DNA of 64,000 nucleotides from Acidimicrobiales bacterium (GTDB taxonomy: Bacteria > Actinomycetota > Acidimicrobiia > Acidimicrobiales > Palsa-688). Shown one piece after another: positions 1 through 64,000 of this stretch. The position numbers and the translations under genes are program-made. The stretch lies in assembly GCA_035533095.1 (NCBI GenBank), contig DATLUM010000011.1:1-64000 (forward strand), written 5' to 3'. Under the pieces are notes generated by a model. It was not told where the DNA came from, searched no databases, and saw only the letters and a program-made list of their open reading frames with translations. The first letter of the stretch is position 1; every line of letters starts with the position of its first letter.

Positions 1-645
1 GCGGGAGGCGGGGTCGTGGGCCAGTCGATAGCGCAGGACCTGGTGGCGAACGGCCACGAAGTCCTGATCGTCGAGCAGGACACCGCGCTGGTCGCGCGCC
101 AGCGGGAGGAGACGGGCATCCGCTGGTATGCCGGCGACGCCTGCGAGGTGAGCACCTTGCAGCGGTCGGGTTGGGGTGATGCAGAGGTGGTCGTGGCGGC
201 TACTGGGGACGACGAGGACAACCTGGTGGTGTCGTTGTTGTCCAAGCAGGAGTTCGCGGTGCCGCGGGTGATCGCGCGCGTCAACCACCCTAAGAACCGG
301 TGGATGTTCAACGAGACCTGGGGGATCGATGTGTCGGTCTCGACCCCCCACCTCATGACCGCCTTGGTCGAGGAAGCGGTGTCGGTGGGAACACTCGTCA
401 GGTTGTTGCACTTCGCCGAGGGCAAGGCGGGCCTGGTGGAGGTGACGCTCGCGGAGGGCAGCCCCGCGCTGAATCGCCAGCTTTCGGAGCTCGGCATGCC
501 GCGCGACGCGAGCATCGTGGCGGTCGTGCGCGACAGGCGCGTGGTCGTGCCGCGCGGCGACACCGTGCTCCTCGCCGGCGACGAGGTGATCGTGCTCGTG
601 ACATCGGAGTCCGAGGACTCGGTCCGGCGAATCCTCGTCGGTTAG
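1..645 (+). CDS. trkA: TrkA-family K+ uptake regulatory subunit, 5'-truncated
   Basis: Cytoplasmic NAD(H)-binding regulator of a Trk/Ktr potassium channel. The reading frame is open to the left edge. The first visible residues (AGGGVVGQSIA) are the glycine-rich Rossmann loop of a TrkA-N domain, so the GTG at 16 is an internal valine and the true start lies outside the window, probably only a few codons away. The Rossmann part runs to about residue 120 (ATGDDEDNLV dinucleotide-fold segment, INHP-like VNHPKN). A TrkA-C domain follows (VEVTLAEGSPALNRQLSELGMPRDASIVAVVR) and closes the protein. About 214 codons are visible, the usual length for a single TrkA-N/TrkA-C unit. A channel partner or a second TrkA may lie upstream. 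Confidence 0.9.
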   Translation, partial: AGGGVVGQSIAQDLVANGHEVLIVEQDTALVARQREETGIRWYAGDACEVSTLQRSGWGDAEVVVAATGDDEDNLVVSLLSKQEFAVPRVIARVNHPKNRWMFNETWGIDVSVSTPHLMTALVEEAVSVGTLVRLLHFAEGKAGLVEVTLAEGSPALNRQLSELGMPRDASIVAVVRDRRVVVPRGDTVLLAGDEVIVLVTSESEDSVRRILVG

Positions 646-664
646 AGACAGCTTCCAGGGTCCG

Positions 665-1546
665 GTGTCCGGGCTGCTCGAGTGCGTCGTCAACATCAGT
701 GAGGGCCGGGACGGACGGTTGCTCTCGGGCTTCGCGGAGTCGTGCGGGCCGCTGCTGCTGGACCTGCACACAGACGGTGACCACAACCGTTCCGTATTCA
801 CTGTCTGCGGGCCCGGCGATGACGTCTTCGGCGCGGTCTGTTCCCTGTCCCGGGACGTGGTCGCGTCGCTGGACATCGCTCGGCACTCGGGCGCACACCC
901 TCGCATTGGGATGCTCGACGTGGTGCCGTGGGTGTCGCTCTCGCGCGCGTCCGAAGGCGATGGCTGGGTCGCGGATGGTCCGCCGGCGCCGGCGGTCGAA
1001 GCCCGCGACAGGTTCGCCGTTTGGGCCGGCGCCGAACTGGGGTTGCCGTGTTTTTTCTACGGGATCGGCGGCCACCCGACACTGCCAGAGGTTCGCCGGC
1101 GCGCGTGGGTGGATCTCGCGCCGGCAGCGGGTCCCAAAGCGCCACATGCCCGCGCGGGAGCGTGCGCCACCGGTGCCCGGCCGGTTCTGGTCGCCTACAA
1201 CTTGTGGCTGGCTGAGCCGGATCTGGCGTCGGCGGTCGTCGTCGCCCGCGATCTGCGAGCCGCGTTCGAAGGCCGGATCAGGACTCTCGCGCTCGAGGTG
1301 GGACGGTCGGTGCAGGTTTCGTGCAACCTCATCGATCCCTGGATCGCCGGTCCCGGCGCTGCCTTCGATTTCGTCGCCAGTCGCACCGGTGTGCAGCGCT
1401 GCGAGCTAGTGGGCCTCGTGCCAGCCGCTGTGTTGAGCGCCGAACCGCGCCATCGCTGGGCCGAACTTGGACTCGACCCATCAGCGACGATCGAGGCCCG
1501 CCTTGAGCGGGCGGGCCTCGATGGGGGAAGGTTCGAACTTGGTTGA
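665..1546 (+). CDS. Formiminotransferase-like protein (FtcD N-terminal family)
   Basis: Resembles glutamate formiminotransferase, which moves a formimino group from formiminoglutamate to tetrahydrofolate in histidine breakdown. The protein has 293 residues, the length of the transferase half alone, with no cyclodeaminase domain. Family motifs are present in order: ECVVNISEGRD at the N-terminus, LLDLHTDGDHNRSVFT around residue 35-50, and HSGAHPRIGMLDVVPWV around 78-92, with the histidine expected at the active site. It starts at GTG 20 bases after the TrkA stop. No other histidine-degradation gene is visible, so the actual substrate is not settled; free-standing actinobacterial copies may serve another folate reaction. 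Confidence 0.8.
   Translation: MSGLLECVVNISEGRDGRLLSGFAESCGPLLLDLHTDGDHNRSVFTVCGPGDDVFGAVCSLSRDVVASLDIARHSGAHPRIGMLDVVPWVSLSRASEGDGWVADGPPAPAVEARDRFAVWAGAELGLPCFFYGIGGHPTLPEVRRRAWVDLAPAAGPKAPHARAGACATGARPVLVAYNLWLAEPDLASAVVVARDLRAAFEGRIRTLALEVGRSVQVSCNLIDPWIAGPGAAFDFVASRTGVQRCELVGLVPAAVLSAEPRHRWAELGLDPSATIEARLERAGLDGGRFELG
1492..1520. terminator. 11-bp hairpin at the 3' end of the formiminotransferase gene
   Basis: Arms CGAGGCCCGCC (1492-1502) and GGCGGGCCTCG (1510-1520) are perfectly complementary around a 7-base loop. It lies inside the last codons of the gene, facing a convergent whiB. There is no T run, so it may act as an RNA-stabilising or weak terminator hairpin only. Confidence 0.4.
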
Positions 1547-1574
1547 GCACGCCACAGCGTCGGTGCGCGCGGCG

Positions 1575-1862
1575 TCAGCTGGCGGCCACAGCTCCGGCTC
1601 TGCGCTCCATCGCCCGGCGCCGGCGGATCTTGCGGCGCTCGCGCTCCGACAAGCCGCCCCAGATGCCGAATTTCTCGCCGTTCGCCAGCGCGTATTCCAG
1701 GCAGTCCTCGCGGACGACACAACCACGGCAGACCTCCTTGGCTTCGCGCGTCGACGCTCCTCGCTCCGGGAAAAAGAGATCGGGATCGACGCCCATGCAG
1801 TTGGCCTGTCCCTGCCACTTGCGGTCTGCCGGTTGAAGGATGAGGTCCACCAAATCGCTCAC
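1575..1862 (-). CDS. whiB: WhiB-family iron-sulfur regulator (WhiB2/WhmD-like)
   Basis: Small transcriptional regulator that binds a [4Fe-4S] cluster through four cysteines and works with the primary sigma factor. The cysteines are seen in ANCMG and VCRGC..EDC, followed by the GIWGG turn and the basic tail SERERRKIRRRR. The stretch FFPERGASTREAKEVCRGC..REDCLEYALA matches the WhiB2/WhmD subgroup, which acts in septation. The start is the GTG at 1862 (VSDLVDLILQ, 95 residues), because GGGGAG lies about 8 bases upstream on the minus strand; the frame is open further upstream but that part is unlike WhiB. It faces the formiminotransferase gene tail to tail. Confidence 0.88.
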   Translation of the reverse strand: MSDLVDLILQPADRKWQGQANCMGVDPDLFFPERGASTREAKEVCRGCVVREDCLEYALANGEKFGIWGGLSERERRKIRRRRAMERRAGAVAAS

Positions 1863-2079
1863 CGCTTGACTCCCCTCAGTCGGTGAATTTCCTGGACAGA
1901 AGCCGGTTCCGACCTCCATCCGTGTAACTACATGGATGTGATCTTCGTCCTTCCCTATCCCGAGCGCAAGGGGGAATCCACTATTTCTTCGGTTCGGCGT
2001 GATAAATGGGGGCGGCCGGCCGAAGGCCAACAGCCCGTCAACGCGGCGGTCGCGCGGGCCGCTGAAAGCCCGCAAGGAG

Positions 2080-2085
2080 TACTCT
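2080..2085 (+). promoter_or_regulatory. -10 hexamer TACTCT for leaderless tatA
   Basis: TACTCT ends 6 bases before the tatA ATG. The AAGGAG at 2074-2079 is 12 bases from the ATG, too far for a normal Shine-Dalgarno, so a leaderless start is preferred. Confidence 0.5.
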
Positions 2086-2091
2086 GGTGCC

Positions 2092-2415
2092 ATGACCGCG
2101 AATTTGTTCGGCCCCGATTTGGGGATCGTCGTGGTGGTGATCCTGGTCGTGCTGCTCGGCGGTAGCCAACTGCCGAAGATCGCACGCAACGTGGGAACCG
2201 CCGGGCGCGAGTTCCGCAAGGCGCAACAAGAAGCCGAAGAGGACGCCGCCCGCGAGCAGGCGGCGAAGGCTGCCGCCACCCCGCCCCCCGCGCAGCCACT
2301 CCCGGCTGCTGGGGTCCCCGACGACTCGGTACAACTCACCCGCGCGCAACTCGACGCCCTGCTCAATGAGCGGGAAGAGCAGGTTCGCCGGCAGACCGGC
2401 TCACCGAGCGCCTAG
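2092..2415 (+). CDS. tatA: Sec-independent translocase subunit TatA
   Basis: Pore-forming subunit of the twin-arginine pathway for folded proteins. The 107-residue protein has a short N-terminus (MTANLFGPDL), one membrane helix (residues about 9-24), the GGSQLPKIAR hinge and amphipathic helix, then an acidic/alanine-rich cytoplasmic tail with a proline stretch. The ATG at 2092 is chosen because the upstream part of the frame has no TatA character and a TACTCT hexamer lies 6 bases before this ATG. A likely client, the Tat-type DUF1501 protein, is encoded at 52209. Its stop codon sits inside a 24-bp palindrome. Confidence 0.88.
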   Translation: MTANLFGPDLGIVVVVILVVLLGGSQLPKIARNVGTAGREFRKAQQEAEEDAAREQAAKAAATPPPAQPLPAAGVPDDSVQLTRAQLDALLNEREEQVRRQTGSPSA

Positions 2416-2425
2416 GCGCTCGGTG
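2402..2425. terminator. 24-bp perfect palindrome between convergent tatA and whiB
   Basis: The half-site CACCGAGCGCCT is followed directly by its exact reverse complement, so the RNA hairpin would be fully paired on either strand. It contains the tatA stop (TAG 2413-2415) and precedes the whiB stop at 2428. A bidirectional terminator is the simplest reading. No T tract follows on the + side. Confidence 0.55.
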
Positions 2426-2427
2426 GC

Positions 2428-2676
2428 TTAGGACTCGACCGTCGCCCGGCGCGAATCGCGCCGCTGGCGGGCAAGACGCCGGCGCTCACGCTCGGAGGCG
2501 CCGCCCCACACGCCGTGCTCGATCCGGTTGTAAAGGGCGTACTCGAGGCATGGCACCTTGACGGGGCAGTCCGCGCAGATCCTGCGGGCGATCTCCACGC
2601 CGACGCCGTCGCTAGGGAAGAAGGTCTCGGGCGGCAACTCCCTGCACTTGCCTTCCGCCATCCAGCTGGTGTCCAC
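2428..2676 (-). CDS. WhiB-family iron-sulfur regulator (second copy)
   Basis: Second Wbl protein, 82 residues, with four cysteines (GKCREL, RICADCPV.PC), the GVWGG turn and the basic C-terminus SERERRRLARQRR. The motif FFPSDGVGVEIARRICADCP differs clearly from the copy at 1575, so this is a distinct subfamily and not a recent duplicate. The start is GTG 2676 (VDTSWMAEGK), with GGAGG seven bases upstream on the minus strand. The gene is convergent with tatA and divergent from the HtrA gene at 2897. The target genes cannot be read from the sequence. Confidence 0.88.
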   Translation of the reverse strand: MDTSWMAEGKCRELPPETFFPSDGVGVEIARRICADCPVKVPCLEYALYNRIEHGVWGGASERERRRLARQRRDSRRATVES

Positions 2677-2896
2677 TACGCGTCCTCCGTGTCTTTGTCC
2701 GCCGCCGCAAGCTGGTGCAGGAAGCGGCGTCGAGGTCAAAAGCAAAATCGCACCTTTACTACGTCGGCACCCGCCCTTTGGTTGCCCATTTTGGCCCGGA
2801 ATTCCTGCCCAAACCTGTCGGAACCTTACCTCATGCCCTCACACAACCGGCCCAACGCTGCAATTTTGCGTTCGTTCTGGGAAATGATTTTACCCG
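2677..2896. promoter_or_regulatory. Divergent promoter region, A+T-richer than surroundings
   Basis: This 220-base gap separates the minus-strand whiB from the plus-strand htrA. It is visibly richer in A and T runs (for example around 2735-2760 and 2860-2895) than the coding DNA on both sides, as expected for a region with two outward promoters. No repeat or confident -35/-10 pair could be fixed. Confidence 0.4.
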
Positions 2897-4069
2897 ATGG
2901 CCGGTGTCGAGTCGCAGACTGATCCCAACACTGGGGCAACGGAGAGTGGCGACAAAGCGCCCGTGGGCGGACATACCGGCCTGTCGCGGTACGCCGTCCT
3001 CGGCCGCCGGCGATGGGTGGCCATAGCGGCTATCGCGGGCACGATCGGCGCGCTGGCCGGCGCCGGGGTCGGGGCGATCGTCGCCACTGCGATCGCCGGC
3101 CACGACACCACGACGGTCATCCACCAGGCGCTGCCCCCGCCCGCCCGCCTCTCCCAGGTCAACGACGTGCCCACCATCCTTGCGGCCGTCGAGCCGGCGG
3201 TCGTCTCTATCACCACCGACCAGGGGGAAGGTACCGGCATGGTGATCACCGCGAACGGCGACGTCGTCACCAACTATCACGTGGTCGCCGGAGCCAACTA
3301 CATCCACGTCAGCCTTTACCACCGGGCCGGGTCCGTGAACGCCTACCTCACCGGTTACGACGAGGACAACGACATCGCGCTTCTACACGTACCCGACGTC
3401 TCCAACCTGGCGACGGTCGTGCTCGGCGATTCCTCGCAGGTGCGTGTCGGGGACAATGTCATCGCAGTCGGCAACGCGCTCAACCTTCCCGGCGGCCCGT
3501 CCGCGACGACCGGGATCGTGTCTGCGCTGGGGCGGACCATCGGAGGCACGACGCTCACCGCCGGCGAGCTCGTCCCCCCGAACCTCATCCAGACGGATGC
3601 GGCGATCAACCCGGGCAACTCCGGCGGGCCCCTGCTTGACGCAGCGGGCGACGTGATCGGGATGAACACGCTCGTCATCCAGCAGGCCAACGACACCGAG
3701 GCCGCTCAGGGTCTCGGGTTCGCGATCCCGATCAACACGATCAAGTCGCTGATCCCGACCCTCAGGAAGGGGTCGAAGGTGGCACCGACGGAGCTCGGGA
3801 TCTCGATGCAGGACAACACCCCGCAGCTCGCAGCCCAGTACGGCTTCACGACCACCACCGGGGTGATCGTGTCGCAGGTCCTCGTCGACTCGCCGGCGTA
3901 CGACGCGGGGATGCAGGCGTACGACGTGATCGTGTCGTTTGCCGGCCAGCAGGTCACCAGCAGTGCCGCGCTGATAGCGCTGCTCGCAGGGCACTCGCCC
4001 GGGCAGCGGGTGAGCATCACGGCGCTGCGCGGTTCGGTGACGGAGCACTTCGCGTTGACCCTCGGATGA
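2897..4069 (+). CDS. HtrA/DegP-type serine protease with PDZ domain
   Basis: Membrane-anchored S1C protease for envelope protein quality control. In order, the 390 residues show a charged cytoplasmic N-terminus, one membrane helix (about 40-66), a trypsin-like domain (about 90-275) and a C-terminal PDZ domain (about 295-388). The catalytic triad is complete: His128 in TNYHVV, Asp159 in DNDIALL and Ser242 in GNSGGPLL. The membrane helix at the N-terminus places the protease outside the cell. The ATG at 2897 is the only good start. The gene is followed by the leuA leader. A degenerate homologue without the triad is encoded at 12056-13288. Confidence 0.93.
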   Translation: MAGVESQTDPNTGATESGDKAPVGGHTGLSRYAVLGRRRWVAIAAIAGTIGALAGAGVGAIVATAIAGHDTTTVIHQALPPPARLSQVNDVPTILAAVEPAVVSITTDQGEGTGMVITANGDVVTNYHVVAGANYIHVSLYHRAGSVNAYLTGYDEDNDIALLHVPDVSNLATVVLGDSSQVRVGDNVIAVGNALNLPGGPSATTGIVSALGRTIGGTTLTAGELVPPNLIQTDAAINPGNSGGPLLDAAGDVIGMNTLVIQQANDTEAAQGLGFAIPINTIKSLIPTLRKGSKVAPTELGISMQDNTPQLAAQYGFTTTTGVIVSQVLVDSPAYDAGMQAYDVIVSFAGQQVTSSAALIALLAGHSPGQRVSITALRGSVTEHFALTLG

Positions 4070-4082
4070 CCCTCATCCTCGG

Positions 4083-4111
4083 GTGACGGGGCACCTGGGG
4101 CGTGATACCCT
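4083..4111 (+). promoter_or_regulatory. Promoter of the leuA leader transcript
   Basis: GTGACG (4083-4088, -35-like) and TACCCT (4106-4111, -10 of TANNNT type) are 17 bases apart. The -10 ends 7 bases before the GTG of the leader peptide, so transcription would begin at that codon and the peptide would be translated from a leaderless RNA. Confidence 0.55.
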
Positions 4112-4118
4112 CTCTTTC

Positions 4119-4169
4119 GTGACCGCGCAGCCCAAACTCTTGACCGCCGGCCTCCTCCTTCTCATGTAG
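4119..4169 (+). CDS. leuL: leuA leader peptide (leucine-rich, 16 residues)
   Basis: Regulatory peptide whose translation senses charged tRNA-Leu. GTG to TAG encodes MTAQPKLLTAGLLLLM: six leucines in 16 residues, four of them in a row just before the stop. The run ends directly at a 10-bp hairpin, followed by a T-tailed terminator and then leuA. A stalled ribosome at the four Leu codons would cover or release the downstream RNA segments. Leucine leader peptides ahead of leuA are known in Streptomyces, Corynebacterium and relatives. No Shine-Dalgarno is seen; the -10 spacing implies leaderless translation. Confidence 0.8.
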   Translation: MTAQPKLLTAGLLLLM

Positions 4170-4195
4170 GCGAGCACCACATACCGGTGCTCGCC
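4169..4195 (+). promoter_or_regulatory. Attenuator hairpin after the leuA leader peptide
   Basis: Arms GGCGAGCACC (4169-4178) and GGTGCTCGCC (4186-4195) form a perfect 10-bp stem around a 7-base loop. The 5' arm begins within the leader stop codon, so a ribosome that finishes the peptide would block this stem while one stalled at the Leu codons would leave it free. It precedes the terminator by 4 bases. Confidence 0.65.
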
Positions 4196-4199
4196 GAAG

Positions 4200-4231
4200 C
4201 CTCCTGCGCCCCCGGGCCGGGAGGTTTTTTT
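4200..4231 (+). terminator. Intrinsic terminator of the leuA attenuator
   Basis: CCTCC (4200-4204) pairs with GGAGG (4220-4224), with further GC pairing possible inside, and seven T follow (4225-4231). It lies between leader peptide and leuA, so read-through is required for leuA expression. The leader's own CCTCCTCC (within 4151-4158) could compete for the same GGAGG arm. Confidence 0.75.
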
Positions 4232-4300
4232 GTTGCCCGACCCGCCCCCGACCGCCGCCCGCCGACCCAGATCCGACCGATATCCCAACGAGGAAATTCG

Positions 4301-5992
4301 ATGCCCGCCTACGCATACCCCACGCCGTGCGACATGCCCTTCGAGAGATACAAGCCCTGCCGGCCGCTGGTGCTTCGGGACCGCACGTGGGCCGATCGCG
4401 AGCTCGACAAGGCGCCCCAGTGGTGCAGTGTCGACCTGCGCGACGGCAACCAGGCGCTCATCGACCCGATGGACCCGCCACGCAAGCTGAAGTTCTTCGA
4501 GACGCTGGTAGGGATGGGCTTCAAGCAGATCGAGGTGGGATTCCCGGCCGCGTCGCAGCCGGACTTCGACTTCATCCGCCAGATAATCGAGGAGGACCGC
4601 ATCCCAGAGGACGTGGTGATCCAGGTGCTGGTGCAGTGCCGCCCGGAGCTGATCGAGCGCACCTTCGAGGCGATCGCCGGCGCTCCGCACGCGATCGTCC
4701 ACTTCTACAACTCGACGTCGACCCTCCAGCGCAAGGTGGTCTTCGGTCTGGACCGGTCGGGCATCGTCGACATCGCGACCAGCGCGGCGCGACTCGTCAA
4801 GAAGTACACCGACACCATCCCGCAGACGCGCGTCAGCTACGAGTACTCACCCGAGAGCTTCACCGGTACCGAGCCGGATTTCGCCGTCGAGATCTGCGAA
4901 GCGGTGATGGAGGTCATCGAGCCGGACAGCGACAACAAGATCATCGTCAACCTCCCCAACACGGTGGAGATGTACGGGCCACAGGTGTACGCCGACGTGA
5001 TCGAGTGGTTCAGCCGGACCATCCGGAACCGTGACTCGATCGTCCTGAGCGTGCACCCCCACAACGACCGTGGCACGGCTGTGGCCGCCGCCGAGCTGGC
5101 GCAGCTCGCGGGTGCCGACCGCGTCGAGGGGACTCTTTTCGGCAACGGAGAGCGGACAGGGAACGTCGACGTGGTGAACCTCGCGATGAACCTCTTCTCG
5201 CAAGGCGTCGACCCCAGGCTCGACATCCACGACATCGACCATCTTCGGCGCGTTGCCGAGTACTGCAACCGCCTGCCGGTCCACCCGCGCCATCCTTACG
5301 TCGGCGACCTCGTCTACACGGCCTTCTCCGGATCCCACCAGGATGCAATCAAGAAGGGCATGGACGCGCTTTCCGATGACTACGAGACCTGGGAGGTCCC
5401 GTACCTGCCGATCGACCCCAAGCACGTGGGGCGTACCTACGAAGCGATCATCCGGGTCAACAGCCAGTCCGGCAAGGGCGGCGTCGCCTATTTGATGGAC
5501 GCGGAGCACGGTCTCGACCTGCCGCGCAACCTGCAGATCGAGTTCTCGAAGAAGGTGCAGGCGATCACCGAGGCCAGCGGCACGGAGATCAAGCCCGGCG
5601 AGCTGTGGGACGTCTTCGCCGAGACGTATCTCCCAGACGACGCGGGCATCAGGCTCATCTCCACCGAGGTTTCCTCGGCGGGGGACAAGCGCACGTCGGT
5701 CGTCGCCCAGGTCCTCGTCGACGGGCACCACAGGACGATCACGGGCAATGGGAACGGCCCTGTCGACGCCTTGGTGCACGGGCTCCAGTCCGAGCTAGGC
5801 GTCGAGCTCGCCGTTGAGGATTACCACCAGCACGCGCTTACCGCCGGAAGCGAGGCGACCGCTGCCGCGTACGTCGAGGTGACAGCGGCTGCAGGTGAGC
5901 GCTTCTGGGGTGTCGGTATCGACTCGAGCACCCTCGACGCCTCTCTCGAGGCCGTCATAAGCGCTGCCAACCGGATCCGGGACGGCAGGTAG
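4301..5992 (+). CDS. leuA: 2-isopropylmalate synthase
   Basis: First committed enzyme of leucine biosynthesis, condensing acetyl-CoA with 2-oxoisovalerate. The 563 residues fit the long actinobacterial LeuA type. The catalytic TIM barrel opens with WCSVDLRDGNQAL, carries the HPHNDRGT metal/active-site motif near residue 250 and GTLFGNGERTGN after it, and ends in a C-terminal regulatory domain (SSAGDKRTSVVAQV onward) that normally binds leucine. The ATG at 4301 is chosen over earlier in-frame codons because GAGGA (4290-4294) is 6 bases upstream and the earlier part covers the terminator. It is regulated by the attenuator just upstream; no other leu gene is in the window. Confidence 0.95.
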   Translation: MPAYAYPTPCDMPFERYKPCRPLVLRDRTWADRELDKAPQWCSVDLRDGNQALIDPMDPPRKLKFFETLVGMGFKQIEVGFPAASQPDFDFIRQIIEEDRIPEDVVIQVLVQCRPELIERTFEAIAGAPHAIVHFYNSTSTLQRKVVFGLDRSGIVDIATSAARLVKKYTDTIPQTRVSYEYSPESFTGTEPDFAVEICEAVMEVIEPDSDNKIIVNLPNTVEMYGPQVYADVIEWFSRTIRNRDSIVLSVHPHNDRGTAVAAAELAQLAGADRVEGTLFGNGERTGNVDVVNLAMNLFSQGVDPRLDIHDIDHLRRVAEYCNRLPVHPRHPYVGDLVYTAFSGSHQDAIKKGMDALSDDYETWEVPYLPIDPKHVGRTYEAIIRVNSQSGKGGVAYLMDAEHGLDLPRNLQIEFSKKVQAITEASGTEIKPGELWDVFAETYLPDDAGIRLISTEVSSAGDKRTSVVAQVLVDGHHRTITGNGNGPVDALVHGLQSELGVELAVEDYHQHALTAGSEATAAAYVEVTAAAGERFWGVGIDSSTLDASLEAVISAANRIRDGR

Positions 5993-6042
5993 CTATCGGC
6001 AGCAGCTATCGGCAGTAGCGATCGGGAGAAGCGATCGGGAGC
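5991..6042 (+). repeat. Four tandem 13-base repeats after leuA
   Basis: Four contiguous units of 13 bases begin inside the leuA stop codon: AGCTATCGGCAGC, AGCTATCGGCAGT, AGCGATCGGGAGA, AGCGATCGGGAGC. They fall into two pairs, each pair nearly identical, which suggests stepwise duplication. They end 21 bases before the next start codon. Confidence 0.8.
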
Positions 6043-6063
6043 AGCCAGTAGTCTGGACGGACC

Positions 6064-6345
6064 ATGTCCATCGAGACCAGCGAAGAGCAGGCCCCGCCGC
6101 GGGGGCACGTCCGGGTCGTCTATCTCGGGCCGGTCGCGCCGCACTGGCGGGTCGACTCCGACTTCGGCGACCGTAGCCTGATCGAGGAGTTCCGCCAGCG
6201 TGCCCTCGCGCGTCTCCTGCTGCTGCCGCCGCACGACCCGCAGTTCCGGCGCAATCGGGAGCGGGTGGCCCGCGACGCCGAGCGGGAGAACCTCATCCTC
6301 GATTGGGACCTGGGCCAGCCTGAGGACGACGGCCAGGGAGGCTGA
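6064..6345 (+). CDS. Small conserved-looking protein of unknown function
   Basis: Protein of 93 residues with no domain I recognise. It has an N-terminal segment GHVRVVYLGPVAPHWRVDSDFGD followed by a strongly charged, arginine-rich helical part (EEFRQRALARLLLLPPHDPQFRRNRERVARDAERENL) and an acidic end. No signal peptide or membrane helix is seen. Codon use is like its neighbours. It lies between leuA and a Nudix hydrolase on the same strand, with a TAGTCT hexamer ending 9 bases before the ATG, so it may have its own promoter. Confidence 0.6.
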   Translation: MSIETSEEQAPPRGHVRVVYLGPVAPHWRVDSDFGDRSLIEEFRQRALARLLLLPPHDPQFRRNRERVARDAERENLILDWDLGQPEDDGQGG

Positions 6346-6380
6346 TCACTTGGTCGTCCGGGAGCGCCGGCGGGGGACCC

Positions 6381-6806
6381 GTGTTCGGCCCGCAGGCTGA
6401 CGGCCCGCTCGTCCGGGCAGCCGGCGGGGTGGTCTGGAGGCGCGACGGTGCGAGCGTGCAGATCGTGCTCGTCCACCGGCCGCGCTACGACGACTGGACG
6501 CTGCCGAAGGGCAAGGTGGACGCGGGCGAGTCCTACGAGCAGGCGGCGTTGCGGGAGGTCCGGGAGGAGGCGAGCATCCTCGCCGAGATCGGTGCGGAGC
6601 TGCCGTCGACCACATACCTGGATCGCAGCGGCAAGAACAAGCACGTGCGCTATTGGGCGATGACGGTCGTGGATGGGTCACCCTCCGGCGACAACGAGGT
6701 GGACGTCGCGGAGTGGGTCGCGCTTGACGAAGCCCGGGCTCGCCTGACCTACGAGCGCGACGTGGCGGTCGTGGACGCCCTGGAAGGGGTTCTCGGCGGC
6801 GGGTAG
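6381..6806 (+). CDS. Nudix hydrolase (MutT1-like)
   Basis: Hydrolase of nucleoside diphosphate-linked substrates, probably oxidised nucleotides or dinucleoside polyphosphates. The 141 residues contain a Nudix box at about 45-67: GKVDAGESYEQAALREVREEASI. It fits G-x5-E-x7-REUxEExGU except that the last glycine is serine. The sequence start (AAGGVVWRR, VLVHRPRYDDWTLPKGK) resembles the Nudix half of mycobacterial MutT1. MutT1 carries a C-terminal histidine phosphatase, which is absent here but encoded separately at 7908. The GTG at 6381 is the best start available. Confidence 0.85.
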   Translation: MFGPQADGPLVRAAGGVVWRRDGASVQIVLVHRPRYDDWTLPKGKVDAGESYEQAALREVREEASILAEIGAELPSTTYLDRSGKNKHVRYWAMTVVDGSPSGDNEVDVAEWVALDEARARLTYERDVAVVDALEGVLGGG

Positions 6807-6834
6807 CTGGTCAAAGAGGTTCTGCGAACCTTCT

Positions 6835-7839
6835 TTAGATGTTCTGGGGCAGCAGCAGCACCACGTTCTCGAAGCAGAACCAGAGCGGGATGAGGCATAC
6901 GGCGACGCCGCCGATGTAGGCACCGACGCGCCACCAGCGGCGGGTGCGGTTGATGAGCAACCGCACCAGGATCCACAGGATCACGACGATCGCTCCGTAC
7001 CCGACCACGGGCGGCCAGGCGTGGCTGTTGCCCTTGCCGAGGTTGTCGGACGCGAGGGTGCTGTGGTGTGGAGCCGCCGGCGCCGCGACGGTGGTCGGTG
7101 GAGTAGGCAGCGGCGCTTCGTTGGCGCTGAGGCGCGCGAAGACGATCAGGCGGGAGCTGGCCGAGAACCTCGGGTTGCACGTGGTGAGGGTGAGCTGGGC
7201 GAATGGCGTGGGATCCAGGACGGAGATGTCGCTCGGGCTGACCACCTTGCTGCCGGTCACCTTGTAGTCGAACCGGTGACCGCTCGTGTCGGTGAGGAAG
7301 ATGTCGTCGCCGGGCGAGAGCTGGTTGAGGTCGAAGAACGGCGCGCCGTAGGTGGTCCGGTGCCCTGCGATCGCCGAGTTGCCCACCTGGCCGGGCATCG
7401 GCGTGTTCAGGTAGTGCCCCGGGCCGCGCCTCAGATCTGCTTCGGCCACACCCTCGACCACGAACTTGTCGACTCCGATCCTGGGGATCACCAGATGGTC
7501 GATCGCGCCGCCGGTGGGAAGGGAGTCCTGCTGCGCGGTGCTGCCGGAGGTCCCGAGCGTGGGGTTGTCGGGGTTGGTGGCCGCATGGTGCTGCGCCAGA
7601 GCGGCCGCGAACGACTTCTTGAGATTTGCCTGGCTGTGGGACTCGGCGATGTTTGTGCCGAACAGCTGGTACGCGACGAAGAGGAGGACGATCACGCCCA
7701 AGGTGATGAGGGCGAGACCGATTTCCCGTACCGTGCGGCGCACCGGACCCATGCGGTGCCTCACCGGTGGTGGGCCTGCCTCGCCGGCGCGGGCCGCCGA
7801 CCATCGGCCGGCGTCTACCTCGCTCGCTGGGGGGCTCAT
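6835..7839 (-). CDS. Sortase (class E-like) with N- and C-terminal membrane segments
   Basis: Transpeptidase that anchors secreted proteins to the cell wall. The 334 residues contain an N-terminal membrane helix (about 40-60), an extracellular sortase barrel and hydrophobic C-terminal helices (about 268-330). The catalytic residues are His160 (AGHRTTYGAPF), Cys221 (LTLTTC) and Arg230 (SSRLIVFARL). A C-terminal transmembrane region is uncommon for small class E sortases but occurs in actinobacteria. The ATG at 7839 has TAGCCT 6 bases upstream, which supports it as a leaderless start. No protein with a clear LPXTG-type sorting signal is encoded in this window. Confidence 0.85.
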   Translation of the reverse strand: MSPPASEVDAGRWSAARAGEAGPPPVRHRMGPVRRTVREIGLALITLGVIVLLFVAYQLFGTNIAESHSQANLKKSFAAALAQHHAATNPDNPTLGTSGSTAQQDSLPTGGAIDHLVIPRIGVDKFVVEGVAEADLRRGPGHYLNTPMPGQVGNSAIAGHRTTYGAPFFDLNQLSPGDDIFLTDTSGHRFDYKVTGSKVVSPSDISVLDPTPFAQLTLTTCNPRFSASSRLIVFARLSANEAPLPTPPTTVAAPAAPHHSTLASDNLGKGNSHAWPPVVGYGAIVVILWILVRLLINRTRRWWRVGAYIGGVAVCLIPLWFCFENVVLLLPQNI

Positions 7840-7845
7840 CGCACC

Positions 7846-7851
7846 AGGCTA
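7846..7851 (-). promoter_or_regulatory. -10 hexamer TAGCCT for leaderless sortase gene
   Basis: Read on the minus strand, TAGCCT ends 6 bases before the sortase ATG (7839). No Shine-Dalgarno is present in that interval. Confidence 0.5.
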
Positions 7852-7907
7852 AACCGGGCGCACGGGAACCACCCGTCACCAGTGGCGTTGCCTGACAGAC
7901 TCACGCG

Positions 7908-8369
7908 ATGCCGATCCTCCTGGTTCGACACGCTGACGCCGGGTCGCGCTCCGCGTGGGAGGGACCCGACAGGGACCGACCCTTGAGCCCCGCCGGCCGC
8001 GCGCAGGCGCGTTCGCTGGCCGCGAACCTCGAGAAACACGCTCTGAAGCGGCTGCTCTCCAGCCCGTACGCGCGTTGCATCCAGACGTTCGAGCCGCTGG
8101 GCGCCGCCGTAGGCCTGCAGGTCGAACCGGTGGCAGCGCTCGGCGAGGGCCGCGCCTACGAGGCGCTCGAACTGGTCAGGCGCCTCGCCGGCAGCAGTGT
8201 TGCGCTGTGCACCCACGGCGACGTCATACCCGAACTGCTTCAAGCGCTCGTCGCTGAGGACGGACTCGATCTCGGCCCCTACCCCCGACAGGCGAAGGCC
8301 TCTGTTTGGATCCTCGAGACCGCCGGCGACCGGTTCATCTCGGCCAGCTATATGGAAGCGCCGCGTTAG
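7908..8369 (+). CDS. Histidine phosphatase family protein (SixA/MutT1 C-domain-like)
   Basis: Small phosphatase of the phosphoglycerate-mutase fold. The 153 residues open with LVRHADAG, the RHG-type motif with the phosphorylated histidine. The second histidine is in LCTHGDVIPEL near residue 104, and the LLSSPYARCIQTFEPL segment is typical of SixA and of the C-terminal half of MutT1. Together with the Nudix gene at 6381 it may rebuild a two-domain MutT1 activity from separate chains; a phosphohistidine phosphatase role is the alternative. The Rrf2 gene starts 9 bases after its stop. Confidence 0.85.
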   Translation: MPILLVRHADAGSRSAWEGPDRDRPLSPAGRAQARSLAANLEKHALKRLLSSPYARCIQTFEPLGAAVGLQVEPVAALGEGRAYEALELVRRLAGSSVALCTHGDVIPELLQALVAEDGLDLGPYPRQAKASVWILETAGDRFISASYMEAPR

Positions 8370-8378
8370 GAGCGGGGA

Positions 8379-8834
8379 GTGCAGGTCACGGCCAAGGCCG
8401 ACTACGCGGTGCGCGCCATGATCGAGATCGCGGCCAGAGACGGTGTGCCCGTCAAGGGTGATGTGGTCGCCGAGTCGCAGCACATCCCGCCGGCCTTCTT
8501 GGAGTCGATCCTGTCGGAGATGCGCCAGGCCGGCCTGCTGCACAGCCGGCGCGGGCCCGAAGGCGGGTACTGGCTCGCCCGGCCGGCCGAGCGCATCACC
8601 GTGGCCGACGTGGTCCGTGCCGCTGACGGTCCGCTCGCTCTCGTCCGCGGTGACCGGCCCGAGACGGTCCGTTACGCGGCGCCGGCCACCCGCCTGGCCG
8701 ACGTGTGGGTGGCGGTCCGCGCCAGCTTGAGGGCGGTGCTCGAGGAGGTCACGCTGGCCGCCATACTCGCCCGCGATCTGCCGCAGGAGGTCGTGGAGAT
8801 GCTGCACGACCCGGGCGCCGACCGCCGGCGTTGA
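8379..8834 (+). CDS. Rrf2-family transcriptional regulator lacking cluster cysteines
   Basis: Winged-helix DNA-binding protein of 151 residues. The N-terminus MQVTAKADYAVRAMIEIA, the recognition region IPPAFLESILSEMRQAGLL and the wing SRRGPEGGYWLARP are the classic Rrf2 pattern. IscR and NsrR use three cysteines near residues 90-105 to hold an iron-sulfur cluster; this protein has no cysteine at all, so it either senses something else or acts constitutively. It starts with GTG, 9 bases after the histidine phosphatase stop, and is probably co-transcribed with it. Confidence 0.88.
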   Translation: MQVTAKADYAVRAMIEIAARDGVPVKGDVVAESQHIPPAFLESILSEMRQAGLLHSRRGPEGGYWLARPAERITVADVVRAADGPLALVRGDRPETVRYAAPATRLADVWVAVRASLRAVLEEVTLAAILARDLPQEVVEMLHDPGADRRR

Positions 8835-8880
8835 GATGTCGCCCGCGCCGGGGCGGTGACGGCCCTGGAGGGGAGGACCG

Positions 8881-9639
8881 TCAGCGCGCCCGGCGGAAGG
8901 CGCGACCCGTACGAGTGGGCCGCTGGGGGAGAATGTCGTCGTAGTGCGGGGACCACGCCTCGATGGCCACCACCGGACGGGTCGGTTGCGCCGGGGCGGC
9001 CGGGGCCTGGGCGGCCCTGCCGGCGGCCCCGTCGGCTGCGGCGCCGGCGTCACGTTCAGCCTCGGCGGGACGGCGCTTGCGCAACGGGATCGTGGGCTGC
9101 TCGGTCGGGGTAGGGGCCAGGCGGGCCAGGTTGTCGCCCAGGTCGCCGGGGGTGATGCGGCCGCTCAGGCTGCTGGCGCCCAGAGAGCCGCCACCGAATC
9201 CGCCGCCGCCGACGCTCGAGCTGAAGCCGCCCGAGACTCCCGAGCCCGGCCGGACGGCTCCGGCCGGGCCGGATCCCGAGGGGGCGGGTTCGGGACTGAA
9301 GGGGAGCTTCGGCCGGTTGGACGGCGCGGGGCGGGGGGCAGCCCTCGGGCCGGCCTGGGGATCGTCGGGAGCGTCAGAGGCGTCCGCGTCGACGACGGGA
9401 TGGGATGCGGACGGACCACGCAAAGGGCGAGGACCGGCAGAAGGGGCCGGAACCGGAGCACCCGGAACGATCGGCAGCGGTGCTCCCGCCGCCGGCGCCC
9501 CTGCTGCGCCGGCTCCCGGAGCGGGGCCGTCAGCCTCTCGAACCAGGTCGGCAAGCGTCGCCTGCAGCGCGTTGCGGTTCAGTCCAGGCCCCCCAGGGCC
9601 TCTGCTCTCGCCCTTCGGCGGGTCCCACTGCTCAGCCAT
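8881..9639 (-). CDS. Proline/alanine/glycine-rich protein of unknown function
   Basis: Protein of 252 residues, mostly low-complexity Pro/Ala/Gly/Ser, with a short ordered N-terminus (NALQATLADLVREADG) and an ordered C-terminus (VVAIEAWSPHYDDILPQRP). The middle has a glycine patch (VGGGGFGGGSLG). No signal peptide or membrane helix is apparent. The minus-strand reading is preferred over the overlapping plus-strand frames because its two ends look like structured protein and it lies 63 bases downstream of the DUF2342 gene in the same direction. It may be a disordered linker or adaptor protein. Function unknown. Confidence 0.55.
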   Translation of the reverse strand: MAEQWDPPKGESRGPGGPGLNRNALQATLADLVREADGPAPGAGAAGAPAAGAPLPIVPGAPVPAPSAGPRPLRGPSASHPVVDADASDAPDDPQAGPRAAPRPAPSNRPKLPFSPEPAPSGSGPAGAVRPGSGVSGGFSSSVGGGGFGGGSLGASSLSGRITPGDLGDNLARLAPTPTEQPTIPLRKRRPAEAERDAGAAADGAAGRAAQAPAAPAQPTRPVVAIEAWSPHYDDILPQRPTRTGRAFRRAR

Positions 9640-9702
9640 GTGGTCTTTATCGGCACCGATCGCGGTCGCTTGAGAAGCGCACCGGCGGGCCTTGAGGGCC
9701 GG

Positions 9703-10935
9703 CTAGGAATCGGGAAGATCGATCCTTGCCAGCCAGAGGCCGGGGGCCGACAACTCCGCCGGGGTGGGCAGCTCGCGCTCGGACAACCAAAGCCGGGACA
9801 GCCCCTCCTCGCCGGCGCGTTCGGTGATGCCCCGCACAAACGACCGCCCCTCCTCGTAACCCGCCTGATCCAGCACCACCCCGAACAGCTTCCCGAGGAT
9901 CCTCGTCCCGCTGCTCTCCTCCAGCCGCCGCCTGCGTAGCGCTTCGGTGATCGGACCGTAGGACCCGATGAGCCGGCGGCCGACCGAGTCCATCACGTGG
10001 TCCACGTACCCAACGACGGCGCCGAGGATGCAGCGCAGCGAGGCGCGCACCCTGCGCTGCTCGTCGCTCTCCATCTCGCCGAGGAGCGTCTCGGGGTCGC
10101 CCAGCAAGTCCTGCATGCCCGACATGTCGGTCGGGTCGAGTCCCCCGAGCTTCTCCTCGAGGAAGGAGGGGTTCGGGTCGAACGCCGCGATGTACGCCCC
10201 GATCAGCCCGTCGAGGCGCGCTCTTACGTGAGGGCGGCCGAGAACCGCGTGGTGTGAGGCCTCGCGAAGGCACACCCACATCCGCGCGTCGTCGGGTTCG
10301 ATGCTCCAGTCCGACGCGAACGAGTCGATGGCGGCCGGTACGACGAGGAGCTCGTCGCTCGCTGGGCGCGGAACCGGGAGGTCGTACTGGCCCATCGACC
10401 GGGTCGCCAGCTGCCCGACCATCGAGCCGGCCTGCAGGCCGAACAGGAACGGCCCGAGCACCTGCGGCAGGTTCGCGAACAGCTTGGCCATGGGGTCCTC
10501 GCCGCCGGCGGGGCCCTCGGTGCCGCCGGCGAGCCCGCCGGTGTCACCGATCTCGCCGGACTGTGCCAGGGCCGAGTTCATCCTGGTGGCGAGCGCCTCC
10601 AGCTGCGGCTTCCACGCCTCGAGCGTGCGAAGCGCCCACTCGCTGGGGGTGACGGCCCGAACCGACAGCAGTCCGCTCGAAGAAACAGCGAGGCCGGTAG
10701 CCTCGGCCACATGCAGTTCGGCGACGCGTATCAGCTCCTCCATGCGCACGCGGGCGACCGGGTCGACGTTGCCCTCGGGCTCGCCTCCCGTTGCGGCCCA
10801 CAATGCCATCTGGCGGGCTATCTCCCAGTTGACCGGCCCCTGAGTGGTGAAAAGACGGGCCAGGTTGCGCATGAGATCACCGAACGGACCGCCCGCGAAC
10901 GGCCCGCCGGGCCCGAAGAATTCCGGATCGCTCAC
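9703..10935 (-). CDS. DUF2342 zinc-metalloprotease-like / F420-associated protein
   Basis: Member of a large actinobacterial family (DUF2342) annotated as zinc-dependent metalloprotease or coenzyme F420 biosynthesis-associated protein. The 410 residues show the family landmarks: VNWEIARQMA near the N-terminus, LQAGSMVGQLATRSMGQYDLPVPR, the LREASHHAVLG segment holding the putative metal histidines, and the terminal block SRLWLSERELPTPAEL. The GTG at 10935 (VSDPEFF) is preferred to the TTG three codons earlier. It is divergent from the epimerase-like gene and probably co-transcribed with the low-complexity gene downstream. The peptidase activity is not proven for the family. Confidence 0.85.
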   Translation of the reverse strand: MSDPEFFGPGGPFAGGPFGDLMRNLARLFTTQGPVNWEIARQMALWAATGGEPEGNVDPVARVRMEELIRVAELHVAEATGLAVSSSGLLSVRAVTPSEWALRTLEAWKPQLEALATRMNSALAQSGEIGDTGGLAGGTEGPAGGEDPMAKLFANLPQVLGPFLFGLQAGSMVGQLATRSMGQYDLPVPRPASDELLVVPAAIDSFASDWSIEPDDARMWVCLREASHHAVLGRPHVRARLDGLIGAYIAAFDPNPSFLEEKLGGLDPTDMSGMQDLLGDPETLLGEMESDEQRRVRASLRCILGAVVGYVDHVMDSVGRRLIGSYGPITEALRRRRLEESSGTRILGKLFGVVLDQAGYEEGRSFVRGITERAGEEGLSRLWLSERELPTPAELSAPGLWLARIDLPDS

Positions 10936-10973
10936 GGTCCGCAACCGACTGCCATTGGGGCATCGTAGGACCC

Positions 10974-12059
10974 ATGAGCAGCGTTGTCGTCACCGGGATA
11001 TCCGGCTCGCTGGGCCAGAGGGTCGCCCGGCTGCTCGTAGAACGCGAGGACGTGGAGCGAGTCGTGGGTGTCGACGTGGTTGCCACGGCGTGGTCACATC
11101 CGAAGCTCGACTTCCGCTTGACGGACCTCGCGGACGCGCCCCCGCCGCGATTCGACGGTTCGGGCGACGGCCTGGCGGAGGCGTTCAAGGCGGCTGACGG
11201 GGTCATACATCTTGCCTGGACGGCCCCCGGCGAGGGCTTCAGTGCGCGTGGGGACCCTTCGGGGGCCAATCGCCGGGCGGTTAGCCGGGTCCTGGCGGCC
11301 ACTGCCGAAGCCGGAGTGGAGAGGCTGGTGTTCGTGTCGAGCGCGACGGTGTACGGCGCCTGGCCGGACAACAAGGTTCCGCTCACCGAAGACACCCCTC
11401 TACGACCGAATCCCGAATTCCCGTTCGCTGTCGGCAAGGCCGAGGCGGAGCGGATGCTCGCCGAGTGGTCGGGGTCACACCGCGACGTTCGCGTGGCGAT
11501 ACTCAGGCCGAGCGCGACAGTCGGTTCGCCTGAGCGCCCTCTCTACCAGGCGCTGGGAATCACCCGTTCACCGAGATCAGGCGACGGCGCGAGGCCGGTG
11601 CAGTACCTGCACGTCGACGACCTCGCATCTGCTGCAGTACTTGCGTGGGAACGCGGCCTTGACGGCGTCTACAACGTCGCTCCCGATCCGGGCGTGCGGG
11701 AGGACGAGGCACGCGCGCTCGCCGGTGGGGTCGCGAAGCTCCCCTTGCCGTCGCGCGTCGCGAACGCGTTCTCCGAGTGGACCTGGAAGATGTGGCGGTC
11801 GGGCGTCCCGCGCGAGGCGAGGGCCTATGCCACCCACCCCTGGGTCATCGCGCCGGACAAGCTGAAGGCGCAAGGGTGGCGGCCGCAGTATTCCAGCGAG
11901 GAAGCGCTCGTCGCGACCGACGCGCGCCCGCACTGGGACGACCTTCCACCCGGCAAGCGGCAGAACTACAACCTGGTCATCGCGCTGATTGCGACCGCCG
12001 GCGTGATAGCAGGAGCAGGCGCCGTGTTCGCCGCCATCAGGCGCCGGCGCCGGCGTTAG
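10974..12059 (+). CDS. Extended SDR / NAD-dependent epimerase-like membrane protein
   Basis: Rossmann-fold protein of 361 residues with the NAD motif TGISGSLG at residues 7-14, SSATVYG at 122-128 and a lysine at 155. The YxxxK catalytic tyrosine is replaced: the sequence reads FAVGK at 151-155, so Tyr has become Phe. The C-terminus carries one hydrophobic helix (about 333-353) and a polybasic end (RRRRRR), so the protein is probably tail-anchored. It may bind a nucleotide-sugar or dinucleotide without normal epimerase chemistry. Its stop overlaps by 4 bases the stop of the convergent degenerate HtrA gene. CATCGT lies 7 bases before the ATG. Confidence 0.8.
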   Translation: MSSVVVTGISGSLGQRVARLLVEREDVERVVGVDVVATAWSHPKLDFRLTDLADAPPPRFDGSGDGLAEAFKAADGVIHLAWTAPGEGFSARGDPSGANRRAVSRVLAATAEAGVERLVFVSSATVYGAWPDNKVPLTEDTPLRPNPEFPFAVGKAEAERMLAEWSGSHRDVRVAILRPSATVGSPERPLYQALGITRSPRSGDGARPVQYLHVDDLASAAVLAWERGLDGVYNVAPDPGVREDEARALAGGVAKLPLPSRVANAFSEWTWKMWRSGVPREARAYATHPWVIAPDKLKAQGWRPQYSSEEALVATDARPHWDDLPPGKRQNYNLVIALIATAGVIAGAGAVFAAIRRRRRR

Positions 12060-13288
12060 CCGCCGGACGGCTGGTTGGAGACGACCACCGTCCCGGTCCG
12101 TTGAGCCCGGTCGTGGATGTAGGAGATCTGCACGACCTTGCCGGGCGGCGTATCTGCAAGCAGCGTCGTAAGCGCTCCGGTCGAGGTGACGGGAGTCCCG
12201 TCGAAGGCGATGATGATGTCGTTGCGGCCGAGTCCGGCATGGCTCGCAGGCCCTCCTGGCCAGATGCCGGCGACCTGAGCTCCGCCGCTGACGCCCAGTT
12301 GTGTAGCGACCGCCGATGAGAGATCGACGGCATCGGTGATCCCCAACCACGGGTGCTGGACGGCGGTGTTGGCCAGCATCTCCTGGGCGATCTTCCTCGC
12401 CAGGTCGATCGGCACCGCGAAGGTCAGTCCCTGATCCGTGGGGTCGGTCGGGTCGAGCGCGACCGTCACGCCGACGACGCGACCGCGGCTGTCGACCAGA
12501 GGACCGCCGGCCGCGGACGCCGGTATCTGAACCGACGTCATCGCGATCATGTTCTCCATCGATTGCCCACTGGAAGTGTCCACCTCGCGGTCCTCGCCGC
12601 TGACCGATCCCGCGAACACTGATCCGCCAGGCCAGGTCCGGGCCCCGACCGCCAGCACCGGGCTGGCGTCCTGCAACTCCGCAACGGTCCCGAAGGTCGG
12701 GAAGATCCCCTGCCCGTCCGGGACGGCAACCAGGGCGAGTCCGCTGAGAGGATCCGACGCCACGAGGCGCCCGCGCACCGTCTCACCCGACGAATACGAG
12801 ACCGAGATCGACCCGCCGCCGGCGACGAGCGAACTGTCGGTGATCACGTAGGAGCCCTCGTATCCGCCGACCATCAACATGCCCGAACCGGTCGCAGGAC
12901 CGCTGGCGCTGCGCACTTCGATCGCTACCACGGAGGGGGCTATCTCGTCGTCGACAGCAGTCCAGTCCACGGCAGGTGCAGCGTTGCCGGTGTCGGCTGC
13001 CAGCGTCAGCGACGGCCCTTGCGATACCGGCTTGATGACCGTGGTCTGCTGCTCGAACGCCCCGCTGAGCATTCCGACCCCCGACGCAGTGAGTGCGCCG
13101 ACCACGCCCGCGACGATGGCGACCGCCCATACCCGCCCCGCTCCCAGGGGTTGCGCGCTGCGCGTGACTGTGGACGCCGAATGCTCGCCGGGCGCGCGCA
13201 GCTCGGATGGGTGCCTCCACAGCCGGTCATCCGGCGGGAGCAACGGCCGTGTGGGACCTTCGTCGTCCAAGCCGTCGTCGGTTTCCAC
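12056..13288 (-). CDS. HtrA-like pseudoprotease with PDZ domain (catalytic triad lost)
   Basis: Homologue of S1C proteases: cytoplasmic N-terminus with LPPDDRLWRHPSEL, one membrane helix (residues about 52-74), trypsin-like fold (about 110-305), PDZ domain (about 315-405). All three catalytic positions are changed when aligned by motif: His in YVLTNxHVV becomes Ser153 (YVITDSSLV), Asp in DLAV becomes Gly183 (SGLALVAV), and Ser in GNSGGPL becomes Ala260 (ASAAGGPL). The fold and the PDZ look intact, so it is likely a scaffold, sensor or regulator outside the cell, perhaps of the active HtrA at 2897. The start GTG 13288 is chosen because the upstream extension would run over the moaE promoter. 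Confidence 0.85.
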   Translation of the reverse strand: METDDGLDDEGPTRPLLPPDDRLWRHPSELRAPGEHSASTVTRSAQPLGAGRVWAVAIVAGVVGALTASGVGMLSGAFEQQTTVIKPVSQGPSLTLAADTGNAAPAVDWTAVDDEIAPSVVAIEVRSASGPATGSGMLMVGGYEGSYVITDSSLVAGGGSISVSYSSGETVRGRLVASDPLSGLALVAVPDGQGIFPTFGTVAELQDASPVLAVGARTWPGGSVFAGSVSGEDREVDTSSGQSMENMIAMTSVQIPASAAGGPLVDSRGRVVGVTVALDPTDPTDQGLTFAVPIDLARKIAQEMLANTAVQHPWLGITDAVDLSSAVATQLGVSGGAQVAGIWPGGPASHAGLGRNDIIIAFDGTPVTSTGALTTLLADTPPGKVVQISYIHDRAQRTGTVVVSNQPSGG

Positions 13289-13363
13289 GGCACCGAGAGT
13301 AGTTACGGGGGGCTCTCGGGGGTCATCGCCCCCGGCTTCCGCAGAGACCGGTAAGTCCCTGCG

Positions 13364-13401
13364 GGAACACGGCGGCGTTCCGCCGCCGTACCATTGGTAC
13401 G
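13364..13401 (+). promoter_or_regulatory. moaE promoter region with two adjacent inverted repeats
   Basis: A 7-bp inverted repeat GGCGGCG (13371-13377) / CGCCGCC (13381-13387) abuts a second one, CGTACC (13387-13392) / GGTACG (13396-13401), which spans the -10-like TACCAT (13389-13394) and the first base of the GTG start. GGAAC (13364-13368) lies 18 bases before CGTA, a spacing also seen in ECF-sigma promoters. Which promoter is used is open. Confidence 0.45.
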
Positions 13402-13868
13402 TGCAGGATGCTCCCGGCAGCGAGGACACCTGGATCGAGCTGACCACGTCCCCCTTGTCGTACGAGCGCGCCTCGTCGTGGGTGACGCTGCCCTCGTGCG
13501 GGGCCGTGGTCGTGTTCGGCGGCACGGTGCGCGATCACGCGGAGGGCCGCCCTGGTGTGACCGAGCTGGAGTACGAGGCCTACCCGCACCAAGTCGAGCG
13601 ACGGCTGGAGGACATCTCGGCTGAGGCACGGCGCCGCTGGCCGTCGCTGGGAAGGGTGGTGCTGCTGCACCGCTTCGGAACGCTGCAGGTCGGGGAGTGC
13701 TCCGTGCTCGTGGCAGTGTCAGCGGCGCACAGGAGCGAGGCGTTCGAAGCGGCGCGCTACTGCATCGACACCCTCAAGAAGACGGTTCCCATCTGGAAGC
13801 GCGAACGCTGGGACGGCGGCGAGGATTGGGGCCTCGACGCGCAGCCGATAGCGGAGGTGCGCACTTGA
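13401..13868 (+). CDS. moaE: Molybdopterin synthase catalytic subunit
   Basis: Large subunit of molybdopterin synthase, which puts the dithiolene sulfurs into precursor Z using MoaD thiocarboxylate. The 155 residues contain GAVVVFGGTVRDH, LEYEAYPHQ, the HRFGTLQVGE segment and the catalytic lysine region LKKTVPIWKRE. The GTG at 13401 is chosen because TACCAT ends 6 bases upstream and the preceding frame is not MoaE-like. No other molybdenum cofactor gene is nearby. It overlaps the next gene by 4 bases (TTGA) and heads an operon ending in mreB, an unusual partner. Confidence 0.92.
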   Translation: MQDAPGSEDTWIELTTSPLSYERASSWVTLPSCGAVVVFGGTVRDHAEGRPGVTELEYEAYPHQVERRLEDISAEARRRWPSLGRVVLLHRFGTLQVGECSVLVAVSAAHRSEAFEAARYCIDTLKKTVPIWKRERWDGGEDWGLDAQPIAEVRT

Positions 13869-14161
13869 TCGCGTCCTCGAGCGTCGTCCTGTCGAACCTG
13901 GCGTACCTCATCGGTGCGGTCGTGTTCGCCGTCCTGGGAGGGCTTGCCGTGTGGTGGAGGCACCGGACTCCCAAGTCCGTGCAGGCGAACATCTCGTCGT
14001 TCAACCGTGGGCTGCGCGCCCTCGCCCCAGACGGTGAAGACGCACGCCCGGTTCCCGAACCGGGTCTCCGAATCGAGCCACAACTCCGCGGGGTCCGCAC
14101 CATCGCGGCGAGCAGCGCCGGTGACGAGGAACCCAAGCGGGCGGGGGCCGACCATGGCTAG
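13865..14161 (+). CDS. Small single-pass membrane protein, between moaE and mreB
   Basis: Protein of 98 residues. A hydrophobic helix near the N-terminus (residues about 9-30, LAYLIGAVVFAVLGGLAVWW) is followed by WRHRTPKSVQANISSFNRGLRAL and a soluble tail of about 55 residues. The start is probably TTG 13865, overlapping the moaE stop in TTGA; no better start exists in frame. Its stop overlaps the mreB ATG by 8 bases, so all three genes should be translationally coupled. Such small proteins next to mreB occur in Acidimicrobiia-type genomes; a role in placing MreB at the membrane is an inference from context only. Confidence 0.6.
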   Translation: MIASSSVVLSNLAYLIGAVVFAVLGGLAVWWRHRTPKSVQANISSFNRGLRALAPDGEDARPVPEPGLRIEPQLRGVRTIAASSAGDEEPKRAGADHG

Positions 14162-15146
14162 GGACCTCGCCATAGACCTCGGCACCGCGAACACCCTCGT
14201 GTACTCGCGCGGCCGCGGAATAGTGCTCAACGAGCCCACGGTGATCGCGCTCAACTCCCGCACCCACGACGTGCTCGCGATGGGTCACGAGGCTTGGCAG
14301 ATGATCGGGCGGACGCCCGGCTACATCGTCGCGGTGCGCCCGCTTCGCAAGGGCGCCATCACCGACTTCGACATCACCCAGCGGATGATCCGGCTGCTGC
14401 TGCAGCGCGCCGGGGTGTCGCGTTTCAACCGACCGCGTGTGCTCATCTGCGTTCCCTCCGCGATCACGGAGGTCGAACGACGCGCTGTCGAGGAAGCAGC
14501 CCGCGGCGCCGGCGCCAACGGTGCGTACCTGATCGAGCAGCCGATGGCGGCAGCGATTGGTGCGGGGCTGCCCATACACGAGCCGCTCGGCAACATGGTC
14601 GTCGACGTGGGCGGTGGTACGACCGAGACGGCGGTGATCTCCCTGGGCGGGATCGTCGCTCTTGAAGCGATCCGTGTCGGAAGCTTCGACATAGACGCCT
14701 CCATCCAGACCTACGTCCGTCGCGAGTACGGCATAGCGGTGGGGGAGCGAACCGCCGAGGAGATCAAGCTCGCGATCGGATCGGCGTGGCCCACCGACGA
14801 CTCGATCAAGGCGGAGGTACGCGGCCGCGACCTGATGACCGGGCTGCCCAAGACCGTCATCCTCGCTCCCGAAGAGGTTCGGGAGGCGATCGAGGAGCAG
14901 GTAGGCGCGATCGTCGATTCGGTGGTCAAGTGCCTCGGCAACTCACCGCCCGAGCTCGCGCAGGATCTGATCGGTCAGGGAATCCACCTCGTCGGCGGCG
15001 GCGGGATGCTGAGCGGTCTCGACAAGAGACTCTCCGCGGAGACCCAGTTGCCGGTGCATCTCGTCGATGCGCCCCTCGAGTGCGTCGTGCTCGGCGCCGG
15101 CAAATGCCTCGAGGAGTTCGAAGCGGTCAAAGACCTGTTCATGTAG
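14154..15146 (+). CDS. mreB: Actin-like cytoskeletal protein MreB/Mbl
   Basis: Bacterial actin that guides lateral cell-wall synthesis. The 330-residue protein has the phosphate-1 motif DLGTANTLVY at the N-terminus, the phosphate-2 motif VVDVGGGTTETAVISLGGI, the EQPMAAAIGAGLPI connect motif and the adenosine motif GIHLVGGGGMLSGLDKRL. It is complete relative to usual MreB length (about 335-345). The start ATG 14154 follows an 8-base overlap with the membrane-protein gene. Typical partners mreC, mreD and rodA are not adjacent, which suggests this copy is not part of the classic mre cluster. Confidence 0.93.
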   Translation: MARDLAIDLGTANTLVYSRGRGIVLNEPTVIALNSRTHDVLAMGHEAWQMIGRTPGYIVAVRPLRKGAITDFDITQRMIRLLLQRAGVSRFNRPRVLICVPSAITEVERRAVEEAARGAGANGAYLIEQPMAAAIGAGLPIHEPLGNMVVDVGGGTTETAVISLGGIVALEAIRVGSFDIDASIQTYVRREYGIAVGERTAEEIKLAIGSAWPTDDSIKAEVRGRDLMTGLPKTVILAPEEVREAIEEQVGAIVDSVVKCLGNSPPELAQDLIGQGIHLVGGGGMLSGLDKRLSAETQLPVHLVDAPLECVVLGAGKCLEEFEAVKDLFM

Positions 15147-15152
15147 AGCTGG

Positions 15153-15764
15153 TCAGCGGCCCGTCAGGTCCTCTGCGGCCTGTCTCACCTGCCAATCGCG
15201 ATCTTCCCTCGCGCGGTTCAGCGCGGCGTCCACGTCGTCGCCGGAGAACGGCGCGAGCGCGAGAACCGCTCGCCTCCGCACCGCCGGCTTGTCGGAGGTC
15301 GCGCGCAAGATCGCCGGCAGGCCGGCGGGGTCGCCGATGGACCCCAAAGCGGCGACGGCGGCCTCTCGGAGCAACGGCTCGCGGTGCTCGGCCGCCACCG
15401 ATGACAGTCTCGGGACAGCCGCGCCGGCCGCGCTTCCGATCTCGCCGAGCGCGAAGCACGCCGCCTCCACGACGGGAGCCGCCGGGTCGTCGAGGAGGCT
15501 CACCAGCGACGTCACCGCCGCCGCGTCGCCCGCCACGGACAGCTCAGCGGCCCTCGAGCGGACCTCCGCCGCGGTGTCGCGCATCGCCGATTCCAGATCG
15601 CCGGGCTCGAGGACTCCGAGCCTGGACAGAGCTCCGAGAGCGGTGGCGCGTACCGCCGGCGACTCGTCGTGCAGAGCGGCGAGTGCCGTCGCGGTGTCGC
15701 CGGTGTGACCGGCGAGAGCCACGGCGCGCCGTCGCCCGCCTGCTGTGTCAGCTGGAGGCGACAT
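15153..15764 (-). CDS. HEAT-repeat protein
   Basis: All-helical repeat protein of 203 residues built from about five HEAT units, each with a pattern such as SPAVRATALGALSRLG, APVVEAACFALGEIG, EPLLREAAVAALGSIG and KPAVRRRAVLALAPF. No signal peptide, membrane helix or catalytic motif is present. HEAT proteins are binding scaffolds; a phycocyanobilin-lyase-type name is often given to this family but nothing supports that function here. It lies downstream of, and overlaps by 17 bases, the small membrane protein gene on the same strand, so the two may work together. It faces mreB tail to tail. Confidence 0.75.
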   Translation of the reverse strand: MSPPADTAGGRRRAVALAGHTGDTATALAALHDESPAVRATALGALSRLGVLEPGDLESAMRDTAAEVRSRAAELSVAGDAAAVTSLVSLLDDPAAPVVEAACFALGEIGSAAGAAVPRLSSVAAEHREPLLREAAVAALGSIGDPAGLPAILRATSDKPAVRRRAVLALAPFSGDDVDAALNRAREDRDWQVRQAAEDLTGR

Positions 15765-16041
15765 GGTGGATGCCCACCGCGAGGAGCCACACGGCGAAGC
15801 CGAGCAATCCTGCGAGGACGACGCCAGCCAAGACCGCCCCGCAGACGATCAACCCCGCGGCCCGGGAGCGCTTGAAGAAGCCGGGCATCCATGGCCGCGG
15901 GTGCCCCACGGGCGGACCCCACGCCGAATCCACTGCTAGCCGCCGTGCATGTCGACGGTCCGCCGGGGCGGGCTGGTGGAGCAACCGCCTCGCCCAGACG
16001 AGTACCGGGGCGAGCAGCGCGAGCAGCCGGGACGGACCCAT
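15748..16041 (-). CDS. Small membrane protein of unknown function
   Basis: Protein of 97 residues with a hydrophobic N-terminal segment (LLALLAPVLVW), a basic middle (DRRHARRLA, FFKRSRAAG) and a strong membrane helix near the C-terminus (LIVCGAVLAGVVLAGLLGFAVWLLAVG). The ATG at 16041 is well supported by AGGAGG six bases upstream on the minus strand. Its 3' end overlaps the HEAT-repeat gene start by 17 bases, implying one transcript. I do not recognise the family. Confidence 0.6.
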   Translation of the reverse strand: MGPSRLLALLAPVLVWARRLLHQPAPADRRHARRLAVDSAWGPPVGHPRPWMPGFFKRSRAAGLIVCGAVLAGVVLAGLLGFAVWLLAVGIHHVASS

Positions 16042-16133
16042 CACCGGCCTCCTGGCATGGCAGGCTGGTGCGCCGCCACCGGGGAAAGCAGGTTCGTGAC
16101 CACTACCGAAGCGATGTTACAGGACCGGTCCGA

Positions 16134-17321
16134 ATGAGCGGACCGAGGTGGAAGGCAACCCTGCGGCCGGCGATCGGCTGGCTGTCGCTCGCCATCGCGG
16201 TGGTCCTGATCGCCGACGTCTTAGCGTTGTTGGACACCGGCGCGCACGGCTATTACATCTTCTCCCCCGGGACAGCCCCCACCATCACCACCAGCAACCT
16301 CTGCCGCTCGCCTCAGCAGGGCGGCGACCTGGTGCTCCCCGACGGTACGCCGTGCGCGCGTCTCGAGGTGCCTGCGGGCAAGGCGCATTCGGTCAGCGGG
16401 CGCCTCTACATGGTCGACGTGCTCGTCGGCCCGGCGACACCGCTCGAATACCTGCTCGACAAGATCGGGCTGCTCAACACGGTCAACGACGGCGCCCAAC
16501 TCGTGCCGCGCGGTGCGGTCCTCGGCTCGACACCGCAGTCGCAGCTCGGATGCCAGGACACCCAGCAGATGCAGGGTTCGACGTCGTCCGCCGCGGTCGT
16601 CGCCGTTCGCCGTCTCGGCTACAAGGTGACCGAAAACGATCTGGGTGCCCAGCTCTACCAGGTCCAACCGGGGTCGCCTGCTGCAGCTGCGGGCCTTCAG
16701 TGCGCCGACGTGATCACCGCTCTCGACGGGGTCCCGGTGCACACCGCCAACCAGCTGGTGGCGGACCTGCACGCGCACAAGCCGGGTGACAAGGTTTCCA
16801 TCACGGTGAGGAGGCAGGACTCGCGGGGGGCGAACCACACACTCGAGCTCAACGCGCGACTGGAAGGAACACCGGCTTTGCCTCCGCAGAAGGCCGATCC
16901 CTCCAAGCCTTTCCTCGGCATCGTGGCCCAGACCGACACCACTTTCACACTCCCCTTCGACGTGAACATCGACGTCGGTGACATCGGCGGGCCGTCGGCC
17001 GGCCTCGCTCTGACACTCGGCTTGCTGGACGTGCTCTCCGGTGGGCAGCTGACCGGGGGGCATCGCGTAGCGGCGACCGGGACGATCTCCTTCGACGGGA
17101 CCGTCGGCGACGTAGGTGGAGTGGCGCAAAAGGCCTTCGCCGTAAGGAAGGCGGGGGCTCAGGTCTTCTTCGTCCCCTCCCAGGAGCTGGCCGCCGCTCG
17201 CAGCCAAGCCGGCTCGATGAAGGTGTACGCGGTCTCGTCGCTGGAGCAGACCCTGCAGATTCTGAAGTCGCTCGGTGGTCGCATACCGCCGGTGGCCAGC
17301 GGCCAGAATGGTCCGGGGTGA
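16134..17321 (+). CDS. Lon-like PDZ serine protease (YlbL type)
   Basis: Membrane-bound protease of 395 residues: N-terminal helix (about 13-33), extracellular region, PDZ domain (about 160-245) and a C-terminal S16 Lon proteolytic domain. The Ser/Lys dyad is visible as Ser288 in GGPSAGLALTLGLLD and Lys333 in DVGGVAQKAFAVRKAG. It has no ATPase domain, as in YlbL-type proteins, which cleave envelope substrates. The ATG at 16134 is preferred to the longer frame because the upstream part covers the neighbouring minus-strand gene and is not protein-like. The histidine kinase gene begins 7 bases after its stop. Confidence 0.9.
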   Translation: MSGPRWKATLRPAIGWLSLAIAVVLIADVLALLDTGAHGYYIFSPGTAPTITTSNLCRSPQQGGDLVLPDGTPCARLEVPAGKAHSVSGRLYMVDVLVGPATPLEYLLDKIGLLNTVNDGAQLVPRGAVLGSTPQSQLGCQDTQQMQGSTSSAAVVAVRRLGYKVTENDLGAQLYQVQPGSPAAAAGLQCADVITALDGVPVHTANQLVADLHAHKPGDKVSITVRRQDSRGANHTLELNARLEGTPALPPQKADPSKPFLGIVAQTDTTFTLPFDVNIDVGDIGGPSAGLALTLGLLDVLSGGQLTGGHRVAATGTISFDGTVGDVGGVAQKAFAVRKAGAQVFFVPSQELAAARSQAGSMKVYAVSSLEQTLQILKSLGGRIPPVASGQNGPG

Positions 17322-17328
17322 CCTGCAC

Positions 17329-20022
17329 ATGTCGCTGACCGACACCCAGATCCAGTTCGCTGCCGAGTTCATAACGCTGATCGTGGCGGCCTCGGGGATC
17401 GCGCTCGCCGTGCTGCGCCCTCCGGGTGTGCGCCCGGTGTTCTCAGTGATGACGGCCGGGAGTTACCGCGAGATATCTGCAGCCGGGGCGGTCGCGGTCC
17501 TGGGATTCGTGATCGCAGGAGCCGCCGCGTTCGCGCACGGTTCGCTCATCGTGACGGGTGACCCCGACGGTGCTCTGGGCGTGGCCCGGATCTGCTCGGG
17601 CGCAGCGTTGCTCCCCTCGGCATTCGTCTGGTCGGCGAGCCGCTGGCACCGCATCCTGCTCGTCGTCGCAGCGCTCTCTTGGGCCGCGGCGGGCGTGACC
17701 GAGATGCTGCCGGTGTCGGGACGGATCCTCGACGGGCTGCTTGTCGCCGGCAGCGCCGCGATCGGGGCGACCATCCTGGGAGTCAGCAGGCACTCAGTGG
17801 CGGCGACTGTCGCGGCGAGCGCCGCCACCACGCTCCTTCTCGTCGTGGTCGTCCTGGCGGTGGCGCTGTCAGCAGTCATCTCGTCGTCACTGCAGCGCGA
17901 TGCGCTCAACCAGCTGAACACCAGCGCGCGCACCGAGAACTCGCAAATCGACGTCATGGTGGAGAACGCTCTGAAGGACGCGAGGTTCGCCGCCCGGCAG
18001 CTCTCGGTCGAGTTCACAGGCGCCAACTCCGGTCCGCTGATCGGAATCGGCTCCGATGCCCCGGGCGCGACACCGCCGGCTGCGGCCGCTGCGGCGGTGT
18101 CGAGATCGCTTCAGGCGCTGAGCAGCCTCTTCCCCGGCGGGTACGCGTACGCCGATCCTCATGGGACGATCGCCGCTGCGGCCGGTCAGTTGGACAACAC
18201 GGTCGCGGCCGCCTTGGTCCGCGACCTCCAGGCGATCGGGTTCTCCTGTGTACCCACCGGCCAGACCGTGCCGGCGCAGGGCGTCCTCATCGAGATGTCC
18301 GCGGTGTGGACCGCCGCGGCCACGCCCGTCTGCGAGAACGGCTCCAGTCAGGTGCTCGGAGAGGTCGTCAGTGCCAACCCACTGGACGACGCCTACCTCG
18401 CTTCGAGGTCGAGGGTGGACGCCGTTCCCACCATCGCGCTCGTCTCCTCCCGCTCGGTGCTCGCGTACACGGGCGTCCTCCCGCCGGCGCGGACGCTCAA
18501 CTCCTCGCTCCAGGCCACCGGAACCCGCGCGATCGGCGATGTCCTCGTCAGCTCGGAACCCGTCGCGGTGGCAGCAGGGTCCCCGCCGCTCACGGTGCTG
18601 CTGGTGTCGTCCGCGACCAACGCCCTTTCGACCCGGACGCAGCTCTACCGCACGTTGTTCCTGATCGCGCTGGGGGGCACCGTCCTCGCGCTCGGGCTCG
18701 CGGTGTTCGTCGGTGACCGGATCACCTCCGGTGTGCGGCGTCTGACGCAGGTCGCGTCGCGGGTCAGCCAGGGGGACACCTCGCTGCGTTCGGAGGTACG
18801 CGGCGACGACGAGGTGTCCGTGCTCGCCGGGGTCTTCAACTCGATGCTCGATTCCGTCGAGGAGCAGGCGTCGGCCCTCCGCCAAGCGGCCGACGACGAG
18901 ACCCGCCTCCGCAACCGCATGGAGGCGGTTGTCGCGGGCATGACCGACGCTCTCGTAGCCGTGGACGCGGCGGGCCGCATCACCGACTTCAACCGCGCCG
19001 CCGAAGAGCTCACCGGTACGGACGCGGCGTCGGCTCTCGGCCTGAGGGTCGATCAGGTCGTCGAACTGCAGGCCGAGGACGGCTCGTCGCTGGGACCGCG
19101 CCTCGCGGAGCCCGGCCCGTCGCGGTGGTCACGCATCGCCACGATCTCGACGGTCGACCACGGCGAGGTTCCTGTTGCGGTCTCCTCCGGCGCCGTCCGC
19201 GGTCCGGCAGGCGAGCTGGTCGGCAGCGTGCTCGTGCTGCGCGACCTCCGCGGCGAGCGCGAGGTGGAGCGCATGAAAAGCCAGTTCCTCTCTCGTGTCG
19301 GGCACGAGCTGCGCACACCGCTAACGGCCATCGCCGGCTACGCAGACCTGCTCATGCGCCGCGGCGACACCTCTCCGCAGCGGGCCGCGACCTGGCACTC
19401 CGAGATCCTCCGTGCGTCTCGCCAGCTCGAACGGATCGTCGAGATGCTCGAGTTCTCCGCAACCAGCGGCGCGGGGAGGCTCATGCTCAGGTCCGAGATC
19501 GTCGACGTGCGCGGCCTGGTCAAGAGCGTCACCGGGGCGTGGTCGGAAAGGCTCCCCCCAAACGTCAGTCTCGGCAGGCGTGTCGGGCGCCACGTCCCCG
19601 CGGTCATCGCCGACCGGCGCTGGTTGTCGCGCGCGATCGACGAGCTCATCGGCAACGCGGTCAAGTTCTCGCCCGACGGGGGACGGATCGTGGTCTCCGC
19701 CGCGAGGGCGAGCGGGCCGGGAAGCAACGGTTCGGATCACGGCCAGGAGTGGGTGGAGATCGCGGTGTCCGATCACGGTCAGGGTATGACCGCCGATCAG
19801 CCGGCATTGATGTTCGTCGACTTCGTGCAGGCGGACGGATCCGACACCCGTCACTTCGGTGGATTGGGGCTCGGGCTCACACTCGTGCAGAGGGTGGCGG
19901 AGGGCCACGGCGGCGATGTGCGTTGCAGGTCTTTCCTCGGTCGCGGAAGCACCTTCGTCATAAGGCTTCCTGCCGCCCGGGACCTTCATACATCAACCAT
20001 CGCGGCATCCCCGCGGTCCTAG
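17329..20022 (+). CDS. Large membrane-bound sensor histidine kinase
   Basis: Sensor kinase of 897 residues. In order: about six membrane helices (15-185), an extracytoplasmic sensor region (about 190-440), another helix (441-462), HAMP (about 462-515), PAS (about 530-640), HisKA with the phosphorylated His659 in FLSRVGHELRTPLTAI, and HATPase_c with the N box NAVKFSPDGGR, G1 DHGQGMT and GLGLGLT. No response regulator gene is next to it. ATG 17329 is chosen; ATG 17308 is an alternative that would overlap the protease gene. Its stop codon forms the beginning of the -10 of the next gene. Confidence 0.9.
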   Translation: MSLTDTQIQFAAEFITLIVAASGIALAVLRPPGVRPVFSVMTAGSYREISAAGAVAVLGFVIAGAAAFAHGSLIVTGDPDGALGVARICSGAALLPSAFVWSASRWHRILLVVAALSWAAAGVTEMLPVSGRILDGLLVAGSAAIGATILGVSRHSVAATVAASAATTLLLVVVVLAVALSAVISSSLQRDALNQLNTSARTENSQIDVMVENALKDARFAARQLSVEFTGANSGPLIGIGSDAPGATPPAAAAAAVSRSLQALSSLFPGGYAYADPHGTIAAAAGQLDNTVAAALVRDLQAIGFSCVPTGQTVPAQGVLIEMSAVWTAAATPVCENGSSQVLGEVVSANPLDDAYLASRSRVDAVPTIALVSSRSVLAYTGVLPPARTLNSSLQATGTRAIGDVLVSSEPVAVAAGSPPLTVLLVSSATNALSTRTQLYRTLFLIALGGTVLALGLAVFVGDRITSGVRRLTQVASRVSQGDTSLRSEVRGDDEVSVLAGVFNSMLDSVEEQASALRQAADDETRLRNRMEAVVAGMTDALVAVDAAGRITDFNRAAEELTGTDAASALGLRVDQVVELQAEDGSSLGPRLAEPGPSRWSRIATISTVDHGEVPVAVSSGAVRGPAGELVGSVLVLRDLRGEREVERMKSQFLSRVGHELRTPLTAIAGYADLLMRRGDTSPQRAATWHSEILRASRQLERIVEMLEFSATSGAGRLMLRSEIVDVRGLVKSVTGAWSERLPPNVSLGRRVGRHVPAVIADRRWLSRAIDELIGNAVKFSPDGGRIVVSAARASGPGSNGSDHGQEWVEIAVSDHGQGMTADQPALMFVDFVQADGSDTRHFGGLGLGLTLVQRVAEGHGGDVRCRSFLGRGSTFVIRLPAARDLHTSTIAASPRS

Positions 20023-20025
20023 GCT
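20020..20025 (+). promoter_or_regulatory. -10 hexamer TAGGCT overlapping the kinase stop codon
   Basis: The kinase stop TAG (20020-20022) is the first half of TAGGCT, which ends 6 bases before the ATG at 20032. The GAGGG in the gap is only 1 base from the ATG, too near to work as a Shine-Dalgarno. Confidence 0.45.
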
Positions 20026-20031
20026 GAGGGC

Positions 20032-21846
20032 ATGGCGCCCGATCCGTCTCTCACACCTGAATCGATCCACGCCAGGGCGTTCACTGTCGGTTTCCGCGGT
20101 TACGACCAGTCCGAGGTAAGAGACTTTTTGAACCGGTTGGCGGCGGAGATCCGGTCGTTGCGCGAGCAGGCGGAGCGGTTCGAGTCACAGTGGCACTCGG
20201 CGGAGGAGAGGGCCGCACGGCCTCCGGTCCTGGACGAGGAAACTCTCATGGCGGCGGTTGGCGAGGAGACCGCGGCGATCCTGCGCACGGCGCGTGCCTC
20301 AGCCGCGGACCTTCGCAACAAGGCCGCGGAGGACGCAGACCGCATCAGGCTCGAATCCGAAGGCTTGCTCGGCGAGAAGACGAAGGAAGCGGAGGAGGCC
20401 GCCGCGGCGATAGTCGACGAAGCGCGTACCGAGGCGGAGCGGATCCTCGAGCGGGTGCGCGCCGAGGCGGAGCAGATCCGCGCCAAGGCGGACCAGGACC
20501 GGACGCTCACCATCGAGGGTGCCAACGCGACGAGGGAGAAGATCCTCGAGGACCTCAGCCGGCGCCGGCGGGTCGCCACGGTCCAGATCGAGCAGCTGCG
20601 TGCGGGACGAGAGAGGCTTCTGGAGAGCTACGCGGTAGTGCGCAGGACGCTGGAAGAAGCCCAGGAAGAGTTGACGAAGGCGGATGCCGAAGCACGCGCA
20701 GCTGCCGACGAGGTGGGCCGCAAGCTCAACCGCGAGACGGAGCATTCGCCGGCGGCGGCGCCGGGCAACGCCACCCAGGGCGGCTCCGGCGGCTCCGGCG
20801 CCGCTGCAATCGCGGCCGCGGTCGAGCACCCAGCCGCCGGCGGGGCGACCGAGCCCGAGGAGGACCACGACCCCGTACCGCACTTGAGGGTCGTCCCGGA
20901 TCTCGAGACAGCTTCCGAAGAGCCGGGTGCCGGCGGGGTGGCCGGCGAGGTGGCGGTCCTCGAGGTGGCGGTCGTCGAGGCCGCTGCCGAGATGGCGAGC
21001 GGCGGTGACAAGTCACCGGTCGACCAGCTCTTCGCCAAGATCCGTGCCGGCAGCGGCAGTCGTGAAAGGGCCGCATCCACGGGAGCGGCCGACGAGGATC
21101 GCTCGGAGGCTTCGAGTGACGCCCCCGCCGGCGCGCAGGCCACGACCGCCGAGGCATCAACCGAAGCGGCGCAGCGCGGTGACGAAACCTGGCTGCAGAA
21201 GCGCGAACAGGCGATGGGGAACCTCGACGTGTCGCTCACCCGCAAGCTCAAGCGCGCGCTGCAGGACGAGCAAAACGACCTTCTCGACCGCCTGCGCGGC
21301 CTCCGCTCCGAGGTCACCGCCGACGCGCTTTTGCCTGCGGCCGACTCGCACCGCGAGCGCTATGCGAAGGCAGCGATGCCGCTCATCAACCAGGCCGCCA
21401 CTGCTGGCGCACAGTTCGCGGCGGCGGTCTCCGGCTCGAAGAGCGGGGACGCGCCCGACGTCATCTCGGTCGCCGGCGAAGCCGCCGATGCGATCGTGGC
21501 CCCGCTGCGGCGGCGGCTCGAGCAAGCCATAGGCGCGGGCGCGTCGGAAGACCAGGCGGTGCTCATCGAGTCGATCGGCGCCGCATACCGCGAGTGGAAG
21601 AGCCAGCGCATCGAGCGCGTCGCCGGCGACGCGCTCTCCGCGGCCTTCGCGCGGGGCACCTGGCACGCCGTCCCGGACGGAGCCCGCATGAGGTGGATCG
21701 CTGACGACATCGACGGTCCCTGCCCGGACTGCGACGACGACGCGCTCGCCGGCGAACTGCCGAAGGGGGAGCCCTTCCCGACCGGGCAGGCCCACCCGCC
21801 GGCCCACACCGGCTGCCGGTGCCTTCTGGTGCCCGTGACCGGCTGA
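20032..21846 (+). CDS. DivIVA-domain coiled-coil protein with phage-head-like C-terminal zinc motif
   Basis: Protein of 604 residues. The N-terminus (LTPESIHARAFTVGFRGYDQSEVRDFLNRL, residues 7-36) is a DivIVA lipid-binding/polarity domain, followed by a long coiled coil (to about 235), a Gly/Ala/Glu-rich linker and a helical C-terminal half. The last 50 residues carry Cys564, Cys567, His588, His592, Cys595 and Cys597 in CPDC..KGEPFPTGQ..H..H..CRC. This pattern is characteristic of the Mu F/SPP1 gp7 phage head-morphogenesis family. No phage gene is nearby, so the tail seems to have been recruited to a cell-division-type scaffold. ATG 20032 is supported by the TAGGCT hexamer. Confidence 0.85.
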   Translation: MAPDPSLTPESIHARAFTVGFRGYDQSEVRDFLNRLAAEIRSLREQAERFESQWHSAEERAARPPVLDEETLMAAVGEETAAILRTARASAADLRNKAAEDADRIRLESEGLLGEKTKEAEEAAAAIVDEARTEAERILERVRAEAEQIRAKADQDRTLTIEGANATREKILEDLSRRRRVATVQIEQLRAGRERLLESYAVVRRTLEEAQEELTKADAEARAAADEVGRKLNRETEHSPAAAPGNATQGGSGGSGAAAIAAAVEHPAAGGATEPEEDHDPVPHLRVVPDLETASEEPGAGGVAGEVAVLEVAVVEAAAEMASGGDKSPVDQLFAKIRAGSGSRERAASTGAADEDRSEASSDAPAGAQATTAEASTEAAQRGDETWLQKREQAMGNLDVSLTRKLKRALQDEQNDLLDRLRGLRSEVTADALLPAADSHRERYAKAAMPLINQAATAGAQFAAAVSGSKSGDAPDVISVAGEAADAIVAPLRRRLEQAIGAGASEDQAVLIESIGAAYREWKSQRIERVAGDALSAAFARGTWHAVPDGARMRWIADDIDGPCPDCDDDALAGELPKGEPFPTGQAHPPAHTGCRCLLVPVTG

Positions 21847-21908
21847 CACGCGAGGGGGCGAGCGCCGACAGGGATGCTCAGCGCTGATCCCCTAGGCTCC
21901 CCATCCGC

Positions 21909-24900
21909 ATGCGTATCCCCTCCGACATGCCGCGCAGGCTGCCGCGTGCCTCGCGCCGGTCCCGGGTCATCGCCGCGATCGTCGTCGTGGTGCTGGTCGT
22001 GGTCGTCGCGTCGCTCAGCGGGATAGCGCGCTTCTGGACCGACTACCTCTGGTTCCAGTCGGTCGGTTTCACGTCGGTGTTCCGGGGCGTGCTCCTCACC
22101 AAGGTGCTGCTGGCCATCGTGTTCGTGGCGATCTTCTTCGTGCTGATGTGGGTGAACCTGGTCGTCGCCGACCGCTACGCGCCGTCGGACCTGGCGCTCG
22201 GCCAGAGCGACGAGCTCGTATCCCGTTACCGGGACCTCGTCATGCCCCGTGGCCGGATCGTCCGGATCGCGATTGCGCTGGTGTTCGCCCTGCTCGCGGG
22301 AATCGGGGCCAACCGCGAATGGAACAACTGGGACCTGCTCCGCTACCACGTCAGCTTCGGCATCAAGGACCCGCAGTTCCACAAGGACGTCGGTTTCTAC
22401 GTGTTCGAGCTGCCGTTCATCAAGTTCCTCATCGGTTGGACGTTCGAGGCACTGGCGATCATCCTCGTGGTCACTGCCGTCGCCCACTACCTCAACGGCG
22501 GCATCCACGTGCAGGGGGGCCAGCGCCGGGTGACCGCGGCGGTCAAGACCCACCTGTCCGTACTGCTCGGCGTGCTCGCTCTCGTGAAAGGGGTCGACTA
22601 CTACTTCCAGCGTCTCGAGCTGGTGCTGAGCCGCGACCACGTGGTCAACGGCGCGACCGCCACGAACGTGCACGCCGACCTGCCGGCGCGGACCCTTCTC
22701 ATCGCGATCGCAGCCATCGCAGCGGCGCTATTCCTGATCAACATCCGCCAGCGGGGCTGGACCTTGCCCACCGTCGCTGTCGCCCTGTGGTTCCTCGTCT
22801 ACGTGCTCGTCGGCGCCGCGTACCCCGCCCTGTACCAGGCGCTGCGTGTCAGCCCGTCCGAGCTGACCAAGGAGGCGCCCTACATCCAGCGCAACATCAG
22901 CGCGACGCGTGCGGCGTACGGGCTGAACAACGTAAAGGTGGACACCGGCTACAACTACTCGCCGACGGTGACCCAGGCCGAGATCCAGGGCAACACTACT
23001 CAGGAGCAGGCGAACCAGCAGACCCTCGCCAACGTCAGGCTGCTCGACCCTTCGGTCAACCTCAAGAACACGTTCGACAAGTACCAAGCGCAGCGCGCCT
23101 ACTACCAGTTCAACGACCTCGACCTGGACCGCTACCTCCTCGACCCCACCGGATCGGGCAACCCGCAGCTGACCGCCACCATCGCGTCGGTGCGCGAGCT
23201 CAACTCGTCGGTCCCGTCGGGGTTCGTCAACCAGCACCTGGAATACACCCACGGGTACGGAGCAGTCGTCGCTCCCATCAGCCAGAGCGGCGTCAACGCT
23301 GACGGGACGCCGAACTTCTCGCTGTCGGAGCTGCCCCCGCAAGGCGACCCCACCCTGTCGACCAACGGATCGGAGATCTACTACGGCGTCGGCACCGACA
23401 CCGGCGGCTATGTCATTGCCGCCTCGAAGACGGCCGAGCTGGACTACGAGAGCAAGAACAACGTCCAGGTGACATCGCGCTACACCGGCCGCGGTGGTGT
23501 GACAGCAGGGGGCATCATCCGCCGAGCCGCCTTCGCCCTGCGATTCCGGGATGCCAACTTCGTCCTCTCCGGCCAGATCACACCCTCGTCGCGGGTGATG
23601 TACATCCGCAACATCAACGACAGGGTCCGCAAGGCCGCCCCGTTCCTCAAGTACGACGCCGACCCCTACGCCGTGATCGTCGACAAGCAGGTCTACTGGG
23701 TCGTGGACGCGTACACGACGACCGACAACTACCCCTACTCGCAGAACGCCAACACCGACCGGGTGCCGGCCAACAGCGGGCTCTCGTCTTCGTTCAACTA
23801 CGTGCGAAACTCCGTGAAGGTGGTCGTCAGCGCCTTCGACGGTTCGATGCACTTCTTCGTCACCAACACCGACGACCCGATCATCAAGGTCTACGAACGG
23901 GCGTTCCCCGACCTGTTCACGCCCATATCCAAGGCGAACTCGATCATCCCCGGGATCGTCGACCATTTCCGCTACCCCGAGGACATCTTCAGGGTCCAGA
24001 CCAACATGTACGGGCGCTACCACCTCACCGACGCGAGCGGGTTCTACACCCAGGCGCAGTCATGGGCGGTCTCCCCGGATCCCGGCAGCGGCCAGCTCAC
24101 CCAGAACAGCCAGATCGGCCAAAGCGTCCTCGGAGCGAACGGCCAGCTCGGTCCGCCGCCCGTGGCGAGGTTGCAACCGCAGTACGTGCTCGCGCACCTG
24201 CCGGGGAAGACCCAGCAGAGCTTCATGATGCTGACACCGTACGTGCCGTACTCATCGTCGACAGAACGGCAGAACCTCACGGCCTTCATGACCGCGTCGT
24301 CGGACCCGAGCGACTACGGAACGCTCCGGTTGTTCGTGACCCCTGCAGGCCAGAACGTTGACGGCCCGGCGCTCATCGCGAACGCCATCAGGTCGAACGT
24401 GTCGATTTCGACAGAGCTGTCGTTCCTCAACCAGAACGGCTCGACCGTGGAGCTGGGCGAGGTGGCGATCGTGCCGATCGACCAGACCCTCCTGTATGTG
24501 CAGCCCGTCTACGTGGAGTCGTCGAGCAATCAGGTGCCGACGCTCAAAGACGTGATCGTCGTCTACAACCAGACCGCTTACCACAGCTCCAACGCGTCGC
24601 TCGACAACGCGCTTTGCCAGGTGACCAACCCTGACGGATCGCAGCCGTTCTCCAACTACTGCAACACCAGCGCGGCGAACGCCAAGCCGCTGGTGACCCC
24701 GAGCACCCCCGGCAGCACCAACCCGAGCTCCCCGACCACGACCACCCCGCCGTCAAGCGGGTCGCCAACCGTAGCCTCGTTGCTCGCACAGGCTCAGACG
24801 TCTCTCAACGCCGCGAATTCCGCCCTGAAGAACGGTGATCTGGCGACCTACCAGGCGGACGTCAACCAGGCTCTTGCGGATATCAACAAAGCCGTGCAGC

Positions 24901-24923
24901 TCCAAAACTCGGGCGGCAAGTAG
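21909..24923 (+). CDS. UPF0182 family giant membrane protein
   Basis: Conserved actinobacterial membrane protein (COG1615) of 1004 residues and unknown function. The first about 310 residues hold roughly seven membrane helices, including the very typical FWTDYLWFQSVGFTSVF near residue 40. A large extracytoplasmic domain follows, with family blocks YIQRNISATRAAYGL, GDPTLSTNGSEIYYG, LKYDADPYAVIVD and VDAYTTTDNYPYS. The C-terminus is a Thr/Pro/Ser linker ending in a small helical region (LLAQAQTSLNAANSALK). Complete relative to the family (about 900-1000). A TAGGCT hexamer ends 10 bases before the ATG. Confidence 0.93.
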   Translation: MRIPSDMPRRLPRASRRSRVIAAIVVVVLVVVVASLSGIARFWTDYLWFQSVGFTSVFRGVLLTKVLLAIVFVAIFFVLMWVNLVVADRYAPSDLALGQSDELVSRYRDLVMPRGRIVRIAIALVFALLAGIGANREWNNWDLLRYHVSFGIKDPQFHKDVGFYVFELPFIKFLIGWTFEALAIILVVTAVAHYLNGGIHVQGGQRRVTAAVKTHLSVLLGVLALVKGVDYYFQRLELVLSRDHVVNGATATNVHADLPARTLLIAIAAIAAALFLINIRQRGWTLPTVAVALWFLVYVLVGAAYPALYQALRVSPSELTKEAPYIQRNISATRAAYGLNNVKVDTGYNYSPTVTQAEIQGNTTQEQANQQTLANVRLLDPSVNLKNTFDKYQAQRAYYQFNDLDLDRYLLDPTGSGNPQLTATIASVRELNSSVPSGFVNQHLEYTHGYGAVVAPISQSGVNADGTPNFSLSELPPQGDPTLSTNGSEIYYGVGTDTGGYVIAASKTAELDYESKNNVQVTSRYTGRGGVTAGGIIRRAAFALRFRDANFVLSGQITPSSRVMYIRNINDRVRKAAPFLKYDADPYAVIVDKQVYWVVDAYTTTDNYPYSQNANTDRVPANSGLSSSFNYVRNSVKVVVSAFDGSMHFFVTNTDDPIIKVYERAFPDLFTPISKANSIIPGIVDHFRYPEDIFRVQTNMYGRYHLTDASGFYTQAQSWAVSPDPGSGQLTQNSQIGQSVLGANGQLGPPPVARLQPQYVLAHLPGKTQQSFMMLTPYVPYSSSTERQNLTAFMTASSDPSDYGTLRLFVTPAGQNVDGPALIANAIRSNVSISTELSFLNQNGSTVELGEVAIVPIDQTLLYVQPVYVESSSNQVPTLKDVIVVYNQTAYHSSNASLDNALCQVTNPDGSQPFSNYCNTSAANAKPLVTPSTPGSTNPSSPTTTTPPSSGSPTVASLLAQAQTSLNAANSALKNGDLATYQADVNQALADINKAVQLQNSGGK

Positions 24924-24934
24924 TCAGCCTGCGA

Positions 24935-25585
24935 TCACCCGGCGGCATTGCGGGACCGGTCGGGCGGCGCCCACTCCATCTCGGGGCCGCCCAGGCGCGC
25001 CCAGCGGATCGACGCGCTGATCCTCGGCCCCGCCCCCGAGGCGACCTTAGGGACGGCGTGCTCCCAGCCCAGCTGGCACGAACCGCCCATCACGAGCAGG
25101 TCACCCGACGCCGGCCGTATGTCGATCGAGCGCCCGCCGCCGGCGGGGCGCAGCAGGAACGGGCGCTCCGCTCCGAGGGTGACTATCGCGACCAGGGTGT
25201 CGTCGAGGTGGCGCAACTCCCGGTCAGAGTGAAAGGCGACGCTGTCGCGCCCGTCGCGGTAGTAGTTGAGACCCATCGCGGCGAACCGCACCCGGTAGCG
25301 CCGGCCGACGGCCACGCGGAACCAGGCCAGCGCCTCGTCGGGCAGGGCCTCCCCTGAGCGGTACCAGCGACTCAGCCGCGGCTCGTCGACGACACGGTCG
25401 TACATGCGCCGGCGGTGATGCCTCCAGTCCACTGTGGATGCCAGCCGCCCCATGAGGTCGTCCGCCCCGCCGAGCCAGTCCCTCGCGACGTCGACCCAGG
25501 CGCCGCCACCGAGGTCGATCCGCTCGAACACCGGTGAAGGCCTGACCCCGACAGGGCCGCTGGCGAACAGGCTCCCCTGGAGCAT
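24935..25585 (-). CDS. AlkB-like 2-oxoglutarate/Fe(II) dioxygenase
   Basis: Alkylated-DNA repair-type dioxygenase of 216 residues. The iron ligands are visible as HxD in AFHSDRE and the distal His in WEHAVPK; the 2-oxoglutarate arginine is in RISASIRW. NYYRDGRDSVAFHSD and the closing block are typical of the AlkB/ALKBH2-3 branch. Substrate (alkylated DNA or RNA) is inferred from the family. It starts 9 bases after the L-2-hydroxyglutarate oxidase gene on the same strand, but TAACCT 6 bases before the ATG, made from that gene's stop codon, suggests its own leaderless promoter. Confidence 0.88.
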   Translation of the reverse strand: MLQGSLFASGPVGVRPSPVFERIDLGGGAWVDVARDWLGGADDLMGRLASTVDWRHHRRRMYDRVVDEPRLSRWYRSGEALPDEALAWFRVAVGRRYRVRFAAMGLNYYRDGRDSVAFHSDRELRHLDDTLVAIVTLGAERPFLLRPAGGGRSIDIRPASGDLLVMGGSCQLGWEHAVPKVASGAGPRISASIRWARLGGPEMEWAPPDRSRNAAG

Positions 25586-25591
25586 GCGCCC

Positions 25592-25597
25592 AGGTTA
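25592..25597 (-). promoter_or_regulatory. -10 hexamer TAACCT overlapping the lhgO stop codon
   Basis: On the minus strand the lhgO stop TAA is the first half of TAACCT, which ends 6 bases before the alkB-like ATG (25585). Confidence 0.45.
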
Positions 25598-26761
25598 GCC
25601 GAACAGGTGTTCGGTCACCACCTCGGCTATGGCCAGGGAGGAGGTCGCCGCCGGCGACGGGGCGTTGCGGACCGTGACGACCGCCCCGGAGCCGCCGATG
25701 CGGAAGTCGTCGACCAGAGACCCGTCGCGGTCCACCGCCTGCGCGCGCACCCCCGCCGCCGCCGCCACGAGGTCCTCGGGCCGAAGCTCGGGCACCAACC
25801 TCTGCGCCGCCGACACGAATGCCCGTTTGGAGAAAGACCCTCGCATCTCCGCCAGGCCGGGCCGCCAGTGCTTGCGCGCCATCGCGCGGAAGCCGGGATC
25901 GCCGATCGAGCGCGAGAGGTAGCTCAGCGAAACATCGCGGCGGCGGTAGCCCTCCCGCGCGAATGCGAGCACCGCGTTCGGCCCGACGTCGACGCTTCCG
26001 TCGACCCGGCGCGTGAAGTGCACCCCCAGAAACGGGTAGGCCGGGTCCGGCACTGGGTAGAGGAGACCCCGCACCAGGTCGCGCCGGCCCGGGAGCAGCT
26101 GCCAGTACTCGCCTCTGAACGCGACGATCGCCGGCCCGTCGGTGTCGCCGGCGAGCGCGGCGACCCGATCGGACTGCAGGCCGGCGCAGACCACCACCTT
26201 GTCCACCTGGATCTCACCGCCGGATCCGGTGACGGTCACGCCGCCGCCCGCCGGCACGAAACCGGTCACCTCGAACCCGAGGCGGACATCGAGGTCGCCG
26301 GCCAGTGAGCGCGCGACCTCCTCGAAGTCGACGATGGCAGTGCGCGGCGAGTGCAGGGCGGCGACGCCACACGCGTGGGGCTCGACCTGCTCCAGCGCGC
26401 CAGGGCCGAGCCAGCGGAGGTCCGGGACCGCGTTGGCGGTCGCTCGCGCCTCGAGCTGGCGCAGCGCCGGGATCTCGCTCCCGTCGCGGGCCACGACCAC
26501 CTTGCCGCACTCGACGTAGGTGATCGCGTGCGCCTCGCAGTACTCCTTCAGCAGGGCGCGGCCGCGTGAGCACAGTTGAGCCTTGAGAGATCCCGGCGCG
26601 TAGTAGATGCCCGCGTGCACAACGCCCGAGTTGTGCGAGGTCTGGTGGCGCGCCACCGCGCCCTCTTTTTCCAGGACCACCACCTCGTACCCCCGCCGGC
26701 TGATCTCCCGGGCGGTCGCCAACCCGACGATCCCCGCCCCCACAACCGCGCAGCGATCCAT
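25595..26761 (-). CDS. lhgO: L-2-hydroxyglutarate oxidase/dehydrogenase
   Basis: FAD enzyme that converts L-2-hydroxyglutarate to 2-oxoglutarate and passes electrons to the respiratory chain. The 388 residues begin with the FAD-binding motif CAVVGAGIVGLATAREI and show the LhgO signature HQTSHNSGVVHAGIYYAPGSLKA near residue 40-62, then FRGEYWQLLP, LLYPVPDPAYPFLGVHFTR and VGPNAVLAF. The ATG at 26761 fits the Rossmann start; the earlier frame would overlap the divergent nucleotidyltransferase gene, whose start is only 9 bases away. The neighbouring AlkB enzyme uses 2-oxoglutarate, a possible metabolic link. Confidence 0.9.
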   Translation of the reverse strand: MDRCAVVGAGIVGLATAREISRRGYEVVVLEKEGAVARHQTSHNSGVVHAGIYYAPGSLKAQLCSRGRALLKEYCEAHAITYVECGKVVVARDGSEIPALRQLEARATANAVPDLRWLGPGALEQVEPHACGVAALHSPRTAIVDFEEVARSLAGDLDVRLGFEVTGFVPAGGGVTVTGSGGEIQVDKVVVCAGLQSDRVAALAGDTDGPAIVAFRGEYWQLLPGRRDLVRGLLYPVPDPAYPFLGVHFTRRVDGSVDVGPNAVLAFAREGYRRRDVSLSYLSRSIGDPGFRAMARKHWRPGLAEMRGSFSKRAFVSAAQRLVPELRPEDLVAAAAGVRAQAVDRDGSLVDDFRIGGSGAVVTVRNAPSPAATSSLAIAEVVTEHLFG

Positions 26762-26770
26762 ACTGGACCC

Positions 26771-27484
26771 ATGATGCCCCAGGTGGTGGCGGGGCCCGTC
26801 GACGCCTACGTCGACCTGCTCCGGCGAGAGCAAGGCGGTTCGGTGGCGGCGGTCTACGCGGTCGGCTCCCTCGCGCTCGGCGATTTCAGCCAGCGGCAGA
26901 GCAACGTCGACCTGGTGGTGGTAGCCGACTCACTCCCCGATGCCGACAAGGCCTCGAGGTTGCACCGGGCGGAGAAAGCGATGGCCCGCGCCGGGCGAAC
27001 TGCCGTCGTGTGGCACACCACCTGGGAGGAGGTGTCGGGCGGCCCCCGCGCGGTCACGCGGCCGTCTCAGCTGGCGACGCCACTGACCTGGGCGATCCTG
27101 CGCAACGATCCGATGCCGCTGTTCGGTCCCGACTGGCCGGTCGTCTGGGAGGACGCGGCCGTGCTGCGCGCCTGGGCGCTCGACCGGCTCGCCGCCATCG
27201 CATCGGGCAAGAAGGGCCTGCTGGTCCTGCGCCGCGACGTCACCCCCCTGGTCCTCGAGACAGCGCGGCTCGCCCAGGTTGCCATCACCGGGCGGGTCCT
27301 GTCGAAGACCGAAGCGGGTGAGTCGGCGGCGAGCTTGGTCGCAACCAGCCACCGGCGCGTCCTCGTCGACTCCGCCGGCTACAGGCAGGGCGCGCAGACT
27401 TCGATGTACTGGGGTCCTTTCGAGCGCAAGTACGACGCGCTCGCCGTCATCGACGAACTGGTTGGCGCCGCGCGGTCTGTCTAG
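26771..27484 (+). CDS. Nucleotidyltransferase-domain protein
   Basis: Protein of 237 residues with an N-terminal nucleotidyltransferase core: AVGSLALGDFSQRQSNVDLVVV at about residues 29-50 corresponds to GSxxxGxxxxxSDxDL of the polymerase-beta superfamily, with Asn in place of the first metal Asp. The downstream helical domain (LVLRRDVTPLVLETARLAQVAITG) resembles that of aminoglycoside adenylyltransferase-like proteins. The Asn change at a metal position makes catalysis uncertain. The substrate is unknown; resistance should not be assumed. It is divergent from lhgO and convergent with the D-threonine aldolase-type gene. Confidence 0.7.
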   Translation: MMPQVVAGPVDAYVDLLRREQGGSVAAVYAVGSLALGDFSQRQSNVDLVVVADSLPDADKASRLHRAEKAMARAGRTAVVWHTTWEEVSGGPRAVTRPSQLATPLTWAILRNDPMPLFGPDWPVVWEDAAVLRAWALDRLAAIASGKKGLLVLRRDVTPLVLETARLAQVAITGRVLSKTEAGESAASLVATSHRRVLVDSAGYRQGAQTSMYWGPFERKYDALAVIDELVGAARSV

Positions 27485-27496
27485 AACGCAAGCGCG

Positions 27497-28513
27497 TCAC
27501 CAGCCGCGCATGTCGACCGGCCACACCTCTTCCACCTTGTTCGTCCCCGGGTCGTACACGTGCAGGTACTCGTGGTACGCCACGGTCGGGTCGACGTGCG
27601 CCGGCACTACCTGGACGCGGTCGCCGACCCTCGGGAGCGAGCCGCCCTCCGGCGGCGAGAACGTGATGTGCTCGTCGGAGCAGAACCACACCAGCGACCC
27701 GTCGGCCATGGAAGGGTTGCCGTGGTCCATCCCGAGCGCCTTGAGCCCGCAATCGGCCACGGCCCAACCCGCATGGTTGACGGAGATCACGGTGGCGATG
27801 ACCGTGAGCGCGTTCGCGAACGGCAGGCCGAGAGCGGCGTACGCCGTGTCCATGAGCGCATAGGAGCCCGCTTGGATCTCGTTGGCAACCCTGTTGATGT
27901 CGTAGCTCCCGGTGCCTCCGGCGGACACGATGTCGCCGCCAACCTGCGCGTGCGCCTTGGCGAGGACGCCCATCGCTTCCTCGACCTGGCGGGTCCGCTC
28001 CGCTCGGTCGGCAAGCCCCACCGCGTGGCCCTCGTATCCCATCACACCGCGCACCTCGAGGCCCGCGGCGCGCGCCGCATCGGCCAGCTTGGCGGCGCTG
28101 TCGGGGTCGCAGCCGCAGCGGGGGAGGCCGACGTTGACGTCGATGAGAACCTCGCGGACACCGGCCCGCTTCGCCGCGTCGACTGTCTCGTCGGAGTCCA
28201 CGGCGACGGTGACCCGAGCGCCGTTCCGGACGAGGGGGGACAGCCGTGAGGCGTCGACAACCTCGTTGGCGAGCAGGAGGTCCTCGCCGAGACCGGCCGC
28301 AGCCATCGCCTCCATCTCTTTGATCGTCGCCGCGCAGAACGTGCGGTGACCTGCCTCCGCCTGACGTCGTGCGAGCTCGGTGCACTTGTGGGCCTTCACG
28401 TGCGGCCTCAGCCTTGCGCCGGGAAGAGCCCAGGACATCGTTGCGATGTTGGACTTGAAGGCGCCGGCGTCCACGAGCAGCGCCGGGGTCTGGAGGTCTT
28501 CGACGGCTGGCAT
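27497..28513 (-). CDS. D-threonine aldolase / D-serine dehydratase-type PLP enzyme
   Basis: Fold-type III PLP enzyme of 338 residues. The N-terminal alanine-racemase-like barrel begins DLQTPALLVDAGAFKSNI; the PLP lysine lies in RPHVKAHKC. The C-terminal domain carries PAHVDPTVAYHEYLHVYD, the metal-binding end typical of D-threonine aldolase and related enzymes. It probably cleaves or dehydrates a D-3-hydroxyamino acid. The ATG at 28513 (MPAVEDLQTP) is chosen over the upstream TTG; TAGGGT ends 8 bases before it. It is divergent from the DUF885 gene. Confidence 0.85.
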   Translation of the reverse strand: MPAVEDLQTPALLVDAGAFKSNIATMSWALPGARLRPHVKAHKCTELARRQAEAGHRTFCAATIKEMEAMAAAGLGEDLLLANEVVDASRLSPLVRNGARVTVAVDSDETVDAAKRAGVREVLIDVNVGLPRCGCDPDSAAKLADAARAAGLEVRGVMGYEGHAVGLADRAERTRQVEEAMGVLAKAHAQVGGDIVSAGGTGSYDINRVANEIQAGSYALMDTAYAALGLPFANALTVIATVISVNHAGWAVADCGLKALGMDHGNPSMADGSLVWFCSDEHITFSPPEGGSLPRVGDRVQVVPAHVDPTVAYHEYLHVYDPGTNKVEEVWPVDMRGW

Positions 28514-28521
28514 CTCGGCCA

Positions 28522-28527
28522 ACCCTA
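28522..28527 (-). promoter_or_regulatory. -10 hexamer TAGGGT for the D-threonine aldolase-type gene
   Basis: On the minus strand TAGGGT ends 8 bases before the ATG at 28513. It is flanked by two copies of GGTTGGCCG, one on each side. Confidence 0.4.
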
Positions 28528-28609
28528 TCCCGGCCAACCTGCGGTCGCCCCTGGTTGATTGATGCCCGCCCCGGCCTTATCGTTCCCTCTTCGTGGGAGG
28601 TGGGCGTTC

Positions 28610-30256
28610 GTGACGGTCGCGGAGGTGTCGGAGCGCCACGTACGGGAGATGGCACGCCTCAACCCGATCTGGGCGGTGTTCGCCGGCATCGAGGCCCCGG
28701 CCGCTCTGACCGACTACTCGCCCGCCGGCTCCGACGCCCGGGCGGATCTGATGCGCTCGACCCTTCGCGAGCTCGCGTCCGCCGATCCCGTCGACGAGAA
28801 GGGGAGGCTCGGACGGCTGTTCCTGGCCGAGCAGTTGCAAGGTTCGCTGGCACTGCATGACGCGGGCGAGGAGGATCGCCAGGTGAGCGCGCTGGCGGGG
28901 CCGCAGGCCGCGATCCGCCAGTCGTTTGACCTATTGCCGAAAGGCTCCGACGATGACTGGGAAGGCGTGCTCGAGAGGCTGCTCCTCGTGCCCGGCGCGC
29001 TCGATGGGTACAGGACGATGCTCGGCCAGGGCATGGCCGCGGGGCGTGTGGCTTCCCAGCGTTCGGTGAGATCGGTGGCCCACCAGTGCGCGACCTGGTC
29101 TGCTAACGGCTGGTTCTCGTCGATGGCCGCTGCGTACGGCGACGGTCCGTTGTCGGCGCGGCTGCAGGGCGCGGCGGGACCGGCCGACGCAGCGTACTTT
29201 CAGCTGGGACAGTGGCTGCGCGACGAGTACCTCGCCGCCGCGGCCGAGAGATACGGGGTGGGGGAGGAGCGCTACCGCGTCTGGGCGCGCTACAGCCTCG
29301 GGGCGGAGCTCGACGTCGAGGACGCCTACCGCTGGGGATGGGAGGAGCTCGGCCGCCTGGAGGCGGAGAAGGCGGTTGAGGCTGACCGCGTCGTCCCCGG
29401 AGCGAGCTACCGCGAGGTGGTGGAGATGCTGGGCGAGGACCGCTCCCGCGGCATCGAGGGAGTGGACGCGTGGAAGATTTGGTTGCAGGATCTCACCGAC
29501 CGGACGATCGAGTCGTTGGATGGGGTGCACTTCGACATCGCAGAGCCGTTGCGCCGCTGCGAGGTCGGGATACCCCCGGAGGGAAGCGCGGCCGCGCCTC
29601 ACTACACCCCTCCCGGTGACGGCTTCGTGCGTCCGGGGCGGATCTGGTTCCCGACGATCGGGCGGACGTGGTTCACGACGTGGGACCTGCCGAGCATCGT
29701 CTTCCACGAGGCGGTTCCGGGCCACCACCTGCAGGTCGGCGCTGTGCGGATGATGGAGCTGACCCGCGCCCAGAAGCTCGGGTTCAATTCCGCCCACGGC
29801 GAGGGGTGGGCGTTGTACGCGGAGCGGTTCATGGACGAGATCGGCGGGTTCGACAAGCCGGAGTACCGGCTGGGGTTCCTGTCGATGCAGGCGTTCAGGG
29901 CGGCGCGGGTGGTCGTTGACATCGGGCTGCACACTTCGCGCCGCATCCCGCCCGACTGGCCGGGGGTGGGTGCCGGTTCGCAGTGGAACTACGAGATCGC
30001 CGTGGATTTCATAGAGGCGGCGTCGGGCCAGAACCGCGGCATGTGCTCGAGCGAGATCGACCGCTATCTCTCGATGCCGGCACAGGCCACCTGCTACAAG
30101 CTGGGGGAGAGGAGCTGGCTCGCGGGACGAGACCAGGCGCGGCGAGCCGCAGGCTCCAGGTTCGACCTGAAGCGTTGGCACACGGCGGCCCTCGGTCTCG
30201 GACCTCTCGGCCTCGACGCTTTGGAGAGGGAGCTGGCGAGCCTCGCCGGCGAGTGA
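28610..30256 (+). CDS. DUF885 family metallopeptidase-like protein
   Basis: Protein of 548 residues of the DUF885 family, which is related to M32/M3-type zinc peptidases. The metal motif HEAVPGHH lies in IVFHEAVPGHHLQVG at about residue 365, with EGWALYAERFMDEIG downstream as the expected glutamate ligand region. No signal peptide is seen, so it should act in the cytoplasm. The GTG at 28610 (VTVAEVSERH) is chosen because GGGAGG lies 9 bases upstream and the preceding in-frame codons run through the promoter region. The P-loop kinase gene follows 18 bases later. Confidence 0.88.
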   Translation: MTVAEVSERHVREMARLNPIWAVFAGIEAPAALTDYSPAGSDARADLMRSTLRELASADPVDEKGRLGRLFLAEQLQGSLALHDAGEEDRQVSALAGPQAAIRQSFDLLPKGSDDDWEGVLERLLLVPGALDGYRTMLGQGMAAGRVASQRSVRSVAHQCATWSANGWFSSMAAAYGDGPLSARLQGAAGPADAAYFQLGQWLRDEYLAAAAERYGVGEERYRVWARYSLGAELDVEDAYRWGWEELGRLEAEKAVEADRVVPGASYREVVEMLGEDRSRGIEGVDAWKIWLQDLTDRTIESLDGVHFDIAEPLRRCEVGIPPEGSAAAPHYTPPGDGFVRPGRIWFPTIGRTWFTTWDLPSIVFHEAVPGHHLQVGAVRMMELTRAQKLGFNSAHGEGWALYAERFMDEIGGFDKPEYRLGFLSMQAFRAARVVVDIGLHTSRRIPPDWPGVGAGSQWNYEIAVDFIEAASGQNRGMCSSEIDRYLSMPAQATCYKLGERSWLAGRDQARRAAGSRFDLKRWHTAALGLGPLGLDALERELASLAGE

Positions 30257-30274
30257 ACGTCCGGGTTTCATTGC

Positions 30275-30802
30275 ATGCGTCGTGTATGGGTAGTGGGAAA
30301 CTCGGGTTCGGGCAAGACCACCCTCGCTCGCGCGCTGGCATCGAAGCTCGGCGCTCCACACGTGGAGCTCGACTCCATCTACCACCAGTCGGGTTGGACA
30401 GCGCTTCCTGACGACGAGTTCCGGTCGCGCATCGCCGAGATCGTCGCAGGGGACACGTGGGTGGTGGACGGCAACTACTACTCGCGTCTGGGCCAGGCTT
30501 CTCTGGGCCGCGCCGACACGGTCGTGTGGATCGACTTCCCCCGCTCTGTGGTGATGCGCCAGCTCTTTCGCCGGACGCTGTGGCGTGGCCTGATGCGCAA
30601 GGAGCTGTGGAACGGCAACCGCGAGAGCCTCAAGAACCTCCTGCGGCGCGACCCCGAGAAGTCGATACTGCGGTGGGCCTGGACTCAGCATTCGGCGTAC
30701 AAGGCGCGATACGACGAGGCCATCACCGGCGGGGCGTGGGACAAGCTCACCGTCGTGAGGTTGCGCTCGCCGGCGGAGGTGCGGGACTTCCTTGCCAGCT
30801 GA
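30275..30802 (+). CDS. Small P-loop nucleotide kinase-like protein (FlaR/adenylate-kinase-like)
   Basis: Protein of 175 residues with a Walker A loop GNSGSGKTT at residues 8-16, ELDSIYHQSGW after strand 2 and VVWIDFPRSVVMRQLFRRT, all typical of the DNA-topology-modulation (FlaR) type of small kinases. The conserved R-rich lid region (RRTLWRGLMRKELWNGNRESLKNLLR) fits too. The true substrate of this family is not settled. It follows the DUF885 gene on the same strand and is convergent with a GNAT gene. Confidence 0.85.
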   Translation: MRRVWVVGNSGSGKTTLARALASKLGAPHVELDSIYHQSGWTALPDDEFRSRIAEIVAGDTWVVDGNYYSRLGQASLGRADTVVWIDFPRSVVMRQLFRRTLWRGLMRKELWNGNRESLKNLLRRDPEKSILRWAWTQHSAYKARYDEAITGGAWDKLTVVRLRSPAEVRDFLAS

Positions 30803-30816
30803 GGAGTACCGACGGG

Positions 30817-31365
30817 CTAGCTGAGGAGGATCGAGGGGTCGTCCCAGACATAGAGATGGCCTCTTGGCGAGCCGTTGAGCCGGCTGGCGAGGCCTCCGGG
30901 TGCCGACACGAAGGACGCCTCGACGAACCTGCCGCCGCGGGCCTGGTAGAAGGCTCGAGCGTTGGTGTTCTGCTCCAGGACATACAGGTGGAGCAGCTGG
31001 TGGTGCCGCAAGGCCTGGCTGGCAGCCTCGGCGATCAGCCGTGTGCCTATGCCGGACCTCTTCAGGCCGTGCGCTACATGGAGGTTGTCGAGGAGGCAAC
31101 CCCACTTCGGGTCAGCGTCGAAGGCGAGGTGCGCGAAGCCGGCGAGGTCGGTGCTGCCGGCGGCTTGGGCCACGAAGGTCGCCGTACCACCGCTGTCGCG
31201 GTTCAGCCGTTCGGACCACACCGTTTCGCGGTCGGCGAGGACGTCACCGTCGAGGAACTCGTCGGAGTAGGCCCCGCGATAGTTGCGGCGCCAGCTGTCC
31301 GCGTGCAGCGCGCCTATGGCTCCGGCGTCGTCGCAGGTAGCGGTTCGGATGGCTACTTCGACCAT
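30817..31365 (-). CDS. GNAT-family N-acetyltransferase
   Basis: Acetyl-CoA-dependent acyltransferase of 182 residues. The N-terminus IRTATCDDAGAIGALHADSWRRNYRG is a usual GNAT opening; motif A is seen in LHVAHGLKRSGIGTRLIAEA, and NTNARAFYQARGGRFVE is the motif B region. The ATG at 31365 (MVEVAIRT) is preferred to the GTG three codons upstream. The acceptor substrate cannot be read from sequence. It lies downstream of the iclR gene start region but on the same strand as iclR with a 72-base gap. Confidence 0.85.
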   Translation of the reverse strand: MVEVAIRTATCDDAGAIGALHADSWRRNYRGAYSDEFLDGDVLADRETVWSERLNRDSGGTATFVAQAAGSTDLAGFAHLAFDADPKWGCLLDNLHVAHGLKRSGIGTRLIAEAASQALRHHQLLHLYVLEQNTNARAFYQARGGRFVEASFVSAPGGLASRLNGSPRGHLYVWDDPSILLS

Positions 31366-31437
31366 GGCTGGCACGCACGCGACGGTAACGACGGCGGGCT
31401 CAGCCGGCGAGCGAATAACTCGAGGAAGTCGTGGCGG

Positions 31438-32367
31438 TCAGGCTGTGGCCGCCCCTCCCAGTGCGCCGCTCAGCCGGCGTGTGCTCTCGAGCAGGCGTCC
31501 ACCCAGAGCAGTCACCTGCGCCCCGCTCTGCGGCGACGGCACCGGCACCAAGCTCAGCATCAGCGCCACCTTCCCGTCCGGTCCGAACACGGGCGAGTCG
31601 ACATGGCTCACGTCGTACTGCCGGGAGGCGGTGATCGACGACAGGAACCACTCCTCCCGGTGGATCAGCTCTTCCGTGAGCGCACCGGCGAGGTCGCTCA
31701 GGCGGCTGGCGCCACCGCGCCGACCCTCGGCGCGCCCGGTCGCCCGGCTGCCCGTCTCCGCCGCCCGGATGAGCGACGCGAGCTCTTGGAGGCGGATGTC
31801 GGGCAGCACGTGCAACCCCACGGCGTATCCCCGCCGCCGGGTCGCGGCCAGCGCCCGCCGGTAGCGCTGCTGCGCGTCCTCGGGCAGTCCAGACAGCCAC
31901 CGGGATTGCTCCTCGCTGCCTGCAAACGCGATCAGGGCCGCCCCGTAAGGGGGCCGGGTCGGCAGCTCCATCCCGAGCCGCATGGGTGTCGCCGGCACCC
32001 GGAGGTTGCGGACCTGGTGCACGACCGTGACGTGATCGCTATTGACCTGGAACGCGATCACGTGCCCGCCCGTCTCCGCTGCCAGCTCCGCCATGGCGGG
32101 CCGTGCCACGTCGAGCGCGGGGAAACGGGATGCGGCGGCGGTGCCGAGTCGTATGACCGCCGGTCCCAGCGCGTAGAGCTTGCTCGTCGGGTCTCGCAGC
32201 AGCCACCCCGCGCGCACCAGCGAAGCCAGCATCGAGTGGCAGCTCGCCTTGTGCACCCCCAGCCCCCGGGTTACTTCGGCGAGGGAGACACCGCGCTCGG
32301 GCCGGGAGGCGATCATCTCCATGAGGTCCACGACCCTGTCGGTTTGGGGAGACGGTCGCGGCGCCAT
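31438..32367 (-). CDS. IclR-family transcriptional regulator
   Basis: Regulator of 309 residues with an N-terminal winged helix (DRVVDLMEMIASRPERGVSLAEVTRGLGVHKASCHSMLASL) and a C-terminal GAF-like effector domain (about 80-290). IclR proteins typically control divergent catabolic operons and respond to an aromatic or short organic acid. It is transcribed away from the SDR-ADC-amidohydrolase operon, with a perfect 10-bp inverted repeat between the two. A TAATAT hexamer ends 9 bases before its ATG and lies inside that repeat region, so autorepression is likely. Confidence 0.9.
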   Translation of the reverse strand: MAPRPSPQTDRVVDLMEMIASRPERGVSLAEVTRGLGVHKASCHSMLASLVRAGWLLRDPTSKLYALGPAVIRLGTAAASRFPALDVARPAMAELAAETGGHVIAFQVNSDHVTVVHQVRNLRVPATPMRLGMELPTRPPYGAALIAFAGSEEQSRWLSGLPEDAQQRYRRALAATRRRGYAVGLHVLPDIRLQELASLIRAAETGSRATGRAEGRRGGASRLSDLAGALTEELIHREEWFLSSITASRQYDVSHVDSPVFGPDGKVALMLSLVPVPSPQSGAQVTALGGRLLESTRRLSGALGGAATA

Positions 32368-32370
32368 CGA

Positions 32371-32408
32371 GGTCGCATATTACGACCGTTGCGTCGGCAT
32401 ATGCGACC
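32371..32408. promoter_or_regulatory. Putative IclR operator: perfect 10-bp inverted repeat
   Basis: GGTCGCATAT (32371-32380) and ATATGCGACC (32399-32408) are exact reverse complements 18 bases apart; CGAC/GTCG (32383-32386, 32393-32396) form a smaller repeat inside. TAATAT (minus strand, 32382-32377) is a -10 for iclR. The position between iclR and the divergent operon makes it the likely binding site for this regulator. Confidence 0.7.
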
Positions 32409-32426
32409 ATGGCACCATGAGCCGCG

Positions 32427-33365
32427 ATGGGAGGGAACAACTCAGGTTTGCAGGGCAAGGTTGGCGTCGTCACGGGCGGAGCCGGGGGGATCGGCAAGGC
32501 GATAGGCCGCAGGTTCTGCGAGGAGGGGATGAAGGTCGTCCTAGCTGACGTCCTGGCCGAGCCGCTCGACGAAGCCGTCCGGGAGCTCACGAAGGACGGA
32601 TACGACGCGGCGGGTGTAGTCACCGACGTCACCGACTATGCCTCCGTCGAGCACCTCGCCAAGGAGACGGTGTCCCGCTACGGCGCGGTGCACGTCGTGT
32701 GCAACAACGCCGGCACGGGCGGCGTGTCCGAGGGGTACATGTGGGAGCACGACCTTGCCGACTGGCGGTGGGGGATAGACGTCAACGTGCTGGGCGTCAT
32801 CCACGGGATCAAGGCGTTCGTCCCGATCCTGCTCGAGCAGGACGAGGGCCACGTCGTCAACACCTGCTCGGGCAACGGCGGTCTCGCACCGATCGCACGC
32901 GGTGCACTCGGTGGGCCGGCGATGGCCGTGTACCCGATGACCAAGGCCGCGGTGCTCTGCCTCACCGAGAGCCTCTACACCCACCTCCAGTTGGCTGAAT
33001 CGAACGTCAAGGCGCACGTTCTCTTCCCGGCGGGCTTCTTGAACACAGGCATCTGGGAGTCGTGGCGCCACCGTCCGGAGCAGTACGCGCCGACCCAGGA
33101 GCGCCGCACGCCCGAACAGACCCTCGACGCGGTCCTGCAACGGTTCGACGGCGCCGGCCTTCAGGTTAAGTTCACGCCGCTCGAGAGCGTCGCCGCGCAA
33201 GTGATCGAGGGCCTCGTCGAAGACAAGTTCTGGATGATGGGACCTCCATCCCCCGGCGACGAGGTCATCACCAAGAAGGCAGCCTCCATCGTCAGCCGCA
33301 CCAACCCCGATTACCTCATCGACACCCTTTCACAGAGAACAACGACGAAGGGAGCGAGCAAATGA
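32427..33365 (+). CDS. Short-chain dehydrogenase/reductase (catabolic operon gene 1)
   Basis: Classical SDR of 312 residues. The cofactor loop is TGGAGGIGKAIG near the N-terminus, followed by NNAGTGG, the catalytic Ser in the NTCSGNGG region and the YPMTK (YxxxK) motif. The protein is about 50 residues longer than a minimal SDR, with a C-terminal extension (PSPGDEVITKKAASIVSRTNP). It probably oxidises an alcohol intermediate with NAD(P). Its TGA overlaps the next ATG (ATGA). First gene of the operon across from iclR; no clear Shine-Dalgarno was found. Confidence 0.88.
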   Translation: MGGNNSGLQGKVGVVTGGAGGIGKAIGRRFCEEGMKVVLADVLAEPLDEAVRELTKDGYDAAGVVTDVTDYASVEHLAKETVSRYGAVHVVCNNAGTGGVSEGYMWEHDLADWRWGIDVNVLGVIHGIKAFVPILLEQDEGHVVNTCSGNGGLAPIARGALGGPAMAVYPMTKAAVLCLTESLYTHLQLAESNVKAHVLFPAGFLNTGIWESWRHRPEQYAPTQERRTPEQTLDAVLQRFDGAGLQVKFTPLESVAAQVIEGLVEDKFWMMGPPSPGDEVITKKAASIVSRTNPDYLIDTLSQRTTTKGASK

Positions 33366-34150
33366 CAGTGCGCTACGGCCCCAAGCCCCCCGCCGCCCGA
33401 GTCGACCGCGAGATCGACGCCACCAAGGCGCCGATCGCGACCGAGGCGATCACGGTCACCTACCTGACCGACCCTTCGATCGTCGAAGCCGTGCTGCCCA
33501 AGCCGCTCGAGCCGGCGGACGAGCCGATCGTGCGGATCTCGCTGCAGCGGGTGGTGATCGAGGGCCGGCCGCCGTTCGGTTCGGCTGTCTTCTCGGTGGC
33601 GGCCCGCCACGGGGACGTTGAAGGTGACTACCCCCTGTTCATGCCCCAGTCCACCGAGCAGTCGGTGACGGGCGGGCGCGAGACGTTCGGTGAGCCCAAG
33701 AAGCTCGGTGAGATCAAGGTCGAACGCGACGGCGACGATGTGCGGGCGAGAGTGTCGCGGCTCGGCTTCGACCTGATCACCGTCAGCGGCAGCGTGACCG
33801 GCGGGCTCGACCTGCCGCCCGACCAGACCAACATCGAGTTCTACTTCAAGTTCCTCCGTGCACCCGACGGCGATGGCATCACCGACCCGCACCTGGTGTA
33901 CGGGAGCTACCACCGCCACTACGAGGTCTTCGAATCCATCGACTGTGCAGACGGTACAGTCGAGCTCGGCGATTCGCCGCTCGACCCTGTCGCCGACGTG
34001 GTGGTCAAGGAGCTGCGCTCGATCACCTGGTGCCGCCGGCGGACCATCCAGACCGCGCGCATCGCGCAGCACGTGCCTCAGGAGTGGCTGCTTCCCTTCG
34101 TGCACCAGCGCTACGACGACGTGGCACTGCTCGCGGCGCAGCGCCCATGA
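33362..34150 (+). CDS. Acetoacetate decarboxylase-family protein (catabolic operon gene 2)
   Basis: Protein of 262 residues in the acetoacetate decarboxylase superfamily. Family motifs are LFMPQSTEQSVTGGRETFGEPKKLGEI, which carries the Schiff-base lysine region, and the C-terminal DPVADVVVKELRSITW. Members decarboxylate beta-keto acids or perform aldol and dehydration reactions on cyclic substrates. Translationally coupled on both sides by ATGA overlaps, so it works with the SDR and the amidohydrolases. Which keto acid it handles is not readable from the sequence. Confidence 0.85.
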   Translation: MTVRYGPKPPAARVDREIDATKAPIATEAITVTYLTDPSIVEAVLPKPLEPADEPIVRISLQRVVIEGRPPFGSAVFSVAARHGDVEGDYPLFMPQSTEQSVTGGRETFGEPKKLGEIKVERDGDDVRARVSRLGFDLITVSGSVTGGLDLPPDQTNIEFYFKFLRAPDGDGITDPHLVYGSYHRHYEVFESIDCADGTVELGDSPLDPVADVVVKELRSITWCRRRTIQTARIAQHVPQEWLLPFVHQRYDDVALLAAQRP

Positions 34151-35370
34151 ATCCGCAAGACCGCTACACGGTCATCTCCGCGGACTGCCACGCCGGCGCG
34201 GACCTACCCGATTACCGCCCGTACCTCGACCCTGCCTACCGCGACGAGTTCGACGCATGGGCGGAGGGTTTCGTGAATCCGTTCGCCGACCTCGTCGAGC
34301 CCGACGCCGAGCGCAACTGGAGCAACGACCGCCGCCTCGCCGACCTCGACCGCGAAGGCGTCTGCGGCGAGGTGATCTTCCCGAACACCATCCCGCCGTT
34401 CTTCCCGAGGGGCAGCCTCTCCGCTCCTCCTCCCGAGACGCCGGAGGAGCTCGAGCTCCGATGGGCAGGGCTGAGAGCGCACAACCGCTGGCTGTCCGAC
34501 TTCTGCGCTCAGGCGCCCGACCGGCGCGCCGGGGTCGGGCAGATACTCCTCGGCGACCTCGACGAAGCGGTCGCCGGCGTGCACGAGATCGCCAAGCTCG
34601 GCCTGCGCGGGGGGATCCTCCTGCCCGGTGTGGCACCCGGCATCGGGCTCCCACCGCTGTACGCGGAGCACTGGGAGCCGCTCTGGAGGGCGTGCGCGGA
34701 GACCGGGGTCGTGATCAACCACCACGGCGGGAACGCCGGACCGTCACCGACGGGCGAGTGGGCGAGCGACTTCGCGGTGTGGGTCTACGAGACGCACTGG
34801 TGGGCGCACCGGGTGCTGTGGCACCTCATCTTCAGCGGTGTGCTCGAGCGCTACCCGGAGCTGACGCTGGTGCTGACCGAGCAGGGATCCGGCTGGGTGC
34901 CGGCGACCCTCGACTCGCTCGACATCACCGCGGCGCGCTACGGCCGCTCGACGTCCGCGATCGCCCGGTTCGCGGGGCCGACCGCCGGATCGCTGTCGAT
35001 GAAGCCGAGCGAGTTCTGGAAACGCCAGTGTTACGTCGGGGCCAGCTTCATGCGCCCCGTCGAGTGCGCCGAGCGGCACCGCATGGGCGTCGACCGGATC
35101 ATGTGGGGGACCGACTACCCCCATTACGAGGGGACGTCGCCGTACACGATCGAGGCGCTGCGCCACACCTTCCACGACGTCGAGCCCGGGGAAGTGAGAG
35201 CCATGGTCGGGGGCAACGCCGCGCTGGTCTACGGTTTCGACCTCGACGCCCTCGCCCCTCTCGCCGAGCGCATCGGTCCCACCGTCGAACAGGTGGCGAC
35301 GCCGCTCGAAGCGGTCCCTGCCGGCGCCAGCAGCACCGCCTTCGAACCCGATCCGATTAGGGCCTGGTAA
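34147..35370 (+). CDS. Amidohydrolase-2 family metal enzyme, paralogue A
   Basis: TIM-barrel protein of 407 residues, related to ACMSD, gamma-resorcylate decarboxylase and LigJ/LigW-type enzymes. It begins VISADCHAGAD; the usual HxH of this family is His15-x-Gly17, so one metal histidine is missing. Later metal-site positions look present: His in VINHHGG and Asp in WGTDYPHYEG. ATG 34147 overlaps the previous stop (ATGA). It is followed after 24 bases by a paralogue of the same family. It may decarboxylate or hydrate a ring-cleavage or acid intermediate. Confidence 0.85.
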   Translation: MNPQDRYTVISADCHAGADLPDYRPYLDPAYRDEFDAWAEGFVNPFADLVEPDAERNWSNDRRLADLDREGVCGEVIFPNTIPPFFPRGSLSAPPPETPEELELRWAGLRAHNRWLSDFCAQAPDRRAGVGQILLGDLDEAVAGVHEIAKLGLRGGILLPGVAPGIGLPPLYAEHWEPLWRACAETGVVINHHGGNAGPSPTGEWASDFAVWVYETHWWAHRVLWHLIFSGVLERYPELTLVLTEQGSGWVPATLDSLDITAARYGRSTSAIARFAGPTAGSLSMKPSEFWKRQCYVGASFMRPVECAERHRMGVDRIMWGTDYPHYEGTSPYTIEALRHTFHDVEPGEVRAMVGGNAALVYGFDLDALAPLAERIGPTVEQVATPLEAVPAGASSTAFEPDPIRAW

Positions 35371-35386
35371 GTCAGGGCCTGGTAAG
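35359..35386 (+). repeat. Direct repeat at the junction of the two amidohydrolase genes
   Basis: AGGGCCTGGTAAG occurs at 35359-35371 and again at 35374-35386. The first copy contains the stop TAA of paralogue A; the second supplies the AAGGAG Shine-Dalgarno of paralogue B. A local 15-base duplication explains it. Confidence 0.75.
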
Positions 35387-35394
35387 GAGCACCA

Positions 35395-36660
35395 GTGGAG
35401 CCGTACCTGATCATCTCAGCCGACTGCCATGCGGAGCTGCCCACCGAGCGCTACCGCGACTACCTCGACCCCGAATTCCGGGACGAGTTCGAGGACTACC
35501 TCAAGGAAAAGGAGCAGCAGTCGCGCCTCGGCGACTTCATGGATCCCGAGTTCGCCGAGCAGTGGTTCTCCGAGAACGGTGAGGGCATCGCCGGAGGGTG
35601 GGATATCGCCCGCCGCGACAAGGAGCTCGACAACGACGGCGTCGCCGGCGAGGTCATCTTCCCCGACGCGGACGCCGTCACGGGTGTGGCCGGCGCACCA
35701 TTTGGAGCGGGTCTCGGCCAGACAGGCGACCTCGACCCCGGCCGCGCCCTCGCCGGCGCGCGCGCCCACAACCGGTGGATCGCGGAGTTCTGCTCGCAGA
35801 GCCCCGAACGCCGCGCCGGGGTCGCCGTCGTGCCGATCCTGCAGGACATCGACCGGGCCGTCGCGGAGATCACACGCGCCGCCGAGGCGGGGTTGCGTGG
35901 CGGCATCCTCATCCCCGCCACATGGGGCAAGTACCCGCCCTACCACGACCGCCGCTACGACCCGATCTGGGCGGCGTGCCAGGACCTGCAGATGCCGATC
36001 CACACCCACTCCGGGCCGGCGCCGCGCGAGGACTACGGCGAGCACCTGGGCATCTACGTGACCGAGGTCCGCTGGTGGGGTGTGCGGCCGCTGTGGTTCG
36101 CGCTGTGGTCAGGGGTCTTCGAGCGCTACCCGCGCCTGAAGTGGGGCGCAACCGAATGCGGCGCGTTCTGGGCCAACGACCTCCTGTGGCTCATGGACAC
36201 GCGCTTTCTCCGCGAGCACTCCGCCAAGAAGATGAGCCACCGCATGGAGGGCGACCTCACCATGCCACCGTCCGCGTACTTCGACCGCAACTGCTTCATC
36301 GGGGCGACGACGACGGAGCGGCGGGAGCTCGCGCGCCGCTACGAGATCGGCGTATCAAATCTCCTTTGGGGAAATGACTACCCGCATCCGGAGGGCACCT
36401 GGCCCAACACTCTCGACTGGCTGCGGCGATCGTTCCACGACATCCCTGTAGAGGAGACCCGGCAAATGCTGGGACTCGCCGCGGCAGAGGTGTACGGCTT
36501 CGATGTCGAGGCGCTCGAGCCGCTCGCGGAGCGGATCGGCCCCACCCCGGAGGACCTCGGCCAGGACGACGCGGTCAGCATCCCCAAGTGGGCTGCGGCG
36601 CGCGAGGCCGGGCGTCACTGGCTTACCGGCGCCGAGCCTCTCCCGGATATGGTCGGCTGA
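35395..36660 (+). CDS. Amidohydrolase-2 family metal enzyme, paralogue B
   Basis: Second TIM-barrel enzyme of 421 residues, clearly homologous to the one before it (ISADCH, YLDPEFRDEF, AHNRWIAEFCSQSPERRAGV, LRGGILIPA, YPHPEG, EVYGFDVEALEPLAERIGPT). Here the first motif is His12-x-Glu14 (SADCHAEL) instead of His-x-Gly, which could restore a metal ligand. His in IHTHSGPA and Asp in WGNDYPHPEG are also present. The start is GTG 35395 with AAGGAG 8 bases upstream. The pair may be two steps of one pathway or two subunits of one enzyme. Confidence 0.85.
   Translation: MEPYLIISADCHAELPTERYRDYLDPEFRDEFEDYLKEKEQQSRLGDFMDPEFAEQWFSENGEGIAGGWDIARRDKELDNDGVAGEVIFPDADAVTGVAGAPFGAGLGQTGDLDPGRALAGARAHNRWIAEFCSQSPERRAGVAVVPILQDIDRAVAEITRAAEAGLRGGILIPATWGKYPPYHDRRYDPIWAACQDLQMPIHTHSGPAPREDYGEHLGIYVTEVRWWGVRPLWFALWSGVFERYPRLKWGATECGAFWANDLLWLMDTRFLREHSAKKMSHRMEGDLTMPPSAYFDRNCFIGATTTERRELARRYEIGVSNLLWGNDYPHPEGTWPNTLDWLRRSFHDIPVEETRQMLGLAAAEVYGFDVEALEPLAERIGPTPEDLGQDDAVSIPKWAAAREAGRHWLTGAEPLPDMVG
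36648..36653 (+). promoter_or_regulatory. -10 hexamer TATGGT before the SnoaL-like gene
   Basis: TATGGT, inside the last codons of amidohydrolase B, ends 8 bases before the ATG at 36662. It may give the small gene its own leaderless transcript in addition to operon read-through. Confidence 0.35.
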
Positions 36661-36661
36661 C

Positions 36662-37051
36662 ATGGATGTGCGCGCGCTGGCCGAGACGTCGCTCCGTCTG
36701 ACCAAGGAAGGCGACCGCGACGGTTGGCTCGCCCTCTTCGCCGACGACGCAGTCGTCGAGGATCCCGTGGGCGTGTCGCCCTTCGACGGGGGGGTAGGCG
36801 GCCATCGCGGCAAGGAGGCGATCGCCAAGTTCCGCGACAGCGTCATCGCGACGATGGACAGCTTTGACTACGAGATCGAGCGTTGCTACGTCTGCGGCGA
36901 CGAGGCAGCCGCGGTTGTCGCCTTCCACATCGTCAGCGGCGGCCACACCATGGACATGGACGTGGTCAACATCTACAAGACCGACGGCGACGGCAAGCTG
37001 GTCTCCCTGCGATCCTTCTGGGACGGCTCCCGCCAGGGGGGCTCGGGCTAG
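36662..37051 (+). CDS. SnoaL/NTF2-like small protein
   Basis: Protein of 129 residues with the cone-shaped NTF2 fold pattern: helix SLRLTKEGDRDGWLALFADDAVVEDPVG, then GHRGKEAIAKFRDSV, and a terminal sheet (YVCGDEAAAVVAFHIVSGGHTMDMDVVNIYKTDGDGK..RSFWD). Members include isomerases, dehydratases and polyketide cyclases. Coming last in the iclR-linked operon (1 base after amidohydrolase B), it may isomerise or dehydrate a pathway intermediate. Its stop overlaps the stop of the convergent hydrolase gene. Confidence 0.8.
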   Translation: MDVRALAETSLRLTKEGDRDGWLALFADDAVVEDPVGVSPFDGGVGGHRGKEAIAKFRDSVIATMDSFDYEIERCYVCGDEAAAVVAFHIVSGGHTMDMDVVNIYKTDGDGKLVSLRSFWDGSRQGGSG

Positions 37052-37863
37052 ACGAATCGCTGCTCCATCTCACCGACACCCTCGATCCAGCTACGGAGGG
37101 TGTCGCCGGCTTTGATGAAGACCTGCGGGTTGCGGCCCATGCCCACGCCCGGTGGCGTGCCGGTGAAGATCACGTCGCCCGGATAGAGGGTCACGACGCG
37201 CGACAGGTAGGCGACGAGCTCGTTGACCGGGAAGATCATGAAGGAGGTGCGGGAGGACTGCATCGACTCACCGTTGAGGTCGCAGCCGATGCCGAGGTCA
37301 TCGCGGTTCGGCAGCTCGTCGGGGGTGACGAGCGTGGGCCCTTGCGGCGCGAAGCCGGAGTGGGACTTGCCGAGCGAGAACTGGGGCATGGGACCGGAGC
37401 GCTGCATCTTGCGTTCGGAGATGTCGTTGCCGACGGTGATGCCGGCGACGTGGTCCCACCCGCGCGACGCGTCGACGTTGCGCGCGGTGCGGCCGATCAC
37501 CGCGACGAGCTCGCATTCCCAGTCGACGTTGCCGTTCGCTGGCAATTGAACAGTGGAGTACGCGCCGGAGAAGGCGCTGACGAACTTGGTGAAGAACAGC
37601 GGATCGTCGGGGGGCTTGAGCCCGGACTCCGCGGCGTGCTCGCGGTAGTTGAGCGCCACTGCGAACACCTGCCCGGGGTTCGGGCTCGGCGGACCGGCCT
37701 TCGTCGGATCGAAGGGCTCGGACGGCGCGCCGGCGTGGTCTTTCACCGTTGAGAGGAACTCGTCCCAGCGGTCGTACACGTTGCCGGGGTCGAAGCCGGG
37801 GATCTCCCTCATCTTGTCGCCCTCGACGAGCTTGAGCTTGCCGGCGACGTTGGCGATGCGCAT
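37048..37863 (-). CDS. Fumarylacetoacetate hydrolase-family protein
   Basis: Metal-dependent C-C hydrolase/hydratase of 271 residues. Typical features are FAVALNYREHAAESG, the catalytic and metal segment WECELVAVIGRTARN (acidic ligands), GITVGNDISER, LGKSHSGFAPQGPTLVT and the closing GDVIFTGTPPGVG. Such enzymes open or hydrate 1,3-dicarbonyl products of aromatic-ring breakdown, which fits the neighbouring operon on the other strand. The ATG at 37863 lies 2 bases after the DUF445 stop, and TACGGT 6 bases before it suggests a separate leaderless transcript. Confidence 0.9.
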   Translation of the reverse strand: MRIANVAGKLKLVEGDKMREIPGFDPGNVYDRWDEFLSTVKDHAGAPSEPFDPTKAGPPSPNPGQVFAVALNYREHAAESGLKPPDDPLFFTKFVSAFSGAYSTVQLPANGNVDWECELVAVIGRTARNVDASRGWDHVAGITVGNDISERKMQRSGPMPQFSLGKSHSGFAPQGPTLVTPDELPNRDDLGIGCDLNGESMQSSRTSFMIFPVNELVAYLSRVVTLYPGDVIFTGTPPGVGMGRNPQVFIKAGDTLRSWIEGVGEMEQRFV

Positions 37864-37865
37864 CT

Positions 37866-39038
37866 TCAGACCGTAGCCAGCGCGTGGAGAGCGAGGCCGG
37901 CGAGAGCTCCGACGACGGTTCCGTTGATGCGGATGTACTGCAGGTCCGGGCCGAGGAGCAGCTCGAGGCGCCGAGACGTCTCGGCCGCGTCCCAGCGGTT
38001 GATGGTCGTCGACACGAGGGCCACGAGCTCGTGCCCGTAGGCGCCGAGTATCTGCCGGGCCGCCGCTTCGAGGCTGCGCTGCGCGGATTCCTGCAGGTCG
38101 GCGTCGGTGGCGAGGCGCCGGCCGGTCCTGATGATGAGTGTTTGAAGGTCGACGTCCTCCCAGACGCTCGTCGCGACCGTCCGCAGCTGGGGTTGGGAGA
38201 GCAGGTGCTGCTTGAGCTCCTCGCCGCGCCGGCGCAGCGTCTCGTTGGTCTGCAGGTCCTCGGCGAGCTTCACGATGCCGGCGCCGAGCTGCTGGCGGAT
38301 CGGGTGGTAGGGGTCGTGGACCATCTCGGCGAGCACGACCTGGGTGCGTTCGAGGAGGCGGCCGACCATGCGATGGCCGATCGGGCCGGGCAGCCACCAG
38401 GGCGACCGCATCCCGAGCCGGGCGTGCAGCTGCGGCCCATTGCGCCGCAAGTAGAGGCGGAGCGCGTCGAGGCCGGTGTCGATGAGGGGCTCGTGCCTCT
38501 GGTCGCGGGTGAGCTGGGCGAGTGCCTTGCCAGCGATCGGGGCCAACTCCAGCTTCGCGGCCAGGTGCTGGATGTCCTCGTCCCTGATGAGCTTGCCGGC
38601 GTTGCCGACGGCGTCGGTGACCCTGGCCGCGAGGCGGCCGGCGTTGTCCGGTTCGGACAGCCATGCCGCGGCGCGGGGGATGGCCTGCGCGTGCTCCAGG
38701 CGCTGGATCACCGCCTCGGGGCTCAGGAAGCTCTCCTGCACGAAGGCGGCGATGGTCTCGGCGAAGCGGTCCTTGCGTTCGACGACGATCGCCGTGTGGG
38801 GGATCGGCAGCCCGAGCGGCCGGCGGAACAGCGCGGTGACCGCGAACCAGTCGGCGAGCCCGCCGACCATCGAGGCGAGGGCGGTCGCCTGGACCCAGCC
38901 GAGCCAGCCGGCTTCGCCCTTGAACGCCGTCGAGAGGCCGAAGGCGATGGTCACCGCGATCAGGAGCCCGGTCGCCTGCCGGCGGGTTCTTACGAGCAGG
39001 CCGGCTCGTATGGCCTCCGACTGAGTCCTGGCCTGCAC
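37866..39038 (-). CDS. DUF445 family membrane protein
   Basis: Protein of 390 residues of the DUF445 (YheB-like) family: a hydrophobic segment near the N-terminus (LLIAVTIAFGLSTAF, ATALASMVGGLADWFAVTALFRRPLGLPIPHTAIV), a long helical soluble region and a closing hydrophobic helix (VVGALAGLALHAL). The GLADWFAV..FR.P.GLPIPHTAI block is diagnostic. Function is unknown. The start is set at GTG 39038, because TACGGT lies exactly 6 bases before it; the longer frame would run through a tandem repeat and its ATG would overlap the divergent SDR start codon. Confidence 0.85.
   Translation of the reverse strand: MQARTQSEAIRAGLLVRTRRQATGLLIAVTIAFGLSTAFKGEAGWLGWVQATALASMVGGLADWFAVTALFRRPLGLPIPHTAIVVERKDRFAETIAAFVQESFLSPEAVIQRLEHAQAIPRAAAWLSEPDNAGRLAARVTDAVGNAGKLIRDEDIQHLAAKLELAPIAGKALAQLTRDQRHEPLIDTGLDALRLYLRRNGPQLHARLGMRSPWWLPGPIGHRMVGRLLERTQVVLAEMVHDPYHPIRQQLGAGIVKLAEDLQTNETLRRRGEELKQHLLSQPQLRTVATSVWEDVDLQTLIIRTGRRLATDADLQESAQRSLEAAARQILGAYGHELVALVSTTINRWDAAETSRRLELLLGPDLQYIRINGTVVGALAGLALHALATV
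37870..37875 (-). promoter_or_regulatory. -10 hexamer TACGGT for the FAH-family gene
   Basis: On the minus strand TACGGT sits in the last codons of the DUF445 gene and ends 6 bases before the ATG at 37863. Same hexamer and spacing as the DUF445 start itself. Confidence 0.5.
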
Positions 39039-39044
39039 CTCCTC

Positions 39045-39050
39045 ACCGTA
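39045..39050 (-). promoter_or_regulatory. -10 hexamer TACGGT for DUF445
   Basis: TACGGT on the minus strand ends 6 bases before GTG 39038 and decides that start. It touches the first base of the 18-base tandem repeat. Confidence 0.5.
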
Positions 39051-39085
39051 CCCTCGGGGCGCGGAATACCCTTGGGGCGCGTAAT
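39050..39085. repeat. Two 18-base tandem repeats in a divergent promoter
   Basis: ACCCTCGGGGCGCGGAAT (39050-39067) is followed directly by ACCCTTGGGGCGCGTAAT (39068-39085), 16 of 18 identical. They fill the gap between the DUF445 and SDR promoters; the second copy ends in the SDR -10. They could be tandem sites for one regulator. Confidence 0.65.
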
Positions 39086-39087
39086 CT
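39082..39087 (+). promoter_or_regulatory. -10 hexamer TAATCT for the SDR at 39094
   Basis: TAATCT ends 6 bases before the ATG at 39094; the gap CCCCGC contains no Shine-Dalgarno, so the mRNA is probably leaderless. Confidence 0.55.
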
Positions 39088-39093
39088 CCCCGC

Positions 39094-39912
39094 ATGAGAC
39101 TCGACGGTCAGGTCGCTGTAGTGACGGGAGGGGCAAGCGGGATCGGGGAGGGGATCGTCACCCGGTTCGCTGCCGAAGGAGCGAAGGTCGTCGTCGCCGA
39201 CATCGACTTTGCCGCCGGCGAACGGGTGGCAAAGGAGATCGGGGGTCTGTTCGTCGAGTGCGACGTGTCCGACGAATCTCAGATCGCCGCTGCGGTCGAT
39301 GCGGCGGTGTCGGAGTTCGGCGGGCTCGACTGCTTCGTCGGCAACGCCGGCTTCGGGGGAGCGCGCGGCCCGATCACCGACCTCGACGCCGGCGAGTTCG
39401 ACACGACCGTGGCAGTGTTGCTGAAGGCGGTCGCGCTCGGGATGAAGCACGCCTGCCGTGCGATGCAGACGGGCCCCGGTTTGGCGGGACGCGGCGGTTC
39501 GATCATCTCGACGTCCTCGGTCGCCGGCCTGATGGGCGGGATGGGACCTCACGTCTATTCGGCCTGCAAGGCGGGAGTGATCGGCATCACCCGTTCGGTC
39601 GCCCTGGAGCAGGGCCCGTTCGGGATCAGGGTGAACTGCATCAACCCGGGAGGGATCGACACGCCGATCTTCGCCCGGGGTCTCGGCGTCCACGACGACC
39701 CGGACATGTCCGCTCAGGTCACCAGACTCGTCGCGGACGGCGTGGCCGCTCAGGTGCCGCTGGGCCGGATCGGCAAGCCCGCCGACATCGCAGGCGCGGC
39801 GGTGTGGTTGGCCTCGCCGGACTCGTCGTACGTGACCGGTCAGGCGATCGTGGTGGACGGCGGTCTCACCTCGACCAAGCAGCTCGTCCAACTCCCGGAG
39901 CAATACCAGTGA
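39094..39912 (+). CDS. Short-chain dehydrogenase/reductase
   Basis: Classical SDR of 272 residues with TGGASGIG at the N-terminus, VECDVSDESQ, GNAGFGG, the STSSVAGL serine and YSACK (YxxxK) catalytic motifs, then NPGGIDTP and the usual C-terminal VTGQAIVVDGGL. It is complete. The product probably feeds the co-translated epoxide-hydrolase-type enzyme, whose GTG overlaps this stop (GTGA). The substrate is not evident. A leaderless start is supported by TAATCT 6 bases upstream. Confidence 0.9.
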   Translation: MRLDGQVAVVTGGASGIGEGIVTRFAAEGAKVVVADIDFAAGERVAKEIGGLFVECDVSDESQIAAAVDAAVSEFGGLDCFVGNAGFGGARGPITDLDAGEFDTTVAVLLKAVALGMKHACRAMQTGPGLAGRGGSIISTSSVAGLMGGMGPHVYSACKAGVIGITRSVALEQGPFGIRVNCINPGGIDTPIFARGLGVHDDPDMSAQVTRLVADGVAAQVPLGRIGKPADIAGAAVWLASPDSSYVTGQAIVVDGGLTSTKQLVQLPEQYQ

Positions 39913-40886
39913 ACTCGCAGGTTCTCGACGCCCGGGGCACCCGCATCCACGCGGTCACCGACGGCCCCGAGGAAGGGCCACTCGTCCTGTTCGTCCACGG
40001 GTTCCCGGAGTCGTGGTACTCGTGGCGCCACCAGATCCCGGTCCTGGCCGGCGCCGGCTACCACGTCGCAGCGATCGACGTCCGCGGCTACGGCCGTTCC
40101 TCCGCTCCGCCGGACATCGAGGCCTACGGCATGCTCCACCACGTCAACGACAATCTCGGCGTCGTCGAAGCCCTCGGCCACGAAACGGCCATCGTGATCG
40201 GCCACGACTGGGGAGCGCCGATCGCCTGCAACTCGGCGCTTCTGCGGCCCGACGTCTTTACCGCGGTGGCGATGCTCAGTGTCCCGTACAACCCGGTCTC
40301 GTCGCGCCGGCCGACCGCAGCGCTGGCCGAGCTGGGTGCCGCCATCGGCGAGGAGTTCTACATCATCTACTTCCAGGAGCCCGGCCGTGCCGAAGCCGAG
40401 GCTGAGCTCGACGTCCGCGGCTGGGTGCTCGGGTTCCTGATCGGCGCGTCGGGTGACGCTGAGCGGCCGGCGGACGGCGGCACGATCGCGAGCATTCCCC
40501 CTGGTGGGATGATGCGCGACCGCTTTGTTGTACCGGAGGGCCCCGACAAGCTGCCTTCCTGGCTCACTCGAGAAGATGTCGACTTCTACGTCGGCGAGTT
40601 CGAACGTACGGGCTTCCGTGGCCCGTTGAACCGCTACCGCAACATCGACCGAGACTGGCGTGATCTGCAGCCGTGGCGAGGCCGCCCGATCGAGGTGCCT
40701 TCCCTGTTCATCGGCGGTGAGCGCGACGGGCCGACCATGTGGGGGGCCAACGCCATCTCCCGGTTCCCGTCGACCCTGCCGGCGCTGCGGGGCAGCCACG
40801 TCCTGCCGGGCTGCGGTCACTGGGTCCAGCAGGAGCGTCCCGACGAAGTCAACGAGTTACTCCTCGAATGGCTGATATCTCTCTAA
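39909..40886 (+). CDS. Alpha/beta hydrolase, epoxide hydrolase type
   Basis: Alpha/beta-hydrolase of 325 residues. HGFPESWYSWRHQI carries the oxyanion HGFP motif, GHDWGAPIA holds the nucleophilic Asp of epoxide hydrolases and haloalkane dehalogenases, and GCGHWVQQERPDEV the catalytic His. Residues in the lid (about 140-240) are typical of soluble epoxide hydrolases. GTG start overlapping the SDR stop means coupled translation. The acyl-CoA ligase gene begins 13 bases after its stop, so epoxide or ester opening may precede CoA activation. Confidence 0.9.
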   Translation: MNSQVLDARGTRIHAVTDGPEEGPLVLFVHGFPESWYSWRHQIPVLAGAGYHVAAIDVRGYGRSSAPPDIEAYGMLHHVNDNLGVVEALGHETAIVIGHDWGAPIACNSALLRPDVFTAVAMLSVPYNPVSSRRPTAALAELGAAIGEEFYIIYFQEPGRAEAEAELDVRGWVLGFLIGASGDAERPADGGTIASIPPGGMMRDRFVVPEGPDKLPSWLTREDVDFYVGEFERTGFRGPLNRYRNIDRDWRDLQPWRGRPIEVPSLFIGGERDGPTMWGANAISRFPSTLPALRGSHVLPGCGHWVQQERPDEVNELLLEWLISL

Positions 40887-40899
40887 CCCTGGAAGTCAC

Positions 40900-42432
40900 A
40901 TGACACCTGACATCACACTGGGCAGTTGGTTCGCCAAGCGGGCTGCAGCCACACCCGAAGCACGAGCACTCACCTTTTGCCCGCAGAGCGAAGAGAGTTC
41001 GACGCTCACCTTCGCCCAGATGCTCGACCGGATAGACCGGCTCGCTGCCGCGTTCCGTGAAGGCGGTGTCTGCAGGGGCGATCGGGTCGGGTTCCTGGGT
41101 CTCAACCATCCGGCGTTCTTCGAAACGTTGTTCGCTGCGGCGCGACTCGGGGCGATCTTTGTCCCCCTCAACTTCCGGCTCACAGGACCGGAGCTGTCGT
41201 TCATCATCTGCGACGCCGGCATACACACTCTCGTGACGGACGCCGATCACCAGTCGGTCATCGACTCGATCCGCGACGAGATCCCCGTGCGCAAGCACAT
41301 CGGTGTCGGTGCGGAGCTCGAAACCACGATCGGTTCCCACGAGCCGCTCGACATGGTCGAGCCCGGAGAACCCGAATCCGTCGCCGTGATCATGTACACG
41401 TCTGGCACGACCGGTCGCCCCAAGGGCGCCATGCTCACCCACGCCAACCTGTGGTGGAACAACACCAACAACCTCCACATGTTCGACGTCCTCGGTGCCG
41501 ACGTGACCCTGGTGGCGGCGCCGCTGTTCCACATCGGCGGGCTCAACGTCACGACGCTGGTCACGTGGCAGCGCGGGGGAGAGGTCGTGCTGTTCCGAAC
41601 CTTCGACCCGGGTGCGTGCCTGGAGGCGATCCCCCGCTACGGGGTGACGACGATGTTCGGCGTGCCGGCCATGTTCCTCTTCATGAGCCAGCACCCGGCG
41701 TTCGGTACCACCGATCTCACCAGCGTGCGCACGCTGGTCTGCGGCGGCGCCCCGGTGCCCGAGCCGCTGATCAAGCTGTACAACGGCCGTGGCATACCGA
41801 TCCAGCAGGGTTACGGGTTGACGGAGACGTCGCCGGCGGTGTCGTTTCTGGGGCCCCAGTACGCGCTGGCGAAGGTGGGGTCAGCGGGGCGGCCACCGCT
41901 GTTCGTGGAGATCAAGATCGTCGACGGTGACGGCCGGCGCGTCGATGAACCCGGTGGGCGCGGCGAGATCTGCTGCCGGGGTCCCAACATCATGAAGGGC
42001 TACTGGAACCGGCCCGACGCGACCGCTCAGGCGATCGACGAGCAAGGCTGGTTCCATACCGGCGATGTCGGCTACCTCGATGACGAGGGCTTCCTCTACA
42101 TCGCCGACCGCGTCAAGGACATGGTGATCAGCGGCGGCGAGAACATTTACCCGGCCGAGGTCGAGAGCGTGCTCTACGAGCATCCGGCCATCACCGAAGT
42201 CGCGGTCATCGGTGTACCGGACGAGCGGTGGGGCGAAGCCGTGGCGGCTGTGGTCGTACTCAAGGAGGGTGCTTCTCTCAGCTTGGACGAGTTGCGCGAC
42301 TTCGCCGGTCGTTCGCTGGCCCGTTACAAGCTGCCGAGTCATCTGCACTTCGTCGACGTGCTGCCTCGTAACCCTGCGGGCAAGGTGCTGAAGTTCGAGC
42401 TTCGTGACAGGGTTGCCGAGGGCGGGCCGTAG
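40900..42432 (+). CDS. Acyl-CoA synthetase (AMP-forming)
   Basis: ANL-family ligase of 510 residues that activates a carboxylic acid to its CoA thioester through an acyl-AMP. Motifs: the phosphate loop YTSGTTGRPKGAML, QGYGLTETSP, the hinge GDVGYLDDEGFLYIADRVKDMVISGGENIYPAEVE, and the C-terminal catalytic lysine in PRNPAGKVLK. The closest types are medium- or long-chain and aryl-acid ligases. GGAAG lies just before the ATG. Its stop codon TAG starts the -10 of the downstream F420 gene. Confidence 0.92.
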   Translation: MTPDITLGSWFAKRAAATPEARALTFCPQSEESSTLTFAQMLDRIDRLAAAFREGGVCRGDRVGFLGLNHPAFFETLFAAARLGAIFVPLNFRLTGPELSFIICDAGIHTLVTDADHQSVIDSIRDEIPVRKHIGVGAELETTIGSHEPLDMVEPGEPESVAVIMYTSGTTGRPKGAMLTHANLWWNNTNNLHMFDVLGADVTLVAAPLFHIGGLNVTTLVTWQRGGEVVLFRTFDPGACLEAIPRYGVTTMFGVPAMFLFMSQHPAFGTTDLTSVRTLVCGGAPVPEPLIKLYNGRGIPIQQGYGLTETSPAVSFLGPQYALAKVGSAGRPPLFVEIKIVDGDGRRVDEPGGRGEICCRGPNIMKGYWNRPDATAQAIDEQGWFHTGDVGYLDDEGFLYIADRVKDMVISGGENIYPAEVESVLYEHPAITEVAVIGVPDERWGEAVAAVVVLKEGASLSLDELRDFAGRSLARYKLPSHLHFVDVLPRNPAGKVLKFELRDRVAEGGP

Positions 42433-42435
42433 CAT
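42430..42435 (+). promoter_or_regulatory. -10 hexamer TAGCAT overlapping the acyl-CoA ligase stop
   Basis: The ligase stop TAG (42430-42432) is the first half of TAGCAT, which ends 6 bases before the ATG at 42442. Confidence 0.45.
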
Positions 42436-42441
42436 GGGCTC

Positions 42442-42855
42442 ATGCCCGAGGTAAACGACTGGAACCAGAAGATCATCGAGGAGTTCCGCTCCAATGCCGG
42501 CCGCGTCGGAGGCCAGTTCGAAGGCGCTCCGGTGCTGTTGCTTCACACGACCGGTGCGAAGTCAGGAGCGGAGCGGGTCAACCCGATGATGTACCTCGAC
42601 CTGGACGGCCGGCGCTTCGTGTTCGCCTCCAAGGCCGGCGCGCCCACGAGTCCGGACTGGTACCACAACCTCGTCGCGAACCCAGCCGTTCGAGTCGAGG
42701 CCGGCTCCGAGGAGTACGGGGCCACCGCCATGCCCGTCACGGGTGACGAGCGCGACCGCGTCTACGCCGAGCAGGCTCGCCGGTATCGTGGTTTCGCCGA
42801 GTATCAGGAGAAGACCGATCGGGTCATCCCTGTGGTCGAGCTGGTTCGCGTATAG
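42442..42855 (+). CDS. Deazaflavin (F420)-dependent nitroreductase-family protein
   Basis: Small split-barrel protein of 137 residues of the Ddn/FDOR type. LLLHTTGAKSGAERVNPMMYLDLDGRRFVFASKAGAPTSPDWYHNLVANPAVRVE is the family core; the SPDWYHNL motif is conserved in F420-binding members. These proteins reduce quinones or other enones with F420H2. With the LLM enzyme at 49871, it indicates that the organism makes coenzyme F420. Leaderless start likely. Confidence 0.9.
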   Translation: MPEVNDWNQKIIEEFRSNAGRVGGQFEGAPVLLLHTTGAKSGAERVNPMMYLDLDGRRFVFASKAGAPTSPDWYHNLVANPAVRVEAGSEEYGATAMPVTGDERDRVYAEQARRYRGFAEYQEKTDRVIPVVELVRV

Positions 42856-42858
42856 CTC

Positions 42859-43095
42859 CTAGCTGTTCTTCTTGGCGGTGGCCTTGCCGCCCTTGCGGCC
42901 GGCCGCCTTGTGCTGAGCGGTCGTGCCGCCCTGCTTCGAACTGCCGGAGCTCCCGCCCGACCCGGACTTCTTGCCGCCGTGGCTCGAGGCGCTGGGTGAG
43001 TTGGCGATGCGTGCCGCACGCTGCTTGGACATGCCCTTGTCCTTGAGAGCTTCGTACTGCTTCTCGTTTTTGACGTTGGCTTGCTTGGATGGCAT
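42859..43095 (-). CDS. Small basic low-complexity protein (plasmid-stabilisation/DUF7218-like)
   Basis: Protein of 78 residues. The N-terminal part (VKNEKQYEALKDKGMSKQRAARIANS) is an ordered helical motif seen in small actinobacterial DUF7218-type proteins; the rest is Gly/Ser/Lys-rich with AAGRKGGKATAKK at the end, resembling histone-like or nucleic-acid-binding tails. The ATG at 43095 is preceded on the minus strand by GGAAGAG. The start region overlaps that of the divergent acylphosphatase. DNA or RNA binding is an inference from the charge. Confidence 0.7.
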   Translation of the reverse strand: MPSKQANVKNEKQYEALKDKGMSKQRAARIANSPSASSHGGKKSGSGGSSGSSKQGGTTAQHKAAGRKGGKATAKKNS

Positions 43096-43379
43096 GTAGT
43101 TACTCTTCCCAGATTCATCGGGTTCACGTGTGGGTGAGCGGTCGAGTGCAGGGGGTGTGGTACCGCCAGTCGTGCGCCGATGTCGCTCGGGCCGCCGGCG
43201 TCTGCGGGTGGGTGCGCAACCTTTCGGACGGGCGGGTGGAGGCGGTGTTCGAGGGCGGTGCCGAGTCGGTCGACCGGATGGTGGCGTGGTGCCGGGTCGG
43301 GCCGCCGCGCGCCTCGGTGGTCGGCGTCGAGGTGGCGCGGGAGCAGGCGGAGGGTCTCGGCGGCTTCGCCGTCCGCTGA
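43089..43379 (+). CDS. Acylphosphatase
   Basis: Small enzyme that hydrolyses acyl phosphates such as carbamoyl or 1,3-bisphosphoglyceryl phosphate. The core VHVWVSGRVQGVWYRQSC carries the catalytic arginine, and GWVRNLSDGRVEAVFEG the catalytic asparagine. The length is 96 residues from ATG 43089, but this start overlaps the divergent gene by 7 bases and adds eight residues not usual for the family. TACTCT at 43101-43106 lies 6 bases before an in-frame ATT at 43113 that would give IHRVHVWVSG; GTG 43128 is another option. Start uncertain, identity clear. Confidence 0.88.
   Translation: MACSYSSQIHRVHVWVSGRVQGVWYRQSCADVARAAGVCGWVRNLSDGRVEAVFEGGAESVDRMVAWCRVGPPRASVVGVEVAREQAEGLGGFAVR
43101..43106 (+). 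promoter_or_regulatory. -10 hexamer TACTCT before a possible ATT start of acylphosphatase
   Basis: Same hexamer as at tatA, 6 bases before ATT 43113. It lies downstream of ATG 43089, so a transcript from it could not use that ATG. Confidence 0.35.
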
Positions 43380-43380
43380 G

Positions 43381-43410
43381 CCGGCGGGCTGCGGCGGGCT
43401 GCGGCGGGCT
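43381..43410 (+). repeat. Three tandem 10-base repeats between acylphosphatase and SDR
   Basis: GCGGCGGGCT occurs three times in a row, the first copy with C as first base (43381-43390, 43391-43400, 43401-43410). The last T begins the TACGGT -10 of the SDR. Confidence 0.75.
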
Positions 43411-43415
43411 ACGGT
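43410..43415 (+). promoter_or_regulatory. -10 hexamer TACGGT for the SDR at 43424
   Basis: TACGGT ends 8 bases before the ATG at 43424. The gap GCCGCCCC has no Shine-Dalgarno. Confidence 0.45.
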
Positions 43416-43423
43416 GCCGCCCC

Positions 43424-44263
43424 ATGAAGAGCATCCTGGTGACTGGGGCGTCCACGGGCATCGGCGAGGCATGCGCGCTCGACCTCGACCGGCACGGGCA
43501 CAAGGTGTACGCCGGCGTTCGTCGTTCGGCCGACGGTGATCAGCTCGCCTCGAAGGCCTCGGACCGCCTGGTACCTGTGATCCTCGACGTCACCGATCAG
43601 GCGACCATCGACGCAGCCGCCAAGCGCATCAGCGAGGAGTCCGGCAACGAGCTACACGGCCTCGTCAACAACGCCGGCATCGGCCGCGGTGGCCCTCTCG
43701 AGTTCCTCGAGCTCGACGAGTGGAGGGAGCAACTCGAGGTCAACGTGGTGGGCCAGGTCGCCGTCACCAAGTCGATGCTGGGCCTGATCCGCTCCGGCCA
43801 CGGGCGGATCGTCTTCATCGGCTCGATCGGCGGCAAGGTCGCCACCATGATGATGGGTCCTTACAACGCGTCGAAGTTCGCGATCGAGGGCATCGGCGAG
43901 GCTCTGCGGCACGAGCTGCACCCCTGGGGTATCAACGTGGCTGTCGTCGAGCCAGGCGCGATCCGCACGGAGATCTGGTCGAAGGCCACCGAGACGGCGG
44001 ACCAGCTGGAGGCTTCGCTTTCTGCGGAGGCGCTGTCCTTGTACGGCCGGCTCATGGCTTCGATGCGCAAGGCACTGCAGATGCAGACCCGTAACGCCGT
44101 GCCGGCGCAAAAGGCCGCCGACGCCGTCCGGCATGCCCTGTTCGATCCGCGGCCTCGCACCCGGTATCTGGTCGGTCGCGACGCTCGGGCTATGTCCGCC
44201 ATGGTGCGGCTGCTACCCGACCGGGCACGCGAAGCTCTGGTGCGCCGGGTGGCGGGGCCGTGA
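43424..44263 (+). CDS. Short-chain dehydrogenase/reductase
   Basis: SDR of 279 residues: ILVTGASTGIGEACALDL at the N-terminus, NNAGIGRGGPLEF, GSIGGKVA with the serine, YNASK (YxxxK) and EPGAIRTEIW. The subgroup resembles retinol/17-beta-hydroxysteroid-type SDRs with a C-terminal extension (RTRYLVGRDARAMSAMVRLLPDRAREALVRR). The probable substrate is a lipid or steroid-like alcohol, by family only. It stands alone at the end of the catabolic block. Confidence 0.88.
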   Translation: MKSILVTGASTGIGEACALDLDRHGHKVYAGVRRSADGDQLASKASDRLVPVILDVTDQATIDAAAKRISEESGNELHGLVNNAGIGRGGPLEFLELDEWREQLEVNVVGQVAVTKSMLGLIRSGHGRIVFIGSIGGKVATMMMGPYNASKFAIEGIGEALRHELHPWGINVAVVEPGAIRTEIWSKATETADQLEASLSAEALSLYGRLMASMRKALQMQTRNAVPAQKAADAVRHALFDPRPRTRYLVGRDARAMSAMVRLLPDRAREALVRRVAGP

Positions 44264-44281
44264 TCTGCTGCTGCTCTCTCT

Positions 44282-45064
44282 CTAGTTGGTGATCACCGCC
44301 TGCACCTGCTGAACCGGGAAGCCCGTGATGGTGGCGGTTGTGCGCAAGCCGCCGAGGTTGCCGGCAGCGCCGGCGAGCGACCAGGTAGCCGTCCATCCCT
44401 CGTCTATGACCACGTTGTAGGACCCGACGTAGTCGTAGGTGTGGGTGATCCCGCCTTGGGGCCACGGTTGCCCCTCGCTGCTGTACGGCCCGGTCCAGGT
44501 CGGGTAGCTGCCGTCTCCCCAGTTGACGCTGTACTCGCCTTGCGGCGTGATCGTGAGCTGCCCGATCGGCGTGTTGAACACGTACGGCCCGGGAGTCGTC
44601 TGCCCGTGCGTGACCAGGTACGCCGGCTTGCCTGTGACGGCGTACCCGGGCGGTATCGATGGTTGCGGCGTTGGCAGGGGAATGGTCTTCCAGAACTGCA
44701 GCGCCAGCGCGCCCGGATCGATCGGCGCCGGCCTCTGCCTCGCCGGCGGGCACGGCGGCAAGCTCACCGTGCCCAGGAACTGCATCACCCTTTCGTTGGC
44801 CATCCCCTGAGGCGGCCCGAATGCGATGCACGGCCCATGAGGACCGTAGGCCACGTACTCCATTAGGAATTCGCTAGTGGTTGGTGGCGCCGTCGGTGGC
44901 GGACTTGCCGGCTTCCCGGGCCTGTGAACGACATATTGAGCGCCGCAGAGGATTGAGGTGCCCAATGATCCCGCAACGCACCCTGACGTCTGATTATTGC
45001 CAGACGTAGACATTGGAAGGAAGAGAAGAGAAATCGCGGTTAGTCGTCCGAGCAGGCCTAGCAC
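44282..45064 (-). CDS. Secreted protein with PKD-like domain
   Basis: Protein of 260 residues with a signal-type N-terminus (VLGLLGRLTAISLLFLPMSTS), a Pro-rich linker (PASPPPTAPPTT) and a C-terminal beta domain with YSVNWGDGSYPTW..GITHTYDYVGSYNVVID, the WGDG..HTY..G.Y pattern of PKD/immunoglobulin-like folds. It should be exported. GTG 45064 is chosen because it overlaps the end of the upstream lipoprotein gene and gives a signal peptide directly. The longer frame would run into that gene. G+C is lower than average in its 5' half. Function unknown. Confidence 0.7.
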   Translation of the reverse strand: MLGLLGRLTAISLLFLPMSTSGNNQTSGCVAGSLGTSILCGAQYVVHRPGKPASPPPTAPPTTSEFLMEYVAYGPHGPCIAFGPPQGMANERVMQFLGTVSLPPCPPARQRPAPIDPGALALQFWKTIPLPTPQPSIPPGYAVTGKPAYLVTHGQTTPGPYVFNTPIGQLTITPQGEYSVNWGDGSYPTWTGPYSSEGQPWPQGGITHTYDYVGSYNVVIDEGWTATWSLAGAAGNLGGLRTTATITGFPVQQVQAVITN

Positions 45065-45636
45065 GGGCTCGTCACCGTTGTAGGAACTGCGAAGTCTTCG
45101 TTGTCGGAGAGGGCCCACGGCGTCGGATTCAAATGAGTCGGATCTTGTGCATCGGTCTTCAGGCTGAGTTGCCAATACTCCGATGCGGCTGGCGGACCGG
45201 GCTTGACTTCGACTGCTGAGAGATCGCTCGACGTCGCGACGAAGATGCACCCGCCTGTCCAGGAGATCAACCGGTTCACTGTTGTAACGCGGTCCCCGGG
45301 AGTCGCTTTGACATTACTTAGGCCCGACTCCAGACCCTGCTGGAAGACCTTCACTTCGACCGAGAAGAGAGGATCTTGATAGATGGCCTGGAGTTCCCTA
45401 GTAACCCCAGGAGAGATTCGACGCGACGCCACGACGGATCGCACTGCGTCGCCGTTGATGTGATTCAGGACCTTGAAGACGGCGTCGACGTATGCCGGCG
45501 TGATGACCGCCGGCACGACATCCGGATTCGGGCCAGGAGCGGCAGGGGGTCTGGTGCTCTTCTTACCGCCCCCGGAGCAGGCCGGCACCACTGAGAGCAA
45601 CAAGGCCGTCCCGAGTGCCAGAATCCTGCGTCTCAT
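45058..45636 (-). CDS. Putative lipoprotein of unknown function
   Basis: Protein of 192 residues with a lipoprotein signal: MRRRILALGTALLLSVVPACSGGG, where the cysteine at residue 20 would be lipidated. The rest is a soluble domain of about 165 residues (AVITPAYVDAVFKVLNHINGDAVRSVVASRRISPG..) with no domain I recognise. ATG 45636 fits the signal peptide better than the GTG eight codons earlier. A 12-bp palindrome lies just upstream. Local G+C is about 52% (31 of 60 bases at 45361-45420), well below the surroundings, which hints at acquisition by transfer. Confidence 0.7.
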   Translation of the reverse strand: MRRRILALGTALLLSVVPACSGGGKKSTRPPAAPGPNPDVVPAVITPAYVDAVFKVLNHINGDAVRSVVASRRISPGVTRELQAIYQDPLFSVEVKVFQQGLESGLSNVKATPGDRVTTVNRLISWTGGCIFVATSSDLSAVEVKPGPPAASEYWQLSLKTDAQDPTHLNPTPWALSDNEDFAVPTTVTSPC

Positions 45637-45638
45637 AG

Positions 45639-45650
45639 GTTCTCGAGAAC
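45639..45650. promoter_or_regulatory. 12-bp perfect palindrome upstream of the lipoprotein gene
   Basis: GTTCTCGAGAAC is its own reverse complement and ends 2 bases before the lipoprotein ATG on the minus strand. Its position is suitable for a dimeric repressor; no dedicated regulator is adjacent. Confidence 0.45.
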
Positions 45651-45814
45651 TTTCGCACACCGGACAGATGCCCGCAATAGGGACTTCGGCCCCCCTCCGC
45701 CGGGAGGCAGGTCAAGACGTGTCCGGGGGTGCCGGCGGGTCCGTAGGCGGCCTCGGCGGCGGGGGTTTCTTTACCGAACAAACGTTCGATCAGTCAAGGC
45801 AGAAATGCAAATCG

Positions 45815-47107
45815 TCAACCACTCTCAGGTCTGGGAGATCCTGCCAACCCTGCAATGAGGGAGACGTCCGGCGGTTCTTCTAGAAGCTGGCCGGGCTGAT
45901 GTGGGTCGCGGCCGGCGAGGATCGGGTGCCGGAACGCAACGATCACCACTACGAGCAGGATCAAGGCCCCCGCGACCGTCACGGCGCGGATTCCCACGAC
46001 GTTCGCTATCGTTCCCTGCGCGATTGCGCCGATCGGGTAAAGGATCCCGAGCGCCATCATGTAGAGGCCGAGCATCCGGCCCCGCAGCGCGTCAGGGGCG
46101 TTCAACTGGATGATGGTGTTGCATCCGGCAAGCACACCGATATAGGCGGAGCCGACAAGCACCATCGCCACGGCCGCCACCCACAGAGCCGGCGAAAGGC
46201 CATACAAGACGAGCAACAGCGAGACGGCGATTAGATCGGCGAGCAGCACCAATCTTCGCCCGAACCGCGCGGCGAGAGGTGTCAGCGCCAGCGCCCCCAA
46301 TACCGCACCGATGCCCTGCGCCGTCACGAGCACCGATGTACCGGACGCTTTCGAGTGGAACGCCTTCAACGCGACCGCTGGTATCAAGGCAATGAACGGC
46401 GACGCGGTCAGGGCGACCACCGATATCAGCATCACGGCTAGGCGGGCCGCAGGTGTCCGGGCCGTCGCTCGCAGGCCGTCGCGCAGCCGCTTCGACACTG
46501 ACTCCACCTGGCCCTCTATCTGCCGCGCGGGCAACCGCACAAACAACAGCGCGACCAAGACTGCGAAAAAGGACCCGGCGTTGATCCCGAACGCCCACCC
46601 GTACCCGCCGGCGACGATCGCGACTCCCGCCAGCGCCGGACCTATCACCCTTCCGAGGTTGAATTGGGCTGAGGACAAAGAGATCGCGGATCCGAGTTCC
46701 CCCGGTGGTACGAGGTTCGGCAGCATCGCTTGGTAGGCGGGGAAGCCGATCGCGGACATGGCTCCTCCACCGAAGACCAACACGGTGACGGCGGCGGGGG
46801 AGGCGTGACCGGTGGCGGCGAGGATGGTCAGGGCGGCGGCGAACACCGTCTCGCCGACGGTCGTGACGAACAACCACTTCCTCCGGTCCATCCGGTCCGC
46901 CATCAGCCCACCCACTGGCGACAGCAGCCCGATAGGCAGGAACGCCGCGGCCGCCACCAGGCCTGTCCATCCGGCCTTGCCGGTCTTTTCGGTGACGAGG
47001 ACCCCGACCGCCACCGTCTGCATCCACGACCCGATGTTGGACAGCAGGGCTGCTGACCAGATGAGCGCGAAGTTGCGGTAGCGCAGAGGGCGAAGCGAGC
47101 TCAGCAT
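45815..47107 (-). CDS. MFS transporter (EntS/drug exporter type)
   Basis: Major facilitator protein of 430 residues with about 12 membrane helices. It begins LRPLRYRNFALIWSAALLSNIGSWMQTVAVGVLV, typical of the EntS-like exporter group; the loop 2-3 motif GGLMADRMDRRKWL is present. Substrate is unknown; siderophores or drugs are transported by relatives. ATG 47107 is chosen over the GTG two codons before. TAGGCT ends 10 bases upstream. The gap to the lipoprotein gene (45637-45814) holds a CCTCC/GGAGG hairpin and no gene. Confidence 0.9.
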   Translation of the reverse strand: MLSSLRPLRYRNFALIWSAALLSNIGSWMQTVAVGVLVTEKTGKAGWTGLVAAAAFLPIGLLSPVGGLMADRMDRRKWLFVTTVGETVFAAALTILAATGHASPAAVTVLVFGGGAMSAIGFPAYQAMLPNLVPPGELGSAISLSSAQFNLGRVIGPALAGVAIVAGGYGWAFGINAGSFFAVLVALLFVRLPARQIEGQVESVSKRLRDGLRATARTPAARLAVMLISVVALTASPFIALIPAVALKAFHSKASGTSVLVTAQGIGAVLGALALTPLAARFGRRLVLLADLIAVSLLLVLYGLSPALWVAAVAMVLVGSAYIGVLAGCNTIIQLNAPDALRGRMLGLYMMALGILYPIGAIAQGTIANVVGIRAVTVAGALILLVVVIVAFRHPILAGRDPHQPGQLLEEPPDVSLIAGLAGSPRPESG

Positions 47108-47203
47108 CGGCACGCCGAGCCTACGGGCGATTGCCCGGCAGGAGGCCCGGCGGCGGGCTCTTCCTGTTTGTCAGCCCGGAGAAGATTGACTAGACCGACG
47201 GCT

Positions 47204-47836
47204 GTGTACGTACCGAAAGCCGATCGGACACTCGGCGAGGAGGAGTGGCGGGCCTTCGTGGACTCGCAGAGATTCGGGCACATGATCGCCGCCGGGGCGG
47301 GCGAAGCGTGGGACTACCCAGTGGTCGCGCCGACTCAATTCGTCCTCGATCACGACGAGGCGGTCATGCACTTCGCCGCGCCCAACCCCATCCTGAAGGC
47401 GCTCGCCGAGAACCCGAACGCGGTTCTCTCGGTCGCCGGCGACTGGGCGTTCATCCCTTCGGCCTGGAAGGCGATCGACGGCGAGGACCCCGCCCTGGGG
47501 ATCCCGACCACCTACTACGCGGCGGTCCAGCTGCGGGGCCGGGCGCGACTCGCGAGCTCCAACGCCGAGACCGCCGCCGTCCTGCGCCGCCAACTCGCAG
47601 TCCTCCAGCCCGAAGTGCCGGTGGCCGATCCGGAGGAAGCCCACCCCCAGAAGCTGAACGGCATCCGCGCGGTCACCCTCCACGTCGAAGACGTCATCAC
47701 CAAGTTCAAATACGGGGGCAACGTCGACGAGGCACACCGCCGCGCGGTCATCGAGCACCTCAACAAGCGCGACGGGCCCGGCGACGACGCGGCCGCCCGC
47801 CACACCCAACGAAGGCTCGGCTCCGAACCTCTCTAA
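47204..47836 (+). CDS. PaiB-like FMN-binding protein
   Basis: Split-barrel flavin-binding protein of 210 residues, close to PaiB/FMN-binding negative regulators. The motifs are VYVPKADRTLGEEEW at the N-terminus, PTQFVLDHDEAVMHFAAPNPILKAL, PSAWKAIDGEDPALGIPTTYYAAVQLRGRARL and the conserved GIRAVTLHVEDVITKFKYGGN. GTG 47204 is chosen because the family starts with M-Y-x-P. It may act as a flavin enzyme or as a regulator. It is convergent with the dienelactone hydrolase gene by 4 bases. Confidence 0.8.
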   Translation: MYVPKADRTLGEEEWRAFVDSQRFGHMIAAGAGEAWDYPVVAPTQFVLDHDEAVMHFAAPNPILKALAENPNAVLSVAGDWAFIPSAWKAIDGEDPALGIPTTYYAAVQLRGRARLASSNAETAAVLRRQLAVLQPEVPVADPEEAHPQKLNGIRAVTLHVEDVITKFKYGGNVDEAHRRAVIEHLNKRDGPGDDAAARHTQRRLGSEPL

Positions 47837-48555
47837 CTCGTGACAGGCAGACGCTTGCGAAGGAACTCGACCGTCACCGGCCAAGACTGTGCTGCCGCGG
47901 CGGGGTTGGCGAACGCCGGCGCCAGCAGGTTCTCGAACGCGTGCCCGGCCCCCGCAGCGATCCGCACCTCGACGTCGGGGCGCTCCGCGAACGCCTCGCG
48001 CACTCGTTGCGCCTGTTCGACCGGGATGTAGGAGTCCTGGTCGCCGAAGTGGAACAGGACCGGGCACTTGATCTCGCCGGCGGCGGCCAGCTGGTCGGCC
48101 ACCCCGGAGCCGTAGTACGACACGCACACCGCCGGGTCGCCGGCGACCGCTGCCATGTAGGCGAGGGTCCCGCCTAGGCAGTAGCCCATCACGCCCACGC
48201 CGCCCGACACGGCCTCGTGCGAACCGAATTGCGACATGACCGCGAGCAGGTCGGACACCTTGGTGTCGTCTGGTACCTCGCCCATCCAGCGGCCGACCAG
48301 GGTGAGCCCGCGCTGCAGCCCTATCTCGTCGTGGGGCAGCGACACGCCGGGCTCGATGCGCCAGAACACGTCCGGGCAGCAGACCGCGTAGCCCAGCTCG
48401 GCGAGGTCGGCGGCCTTGCCGAGGATGAAGTCGTTGACGCCGAAGATCTCCTGGAACAGGACGATCCCGGGGCCGTGCCCGGCCGCAGGCAGCACCACGG
48501 TCGCGTCGAAGGAGCGCCCATCGCCCGCCGCTATCCGGAGGATCTCCTGGCTCAC
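47833..48555 (-). CDS. Dienelactone hydrolase family protein
   Basis: Alpha/beta hydrolase of 240 residues with a cysteine nucleophile: GVMGYCLGGTLAYMAA. The Asp is in HFGDQDSYIP and the His in GAGHAFENL, giving the Cys-Asp-His triad of carboxymethylenebutenolidase-type enzymes. IVLFQEIFGVNDFI is the family opening. It may open dienelactones from ring cleavage. GTG 48555 overlaps the stop of the upstream metallo-beta-lactamase gene (GTGA), so the two are translationally coupled. Confidence 0.9.
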   Translation of the reverse strand: MSQEILRIAAGDGRSFDATVVLPAAGHGPGIVLFQEIFGVNDFILGKAADLAELGYAVCCPDVFWRIEPGVSLPHDEIGLQRGLTLVGRWMGEVPDDTKVSDLLAVMSQFGSHEAVSGGVGVMGYCLGGTLAYMAAVAGDPAVCVSYYGSGVADQLAAAGEIKCPVLFHFGDQDSYIPVEQAQRVREAFAERPDVEVRIAAGAGHAFENLLAPAFANPAAAAQSWPVTVEFLRKRLPVTS

Positions 48556-49865
48556 GCCTCACCCGCTTTCTCTCGCGACTCGCCGGCCGCGCCGGCGAAG
48601 ATTCCCTTGGCCATCAAAGACGACTCCGACTTGTAGCGAGCGCCGTACACGGTCGCTCTCGCTTCGTGCACCGAACGGTCCTCCGGCGCCGCGGTGGCGG
48701 CCCACTCGACCAACTGGCACGCGAGGCGCAGCTCACCTGCAGACATCAACTCCAGCGCACGTGCCACCAACACGTCGGCACCACCGGCTAAAGACGCCAC
48801 CTCCGCCGATAGGTGCGCGTCGGCCGGCGGCTTCAGCCGAGCTGGGTTCGCATCCCACCACCCCCCGTACAACCTCCAGATGTTTCGCACCACGAACTCC
48901 GGCTCGTCGTAGAGCGGCCGCAGGTAGGGGCGGGACAGCGCCTCCTCGGGGACTTTCACCGTGTGAACGACATCGTCCAGCGTGGCCCCGCCGTTCATCA
49001 TCTCCACGGTCCGCGCGACCAGATCCTCCAACACAGAAGCGACGTCGAGCAGCACCGAGCGAATTCTCGCGGAGCCTCCGATCGGCAACCCGTGTGCCGG
49101 CACCAGCAGCTCCGGCTCCAGCTCGGCCATAGCCCGCAACGACTGCGCCCATTCCAGCGGATACCTCTGAACCTTCTGGGGATTGCCGGCGTTGGGGAAG
49201 TTCCAGATCAGGAAGTCCCCGCAGCACACGGCTTGCAACGACGGGATCCACGCCCAGGTGTGGTCGTCGGTCTCGCCCTTGCCATGGCGCAACTCGATCG
49301 CCACGCCGTCGACCTCCAGGAGGTGGAGGTCCGTGTAGACGACGTCCGGCTCGGCGACATCAGGCGGGAGGTAATGGTCGCCGAACATCTTCCCGCCCTG
49401 GCGTACACCTGCACCGGCTCGCAGTTGTGTGTTGCGGGTCCAGCCGAACTGGCGCTCGTTGATGATCCGGTTCCACGCGTCGGTCATGCGGTACCGCGCG
49501 AACCGCTCGACGACACCGGTGTGACCGAGGAACACCGGGCGCTCGAACCCCTGGGCGGACGCGTCGGCGACGAACGCCGGCGAGCCACCCACGTGGTCGA
49601 GGTGACCGTGCGTGTACACCAATGCGGTCACAGGAGACGCCGTCCATCGACGCAGCGACTCGACCACCGGACGGCCGGTCGCCGACCCGCTCGCGTCGAA
49701 CGCCACCATGCCGTCACCGCATCTCACCGCGACCACATGGCTGAACGACTCCACCACCGCGACACCGTCGGCTATCTCCGACAGCTCCTGCGTGATGCGG
49801 TTAACCGGTTCGTCGGCCACGCCCGAGTCGATGATGCGCGAAGACAGCTCGAGGAGGTCGGCCAC
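48552..49865 (-). CDS. Metallo-beta-lactamase fold hydrolase, alkylsulfatase-like
   Basis: Zinc hydrolase of 437 residues. THGHLDHVGG is the HxHxDH metal motif (residues about 85-94), ELRHGKGETDDHTWAWIP and LVPAHGLPIGG give further ligands. The C-terminal helical part (VVRNIWRLYGGWWDANPARLKPP..) is the dimerisation domain of SdsA-type alkyl sulfatases. It lacks a signal peptide. GTG 49865 is supported by GGGAG about 10 bases upstream and lies 5 bases after the LLM gene stop. Substrate may be a sulfate ester; this is family-based. Confidence 0.87.
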   Translation of the reverse strand: MADLLELSSRIIDSGVADEPVNRITQELSEIADGVAVVESFSHVVAVRCGDGMVAFDASGSATGRPVVESLRRWTASPVTALVYTHGHLDHVGGSPAFVADASAQGFERPVFLGHTGVVERFARYRMTDAWNRIINERQFGWTRNTQLRAGAGVRQGGKMFGDHYLPPDVAEPDVVYTDLHLLEVDGVAIELRHGKGETDDHTWAWIPSLQAVCCGDFLIWNFPNAGNPQKVQRYPLEWAQSLRAMAELEPELLVPAHGLPIGGSARIRSVLLDVASVLEDLVARTVEMMNGGATLDDVVHTVKVPEEALSRPYLRPLYDEPEFVVRNIWRLYGGWWDANPARLKPPADAHLSAEVASLAGGADVLVARALELMSAGELRLACQLVEWAATAAPEDRSVHEARATVYGARYKSESSLMAKGIFAGAAGESREKAGEA

Positions 49866-49870
49866 GCTGC

Positions 49871-50821
49871 TCAACTCCCGGCGAGCTCTGCCACTACAGG
49901 CGCGGCAAGATCCATCGCGGACTCGCCCTGAACCACGAAGTAGCTGACGCCCCAACGCTCACGCGCGGCGCGCAGCTGGTCGGCCACCTGCGACGCCGAC
50001 CCGACCCACACATACGGAGACTCGTCGAGGTCCGCCACGCCGATTCTGAACAGCTCCGCCGTTTGCTCGCGCGCGGCCGAAGCTGATTCGCCGACGTTGG
50101 TTCCGAAGACGAGGATGTTGAGCTCCAGTTCGGCCAAGCGATCCCCGGCGGCCTGACGGAGATGGTCGATCTTTTTCTCCAGAGTCGAAGGGATGACCTC
50201 ACGGGACGTGGACGCGTCCACGTAGCCCTTCGGGATCGCGGGGTTGATGCCGACGATGTCGGCCTCGGCGGCCGCCAGCGAGAGCATCTTCGGGCCGCCA
50301 CCGCCGATCAGCACGGGCGGGCCGGGCCGCTGGACCGGCTTGGGCAGGCCGTCCAGCTCGGTGATCGTGTAGTGCTCGCCGGCGAAGCTGAACGCCCCGG
50401 ACGCCCAGAGTCCCTTGTAGATCTTGACGGCCTCGGTGAGCCGGGCGATGCGCACGCCGGCCGGGTCGTGCTGGATGCCGGACTGCTCGTAGTCGGTGTT
50501 CATCCAGCCGGCGCCTATGCCGAACTCGAGCCGGCCGCCGGAGATCACGTCGATGGTGGCCGCTTCCTTGGCGAGGACGACGGGGTGTTTGTAGTCGTTG
50601 TCCCACACGAGCGCGCCGACGCGCAGTGACGTGGTCGCGTCGGCGGCAGCCATGAGCGCCGGCACCGGGGCGTACTGGTCGCCGAAGTGGTCAGGAAGGA
50701 ACAGGGAGGAGTAGCCGAGGTCCTCCGCCTTGCGGGCGGCGTCGGCCCAGGAGCGGTGGGATCCGGCGTTGACCAGCTGCACGCCGAAGCGGAACTTTCG
50801 AGGATGGGGCACGGCCGTCAC
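49871..50821 (-). CDS. LLM-class F420-dependent oxidoreductase
   Basis: Luciferase-like TIM-barrel flavin/F420 enzyme of 316 residues. FRFGVQLVNAGSHRSWADAARKAEDLGYSSLFLPDHFGDQYAPVPALMAAA is the standard opening of the actinobacterial F420 subgroup, with RVGALVWDNDYKHPVVLAKEAATIDVISGGRLEFGIGAGW next. It oxidises or reduces an unknown substrate using F420. First gene of a minus-strand operon with the metallo-beta-lactamase and dienelactone hydrolase genes, suggesting a short degradation route. Confidence 0.9.
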   Translation of the reverse strand: MTAVPHPRKFRFGVQLVNAGSHRSWADAARKAEDLGYSSLFLPDHFGDQYAPVPALMAAADATTSLRVGALVWDNDYKHPVVLAKEAATIDVISGGRLEFGIGAGWMNTDYEQSGIQHDPAGVRIARLTEAVKIYKGLWASGAFSFAGEHYTITELDGLPKPVQRPGPPVLIGGGGPKMLSLAAAEADIVGINPAIPKGYVDASTSREVIPSTLEKKIDHLRQAAGDRLAELELNILVFGTNVGESASAAREQTAELFRIGVADLDESPYVWVGSASQVADQLRAARERWGVSYFVVQGESAMDLAAPVVAELAGS

Positions 50822-50898
50822 CCTACGCGGGCCCGTCCCGCAATGAATCCTGCCGGCAGGATCACAGTTCCTTCACATCTCGCGGCGACGATCGGACT

Positions 50899-52212
50899 GT
50901 GAGCGACGACCCGGCACGCAGCGACATCGCTCTCCTCTACAGGAGGGCCGGGTTCGGGCTCACGGGCGCCGAGGTCGACCAGCTGGTCCCGGCCGGCTAC
51001 GAGGCGGCGGTCGACGGCCTGATCACCGGACTCAGCGCGCCGGATCCCGCCGGCGACGCCGTTGCTCCGCCGCAGTTCCCCACGCCGCAGTATCTCGGCA
51101 AGAGCGCGTCGCCCGACGAGCGCAAGCAGTTCGCCACGCAGCTACGCCAAGGGCTGGTGCAGCTGCAGGACTGGTGGATAGGGCGGATGGTCGCCACGTC
51201 GACGCCCCTGCGCGAGAAGCTGACGCTGTTCTGGCACGGTCATTTCGCCACCGGCGTGTCGAAGGTGCGCGACCCGAAGCTGATGTTCCTGCAGAACCAG
51301 CTGTTTCGCTCCCTGGGCGCCGGCAGCTTCGAGGCACTCACCCAGGCCGTCGCCAAGGACGGGGCGATGATGTTCTGGCTCGACACGGAGACGGACAAGA
51401 AGGCGCACCCGAACGAGAACTTCGCTCGCGAGCTGATGGAGCTGTTCACCATCGGCATCGGCAACTACACGCAGGCGGACGTGACCGCCGGCGCCCGGTC
51501 GTTCACCGGGTGGACGTATTCACGCCGCGACTACCAGTACGTGTTCAGGACGGGTCAGCATGACTACGGGGACAAGACCTTCCTCGATCAGACGGGCGAC
51601 TTCGGTGGTGAGGACGTCGTGTCGATCCTCGTGCAAAAGCCGGAGTCCGCCAGGTTCGTGCTCGCGAAGCTGTGGAGCCATTTCGCCTACCCCGCGCAAC
51701 CGAGCGATCCCGTGGTCGACGATCTGGTGAGCGCTTACGGTCCGGGCCTCGACATCACCGCCGCGCTGCGGGCGATGTTCCTGCATCCCCAGTTCCGCTC
51801 GGCGCAGGCGCGAACCGGTCTGGTCAAGCAGCCGGTCGAGTACCTCGCCGGCGTGGCCAGGGCTTTGAAGCTGGGCGTGACCGCCGGGAAGCTGACCCTG
51901 GCGCGCATCGCGAGTGCGCTGGGGCAGACGCCTTTCAACCCGCCGAACGTCGGCGGCTGGGGTCAGAACTCGTACTGGCTCGACACCGCAACGGCAGAGC
52001 TGCGGCTGAAGGCGGCGGCGTACCTCGCGCACGAAGCCGATCTCGGTACGGTCGAGTCGGTAGCGCACCAGCAGCGGGCCGCCGCCGTCGCGGACCTGCT
52101 CGGTCTCGATGGATGGGGACCGACGACTGCCGCGGCACTCGCCGCCCAATCGGACCGGCCGGTGGAGCTGGTGGCGCTCGCTCTCGTCTCACCGGAGTAC
52201 GTGCTGGCATGA
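50899..52212 (+). CDS. DUF1800 family protein
   Basis: Protein of 437 residues of the DUF1800 family, nearly always paired with a DUF1501 gene as here. Blocks: LLYRRAGFGLTGAEVD, WWIGRMVATSTPLREKLTLFWHGHFATG, HPNENFARELMELFTIGIGNYTQADV and PNVGGWGQNSYWLDT. No signal peptide is obvious at GTG 50899, so it may be exported with its partner or stay inside. Function unknown; a role with Tat-exported cell-surface proteins is inferred from the pairing. It overlaps the next gene in ATGA. Confidence 0.9.
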   Translation: MSDDPARSDIALLYRRAGFGLTGAEVDQLVPAGYEAAVDGLITGLSAPDPAGDAVAPPQFPTPQYLGKSASPDERKQFATQLRQGLVQLQDWWIGRMVATSTPLREKLTLFWHGHFATGVSKVRDPKLMFLQNQLFRSLGAGSFEALTQAVAKDGAMMFWLDTETDKKAHPNENFARELMELFTIGIGNYTQADVTAGARSFTGWTYSRRDYQYVFRTGQHDYGDKTFLDQTGDFGGEDVVSILVQKPESARFVLAKLWSHFAYPAQPSDPVVDDLVSAYGPGLDITAALRAMFLHPQFRSAQARTGLVKQPVEYLAGVARALKLGVTAGKLTLARIASALGQTPFNPPNVGGWGQNSYWLDTATAELRLKAAAYLAHEADLGTVESVAHQQRAAAVADLLGLDGWGPTTAAALAAQSDRPVELVALALVSPEYVLA

Positions 52213-53513
52213 CCGGCTCGCCGCACTTCACGCCGCCGCCACCCCCGCCACCCCCCGCGGCGGACCGCACCTCCGTCGCGTCGCGGTTCTCACGGCGGCA
52301 CTTCCTCGCTGGCGCCGGGGTCCTGGCGGCCGCCACTGCGGGCGGCGCGCTCGCCGTCACCCGACCCTGGCAACAGGCACCCGTTGCCGGCGTGGATTCC
52401 GCCGCCGGCGGAAAGCTCGTGCTCGTCACCCTCTACGGCGGCAACGACGGCCTCAACACAGTCATCCCGTATACCGACCCCGCCTACCCGGCCGCCCGCC
52501 CAAGCCTGGGCTACAAGACCTCCGAAGTGCTGCCGCTGTCGGACGGGCTCGGCCTCAACCCCAAACTCGCCGGCCTGCAGTCGCTGTGGAAGTCCGGCAA
52601 CCTCGCCATTGTCCGCGGCGTCGGCTACCCGAACCCGAACCTGAGCCACTTCGCCTCGATGGGCATATGGCAAACGGCGAACGTCGAGGACGGGAGCGGT
52701 GCAGGGTGGCTGGGTCGTTGGTTGGATTCCGCCGGCGACGGGCCCGAGCGCGCGATCAGCGTCGGCGCGACGTTGCCCCCGGTTCTCCGCGGGGAGAAAG
52801 AGGCGGCCGCCGCGATCACCGGCCCCGCGATCTCGTTCCCGGGTGACCGCAGCTTCCAGGAAGCGTACGGAGCTATGCAGAACGCCGGGCAGGACCGCGC
52901 AGGCATGGCCGCGGCCGTGGCGTCGTCGGGTCGCGATCTGCTCGGCGTGCAGCAGCGGCTCGCCGGGCTGGGCTCATCGAGGGGTGCCGGCGCCTCGAAG
53001 GGGGCCGGCTCCTCTAACGCCGGCACTGCGCCGACAGATCTCACGGGCGCGCTCGGCGTCGTGTCGGAGTTGATCGCCACCGGCTCGCCGGCGCAGGTGT
53101 ACCAGGTCAGCCTCGAGAGCTTCGACACCCACGCGACGGAAAAGGACAACCACGAGCGGCTCCTCGCCGACCTCGACAGCGCGGTCACCGCGTTCTTCAA
53201 AGCTTTGAAGGGCAACCCGCACGGTGCTGACGTGGTGCTCATGACGTACTCGGAGTTCGGCAGGCGGCCGGCGGAGAACGCGAGCGGCGGCACCGACCAC
53301 GGGACTGCTGCACCGCTCTTCGTCGCCGGGCCGAAGGTGAAAGGTGGGCGGTTCGACGGGGAGGAGCCGTCGCTGACGGACCTCGATGCCAACGGGAACC
53401 TGAAGTCCAACGTCGACTTCCGCCAGGTCTACGCCACGGCGCTGGAGCGGGTCGTCGGCACCGACCCCGAACAGGTGCTGGGCGGCAAGTTCCAGACCCT
53501 CGGCTTCGTGTAG
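52209..53513 (+). CDS. DUF1501 family Tat-exported protein
   Basis: Alkaline-phosphatase-superfamily-like protein of 434 residues. The N-terminus has eight prolines in a row (about residues 9-16) and then a twin-arginine signal, SRRHFLAGAGVLAAATAGGALA, so it should leave through the Tat system (tatA at 2092). KLVLVTLYGGNDGLNTVIPY, FDTHATEKDNHERLLADLD and MTYSEFGRRPAENASGGTDHGTAAPLFVAG are DUF1501 landmarks. It is coupled to DUF1800 by ATGA. The polyproline run before the signal is unusual and may need EF-P for translation. Confidence 0.92.
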   Translation: MTGSPHFTPPPPPPPPAADRTSVASRFSRRHFLAGAGVLAAATAGGALAVTRPWQQAPVAGVDSAAGGKLVLVTLYGGNDGLNTVIPYTDPAYPAARPSLGYKTSEVLPLSDGLGLNPKLAGLQSLWKSGNLAIVRGVGYPNPNLSHFASMGIWQTANVEDGSGAGWLGRWLDSAGDGPERAISVGATLPPVLRGEKEAAAAITGPAISFPGDRSFQEAYGAMQNAGQDRAGMAAAVASSGRDLLGVQQRLAGLGSSRGAGASKGAGSSNAGTAPTDLTGALGVVSELIATGSPAQVYQVSLESFDTHATEKDNHERLLADLDSAVTAFFKALKGNPHGADVVLMTYSEFGRRPAENASGGTDHGTAAPLFVAGPKVKGGRFDGEEPSLTDLDANGNLKSNVDFRQVYATALERVVGTDPEQVLGGKFQTLGFV

Positions 53514-53536
53514 GACGCTCTGCCCGTCTGCGGCAG

Positions 53537-53542
53537 TAGTGT
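53537..53542 (+). promoter_or_regulatory. -10 hexamer TAGTGT for the ABC transporter genes
   Basis: TAGTGT ends 6 bases before GTG 53549. The gap CGGGCC contains no Shine-Dalgarno, in line with a leaderless mRNA. Confidence 0.45.
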
Positions 53543-53548
53543 CGGGCC

Positions 53549-54565
53549 GTGGTGACCGCGGCCGAAACTGCCGGAGCACCTCCCCTCAGCAGCCCGGACG
53601 GCGAAGGGATCGTGCGCACGCTCCAGCTGTGCAAGCAGTACCAGGGCACGGACTTCCTGGCCGTCGACAACCTCGACCTGAGCGTCCGCGCCGGCGAGAT
53701 CTTCGGACTCCTGGGGCCCAACGGGGCCGGCAAGACCACCACGGCGGGAATGCTCACCACCCGGGTGATACCAACCTCCGGTAAGGCGTACGTGGGCGGG
53801 GTCGACGTTGTGAGACACCCCTCGGTCGCCAAGCAGCTGGAGGGGATCGTGTCCCAGCAGAACACGCTGGACCGTTCGCTGACGGTCTGGGAGAACCTGT
53901 ACTTCCATGGGCGGCTCTTCGGGATGCCGGGCCGGCGCTGCCGGGTGGTGGCGGACGAGTTGCTCGAGAAGTTCCACCTCACGAAGTGGGCCAAGGCGTC
54001 CGTCTACGCCCTGTCGGGGGGCATGGCCCAGCGGCTGATGGTCGCCCGTTCGATCTTCCACCGGCCCGCGGTTCTGTTCATGGACGAACCCACCGCCGGC
54101 CTCGACCCGCAGAGCCGGTTGGCGCTGTGGGACATCCTCCTCGAGCTCAACTCCGAGGGCCAGACCATCGTCTTGACTACCCATTACATGGAGGAGGCCG
54201 ACCGCCTGTGCAACCGGGTGGCGATCATGGATCATGGCCGGCTTCTCGCGATGGATACACCTGCCGCGCTGAAAGCGAGCGTGGGCGCCGACACCATCGT
54301 GTACGTCAAGGCAAAAGGTGACCAGGCTGCTCTGGCACGGCTGCTCGAGGCGCAGCTGAAGGGAGTGACGCGGACCCGTTTGACCGTCGGTTTGGATGGA
54401 TCAGATGGTGTGGTCGAGGCCCACGTGAAGGGCGCTCCCGGCCTCGTCCCCGAGGTCGTGCGGATGGCCGAATCCAACGGCTACGAGGTGGCCGACCTCT
54501 CGGTGACCGAACCGACTCTCGAGACCGTGTTCATAAACCTGACCGGACGGGACCTGCGCGACTGA
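53549..54565 (+). CDS. ABC transporter ATP-binding protein (DrrA type)
   Basis: ATPase subunit of an exporter, 338 residues. Walker A is GPNGAGKTTT, the Q loop is VSQQNTLD, the signature is ALSGGMAQRLMVAR (LSGGM instead of LSGGQ), Walker B is VLFMDEPTAGLD and the H loop TTHYMEEADRLCNR. A C-terminal extension of about 90 residues (TLETVFINLTGRDLRD at the end) is typical of the DrrA/CcmA group. GTG 53549 or GTG 53552 could start it. It overlaps the permease by one base (TGATG), forming a two-gene exporter. Confidence 0.93.
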   Translation: MVTAAETAGAPPLSSPDGEGIVRTLQLCKQYQGTDFLAVDNLDLSVRAGEIFGLLGPNGAGKTTTAGMLTTRVIPTSGKAYVGGVDVVRHPSVAKQLEGIVSQQNTLDRSLTVWENLYFHGRLFGMPGRRCRVVADELLEKFHLTKWAKASVYALSGGMAQRLMVARSIFHRPAVLFMDEPTAGLDPQSRLALWDILLELNSEGQTIVLTTHYMEEADRLCNRVAIMDHGRLLAMDTPAALKASVGADTIVYVKAKGDQAALARLLEAQLKGVTRTRLTVGLDGSDGVVEAHVKGAPGLVPEVVRMAESNGYEVADLSVTEPTLETVFINLTGRDLRD

Positions 54566-55485
54566 TGGCAACCGTCACCAATCCCGATGCGACAACGTTG
54601 GCCATATCCATCGAGACCCGCCCGGCCCTCGTCGCCTCCCGCCAAGCGCTCCTGGCCCTGCTGCAGCGTGATCTCACGGTGTTGAGGAAGAACATCATCG
54701 AGTTCGTGACCCGCACCCTGGTCCAGCCCTTCCTGTTGGTCTTCGTATTCCTGTACGTCTTCCCGACCATCGGTCAAGGTGTGGGTTCGACGCCCCGCGT
54801 CGGTGAGAGCGTTGCGCAGGCCGAGTCGGTGTTCGCCACGATCCTGGTCGCGGGCGTGGTCGGCATCGCGATCATGTTCCAGGGGATCCAGGCCGTGGCC
54901 ATGCAGATGGCACAGGAGTTCGGTTACACCCGAGAGATCGAGGACCGGGTCCAGGCACCCTGCCCGGTCTGGCTGGTAGCGATGGCAAAGGTGATCTCGG
55001 GCGCGATCCAGGGTCTGATCGCGGCGGTCATCGTGTTCCCGATTGCCGACGTCGTCCACGCGAAAGGGGTACACGCCCACCTCTCGGTCCACTGGGTCGT
55101 CCTTCTGACCGTCCTGCCGCTCGCCTGCCTGACCTTTTCCGCCCTCGGCCTCTTCCTCGGTACCCGATTCGAACCGCGCAACCTCGGTCTCATGTTCGGA
55201 TTCGTGGTCCTGCCGATCACCTTCCTCGGCGGGACGTACTACGCCTGGACCGCCCTCCGGCCCGTCCACCTGGGCGGTTTCCACTGGCTGCAGGTGCTCG
55301 TGCTGGCGAACCCGTTGATATACGTCACAGAGGGTATGCGCGCCGCGCTCACCAACGCGAGCATCTTCCCCAACCCCCATTCGGCGCACATGCACCTCTA
55401 TGTCGTCTACCCGGCGCTGCTGGCTTCCCTCGGGCTGTTCCTGTTCCTCGGCCTTCGAGGGTTCCGCCGGCGCGTGCTGGCCTAG
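54565..55485 (+). CDS. ABC-2 type permease (DrrB type)
   Basis: Membrane subunit of 306 residues with six hydrophobic segments and the ABC-2 signature LVQPFLLVFVFLYVFPTIGQG near the N-terminus, then IEDRVQAPCPVWLVAMAKVISGAIQGL, FVVLPITFLGGTYYAW and a closing helix ending LGLRGFRRRVLA. Start overlaps the ATPase stop by one base. Exporters of this type move lipids, polysaccharides or antibiotics; no biosynthetic genes for such a compound are in this window. Confidence 0.92.
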   Translation: MATVTNPDATTLAISIETRPALVASRQALLALLQRDLTVLRKNIIEFVTRTLVQPFLLVFVFLYVFPTIGQGVGSTPRVGESVAQAESVFATILVAGVVGIAIMFQGIQAVAMQMAQEFGYTREIEDRVQAPCPVWLVAMAKVISGAIQGLIAAVIVFPIADVVHAKGVHAHLSVHWVVLLTVLPLACLTFSALGLFLGTRFEPRNLGLMFGFVVLPITFLGGTYYAWTALRPVHLGGFHWLQVLVLANPLIYVTEGMRAALTNASIFPNPHSAHMHLYVVYPALLASLGLFLFLGLRGFRRRVLA

Positions 55486-55530
55486 CCGTGACCGTCCGAC
55501 GGTTCGGCTGCGGCGCGGCCGCGATGAGCG

Positions 55531-55536
55531 TATCGT
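55531..55536 (+). promoter_or_regulatory. -10 hexamer TATCGT for the VOC gene at 55544
   Basis: TATCGT ends 7 bases before the ATG at 55544; no Shine-Dalgarno in the gap CTGGCGC. Confidence 0.45.
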
Positions 55537-55543
55537 CTGGCGC

Positions 55544-55981
55544 ATGACCGACAGCCGGCGCGCCATCACCGGGATCCACCATTTCGCTTCCACCGTCCGC
55601 GACGTCGAGGCGAGCGCGCAGTGGTACCAGGAGGTCTTCGGCCTCGAGAGGGTTCCGGTGACATTCCCGCATCACGAGCGAGAGGAGACCGGATATGCCG
55701 TCCTCCTTATCGATCCCAAGAGCGGCCTGGCCTTCGGGCTTCACCAGAACACAGGCAATCAGGGTGAGAAGTTCGACGAGTGCCGTACCGGACTCGACCA
55801 CATCGGTTTCAACGTCGCAGACCGGGCGGAGATGGATAGGTGGGCGGAGCATCTCACCAGCCTCGGCGTCGAGCACACCGGCATCCGTGACATCACCGGC
55901 CCGATAACCTTCTCGACCCTCGTGTTCCGCGATCCCGACAACATCCAGCTCGAGTTCTTCACGATGGGACAGCCGGGGTAG
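55544..55981 (+). CDS. VOC-family (glyoxalase-like) protein
   Basis: Vicinal-oxygen-chelate metalloprotein of 145 residues with two beta-alpha-beta-beta-beta units. GIHHFASTVRDVEASAQWYQEVFGLERVP opens the first unit with a metal His; the second unit has GLDHIGFNVADRAEMDRWAEHL and ends VFRDPDNIQLEFFTM with the Glu ligand. The family includes glyoxalase, dioxygenases and resistance proteins; the exact reaction is unknown. A small monooxygenase-like gene follows 11 bases later. Confidence 0.88.
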   Translation: MTDSRRAITGIHHFASTVRDVEASAQWYQEVFGLERVPVTFPHHEREETGYAVLLIDPKSGLAFGLHQNTGNQGEKFDECRTGLDHIGFNVADRAEMDRWAEHLTSLGVEHTGIRDITGPITFSTLVFRDPDNIQLEFFTMGQPG

Positions 55982-55992
55982 GCGCGGCAGCT

Positions 55993-56283
55993 GTGATAGA
56001 GATCCTCGCCTTCAACCTCGTCGAGGGGGCCGATGAGGAGACGTTCGTGCTCGCCGACAAGCGGGTGCAGACGGACTTCGCATACCAGCAGCCCGGACTG
56101 CTGCGCAGAACGACGGCGCGCAGCGCCGACGGCAGCTGGGTGGTCATCGATCTGTGGCGCAACGCCGAGGACGCTGACGCGGCCGAGGCCCGGTGGGCCG
56201 ACGACCCTGCGGCCGTCGAGTTCATGTCGTTTGTCGACGGGGCGACCGTGCGATCGAAGCGGTACTTCGAGCGCGAGGAGTAG
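55993..56283 (+). CDS. ABM-type (antibiotic biosynthesis monooxygenase-like) small protein
   Basis: Dimeric alpha+beta barrel-type protein of 96 residues: IEILAFNLVEGADEETFVLADKRVQTDFAYQQPGLLRRTTAR, then SWVVIDLWRNAEDADAAEARWADDPAAVEFMSFVD. This spacing resembles ABM/Dabb-like proteins. Start GTG 55993. No Shine-Dalgarno is obvious; it probably shares the transcript of the VOC gene. Function unknown. Confidence 0.7.
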   Translation: MIEILAFNLVEGADEETFVLADKRVQTDFAYQQPGLLRRTTARSADGSWVVIDLWRNAEDADAAEARWADDPAAVEFMSFVDGATVRSKRYFEREE

Positions 56284-56306
56284 CCCGCCGGCGCCGAAGT
56301 CCCGGG

Positions 56307-56765
56307 TCAGGGTCGCCCGTTCCCCTTCCGCCCGACAGTCCGGTCCCGGAGATCGATCTCCGAGGCGCTGCCGCGTGAGGATCCGCGCTGGTCGCGCACG
56401 TCGACGATCCGGTGAAGCGTGGGTAGCAGCGACTCGGACAGCTCCGGCCCCTTATGCAGGAAAGCGGACGCACCGGAGCGAATCGCAGCGGATCTAACCG
56501 TGTCGTCTTGGACGCCGGTGACCATGACCACTGAGGCACCGGGCGCTGCAGCGCGGATCGCCGGAAGCGACGCCAAACCACCCGTTCCCGGCATCGTAAG
56601 GTCCAGCACCACGAGGTCGGGTTGCTTGGCCGCGGCGAGATCTGTGCCGGTCTCCCCGGTGTCGGCTTCGCCGACGAGGGCGAGCGACGGGTCGGCGTCG
56701 ATGAGTACGGAGAAGAGCGCCCGCATGTCCGGATCGTCATCGATTACGACCACCGTGAACGGCAT
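56307..56765 (-). CDS. Single-domain response regulator (CheY-like receiver)
   Basis: Receiver protein of 152 residues. The acidic pocket is IDDDPDMRALF, the phosphorylated Asp in VVLDLTMPG (residue about 53), the Thr in VMVTGVQ and the Lys in AFLHKGP. After the domain (to about 125) a short Arg-rich tail follows, with no DNA-binding domain. It lies back to back with the SpoIIE-type phosphatase gene. A partner-switch role, with the phosphatase or the kinase at 17329, is an inference. Confidence 0.88.
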   Translation of the reverse strand: MPFTVVVIDDDPDMRALFSVLIDADPSLALVGEADTGETGTDLAAAKQPDLVVLDLTMPGTGGLASLPAIRAAAPGASVVMVTGVQDDTVRSAAIRSGASAFLHKGPELSESLLPTLHRIVDVRDQRGSSRGSASEIDLRDRTVGRKGNGRP

Positions 56766-56956
56766 AGAGCTCTACCTGCCCCCCTCCACGTTTCCCTCGG
56801 GAAGGACCTGGCATCCCTTCCTGGTGCCATGATCCGGGATCGTTCTCAACACTTCCCCAATCATGCACCAATGTTTTGCTCGCGGCTCGACCGGGATGCC
56901 AGGCTTGTGGTGATACAGGCGTACATGTGCCTTCTAGGCGCGAGAAGTGGGGCTTA

Positions 56957-58561
56957 GTGTTGGACTCGTCCTCGACATCATCGACGGTGGAAACGCGGCC
57001 GTGGTGGCGCGCCGGCGCCGCTGCCCTGACCGTCCTGATCGTCGGGCTCGGCACCACTGCAGCGGGGGCGGTTCTCGCGTCGGTCAGCTACCAGCATTCC
57101 GAACAGCGCCTCGTGAACCTCGAGGCGAGGCTGTCAGGTTTGGCCCTCACCGGCGCCGCGTCCGACATCCAGCTGCAACTGGCTCCCCCCGCCCGCATCG
57201 CCGCCGAGGGCGGAACTGCGAGCGGTATAGAGCGCTCTCTTCCTTCGCCCTTGGCCCCCGGCGGCTTCGCGCTCACAGAGGTCCTTCACGTCTCAGGCTC
57301 GGATCCACAAGAAGTGGCCTCCACTGGGCAGGCAGCCGCCTCGGTCGTGTCGTCCCATCAGAGGACGCAGGTGGTCGACGCTGCCGCCGCACACCCGTCG
57401 TCACTCGTCGTCGGGCGACTCGGCACCGGCAACTCGCAGCACCTCCTGTACGCCCTGGGCGCGCAGGGGCAAGCGGGTATTTTCGTCGTGTTCGCCGAGC
57501 AAGCGGTGCCGGGTGGGCGTCGTGTGAGGGTCGATCCCACCAACCCGGGAGCGAATCTCAACTTCGCGATCTATTTCGGAAGGTCGACCGATGCGGACTC
57601 GCTGCTGGAGACGAACGCCGCGCAGCTGCCCATCCGCGGCACCCGGGCCTCGACCACCGTGCCGTTCGGGGACGAATCGCTGAGCCTCGTGATCTCGCCC
57701 CGCGACTCGCTCGCCGGCGGGCTGTCCGAGTACGCGATGTGGATGGTCCTCGGCGTAGGCCTGCTGTTCACTGGCGTCGCCGCTGGCCTGGTCGAAAGGA
57801 CGGCTCGCGGCCGCCGGCACGCCGAGGCGCTCGCCCTGCAGAATCGCGAGCTGTTCGAGGCGCAGCGCGACGTGGCCCAGAGCCTCCAGCACGCACTCCT
57901 CCCGAAGACGCTGCCCGACCGTCCAGATCTCGAGATAGCGGTCCGCTACCTGGCGGGGACCGCCGGCATGGAGGTCGGGGGAGACTGGTACGACGTCATC
58001 GAAGTGGACGGGAACTCCGTGTTCTTCACGGTGGGCGACGTCGCCGGGCGTGGTCTGGACGCAGCGATCCTCATGGGTTCCCTTCGCAGCGCCATCAACG
58101 CGTATGCGGCCGAAGGTGACAACCCGGAGGCGGTCCTCTCGAAGCTCGACCGGCTGGTGGACCTCGCCACGGACGGGCGCTTCGCCACCGTCATATGCGG
58201 GCGCATCGACCTCGCGACCGGAGTGATCCGGATCGCCAACGCCGGCCATCCGCACCCACTGCTGGTGCACGACGGCAAGGCAGAGGTGGTCGCGGTCTCC
58301 TCCGGGCCGCCCGTCGGCGTCGGCCGGGATTACGAGGCCACCACGCTCTCGTTGCCCCCTGGAGGAGCGCTGCTCGCCTACACCGACGGCTTGGTGGAAC
58401 GGCGTTCGGAGTCGATCAATCGCGGGATCGACCGGCTTCGAGTTGCGGCCGCCACGACAGGACCGCTGTCGGAGATGCTCGATCGCGTCCTCGACGAGCT
58501 CGTGCCGGAGCACCGTTCGGACGACGACGTGGCACTGCTCGGCATCCGCTGGACGCCGTAA
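56957..58561 (+). CDS. Membrane-anchored SpoIIE/RsbU-type serine phosphatase
   Basis: PP2C-like phosphatase of 534 residues. It has a membrane helix near residues 20-42, an extracytoplasmic region (about 45-255), a second helix (about 262-282), a short linker coil and a C-terminal PPM/SpoIIE domain with GGDWYDVIEV, GDVAGRGLDAA, ANAGHPHPLLV and LAYTDGLVERR as metal-binding motifs and DDVALLGIR at the end. These enzymes dephosphorylate anti-sigma-factor antagonists. No such partner is encoded nearby. GTG 56957 is the most likely start; GTG 56927 is possible. Confidence 0.88.
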   Translation: MLDSSSTSSTVETRPWWRAGAAALTVLIVGLGTTAAGAVLASVSYQHSEQRLVNLEARLSGLALTGAASDIQLQLAPPARIAAEGGTASGIERSLPSPLAPGGFALTEVLHVSGSDPQEVASTGQAAASVVSSHQRTQVVDAAAAHPSSLVVGRLGTGNSQHLLYALGAQGQAGIFVVFAEQAVPGGRRVRVDPTNPGANLNFAIYFGRSTDADSLLETNAAQLPIRGTRASTTVPFGDESLSLVISPRDSLAGGLSEYAMWMVLGVGLLFTGVAAGLVERTARGRRHAEALALQNRELFEAQRDVAQSLQHALLPKTLPDRPDLEIAVRYLAGTAGMEVGGDWYDVIEVDGNSVFFTVGDVAGRGLDAAILMGSLRSAINAYAAEGDNPEAVLSKLDRLVDLATDGRFATVICGRIDLATGVIRIANAGHPHPLLVHDGKAEVVAVSSGPPVGVGRDYEATTLSLPPGGALLAYTDGLVERRSESINRGIDRLRVAAATTGPLSEMLDRVLDELVPEHRSDDDVALLGIRWTP

Positions 58562-58599
58562 CGCCGGCGAGCGCCTGAGCGACGGCGGTCGGCCGGCGC

Positions 58600-60099
58600 T
58601 CAGCCGGCGGCCACCGGAGTGGCCGGCGCGCCCCCGGCGTGACCGCCTTGCACCGCGACGTCCTTGGGCACCCTGATCGCGACGATCGAGATCAACAGGG
58701 CCACGCCCATCATGATCGACGCCACCATGAACGCCGCGCTGTCCCCGTGCACCTGGGCGGCGTTCAGCAGCGCGGTTGTGGGCGCGTGCCCGGCCTGGAT
58801 CGCCGACGTGGCGTAATGGCGTGCGGAGGAGATCGCGATCGTGCCGAGCACAGCCAGGCCGAGCGCGCCGCCGACCTGCTGGCCGGTGTTCACGAGTGCC
58901 GAAGCGATCCCCGCCTCCTCGGGTGCCACGCCGGACACGGCCGTCACGGTCAGCGGGACGAAGCACTGGCCCATGCCGAGGGCCAGGAGGAGCAGCGGAG
59001 CGAGGATGAAGCCGTAGCTCGTGCTCGGCGTGAGCTGGGTCAGCCAGAGCAATCCCGCGAGGGCGAATACAGGGCCGACGAGGAGTGGGATCCGGATCCC
59101 GATGCGGGCGAGCCACCGGGAGGTGACGATGGCTGCGAACATGATCCCGAACGTCATGGGCACGAAGCCGAGGCCCGTGCGCACCGCGCTGTAATGGTGG
59201 ATGTTCTGCAGGTAGAGCGTCAGGAAGAAGAACATCGAGAACACCGCCATCCCGAGGAACAGCATCATCGCGTAGACGCCTGAACGGTTGCGCGACTCGA
59301 AGATCGACAGCGGCATCAGCGGAGCGTCAGCGCGCAGCTCAACCCAGATGAACGCTGCGAGCAGAACGCCGGCGGCTATGAGGGGAACGACGGTTCCTGC
59401 CGACCCCCACGAGTGGTCGGCGGCGTGGGTGAGCCCGTAGACCAGGCTGAGCATGCCGGCCGTCGCGGTGATCGCACCGGGTGTGTCGAGGCGCCCCGGC
59501 TTCGGCTCCGCTTCGACGAGCACACGCGGGGCGAGGATGAGGCCGAGCGCACCGATCGGCACGTTGACGAAGAAGATCCACCGCCACGACACGTAGCTCG
59601 TGAGAACCCCGCCCAGCAGCAGGCCGATCGCGCCGCCGGCGCCGGACATCGCGGAGTAGACGCCCATTGCACGGTTGCGCTCAGGACCTTCGGCGAAGTT
59701 GATCGCGATCAACGAAAGCGCCGTCGGTGACGCAATAGCTCCGCCTACTCCCTGCAGGCCTCGGGTGATGATGAGCCAGGCCTGATCCTGGGCGAGCCCG
59801 CCGAGAAGGGATGCGCCGGCGAAGATGGCTATGCCGACCATGAACATCCGCCGTTTGCCGTAGAGGTCGCCGGTGCGGCCTCCGAACAGCAGCAGGCCGC
59901 CGAAAGTCAGTGCATAGGCCGTCACAAGCCATTCCAGGTTCGCGGTCGAGAAGCCGAGTGAACGACGGATCGTCGGCAGCGCGACGTTGACGATCGTGGC
60001 GTCGAGGATGACCATGAGCTGCGCGCACGAGATCACCACGAGGGCGAGGCCGGGCCGGCGGTGCACGTGCGAGGGGACCTGAGCGGTGGTGGGGGTCAT
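58600..60099 (-). CDS. MFS multidrug efflux protein, DHA2 (EmrB/QacA) family
   Basis: Proton-coupled exporter of 499 residues with about 14 membrane helices. Motif A is GGRTGDLYGKRRMFM, motif D1 LDATIVNVALPTI, and motif C (antiporter) GGAIGLLLGGVLTSYVSWRWIFFVNVPIG. The start ATG 60099 has AAGGGA upstream and overlaps the tetR stop in ATGA. Expression is therefore coupled to tetR, and induction by a drug-like ligand is expected. The substrate is unknown. Confidence 0.93.
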   Translation of the reverse strand: MTPTTAQVPSHVHRRPGLALVVISCAQLMVILDATIVNVALPTIRRSLGFSTANLEWLVTAYALTFGGLLLFGGRTGDLYGKRRMFMVGIAIFAGASLLGGLAQDQAWLIITRGLQGVGGAIASPTALSLIAINFAEGPERNRAMGVYSAMSGAGGAIGLLLGGVLTSYVSWRWIFFVNVPIGALGLILAPRVLVEAEPKPGRLDTPGAITATAGMLSLVYGLTHAADHSWGSAGTVVPLIAAGVLLAAFIWVELRADAPLMPLSIFESRNRSGVYAMMLFLGMAVFSMFFFLTLYLQNIHHYSAVRTGLGFVPMTFGIMFAAIVTSRWLARIGIRIPLLVGPVFALAGLLWLTQLTPSTSYGFILAPLLLLALGMGQCFVPLTVTAVSGVAPEEAGIASALVNTGQQVGGALGLAVLGTIAISSARHYATSAIQAGHAPTTALLNAAQVHGDSAAFMVASIMMGVALLISIVAIRVPKDVAVQGGHAGGAPATPVAAG

Positions 60100-60731
60100 G
60101 GGCGTCCCTTCTTGCCATTCGGTCTTGTGGGGGTCTTTGGGTGCTGGAGCGCTGGGAGGATGACCGAGTCGATCACTGATTCGAAGAACTGCCTGTCCGG
60201 GGCGGCACCGGTCTTCATCAGACGGAACATGCACATGCCCGGTATGACGGAGAGGATGGTGTCGAGGTCGGCCGGAACCGCGATGTCACCTCTTTCCACC
60301 GCCCGCTGGATTATGGCGGTGGCCATCGCCGGCGGAGCCGACATGGTCCGAAGTGCATCGCGGAGCTCCGGGTTGGCGAGCATCGCCGAGAGCATTCCCG
60401 CCATGACGGCGCTGCGCGGGACATGCTCGTCGTCGAGCCAGATCCGCTCCGCGAGAGCCAGGAGGTCGGCCCGGAGCTCCCCCGTGTCGGGAGCCTCCAC
60501 GCCCTTGAACCCGCTGCATGCGAACGCGTCTGCGACCAGCTCAGCCTTGCTCGTCCAGCGCCGGTAGACGGTCGCCTTGCTCGCCTTGACGCGGGCGGCA
60601 ACCGCGTCGATGGTCAGGCGGTCGTAGCCGATCTCGGCGACCAGCTCGAGTGCCGCCTGGCGCAGCGCGTCATCGCGGGTGCCGTCGAGCGGGCGGCCGG
60701 TACCCCCACGATCGAGCGCTGTTCTCGACAT
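60096..60731 (-). CDS. TetR-family repressor
   Basis: Repressor of 211 residues. The N-terminal DNA-binding helices are TRDDALRQAALELVAEIGYDRLTIDAVAARVKASKATVYRRWTSKAELVADAF; the C-terminal ligand domain belongs to the TetR_C_11/C_33-like type (TGELRADLLALAERIW, PADLDTILSVIPGMCMFRLM). The ATG at 60731 lies directly at the end of a 7-bp inverted repeat that overlaps its own -10, so autoregulation is likely. It is transcribed with the MFS pump downstream. Confidence 0.92.
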   Translation of the reverse strand: MSRTALDRGGTGRPLDGTRDDALRQAALELVAEIGYDRLTIDAVAARVKASKATVYRRWTSKAELVADAFACSGFKGVEAPDTGELRADLLALAERIWLDDEHVPRSAVMAGMLSAMLANPELRDALRTMSAPPAMATAIIQRAVERGDIAVPADLDTILSVIPGMCMFRLMKTGAAPDRQFFESVIDSVILPALQHPKTPTRPNGKKGRP

Positions 60732-60732
60732 G

Positions 60733-60753
60733 GAAACGATACTGTCTCGTTTC
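60733..60753. promoter_or_regulatory. Putative TetR operator
   Basis: GAAACGA (60733-60739) and TCGTTTC (60747-60753) form a perfect 7-bp inverted repeat with a 7-base gap. It lies between the -35 and the start codon of tetR and covers the -10, the usual place for an autorepressor site. Confidence 0.7.
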
Positions 60754-60767
60754 GTTAAGGAGGTCAA
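60739..60767 (-). promoter_or_regulatory. Promoter of the tetR-MFS operon
   Basis: On the minus strand TTGACC (60767-60762) and CAGTAT (60744-60739) are separated by 17 bases. The -10 ends 7 bases before the tetR ATG, so transcription would start at the ATG (leaderless). Confidence 0.6.
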
Positions 60768-60826
60768 TAGGCCTGAGGCGCGCCGGCCGTGCGAGCATGG
60801 CTTGCTCAAGGGAGGGATCGGGCGAG

Positions 60827-62389
60827 TTGGTACTGCAATCGCGGTTCTCGAGGTCGGCGATGGTCTGCAGCATCGACCATCTCGCCTCCCATGCCGGAGT
60901 GTCGATCATGAGCCGCGGCGGCAATGCGGTCGACGCCGCCATAGCTACGAACGCGGTCCTCGCCGTCACCAGCCAGCACATGTGTGGCCTGGGCGGTGAC
61001 CTGTTTGCCCTCGTGCACGAGCCTGGCGCCGCGCGCCCGCACTCACTGAACGCGAGCGGCCGCAGCGGATCGGGTGCGGACCCGGAACACCTGCGCGCCG
61101 AGGGACATCGACGGATGCCGGCCAAGGGCGACATCCGGTCCGTGCCCGTGCCGGGATGCGTGGACGGCTGGATGGCTCTGCACGACCGGTTCGGGCGCCT
61201 ACCGATGGAGACCGTGCTGGATGCAGCCGTCCATTACGCGTCGGACGGTTTTCCCGCGTCGCCGCTTCTGGCGTTCATGGCACCTACCGTGGCAGGTATA
61301 CGCGGCGGCGCGGACTTCGCTGCCGCGACCGGCGTGGGTGCCGTCGTCCGCCGTCCGGGGGTGGCGCGGGCGCTGGACGCCGTCGCCGGTGACGGCCGGC
61401 ACGGGTTCTACCAGGGCGAGTTCGGGCAGGGTCTCCTGGAGCTCGGCCGAGGCGAGTACTCGGCGCAGGATCTGATCGAGGGGAACGCCGATTGGGTCGA
61501 TCCTCTCCATGTCGACGCGTGGGGGAGCCGGGTGTGGACGGTTCCTCCGAACTCTCAGGGTTACCTCGCGCTTGCAGGCGCGTGGATCGCAGACGGACTT
61601 CCGCTTCCGCCGGACGCGAATGACCCATCCTGGGTGCACCTTCTGATCGAGTCGGCTCGGGCTGCCGGCTTCGACCGCCCGGACGTGTTGAGCGAGACGG
61701 CCGACGGAGCAGCCCTGATCTCCGAGGAACGGCTGTCGCCTCGCCGCGATGAGATCAGGCTGGACAGAGCGGCCGACCTTGGCGGTTCTTACGACGCCGG
61801 CGACACCACTTACCTGTGTGCCGTTGACCCCGACGGTTGGGCGGTCTCACTCATCCAGTCCAACGCCGCCGGTTTCGGAGCGGAGCTGGCGGAACCTTCC
61901 ACGGGGATATTCCTCCATAACCGCGGCATCGGATTCTCACTGCAGCCCGGCCATCCAGCCGAGTACGGGCCGCGAAGGAGACCCCCGCACACGCTTTCGC
62001 CGCTCATGGTTACCGATCCGAAGGGAAGCCTGAAGGCGGTGCTGGGAACCATGGGCGGCGACGCGCAGCCGCAGGTGCTCCTGCAGCTTCTCGACCGCCT
62101 CCTACGCCTTCGCGAACCTGTTGGTGCGGCGATCTCGGCGCCCCGCTGGATCCTGCAGGCCCGACACCAGCCCCGCGGTTTTGACACGTGGGACGAGCGG
62201 GGGGCGGTGCACGTGACTCTCGAGCCGGGGTGCCCCAGCAGCTGGCCGGCGGGGCTGATCGAGCGCGGTCACTCTGCCTCGGTCGCCGGCGCCAACTTCG
62301 GGCATGCCCACGCGATCGTTCGCCATGACGACGTCTTAGAGGGCGCCGCCGACCCGCGTGCACTTACAGGGGAAGCGGCAGGTTTCTGA
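60827..62389 (+). CDS. Gamma-glutamyltransferase-family protein
   Basis: N-terminal nucleophile hydrolase of 520 residues. SIDHLASHAGVSIMSRGGNAVDAAIATN is the family opening, GLGGDLFALVHEP and SVPVPGCVDGWMALHDRFGRLP follow, and the self-cleavage site with the catalytic Thr lies in AGDTTYLCAVD (residue about 326); PPHTLSPLMV and LGTMGGDAQPQVLLQ are also present. No signal peptide is seen, so it may act inside the cell, unlike secreted GGT. TTG 60827 is chosen, with GGAGG 11 bases upstream; ATG 60797 and ATG 60860 are alternatives. Confidence 0.87.
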   Translation: MVLQSRFSRSAMVCSIDHLASHAGVSIMSRGGNAVDAAIATNAVLAVTSQHMCGLGGDLFALVHEPGAARPHSLNASGRSGSGADPEHLRAEGHRRMPAKGDIRSVPVPGCVDGWMALHDRFGRLPMETVLDAAVHYASDGFPASPLLAFMAPTVAGIRGGADFAAATGVGAVVRRPGVARALDAVAGDGRHGFYQGEFGQGLLELGRGEYSAQDLIEGNADWVDPLHVDAWGSRVWTVPPNSQGYLALAGAWIADGLPLPPDANDPSWVHLLIESARAAGFDRPDVLSETADGAALISEERLSPRRDEIRLDRAADLGGSYDAGDTTYLCAVDPDGWAVSLIQSNAAGFGAELAEPSTGIFLHNRGIGFSLQPGHPAEYGPRRRPPHTLSPLMVTDPKGSLKAVLGTMGGDAQPQVLLQLLDRLLRLREPVGAAISAPRWILQARHQPRGFDTWDERGAVHVTLEPGCPSSWPAGLIERGHSASVAGANFGHAHAIVRHDDVLEGAADPRALTGEAAGF

Positions 62390-62412
62390 AGGGGCTGCCC
62401 GTATCGCCGGCG

Positions 62413-62766
62413 CTACTGCTGGACGAGGCCGATGGCGTTGCCCTCGGGATCCGCGATCGACGCGATCGTCGCTCCCGCAGGCAGGTCGAACGGCTCGGCG
62501 AGAACACGGCCGCCGAGGTCGACCGCCTGCTCCAGCGACGCCTTCAGGTCGCGAACCTGTACGTAGAGGATCACCGCGCTGTGCTCTCCGGCGCGCATGT
62601 GCCCCCCGGGCCCGGGCTCGGGGCCCCCGATCCCGGCCGGGATGAACATGATCGGGCCCGGCCCCATCTCCCAGTTGAACATCGCCTTGTAGAACGCCGC
62701 TTGGAGATCGGGGTCCCTCGCGACGATCTCCCAGTGCACCACCGGCCTGGCCCAGTCCGCTCCCAT
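62413..62766 (-). CDS. VOC-family (glyoxalase-like) protein
   Basis: Short VOC protein of 117 residues with one domain pair: VVHWEIVARDPDLQAAFYKAMFNWEMGP and AVILYVQVRDLKASLEQAVDLGGRVL.. ending IADPEGNAIGLVQQ. Such CFP32-like proteins are common in actinobacteria. ATG 62766 is preferred to ATG 62772 because TACCCT ends 7 bases before it. Function unknown. Confidence 0.85.
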   Translation of the reverse strand: MGADWARPVVHWEIVARDPDLQAAFYKAMFNWEMGPGPIMFIPAGIGGPEPGPGGHMRAGEHSAVILYVQVRDLKASLEQAVDLGGRVLAEPFDLPAGATIASIADPEGNAIGLVQQ

Positions 62767-62773
62767 GGTCATG

Positions 62774-62779
62774 AGGGTA
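62774..62779 (-). promoter_or_regulatory. -10 hexamer TACCCT for the VOC gene at 62766
   Basis: On the minus strand TACCCT ends 7 bases before ATG 62766, the same hexamer and spacing as in the leuA leader promoter. It decides between the two possible ATG codons. Confidence 0.45.
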
Positions 62780-62856
62780 GACCCCGCCGGCCGGGAAAGG
62801 TATAGGAGGTGTACGGCAAAAAGTGGTGTCGTTTGCCCGCATGCTCATGCCCGAGG

Positions 62857-62881
62857 CCGGCGGGACCGAAGGGTCCGCCGG
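62857..62881. terminator. Hairpin downstream of the enolase-superfamily gene
   Basis: CCGGCGGGACC (62857-62867) pairs with GGTCCGCCGG (62872-62881) with one bulged G and a GAAG loop. On the minus strand it lies 15 bases past the stop at 62896. No T run follows, so efficiency is uncertain. Confidence 0.45.
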
Positions 62882-62895
62882 GGCGAAAGCTACGG

Positions 62896-64000
62896 TCAGC
62901 CCCCCCACGGAAACTCGCGGGATGACGTGGTGACGGCAGCGAGCGCGTCAGGGTCGGGCTTCACGCCCAGCCCCGGGCCGGTCGGCACACGGATGCGCCC
63001 GTCCTCGAGGACGAACGGGGCCGTGATGTCCGTGTGCCAGTAACGGTCCGATGCGGAGATATCACCGGGAAGCGAGAAGCCCGGCAGAGCAGCGAGGGCG
63101 AGGTTGGCGGCACGGCCCAACCCGGTCTCGAGCATCCCCCCGCACCAGACGGGCACGCCGTGCGCCGCGCACACATCGTGCACCCGCCGCGCTTCGAGGT
63201 AGCCGCCGACGCGTCCCGCCTTGATGTTGACGACCGAGCATGCTCCGCGCGCGATGGCATCGGCCGCCGCACCGGCAGAGGTGATCGACTCGTCGAGGCA
63301 GATCGGGGTGCGCACGACCTTCGCCAACTTCGCGTGGCCTGCGACGTCGTCCTCGGGAAGCGGCTGCTCGACCAGCAGAAGGTCGAAAGCGTCGAGCTTG
63401 GCAAGGTGGCGCGCGTCGGCGAGGGTGTAGGCGGTGTTGGCGTCGACCTGGAGGAGTACGTCGTCGCCGAAGCGCTCCCTCACGGCTCGCACCGGTTCGA
63501 GGTCCCAACCGGGTTCGATCTTCAGCTTGATCCTGACGTACCCGGCGTCGAGGTAGCCCGCCACCACATCGATCAGTTCGCCTACTGACCCGGTGATCCC
63601 CACCGACACCCCGCTCGGGACCGACTCGGCCACCGCGCCGAGATGGGCGGCCAACGACTCACCCCGCGCGCACAGTTCCGCGTCGAGCAACGCCATCTCC
63701 ACCGCCGCCTTGGCCATCGGGTGGCCCTTCACCGCGGCGAGACGCCCCGAAACCTGCTCAGCCGACACCTCCGCGCCGTCCCACAACCGCGGAAGAAGGA
63801 ACTTCTCGATTACGTCCTGGGCGTCGTCGACGTACTCTGCCGAATACAGCGGCTCGTTCATCGCCACGCACTCGCCCCAGCCATCCGCGTCCGGTCCTTT
63901 TACATGAACCAGGAGCACGTCACGCGCGGTCTGCGTCCCGAACGACGTCCGGAACGGCGAGACCAGGGGCATCGCCACCCGGACCAGCTCAACCGCTTCG
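62896..64000 (-). CDS. Enolase-superfamily enzyme, o-succinylbenzoate synthase/N-acylamino acid racemase type, 5'-truncated
   Basis: Mandelate-racemase/MenC-type enzyme. The visible 368 codons cover nearly the whole protein: VELVRVAMPLVSPFRTSFGT continues into the right edge, so the ATG 63978 is internal and the true start is outside the window. The general base Lys is in RIKLKIEPG (KxK), the metal ligands are Asp in VDANTAY, Glu in VEQPLPED and Asp in CLDESI, and the second Lys is in VNIKAGRVGG. It may make o-succinylbenzoate for menaquinone or racemise N-acyl amino acids; the sequence alone does not decide. No other men gene is visible. Confidence 0.9.
   Translation of the reverse strand, partial: EAVELVRVAMPLVSPFRTSFGTQTARDVLLVHVKGPDADGWGECVAMNEPLYSAEYVDDAQDVIEKFLLPRLWDGAEVSAEQVSGRLAAVKGHPMAKAAVEMALLDAELCARGESLAAHLGAVAESVPSGVSVGITGSVGELIDVVAGYLDAGYVRIKLKIEPGWDLEPVRAVRERFGDDVLLQVDANTAYTLADARHLAKLDAFDLLLVEQPLPEDDVAGHAKLAKVVRTPICLDESITSAGAAADAIARGACSVVNIKAGRVGGYLEARRVHDVCAAHGVPVWCGGMLETGLGRAANLALAALPGFSLPGDISASDRYWHTDITAPFVLEDGRIRVPTGPGLGVKPDPDALAAVTTSSREFPWGG

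Follow-up and report, generated by a model that had tools for sequence, protein, structure and literature searches.

The locus in front of leuA in the 64,000-nucleotide stretch of Acidimicrobiales DNA analysed here (the window) raises the question of how a leucine-rich leader can control the gene behind it when the two hairpins that follow the leader have no strand in common. In Actinobacteria, the regulation of leuA and ilvB has been called unclear, with candidate leaders that lack an antiterminator and with codon mutations in Streptomyces that gave an ambiguous outcome (PMC1262725). The best overall explanation of the locus is probably a ribosome-mediated attenuator of leuA that responds to charged tRNA-Leu, in which the first hairpin (hairpin 1) acts sterically.

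All parts of the locus are on the forward strand. The putative promoter of the leader transcript (4083–4111) is formed by a -35-like GTGACG (4083–4088) and a -10-like TACCCT (4106–4111), as read from the sequence. The 17-nt spacing between them, to which an earlier note on this DNA had drawn attention, is present, but the match to the consensus is weak (7/12), and this promoter is not listed by a generic promoter scan of the window. In the relatives, the pattern TTGACA-N16-18-nAnnnT is found with the -10 element ending 6 to 10 nt ahead of the leader start codon; a promoter score of at least 8/12 is reached in 62 of 99 related elements, compared with 85 of 1980 control positions. Because this position is conserved, the leader of the window, whose GTG start codon (4119) follows 7 nt after the -10-like element, is leaderless as judged by position, in support of the same proposal in the earlier note. 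The gene of an HtrA/Do-type serine protease (2897–4069; TIGR02037-like, below the cut-off) ends 13 bases upstream of the -35-like element.

The leader open reading frame (4119–4169) encodes the peptide MTAQPKLLTAGLLLLM, having 16 residues with six leucines, four of them consecutive, and it ends with the stop codon TAG (4167–4169); the regulatory codons CTC CTC CTT CTC are at 4152–4163. Frameshifting at hungry codons, as a way of reading through the leader, was considered by eye; its alternative reading frames are open by GC content alone. Hairpin 1 (4169–4195) begins at the G of the stop codon and has 10 base pairs, formed between GGCGAGCACC (4169–4178) and GGTGCTCGCC (4186–4195). The spacer GAAG (4196–4199), which is able to base-pair with the initial U of the U-run (an extension that is visible in folds), separates it from the core of the intrinsic terminator (4200–4231), in which CCTCCTG (4200–4206), the bulged C4207 and GCC (4208–4210) are followed by the loop, GGC (4215–4217), CGGGAGG (4218–4224) and seven T (4225–4231). 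The distance from the U-run to the ATG of leuA is 69 nt, and the leader, the 10-bp hairpin and the GC stem with its seven T are thus all found where the earlier note had placed them. The product of the regulated gene leuA (4301–5992), 2-isopropylmalate synthase, matches TIGR00970 at 809 bits, above the curated cut-off. In a comparison with 200 shuffles, the RNA spanning the leader and the U-run is more stably folded than 199 of them, and the part with the two hairpins is more stably folded than all of them (z -5.9). A wider stem search finds no convincing intrinsic terminator in the 64-kb window other than that of the leader; a simple consensus terminator scan of the window does not list this terminator, probably because of the bulge.

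The presence of this terminator bears on whether the locus could act at the level of translation, as the LEU element of leuA in other Actinobacteria, where the Leu run pairs with the Shine–Dalgarno sequence of leuA. A Leu-rich leader before leuA is common to the LEU element and the window locus (PMC1262725). This reading is nevertheless very improbable for the window, where a terminator with a U-run is present and the leuA Shine–Dalgarno sequence (GAGGA, near 4290) is outside the attenuator structure; also, the Mycobacterium-like and Streptomyces-like leuA leaders (LLLGRRDGV and LLLLSCRGEGL) differ in sequence and peptide and are without a terminator.

The arrangement seen in the window is conserved. 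A LeuA of the TIGR00970 type is present in 43 of 61 genomes (the source genome and 60 relatives), and in 36 of the 41 leuA upstream regions of relatives the order of the attenuator is kept, being Leu run, stop codon, hairpin, CCTCCTG-Y-GCC...GGC-CAGGAGG and T-run. With a covariance model derived from 32 of the leuA upstream elements, matches are obtained in 214 of 395 genomes from the class Acidimicrobiia (132 of 184 genera) and in 36 of the 296 genomes of a phylum sample, some of these outside the class. Across 99 elements, 97.3% of the cells pair, and two-sided changes are found at 19 of 20 base pairs (10/10 in hairpin 1 and 9/10 in the terminator), compared with 8.8 in shuffles and 6 to 9 in slid controls. 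This 99-element alignment is fitted to the model, and the unfitted alignment of 32 sequences agrees with it for hairpin 1. The peptide and both stems are therefore conserved, and the stems covary, in the alignment of leuA upstream regions that the earlier note had suggested. Given the kept order, the number of matching genomes and the two-sided changes, the leu element is, on comparative grounds, not due to chance. A pattern scan of named genomes finds 102 stretches; among the matches listed (80 of 102), 32 have titles naming taxa of Acidimicrobiia, including Acidiferrimicrobium and Microthrixaceae, and most of the remaining listed matches are from Actinobacteria, a few having other labels. 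In Rfam, no match at the gathering score is obtained for the window or for 10 related loci, and the best matches below this threshold are unrelated sRNAs.

Two further observations concern the sequences of these leaders. The leu terminator (4200–4224 in the window, and its counterparts in the related loci) is nearly invariant in sequence, including the bulged pyrimidine of CCTCCTG-Y-GCC; G-Y-GCC is retained in most leu elements where the arms change, which pairing does not explain, and this invariant bulged motif could be a polymerase pause signal. In four loci of the order, leuA has another leader, with an LLDLRLL-like peptide and a CCCGGCG/CGCCGGG-like hairpin without a T-run, possibly a translation-level element.

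The genes behind the element also point to a function in leucine sensing. In 49 of the 99 elements, the following gene is a LeuA of the TIGR00970 type, in 39 it is the other LeuA type (IFDTTLRDGEQSPG), and among the remaining 11 it is, as read from the sequence, leucyl-tRNA synthetase (leuS) in six cases and acetolactate synthase in three. Several of the leuS-like genes are outside the class, and the leuS genes of near relatives gave no match. The occurrence of two LeuA families in different genomes behind one type of attenuator suggests that the gene was replaced while its control element stayed in place, or that the element was transferred. A sister architecture is found upstream of ilvB in 25 of 30 loci of relatives, including the source genome, where the ilvB leader is MSNKLVLVLIT, followed by the stop codon. 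In this ilvB attenuator, the hairpin ACGCACACGC/GCGTGTGCGT overlaps the TGA, and the terminator CGACCTCCC/GGGAGGTCG has a T-rich tail. Among the relatives, the sequence of the ilvB terminator is conserved as well. All of the 28 ilvB leaders compared have Val or Ile within the last six residues. The leuA and leuS leaders carry Leu runs, while the ilvB leaders, which are of the same design, carry Val/Ile/Leu codons; the codon content of the leader thus follows the function of the gene, and this is the strongest sequence evidence for sensing by a ribosome. Three features of a ribosome-mediated attenuator are found, these being a leader reading frame with end-product codons, an intrinsic terminator before the gene and, by computation, a ribosome-dependent RNA structure; a fourth would be codon-dependent read-through that increases as the amino acid becomes scarce, and in Actinobacteria dependence on the codons is shown for ilvB1 of Mycobacterium tuberculosis (PMC13236596). 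The leu element is thus very probably a ribosome-mediated transcription attenuator, as judged from comparative sequence, which documents the peptide, both stems, their positions and the gene association.

In a classical attenuator, the Leu codons or another upstream strand would pair with an arm of the terminator, generating an antiterminator by means of a shared strand, and pairing of the Leu codons with the GGAGG arm had been proposed in the earlier note. The CTCCT of the Leu run is complementary to the AGGAGG of the terminator, with 94% of cells pairing, but this apparent complementarity stems from the pyrimidine-rich Leu codons being beside a CCTCC/GGAGG terminator. These codons are hidden by a ribosome that stalls on them, so leucine starvation would abolish the pairing, the opposite of what an antiterminator requires. 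Coevolution was assessed by permutation of duplex energies for 28 segment pairs, some very short segments giving unusable energies. The Leu codons of an element pair with its own terminator 3' arm no better than with the arms of other species (z +2.6, which is weaker; 99 elements), and the only clearly maintained pairs are hairpin 1 (z -22.6) and the terminator (z -17.1). In the ilvB versions, which have Val/Ile/Leu codons, the architecture is kept but the CTCCT run is not. Pairing of the 3' arm of hairpin 1 with the 5' arm of the terminator (GGTGC:GYGCC), which fits many sequences, was also considered and rejected, as it does not coevolve (z -1.2) and would act in the wrong direction.

When ribosome footprints are included in equilibrium folding, as the earlier note had suggested, hairpin 1 is predicted to toggle, but the terminator is predicted to form in every ribosome state. 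The terminator of E. coli trpL likewise folds in every state, and the equilibrium test is therefore without power by itself. For this reason, the RNA was truncated before the second terminator arm, and the occupancy of the terminator 5' arm was compared between a ribosome stalled on the regulatory codons and a ribosome at the stop codon, a difference of at least 0.3 being counted as a switch. The stalled and stop values are 0.19 and 0.40 for 98 leu elements and 0.16 and 0.34 for 25 ilv elements. The corresponding values of the E. coli controls are 0.62 and 0.01 (trpL), 0.75 and 0.01 (leuL), 1.00 and 0.01 (thrL) and 0.88 and 0.23 (pheL); hisL, with 0.74 in both states, does not switch in this simple test, which can thus miss a classical attenuator. 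An increase of occupancy on stalling that reaches 0.3 is found in 0 of the 123 elements (98 leu and 25 ilv), and this result is unchanged with ribosome footprint edges of 12 to 18 nt. In these folding calculations, a strand competing for the first terminator arm appears to be absent from the leu and ilv elements, and a shared-strand antiterminator is improbable. The departure from the textbook four-segment layout that the earlier note described is in agreement with these data, the hairpins being without a shared strand; its Leu-codon antiterminator is not.

The geometry of the elements is well preserved. The last regulatory codon and the stop codon are one residue apart in 87 of 95 leu leaders and in 21 of 25 ilv leaders, and hairpin 1 starts at the stop codon, with an offset of -1 in 59 of 95 leu elements and of -2 in 16 of 25 ilv elements. 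Hairpin 1 and the terminator core are separated, helix to helix, by 1 to 6 nt (median 3). In computed folds, a ribosome that has the first Leu codon in its A site gives hairpin 1 a probability of 0.95, and a ribosome at the stop codon gives it one of 0.00, such that the position of the ribosome is predicted to toggle it. Exact abutment, with 0 nt between the helices in minimum-energy folds, is only modestly more frequent than with random spacers (0.60 versus 0.41 for leu, 0.32 versus 0.29 for ilv), and the claim is therefore limited to short spacing without overlap. Short spacing without overlap is also seen in 11 ilvB leaders from outside the class, some of which have peptides with LVVI, as in Mycobacterium, or with MRTRILVLGKRVG, as in Streptomyces; there, the hairpin of the stalled state stops 0 to 1 nt short of the terminator stem.

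A mechanism consistent with this geometry can be proposed as follows. RNA polymerase would start at or next to the GTG, and the ribosome would load directly on the 5' end. When leucine is ample, the ribosome would reach the stop codon and cover the 5' arm of hairpin 1, which stays open; with its 3' arm single-stranded, the terminator, 30 nt further on, could close fully, and transcription would end before leuA. When leucine is scarce, the ribosome would wait on the Leu codons with its front edge just short of the stop codon, allowing hairpin 1 to form. Hairpin 1, backed by the stalled ribosome, would then place a rigid helix at the base of the terminator stem, and the last terminator pairs could be kept from closing; closure being hindered in the RNA exit channel, the polymerase would read through into leuA. 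As hairpin 1 forms on starvation, a device of the usual sign requires that this hairpin promote read-through, and as it shares no base with the terminator, we infer that it causes antitermination by abutment. This steric step is put forward tentatively, with the chances somewhat below even. In a literature search by title and abstract, no experiment was found in which a hairpin abuts a terminator and blocks it, and we know of no experiment showing such a block.

It is conceivable, though unlikely, that hairpin 1 is instead a polymerase pause hairpin, which synchronises ribosome and polymerase, with the G-Y-G bulge about 12 nt downstream as the pause site and with antitermination as a later kinetic step. 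Polymerase pausing for coupling is established for the trp and his leaders, and a leader of only about 90 nt would need a pause for coupling. The bulged pyrimidine of the window is 12 nt past hairpin 1, and the G-Y-GCC that is kept as the arms change would suit a pause site, but the ilvB terminators of the same genomes are without the G-Y-G motif, and a pause alone leaves the read-through on stalling without explanation. Equally unlikely is a switch by ribosome proximity, in which the formed hairpin 1 shortens the path and the stalled ribosome itself blocks the terminator, which works when the ribosome is at the stop codon about 30 nt away. In E. coli, a terminator is repressed by the ribosome when it lies shortly after the stop codon, and termination is full at distances above about 27 nt (PMC4824070). 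The distance between the stop codon and the terminator stem (median 26 nt for leu and 29 nt for ilv; 30 nt from the leader stop to the terminator core in the window) is too great for a ribosome at the stop codon to be expected to repress the terminator itself. Once hairpin 1 has folded, about 18 nt of free RNA are left in the window between the A site and the terminator, by count. The experimental setup in E. coli had no intervening hairpin, however, and a 10-bp helix still takes up some length. The proximity and pause-hairpin models are live rivals of abutment.

More widely, and with somewhat less confidence than for the steric step in the leu element itself, it may be that branched-chain amino acid attenuators across Actinomycetota act by steric antitermination, in which a ribosome-gated hairpin abuts the terminator, without a shared strand, and prevents its closure. 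If true, this would be a switch principle different from strand competition, and the rule for recognising attenuators would change, since the leu and ilv elements would escape any search in which a shared strand is required. The family described here, supported by covariation, is found in most sampled genera of one class, before two LeuA families, leuS and ilvB, with a fixed geometry and no strand competition, and it turns the leuA/ilvB puzzle into the defined question of whether an abutting hairpin alone can block an intrinsic terminator.

Leader-peptide control of branched-chain amino acid genes is known in Actinobacteria (PMC1262725, PMC4046766, PMC8079986), and for leuA, to which the earlier note referred, the known form is the LEU element. 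A search of the available literature for Acidimicrobiia together with attenuation and leader peptides found no paper. The attenuators of Enterobacteria (trpL, leuL, thrL, pheL and hisL) are alike in having regulatory codons, a ribosome-sensitive hairpin and a terminator before a biosynthetic gene, but their antiterminator takes the 5' strand of the terminator (4 of 5 controls), whereas the hairpins of the leu element share no strand, and its leader, unlike theirs, is leaderless. The actinobacterial ilvB attenuators of Corynebacterium, Mycobacterium and Streptomyces (PMC1262725; ilvB1 of Mycobacterium tuberculosis, PMC13236596) are closer, with a branched-chain amino acid leader, leaderless in several cases, and a hairpin directly followed by the terminator. 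The layout without overlap is also that of the 11 ilvB leaders from other classes; in Mycobacterium-like and Streptomyces-like leaders, the end of the reading frame reaches into the hairpin strand and the stop codon is further downstream. In the literature, the actinobacterial ilvB attenuators are described as mutually exclusive structures. For ilvB1 of M. tuberculosis, codon dependence of the attenuator is supported by experiment, as the change of LVVI to AAAA abolishes induction, and its authors describe a terminator and an antiterminator that are mutually exclusive (PMC13236596). The Streptomyces leuS attenuator LeuL2 (MRAVRLLLSEPR; PMC8079986, PMC1262725) is similar in its leaderless Leu leader, hairpin, U-run and Leu-tRNA synthetase gene; its peptide ending differs, it does not precede leuA, and its authors describe antiterminator and terminator hairpins. 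The LEU element of leuA (PMC1262725) has the Leu-run leader before leuA in common with the window element, but it has a pseudoknot, sequestration of the Shine–Dalgarno sequence and another peptide and sequence, and it lacks the terminator that the window element has. The leu element, for which there is no Rfam family, is a transcription-terminating version of branched-chain amino acid leader control with a conserved sequence.
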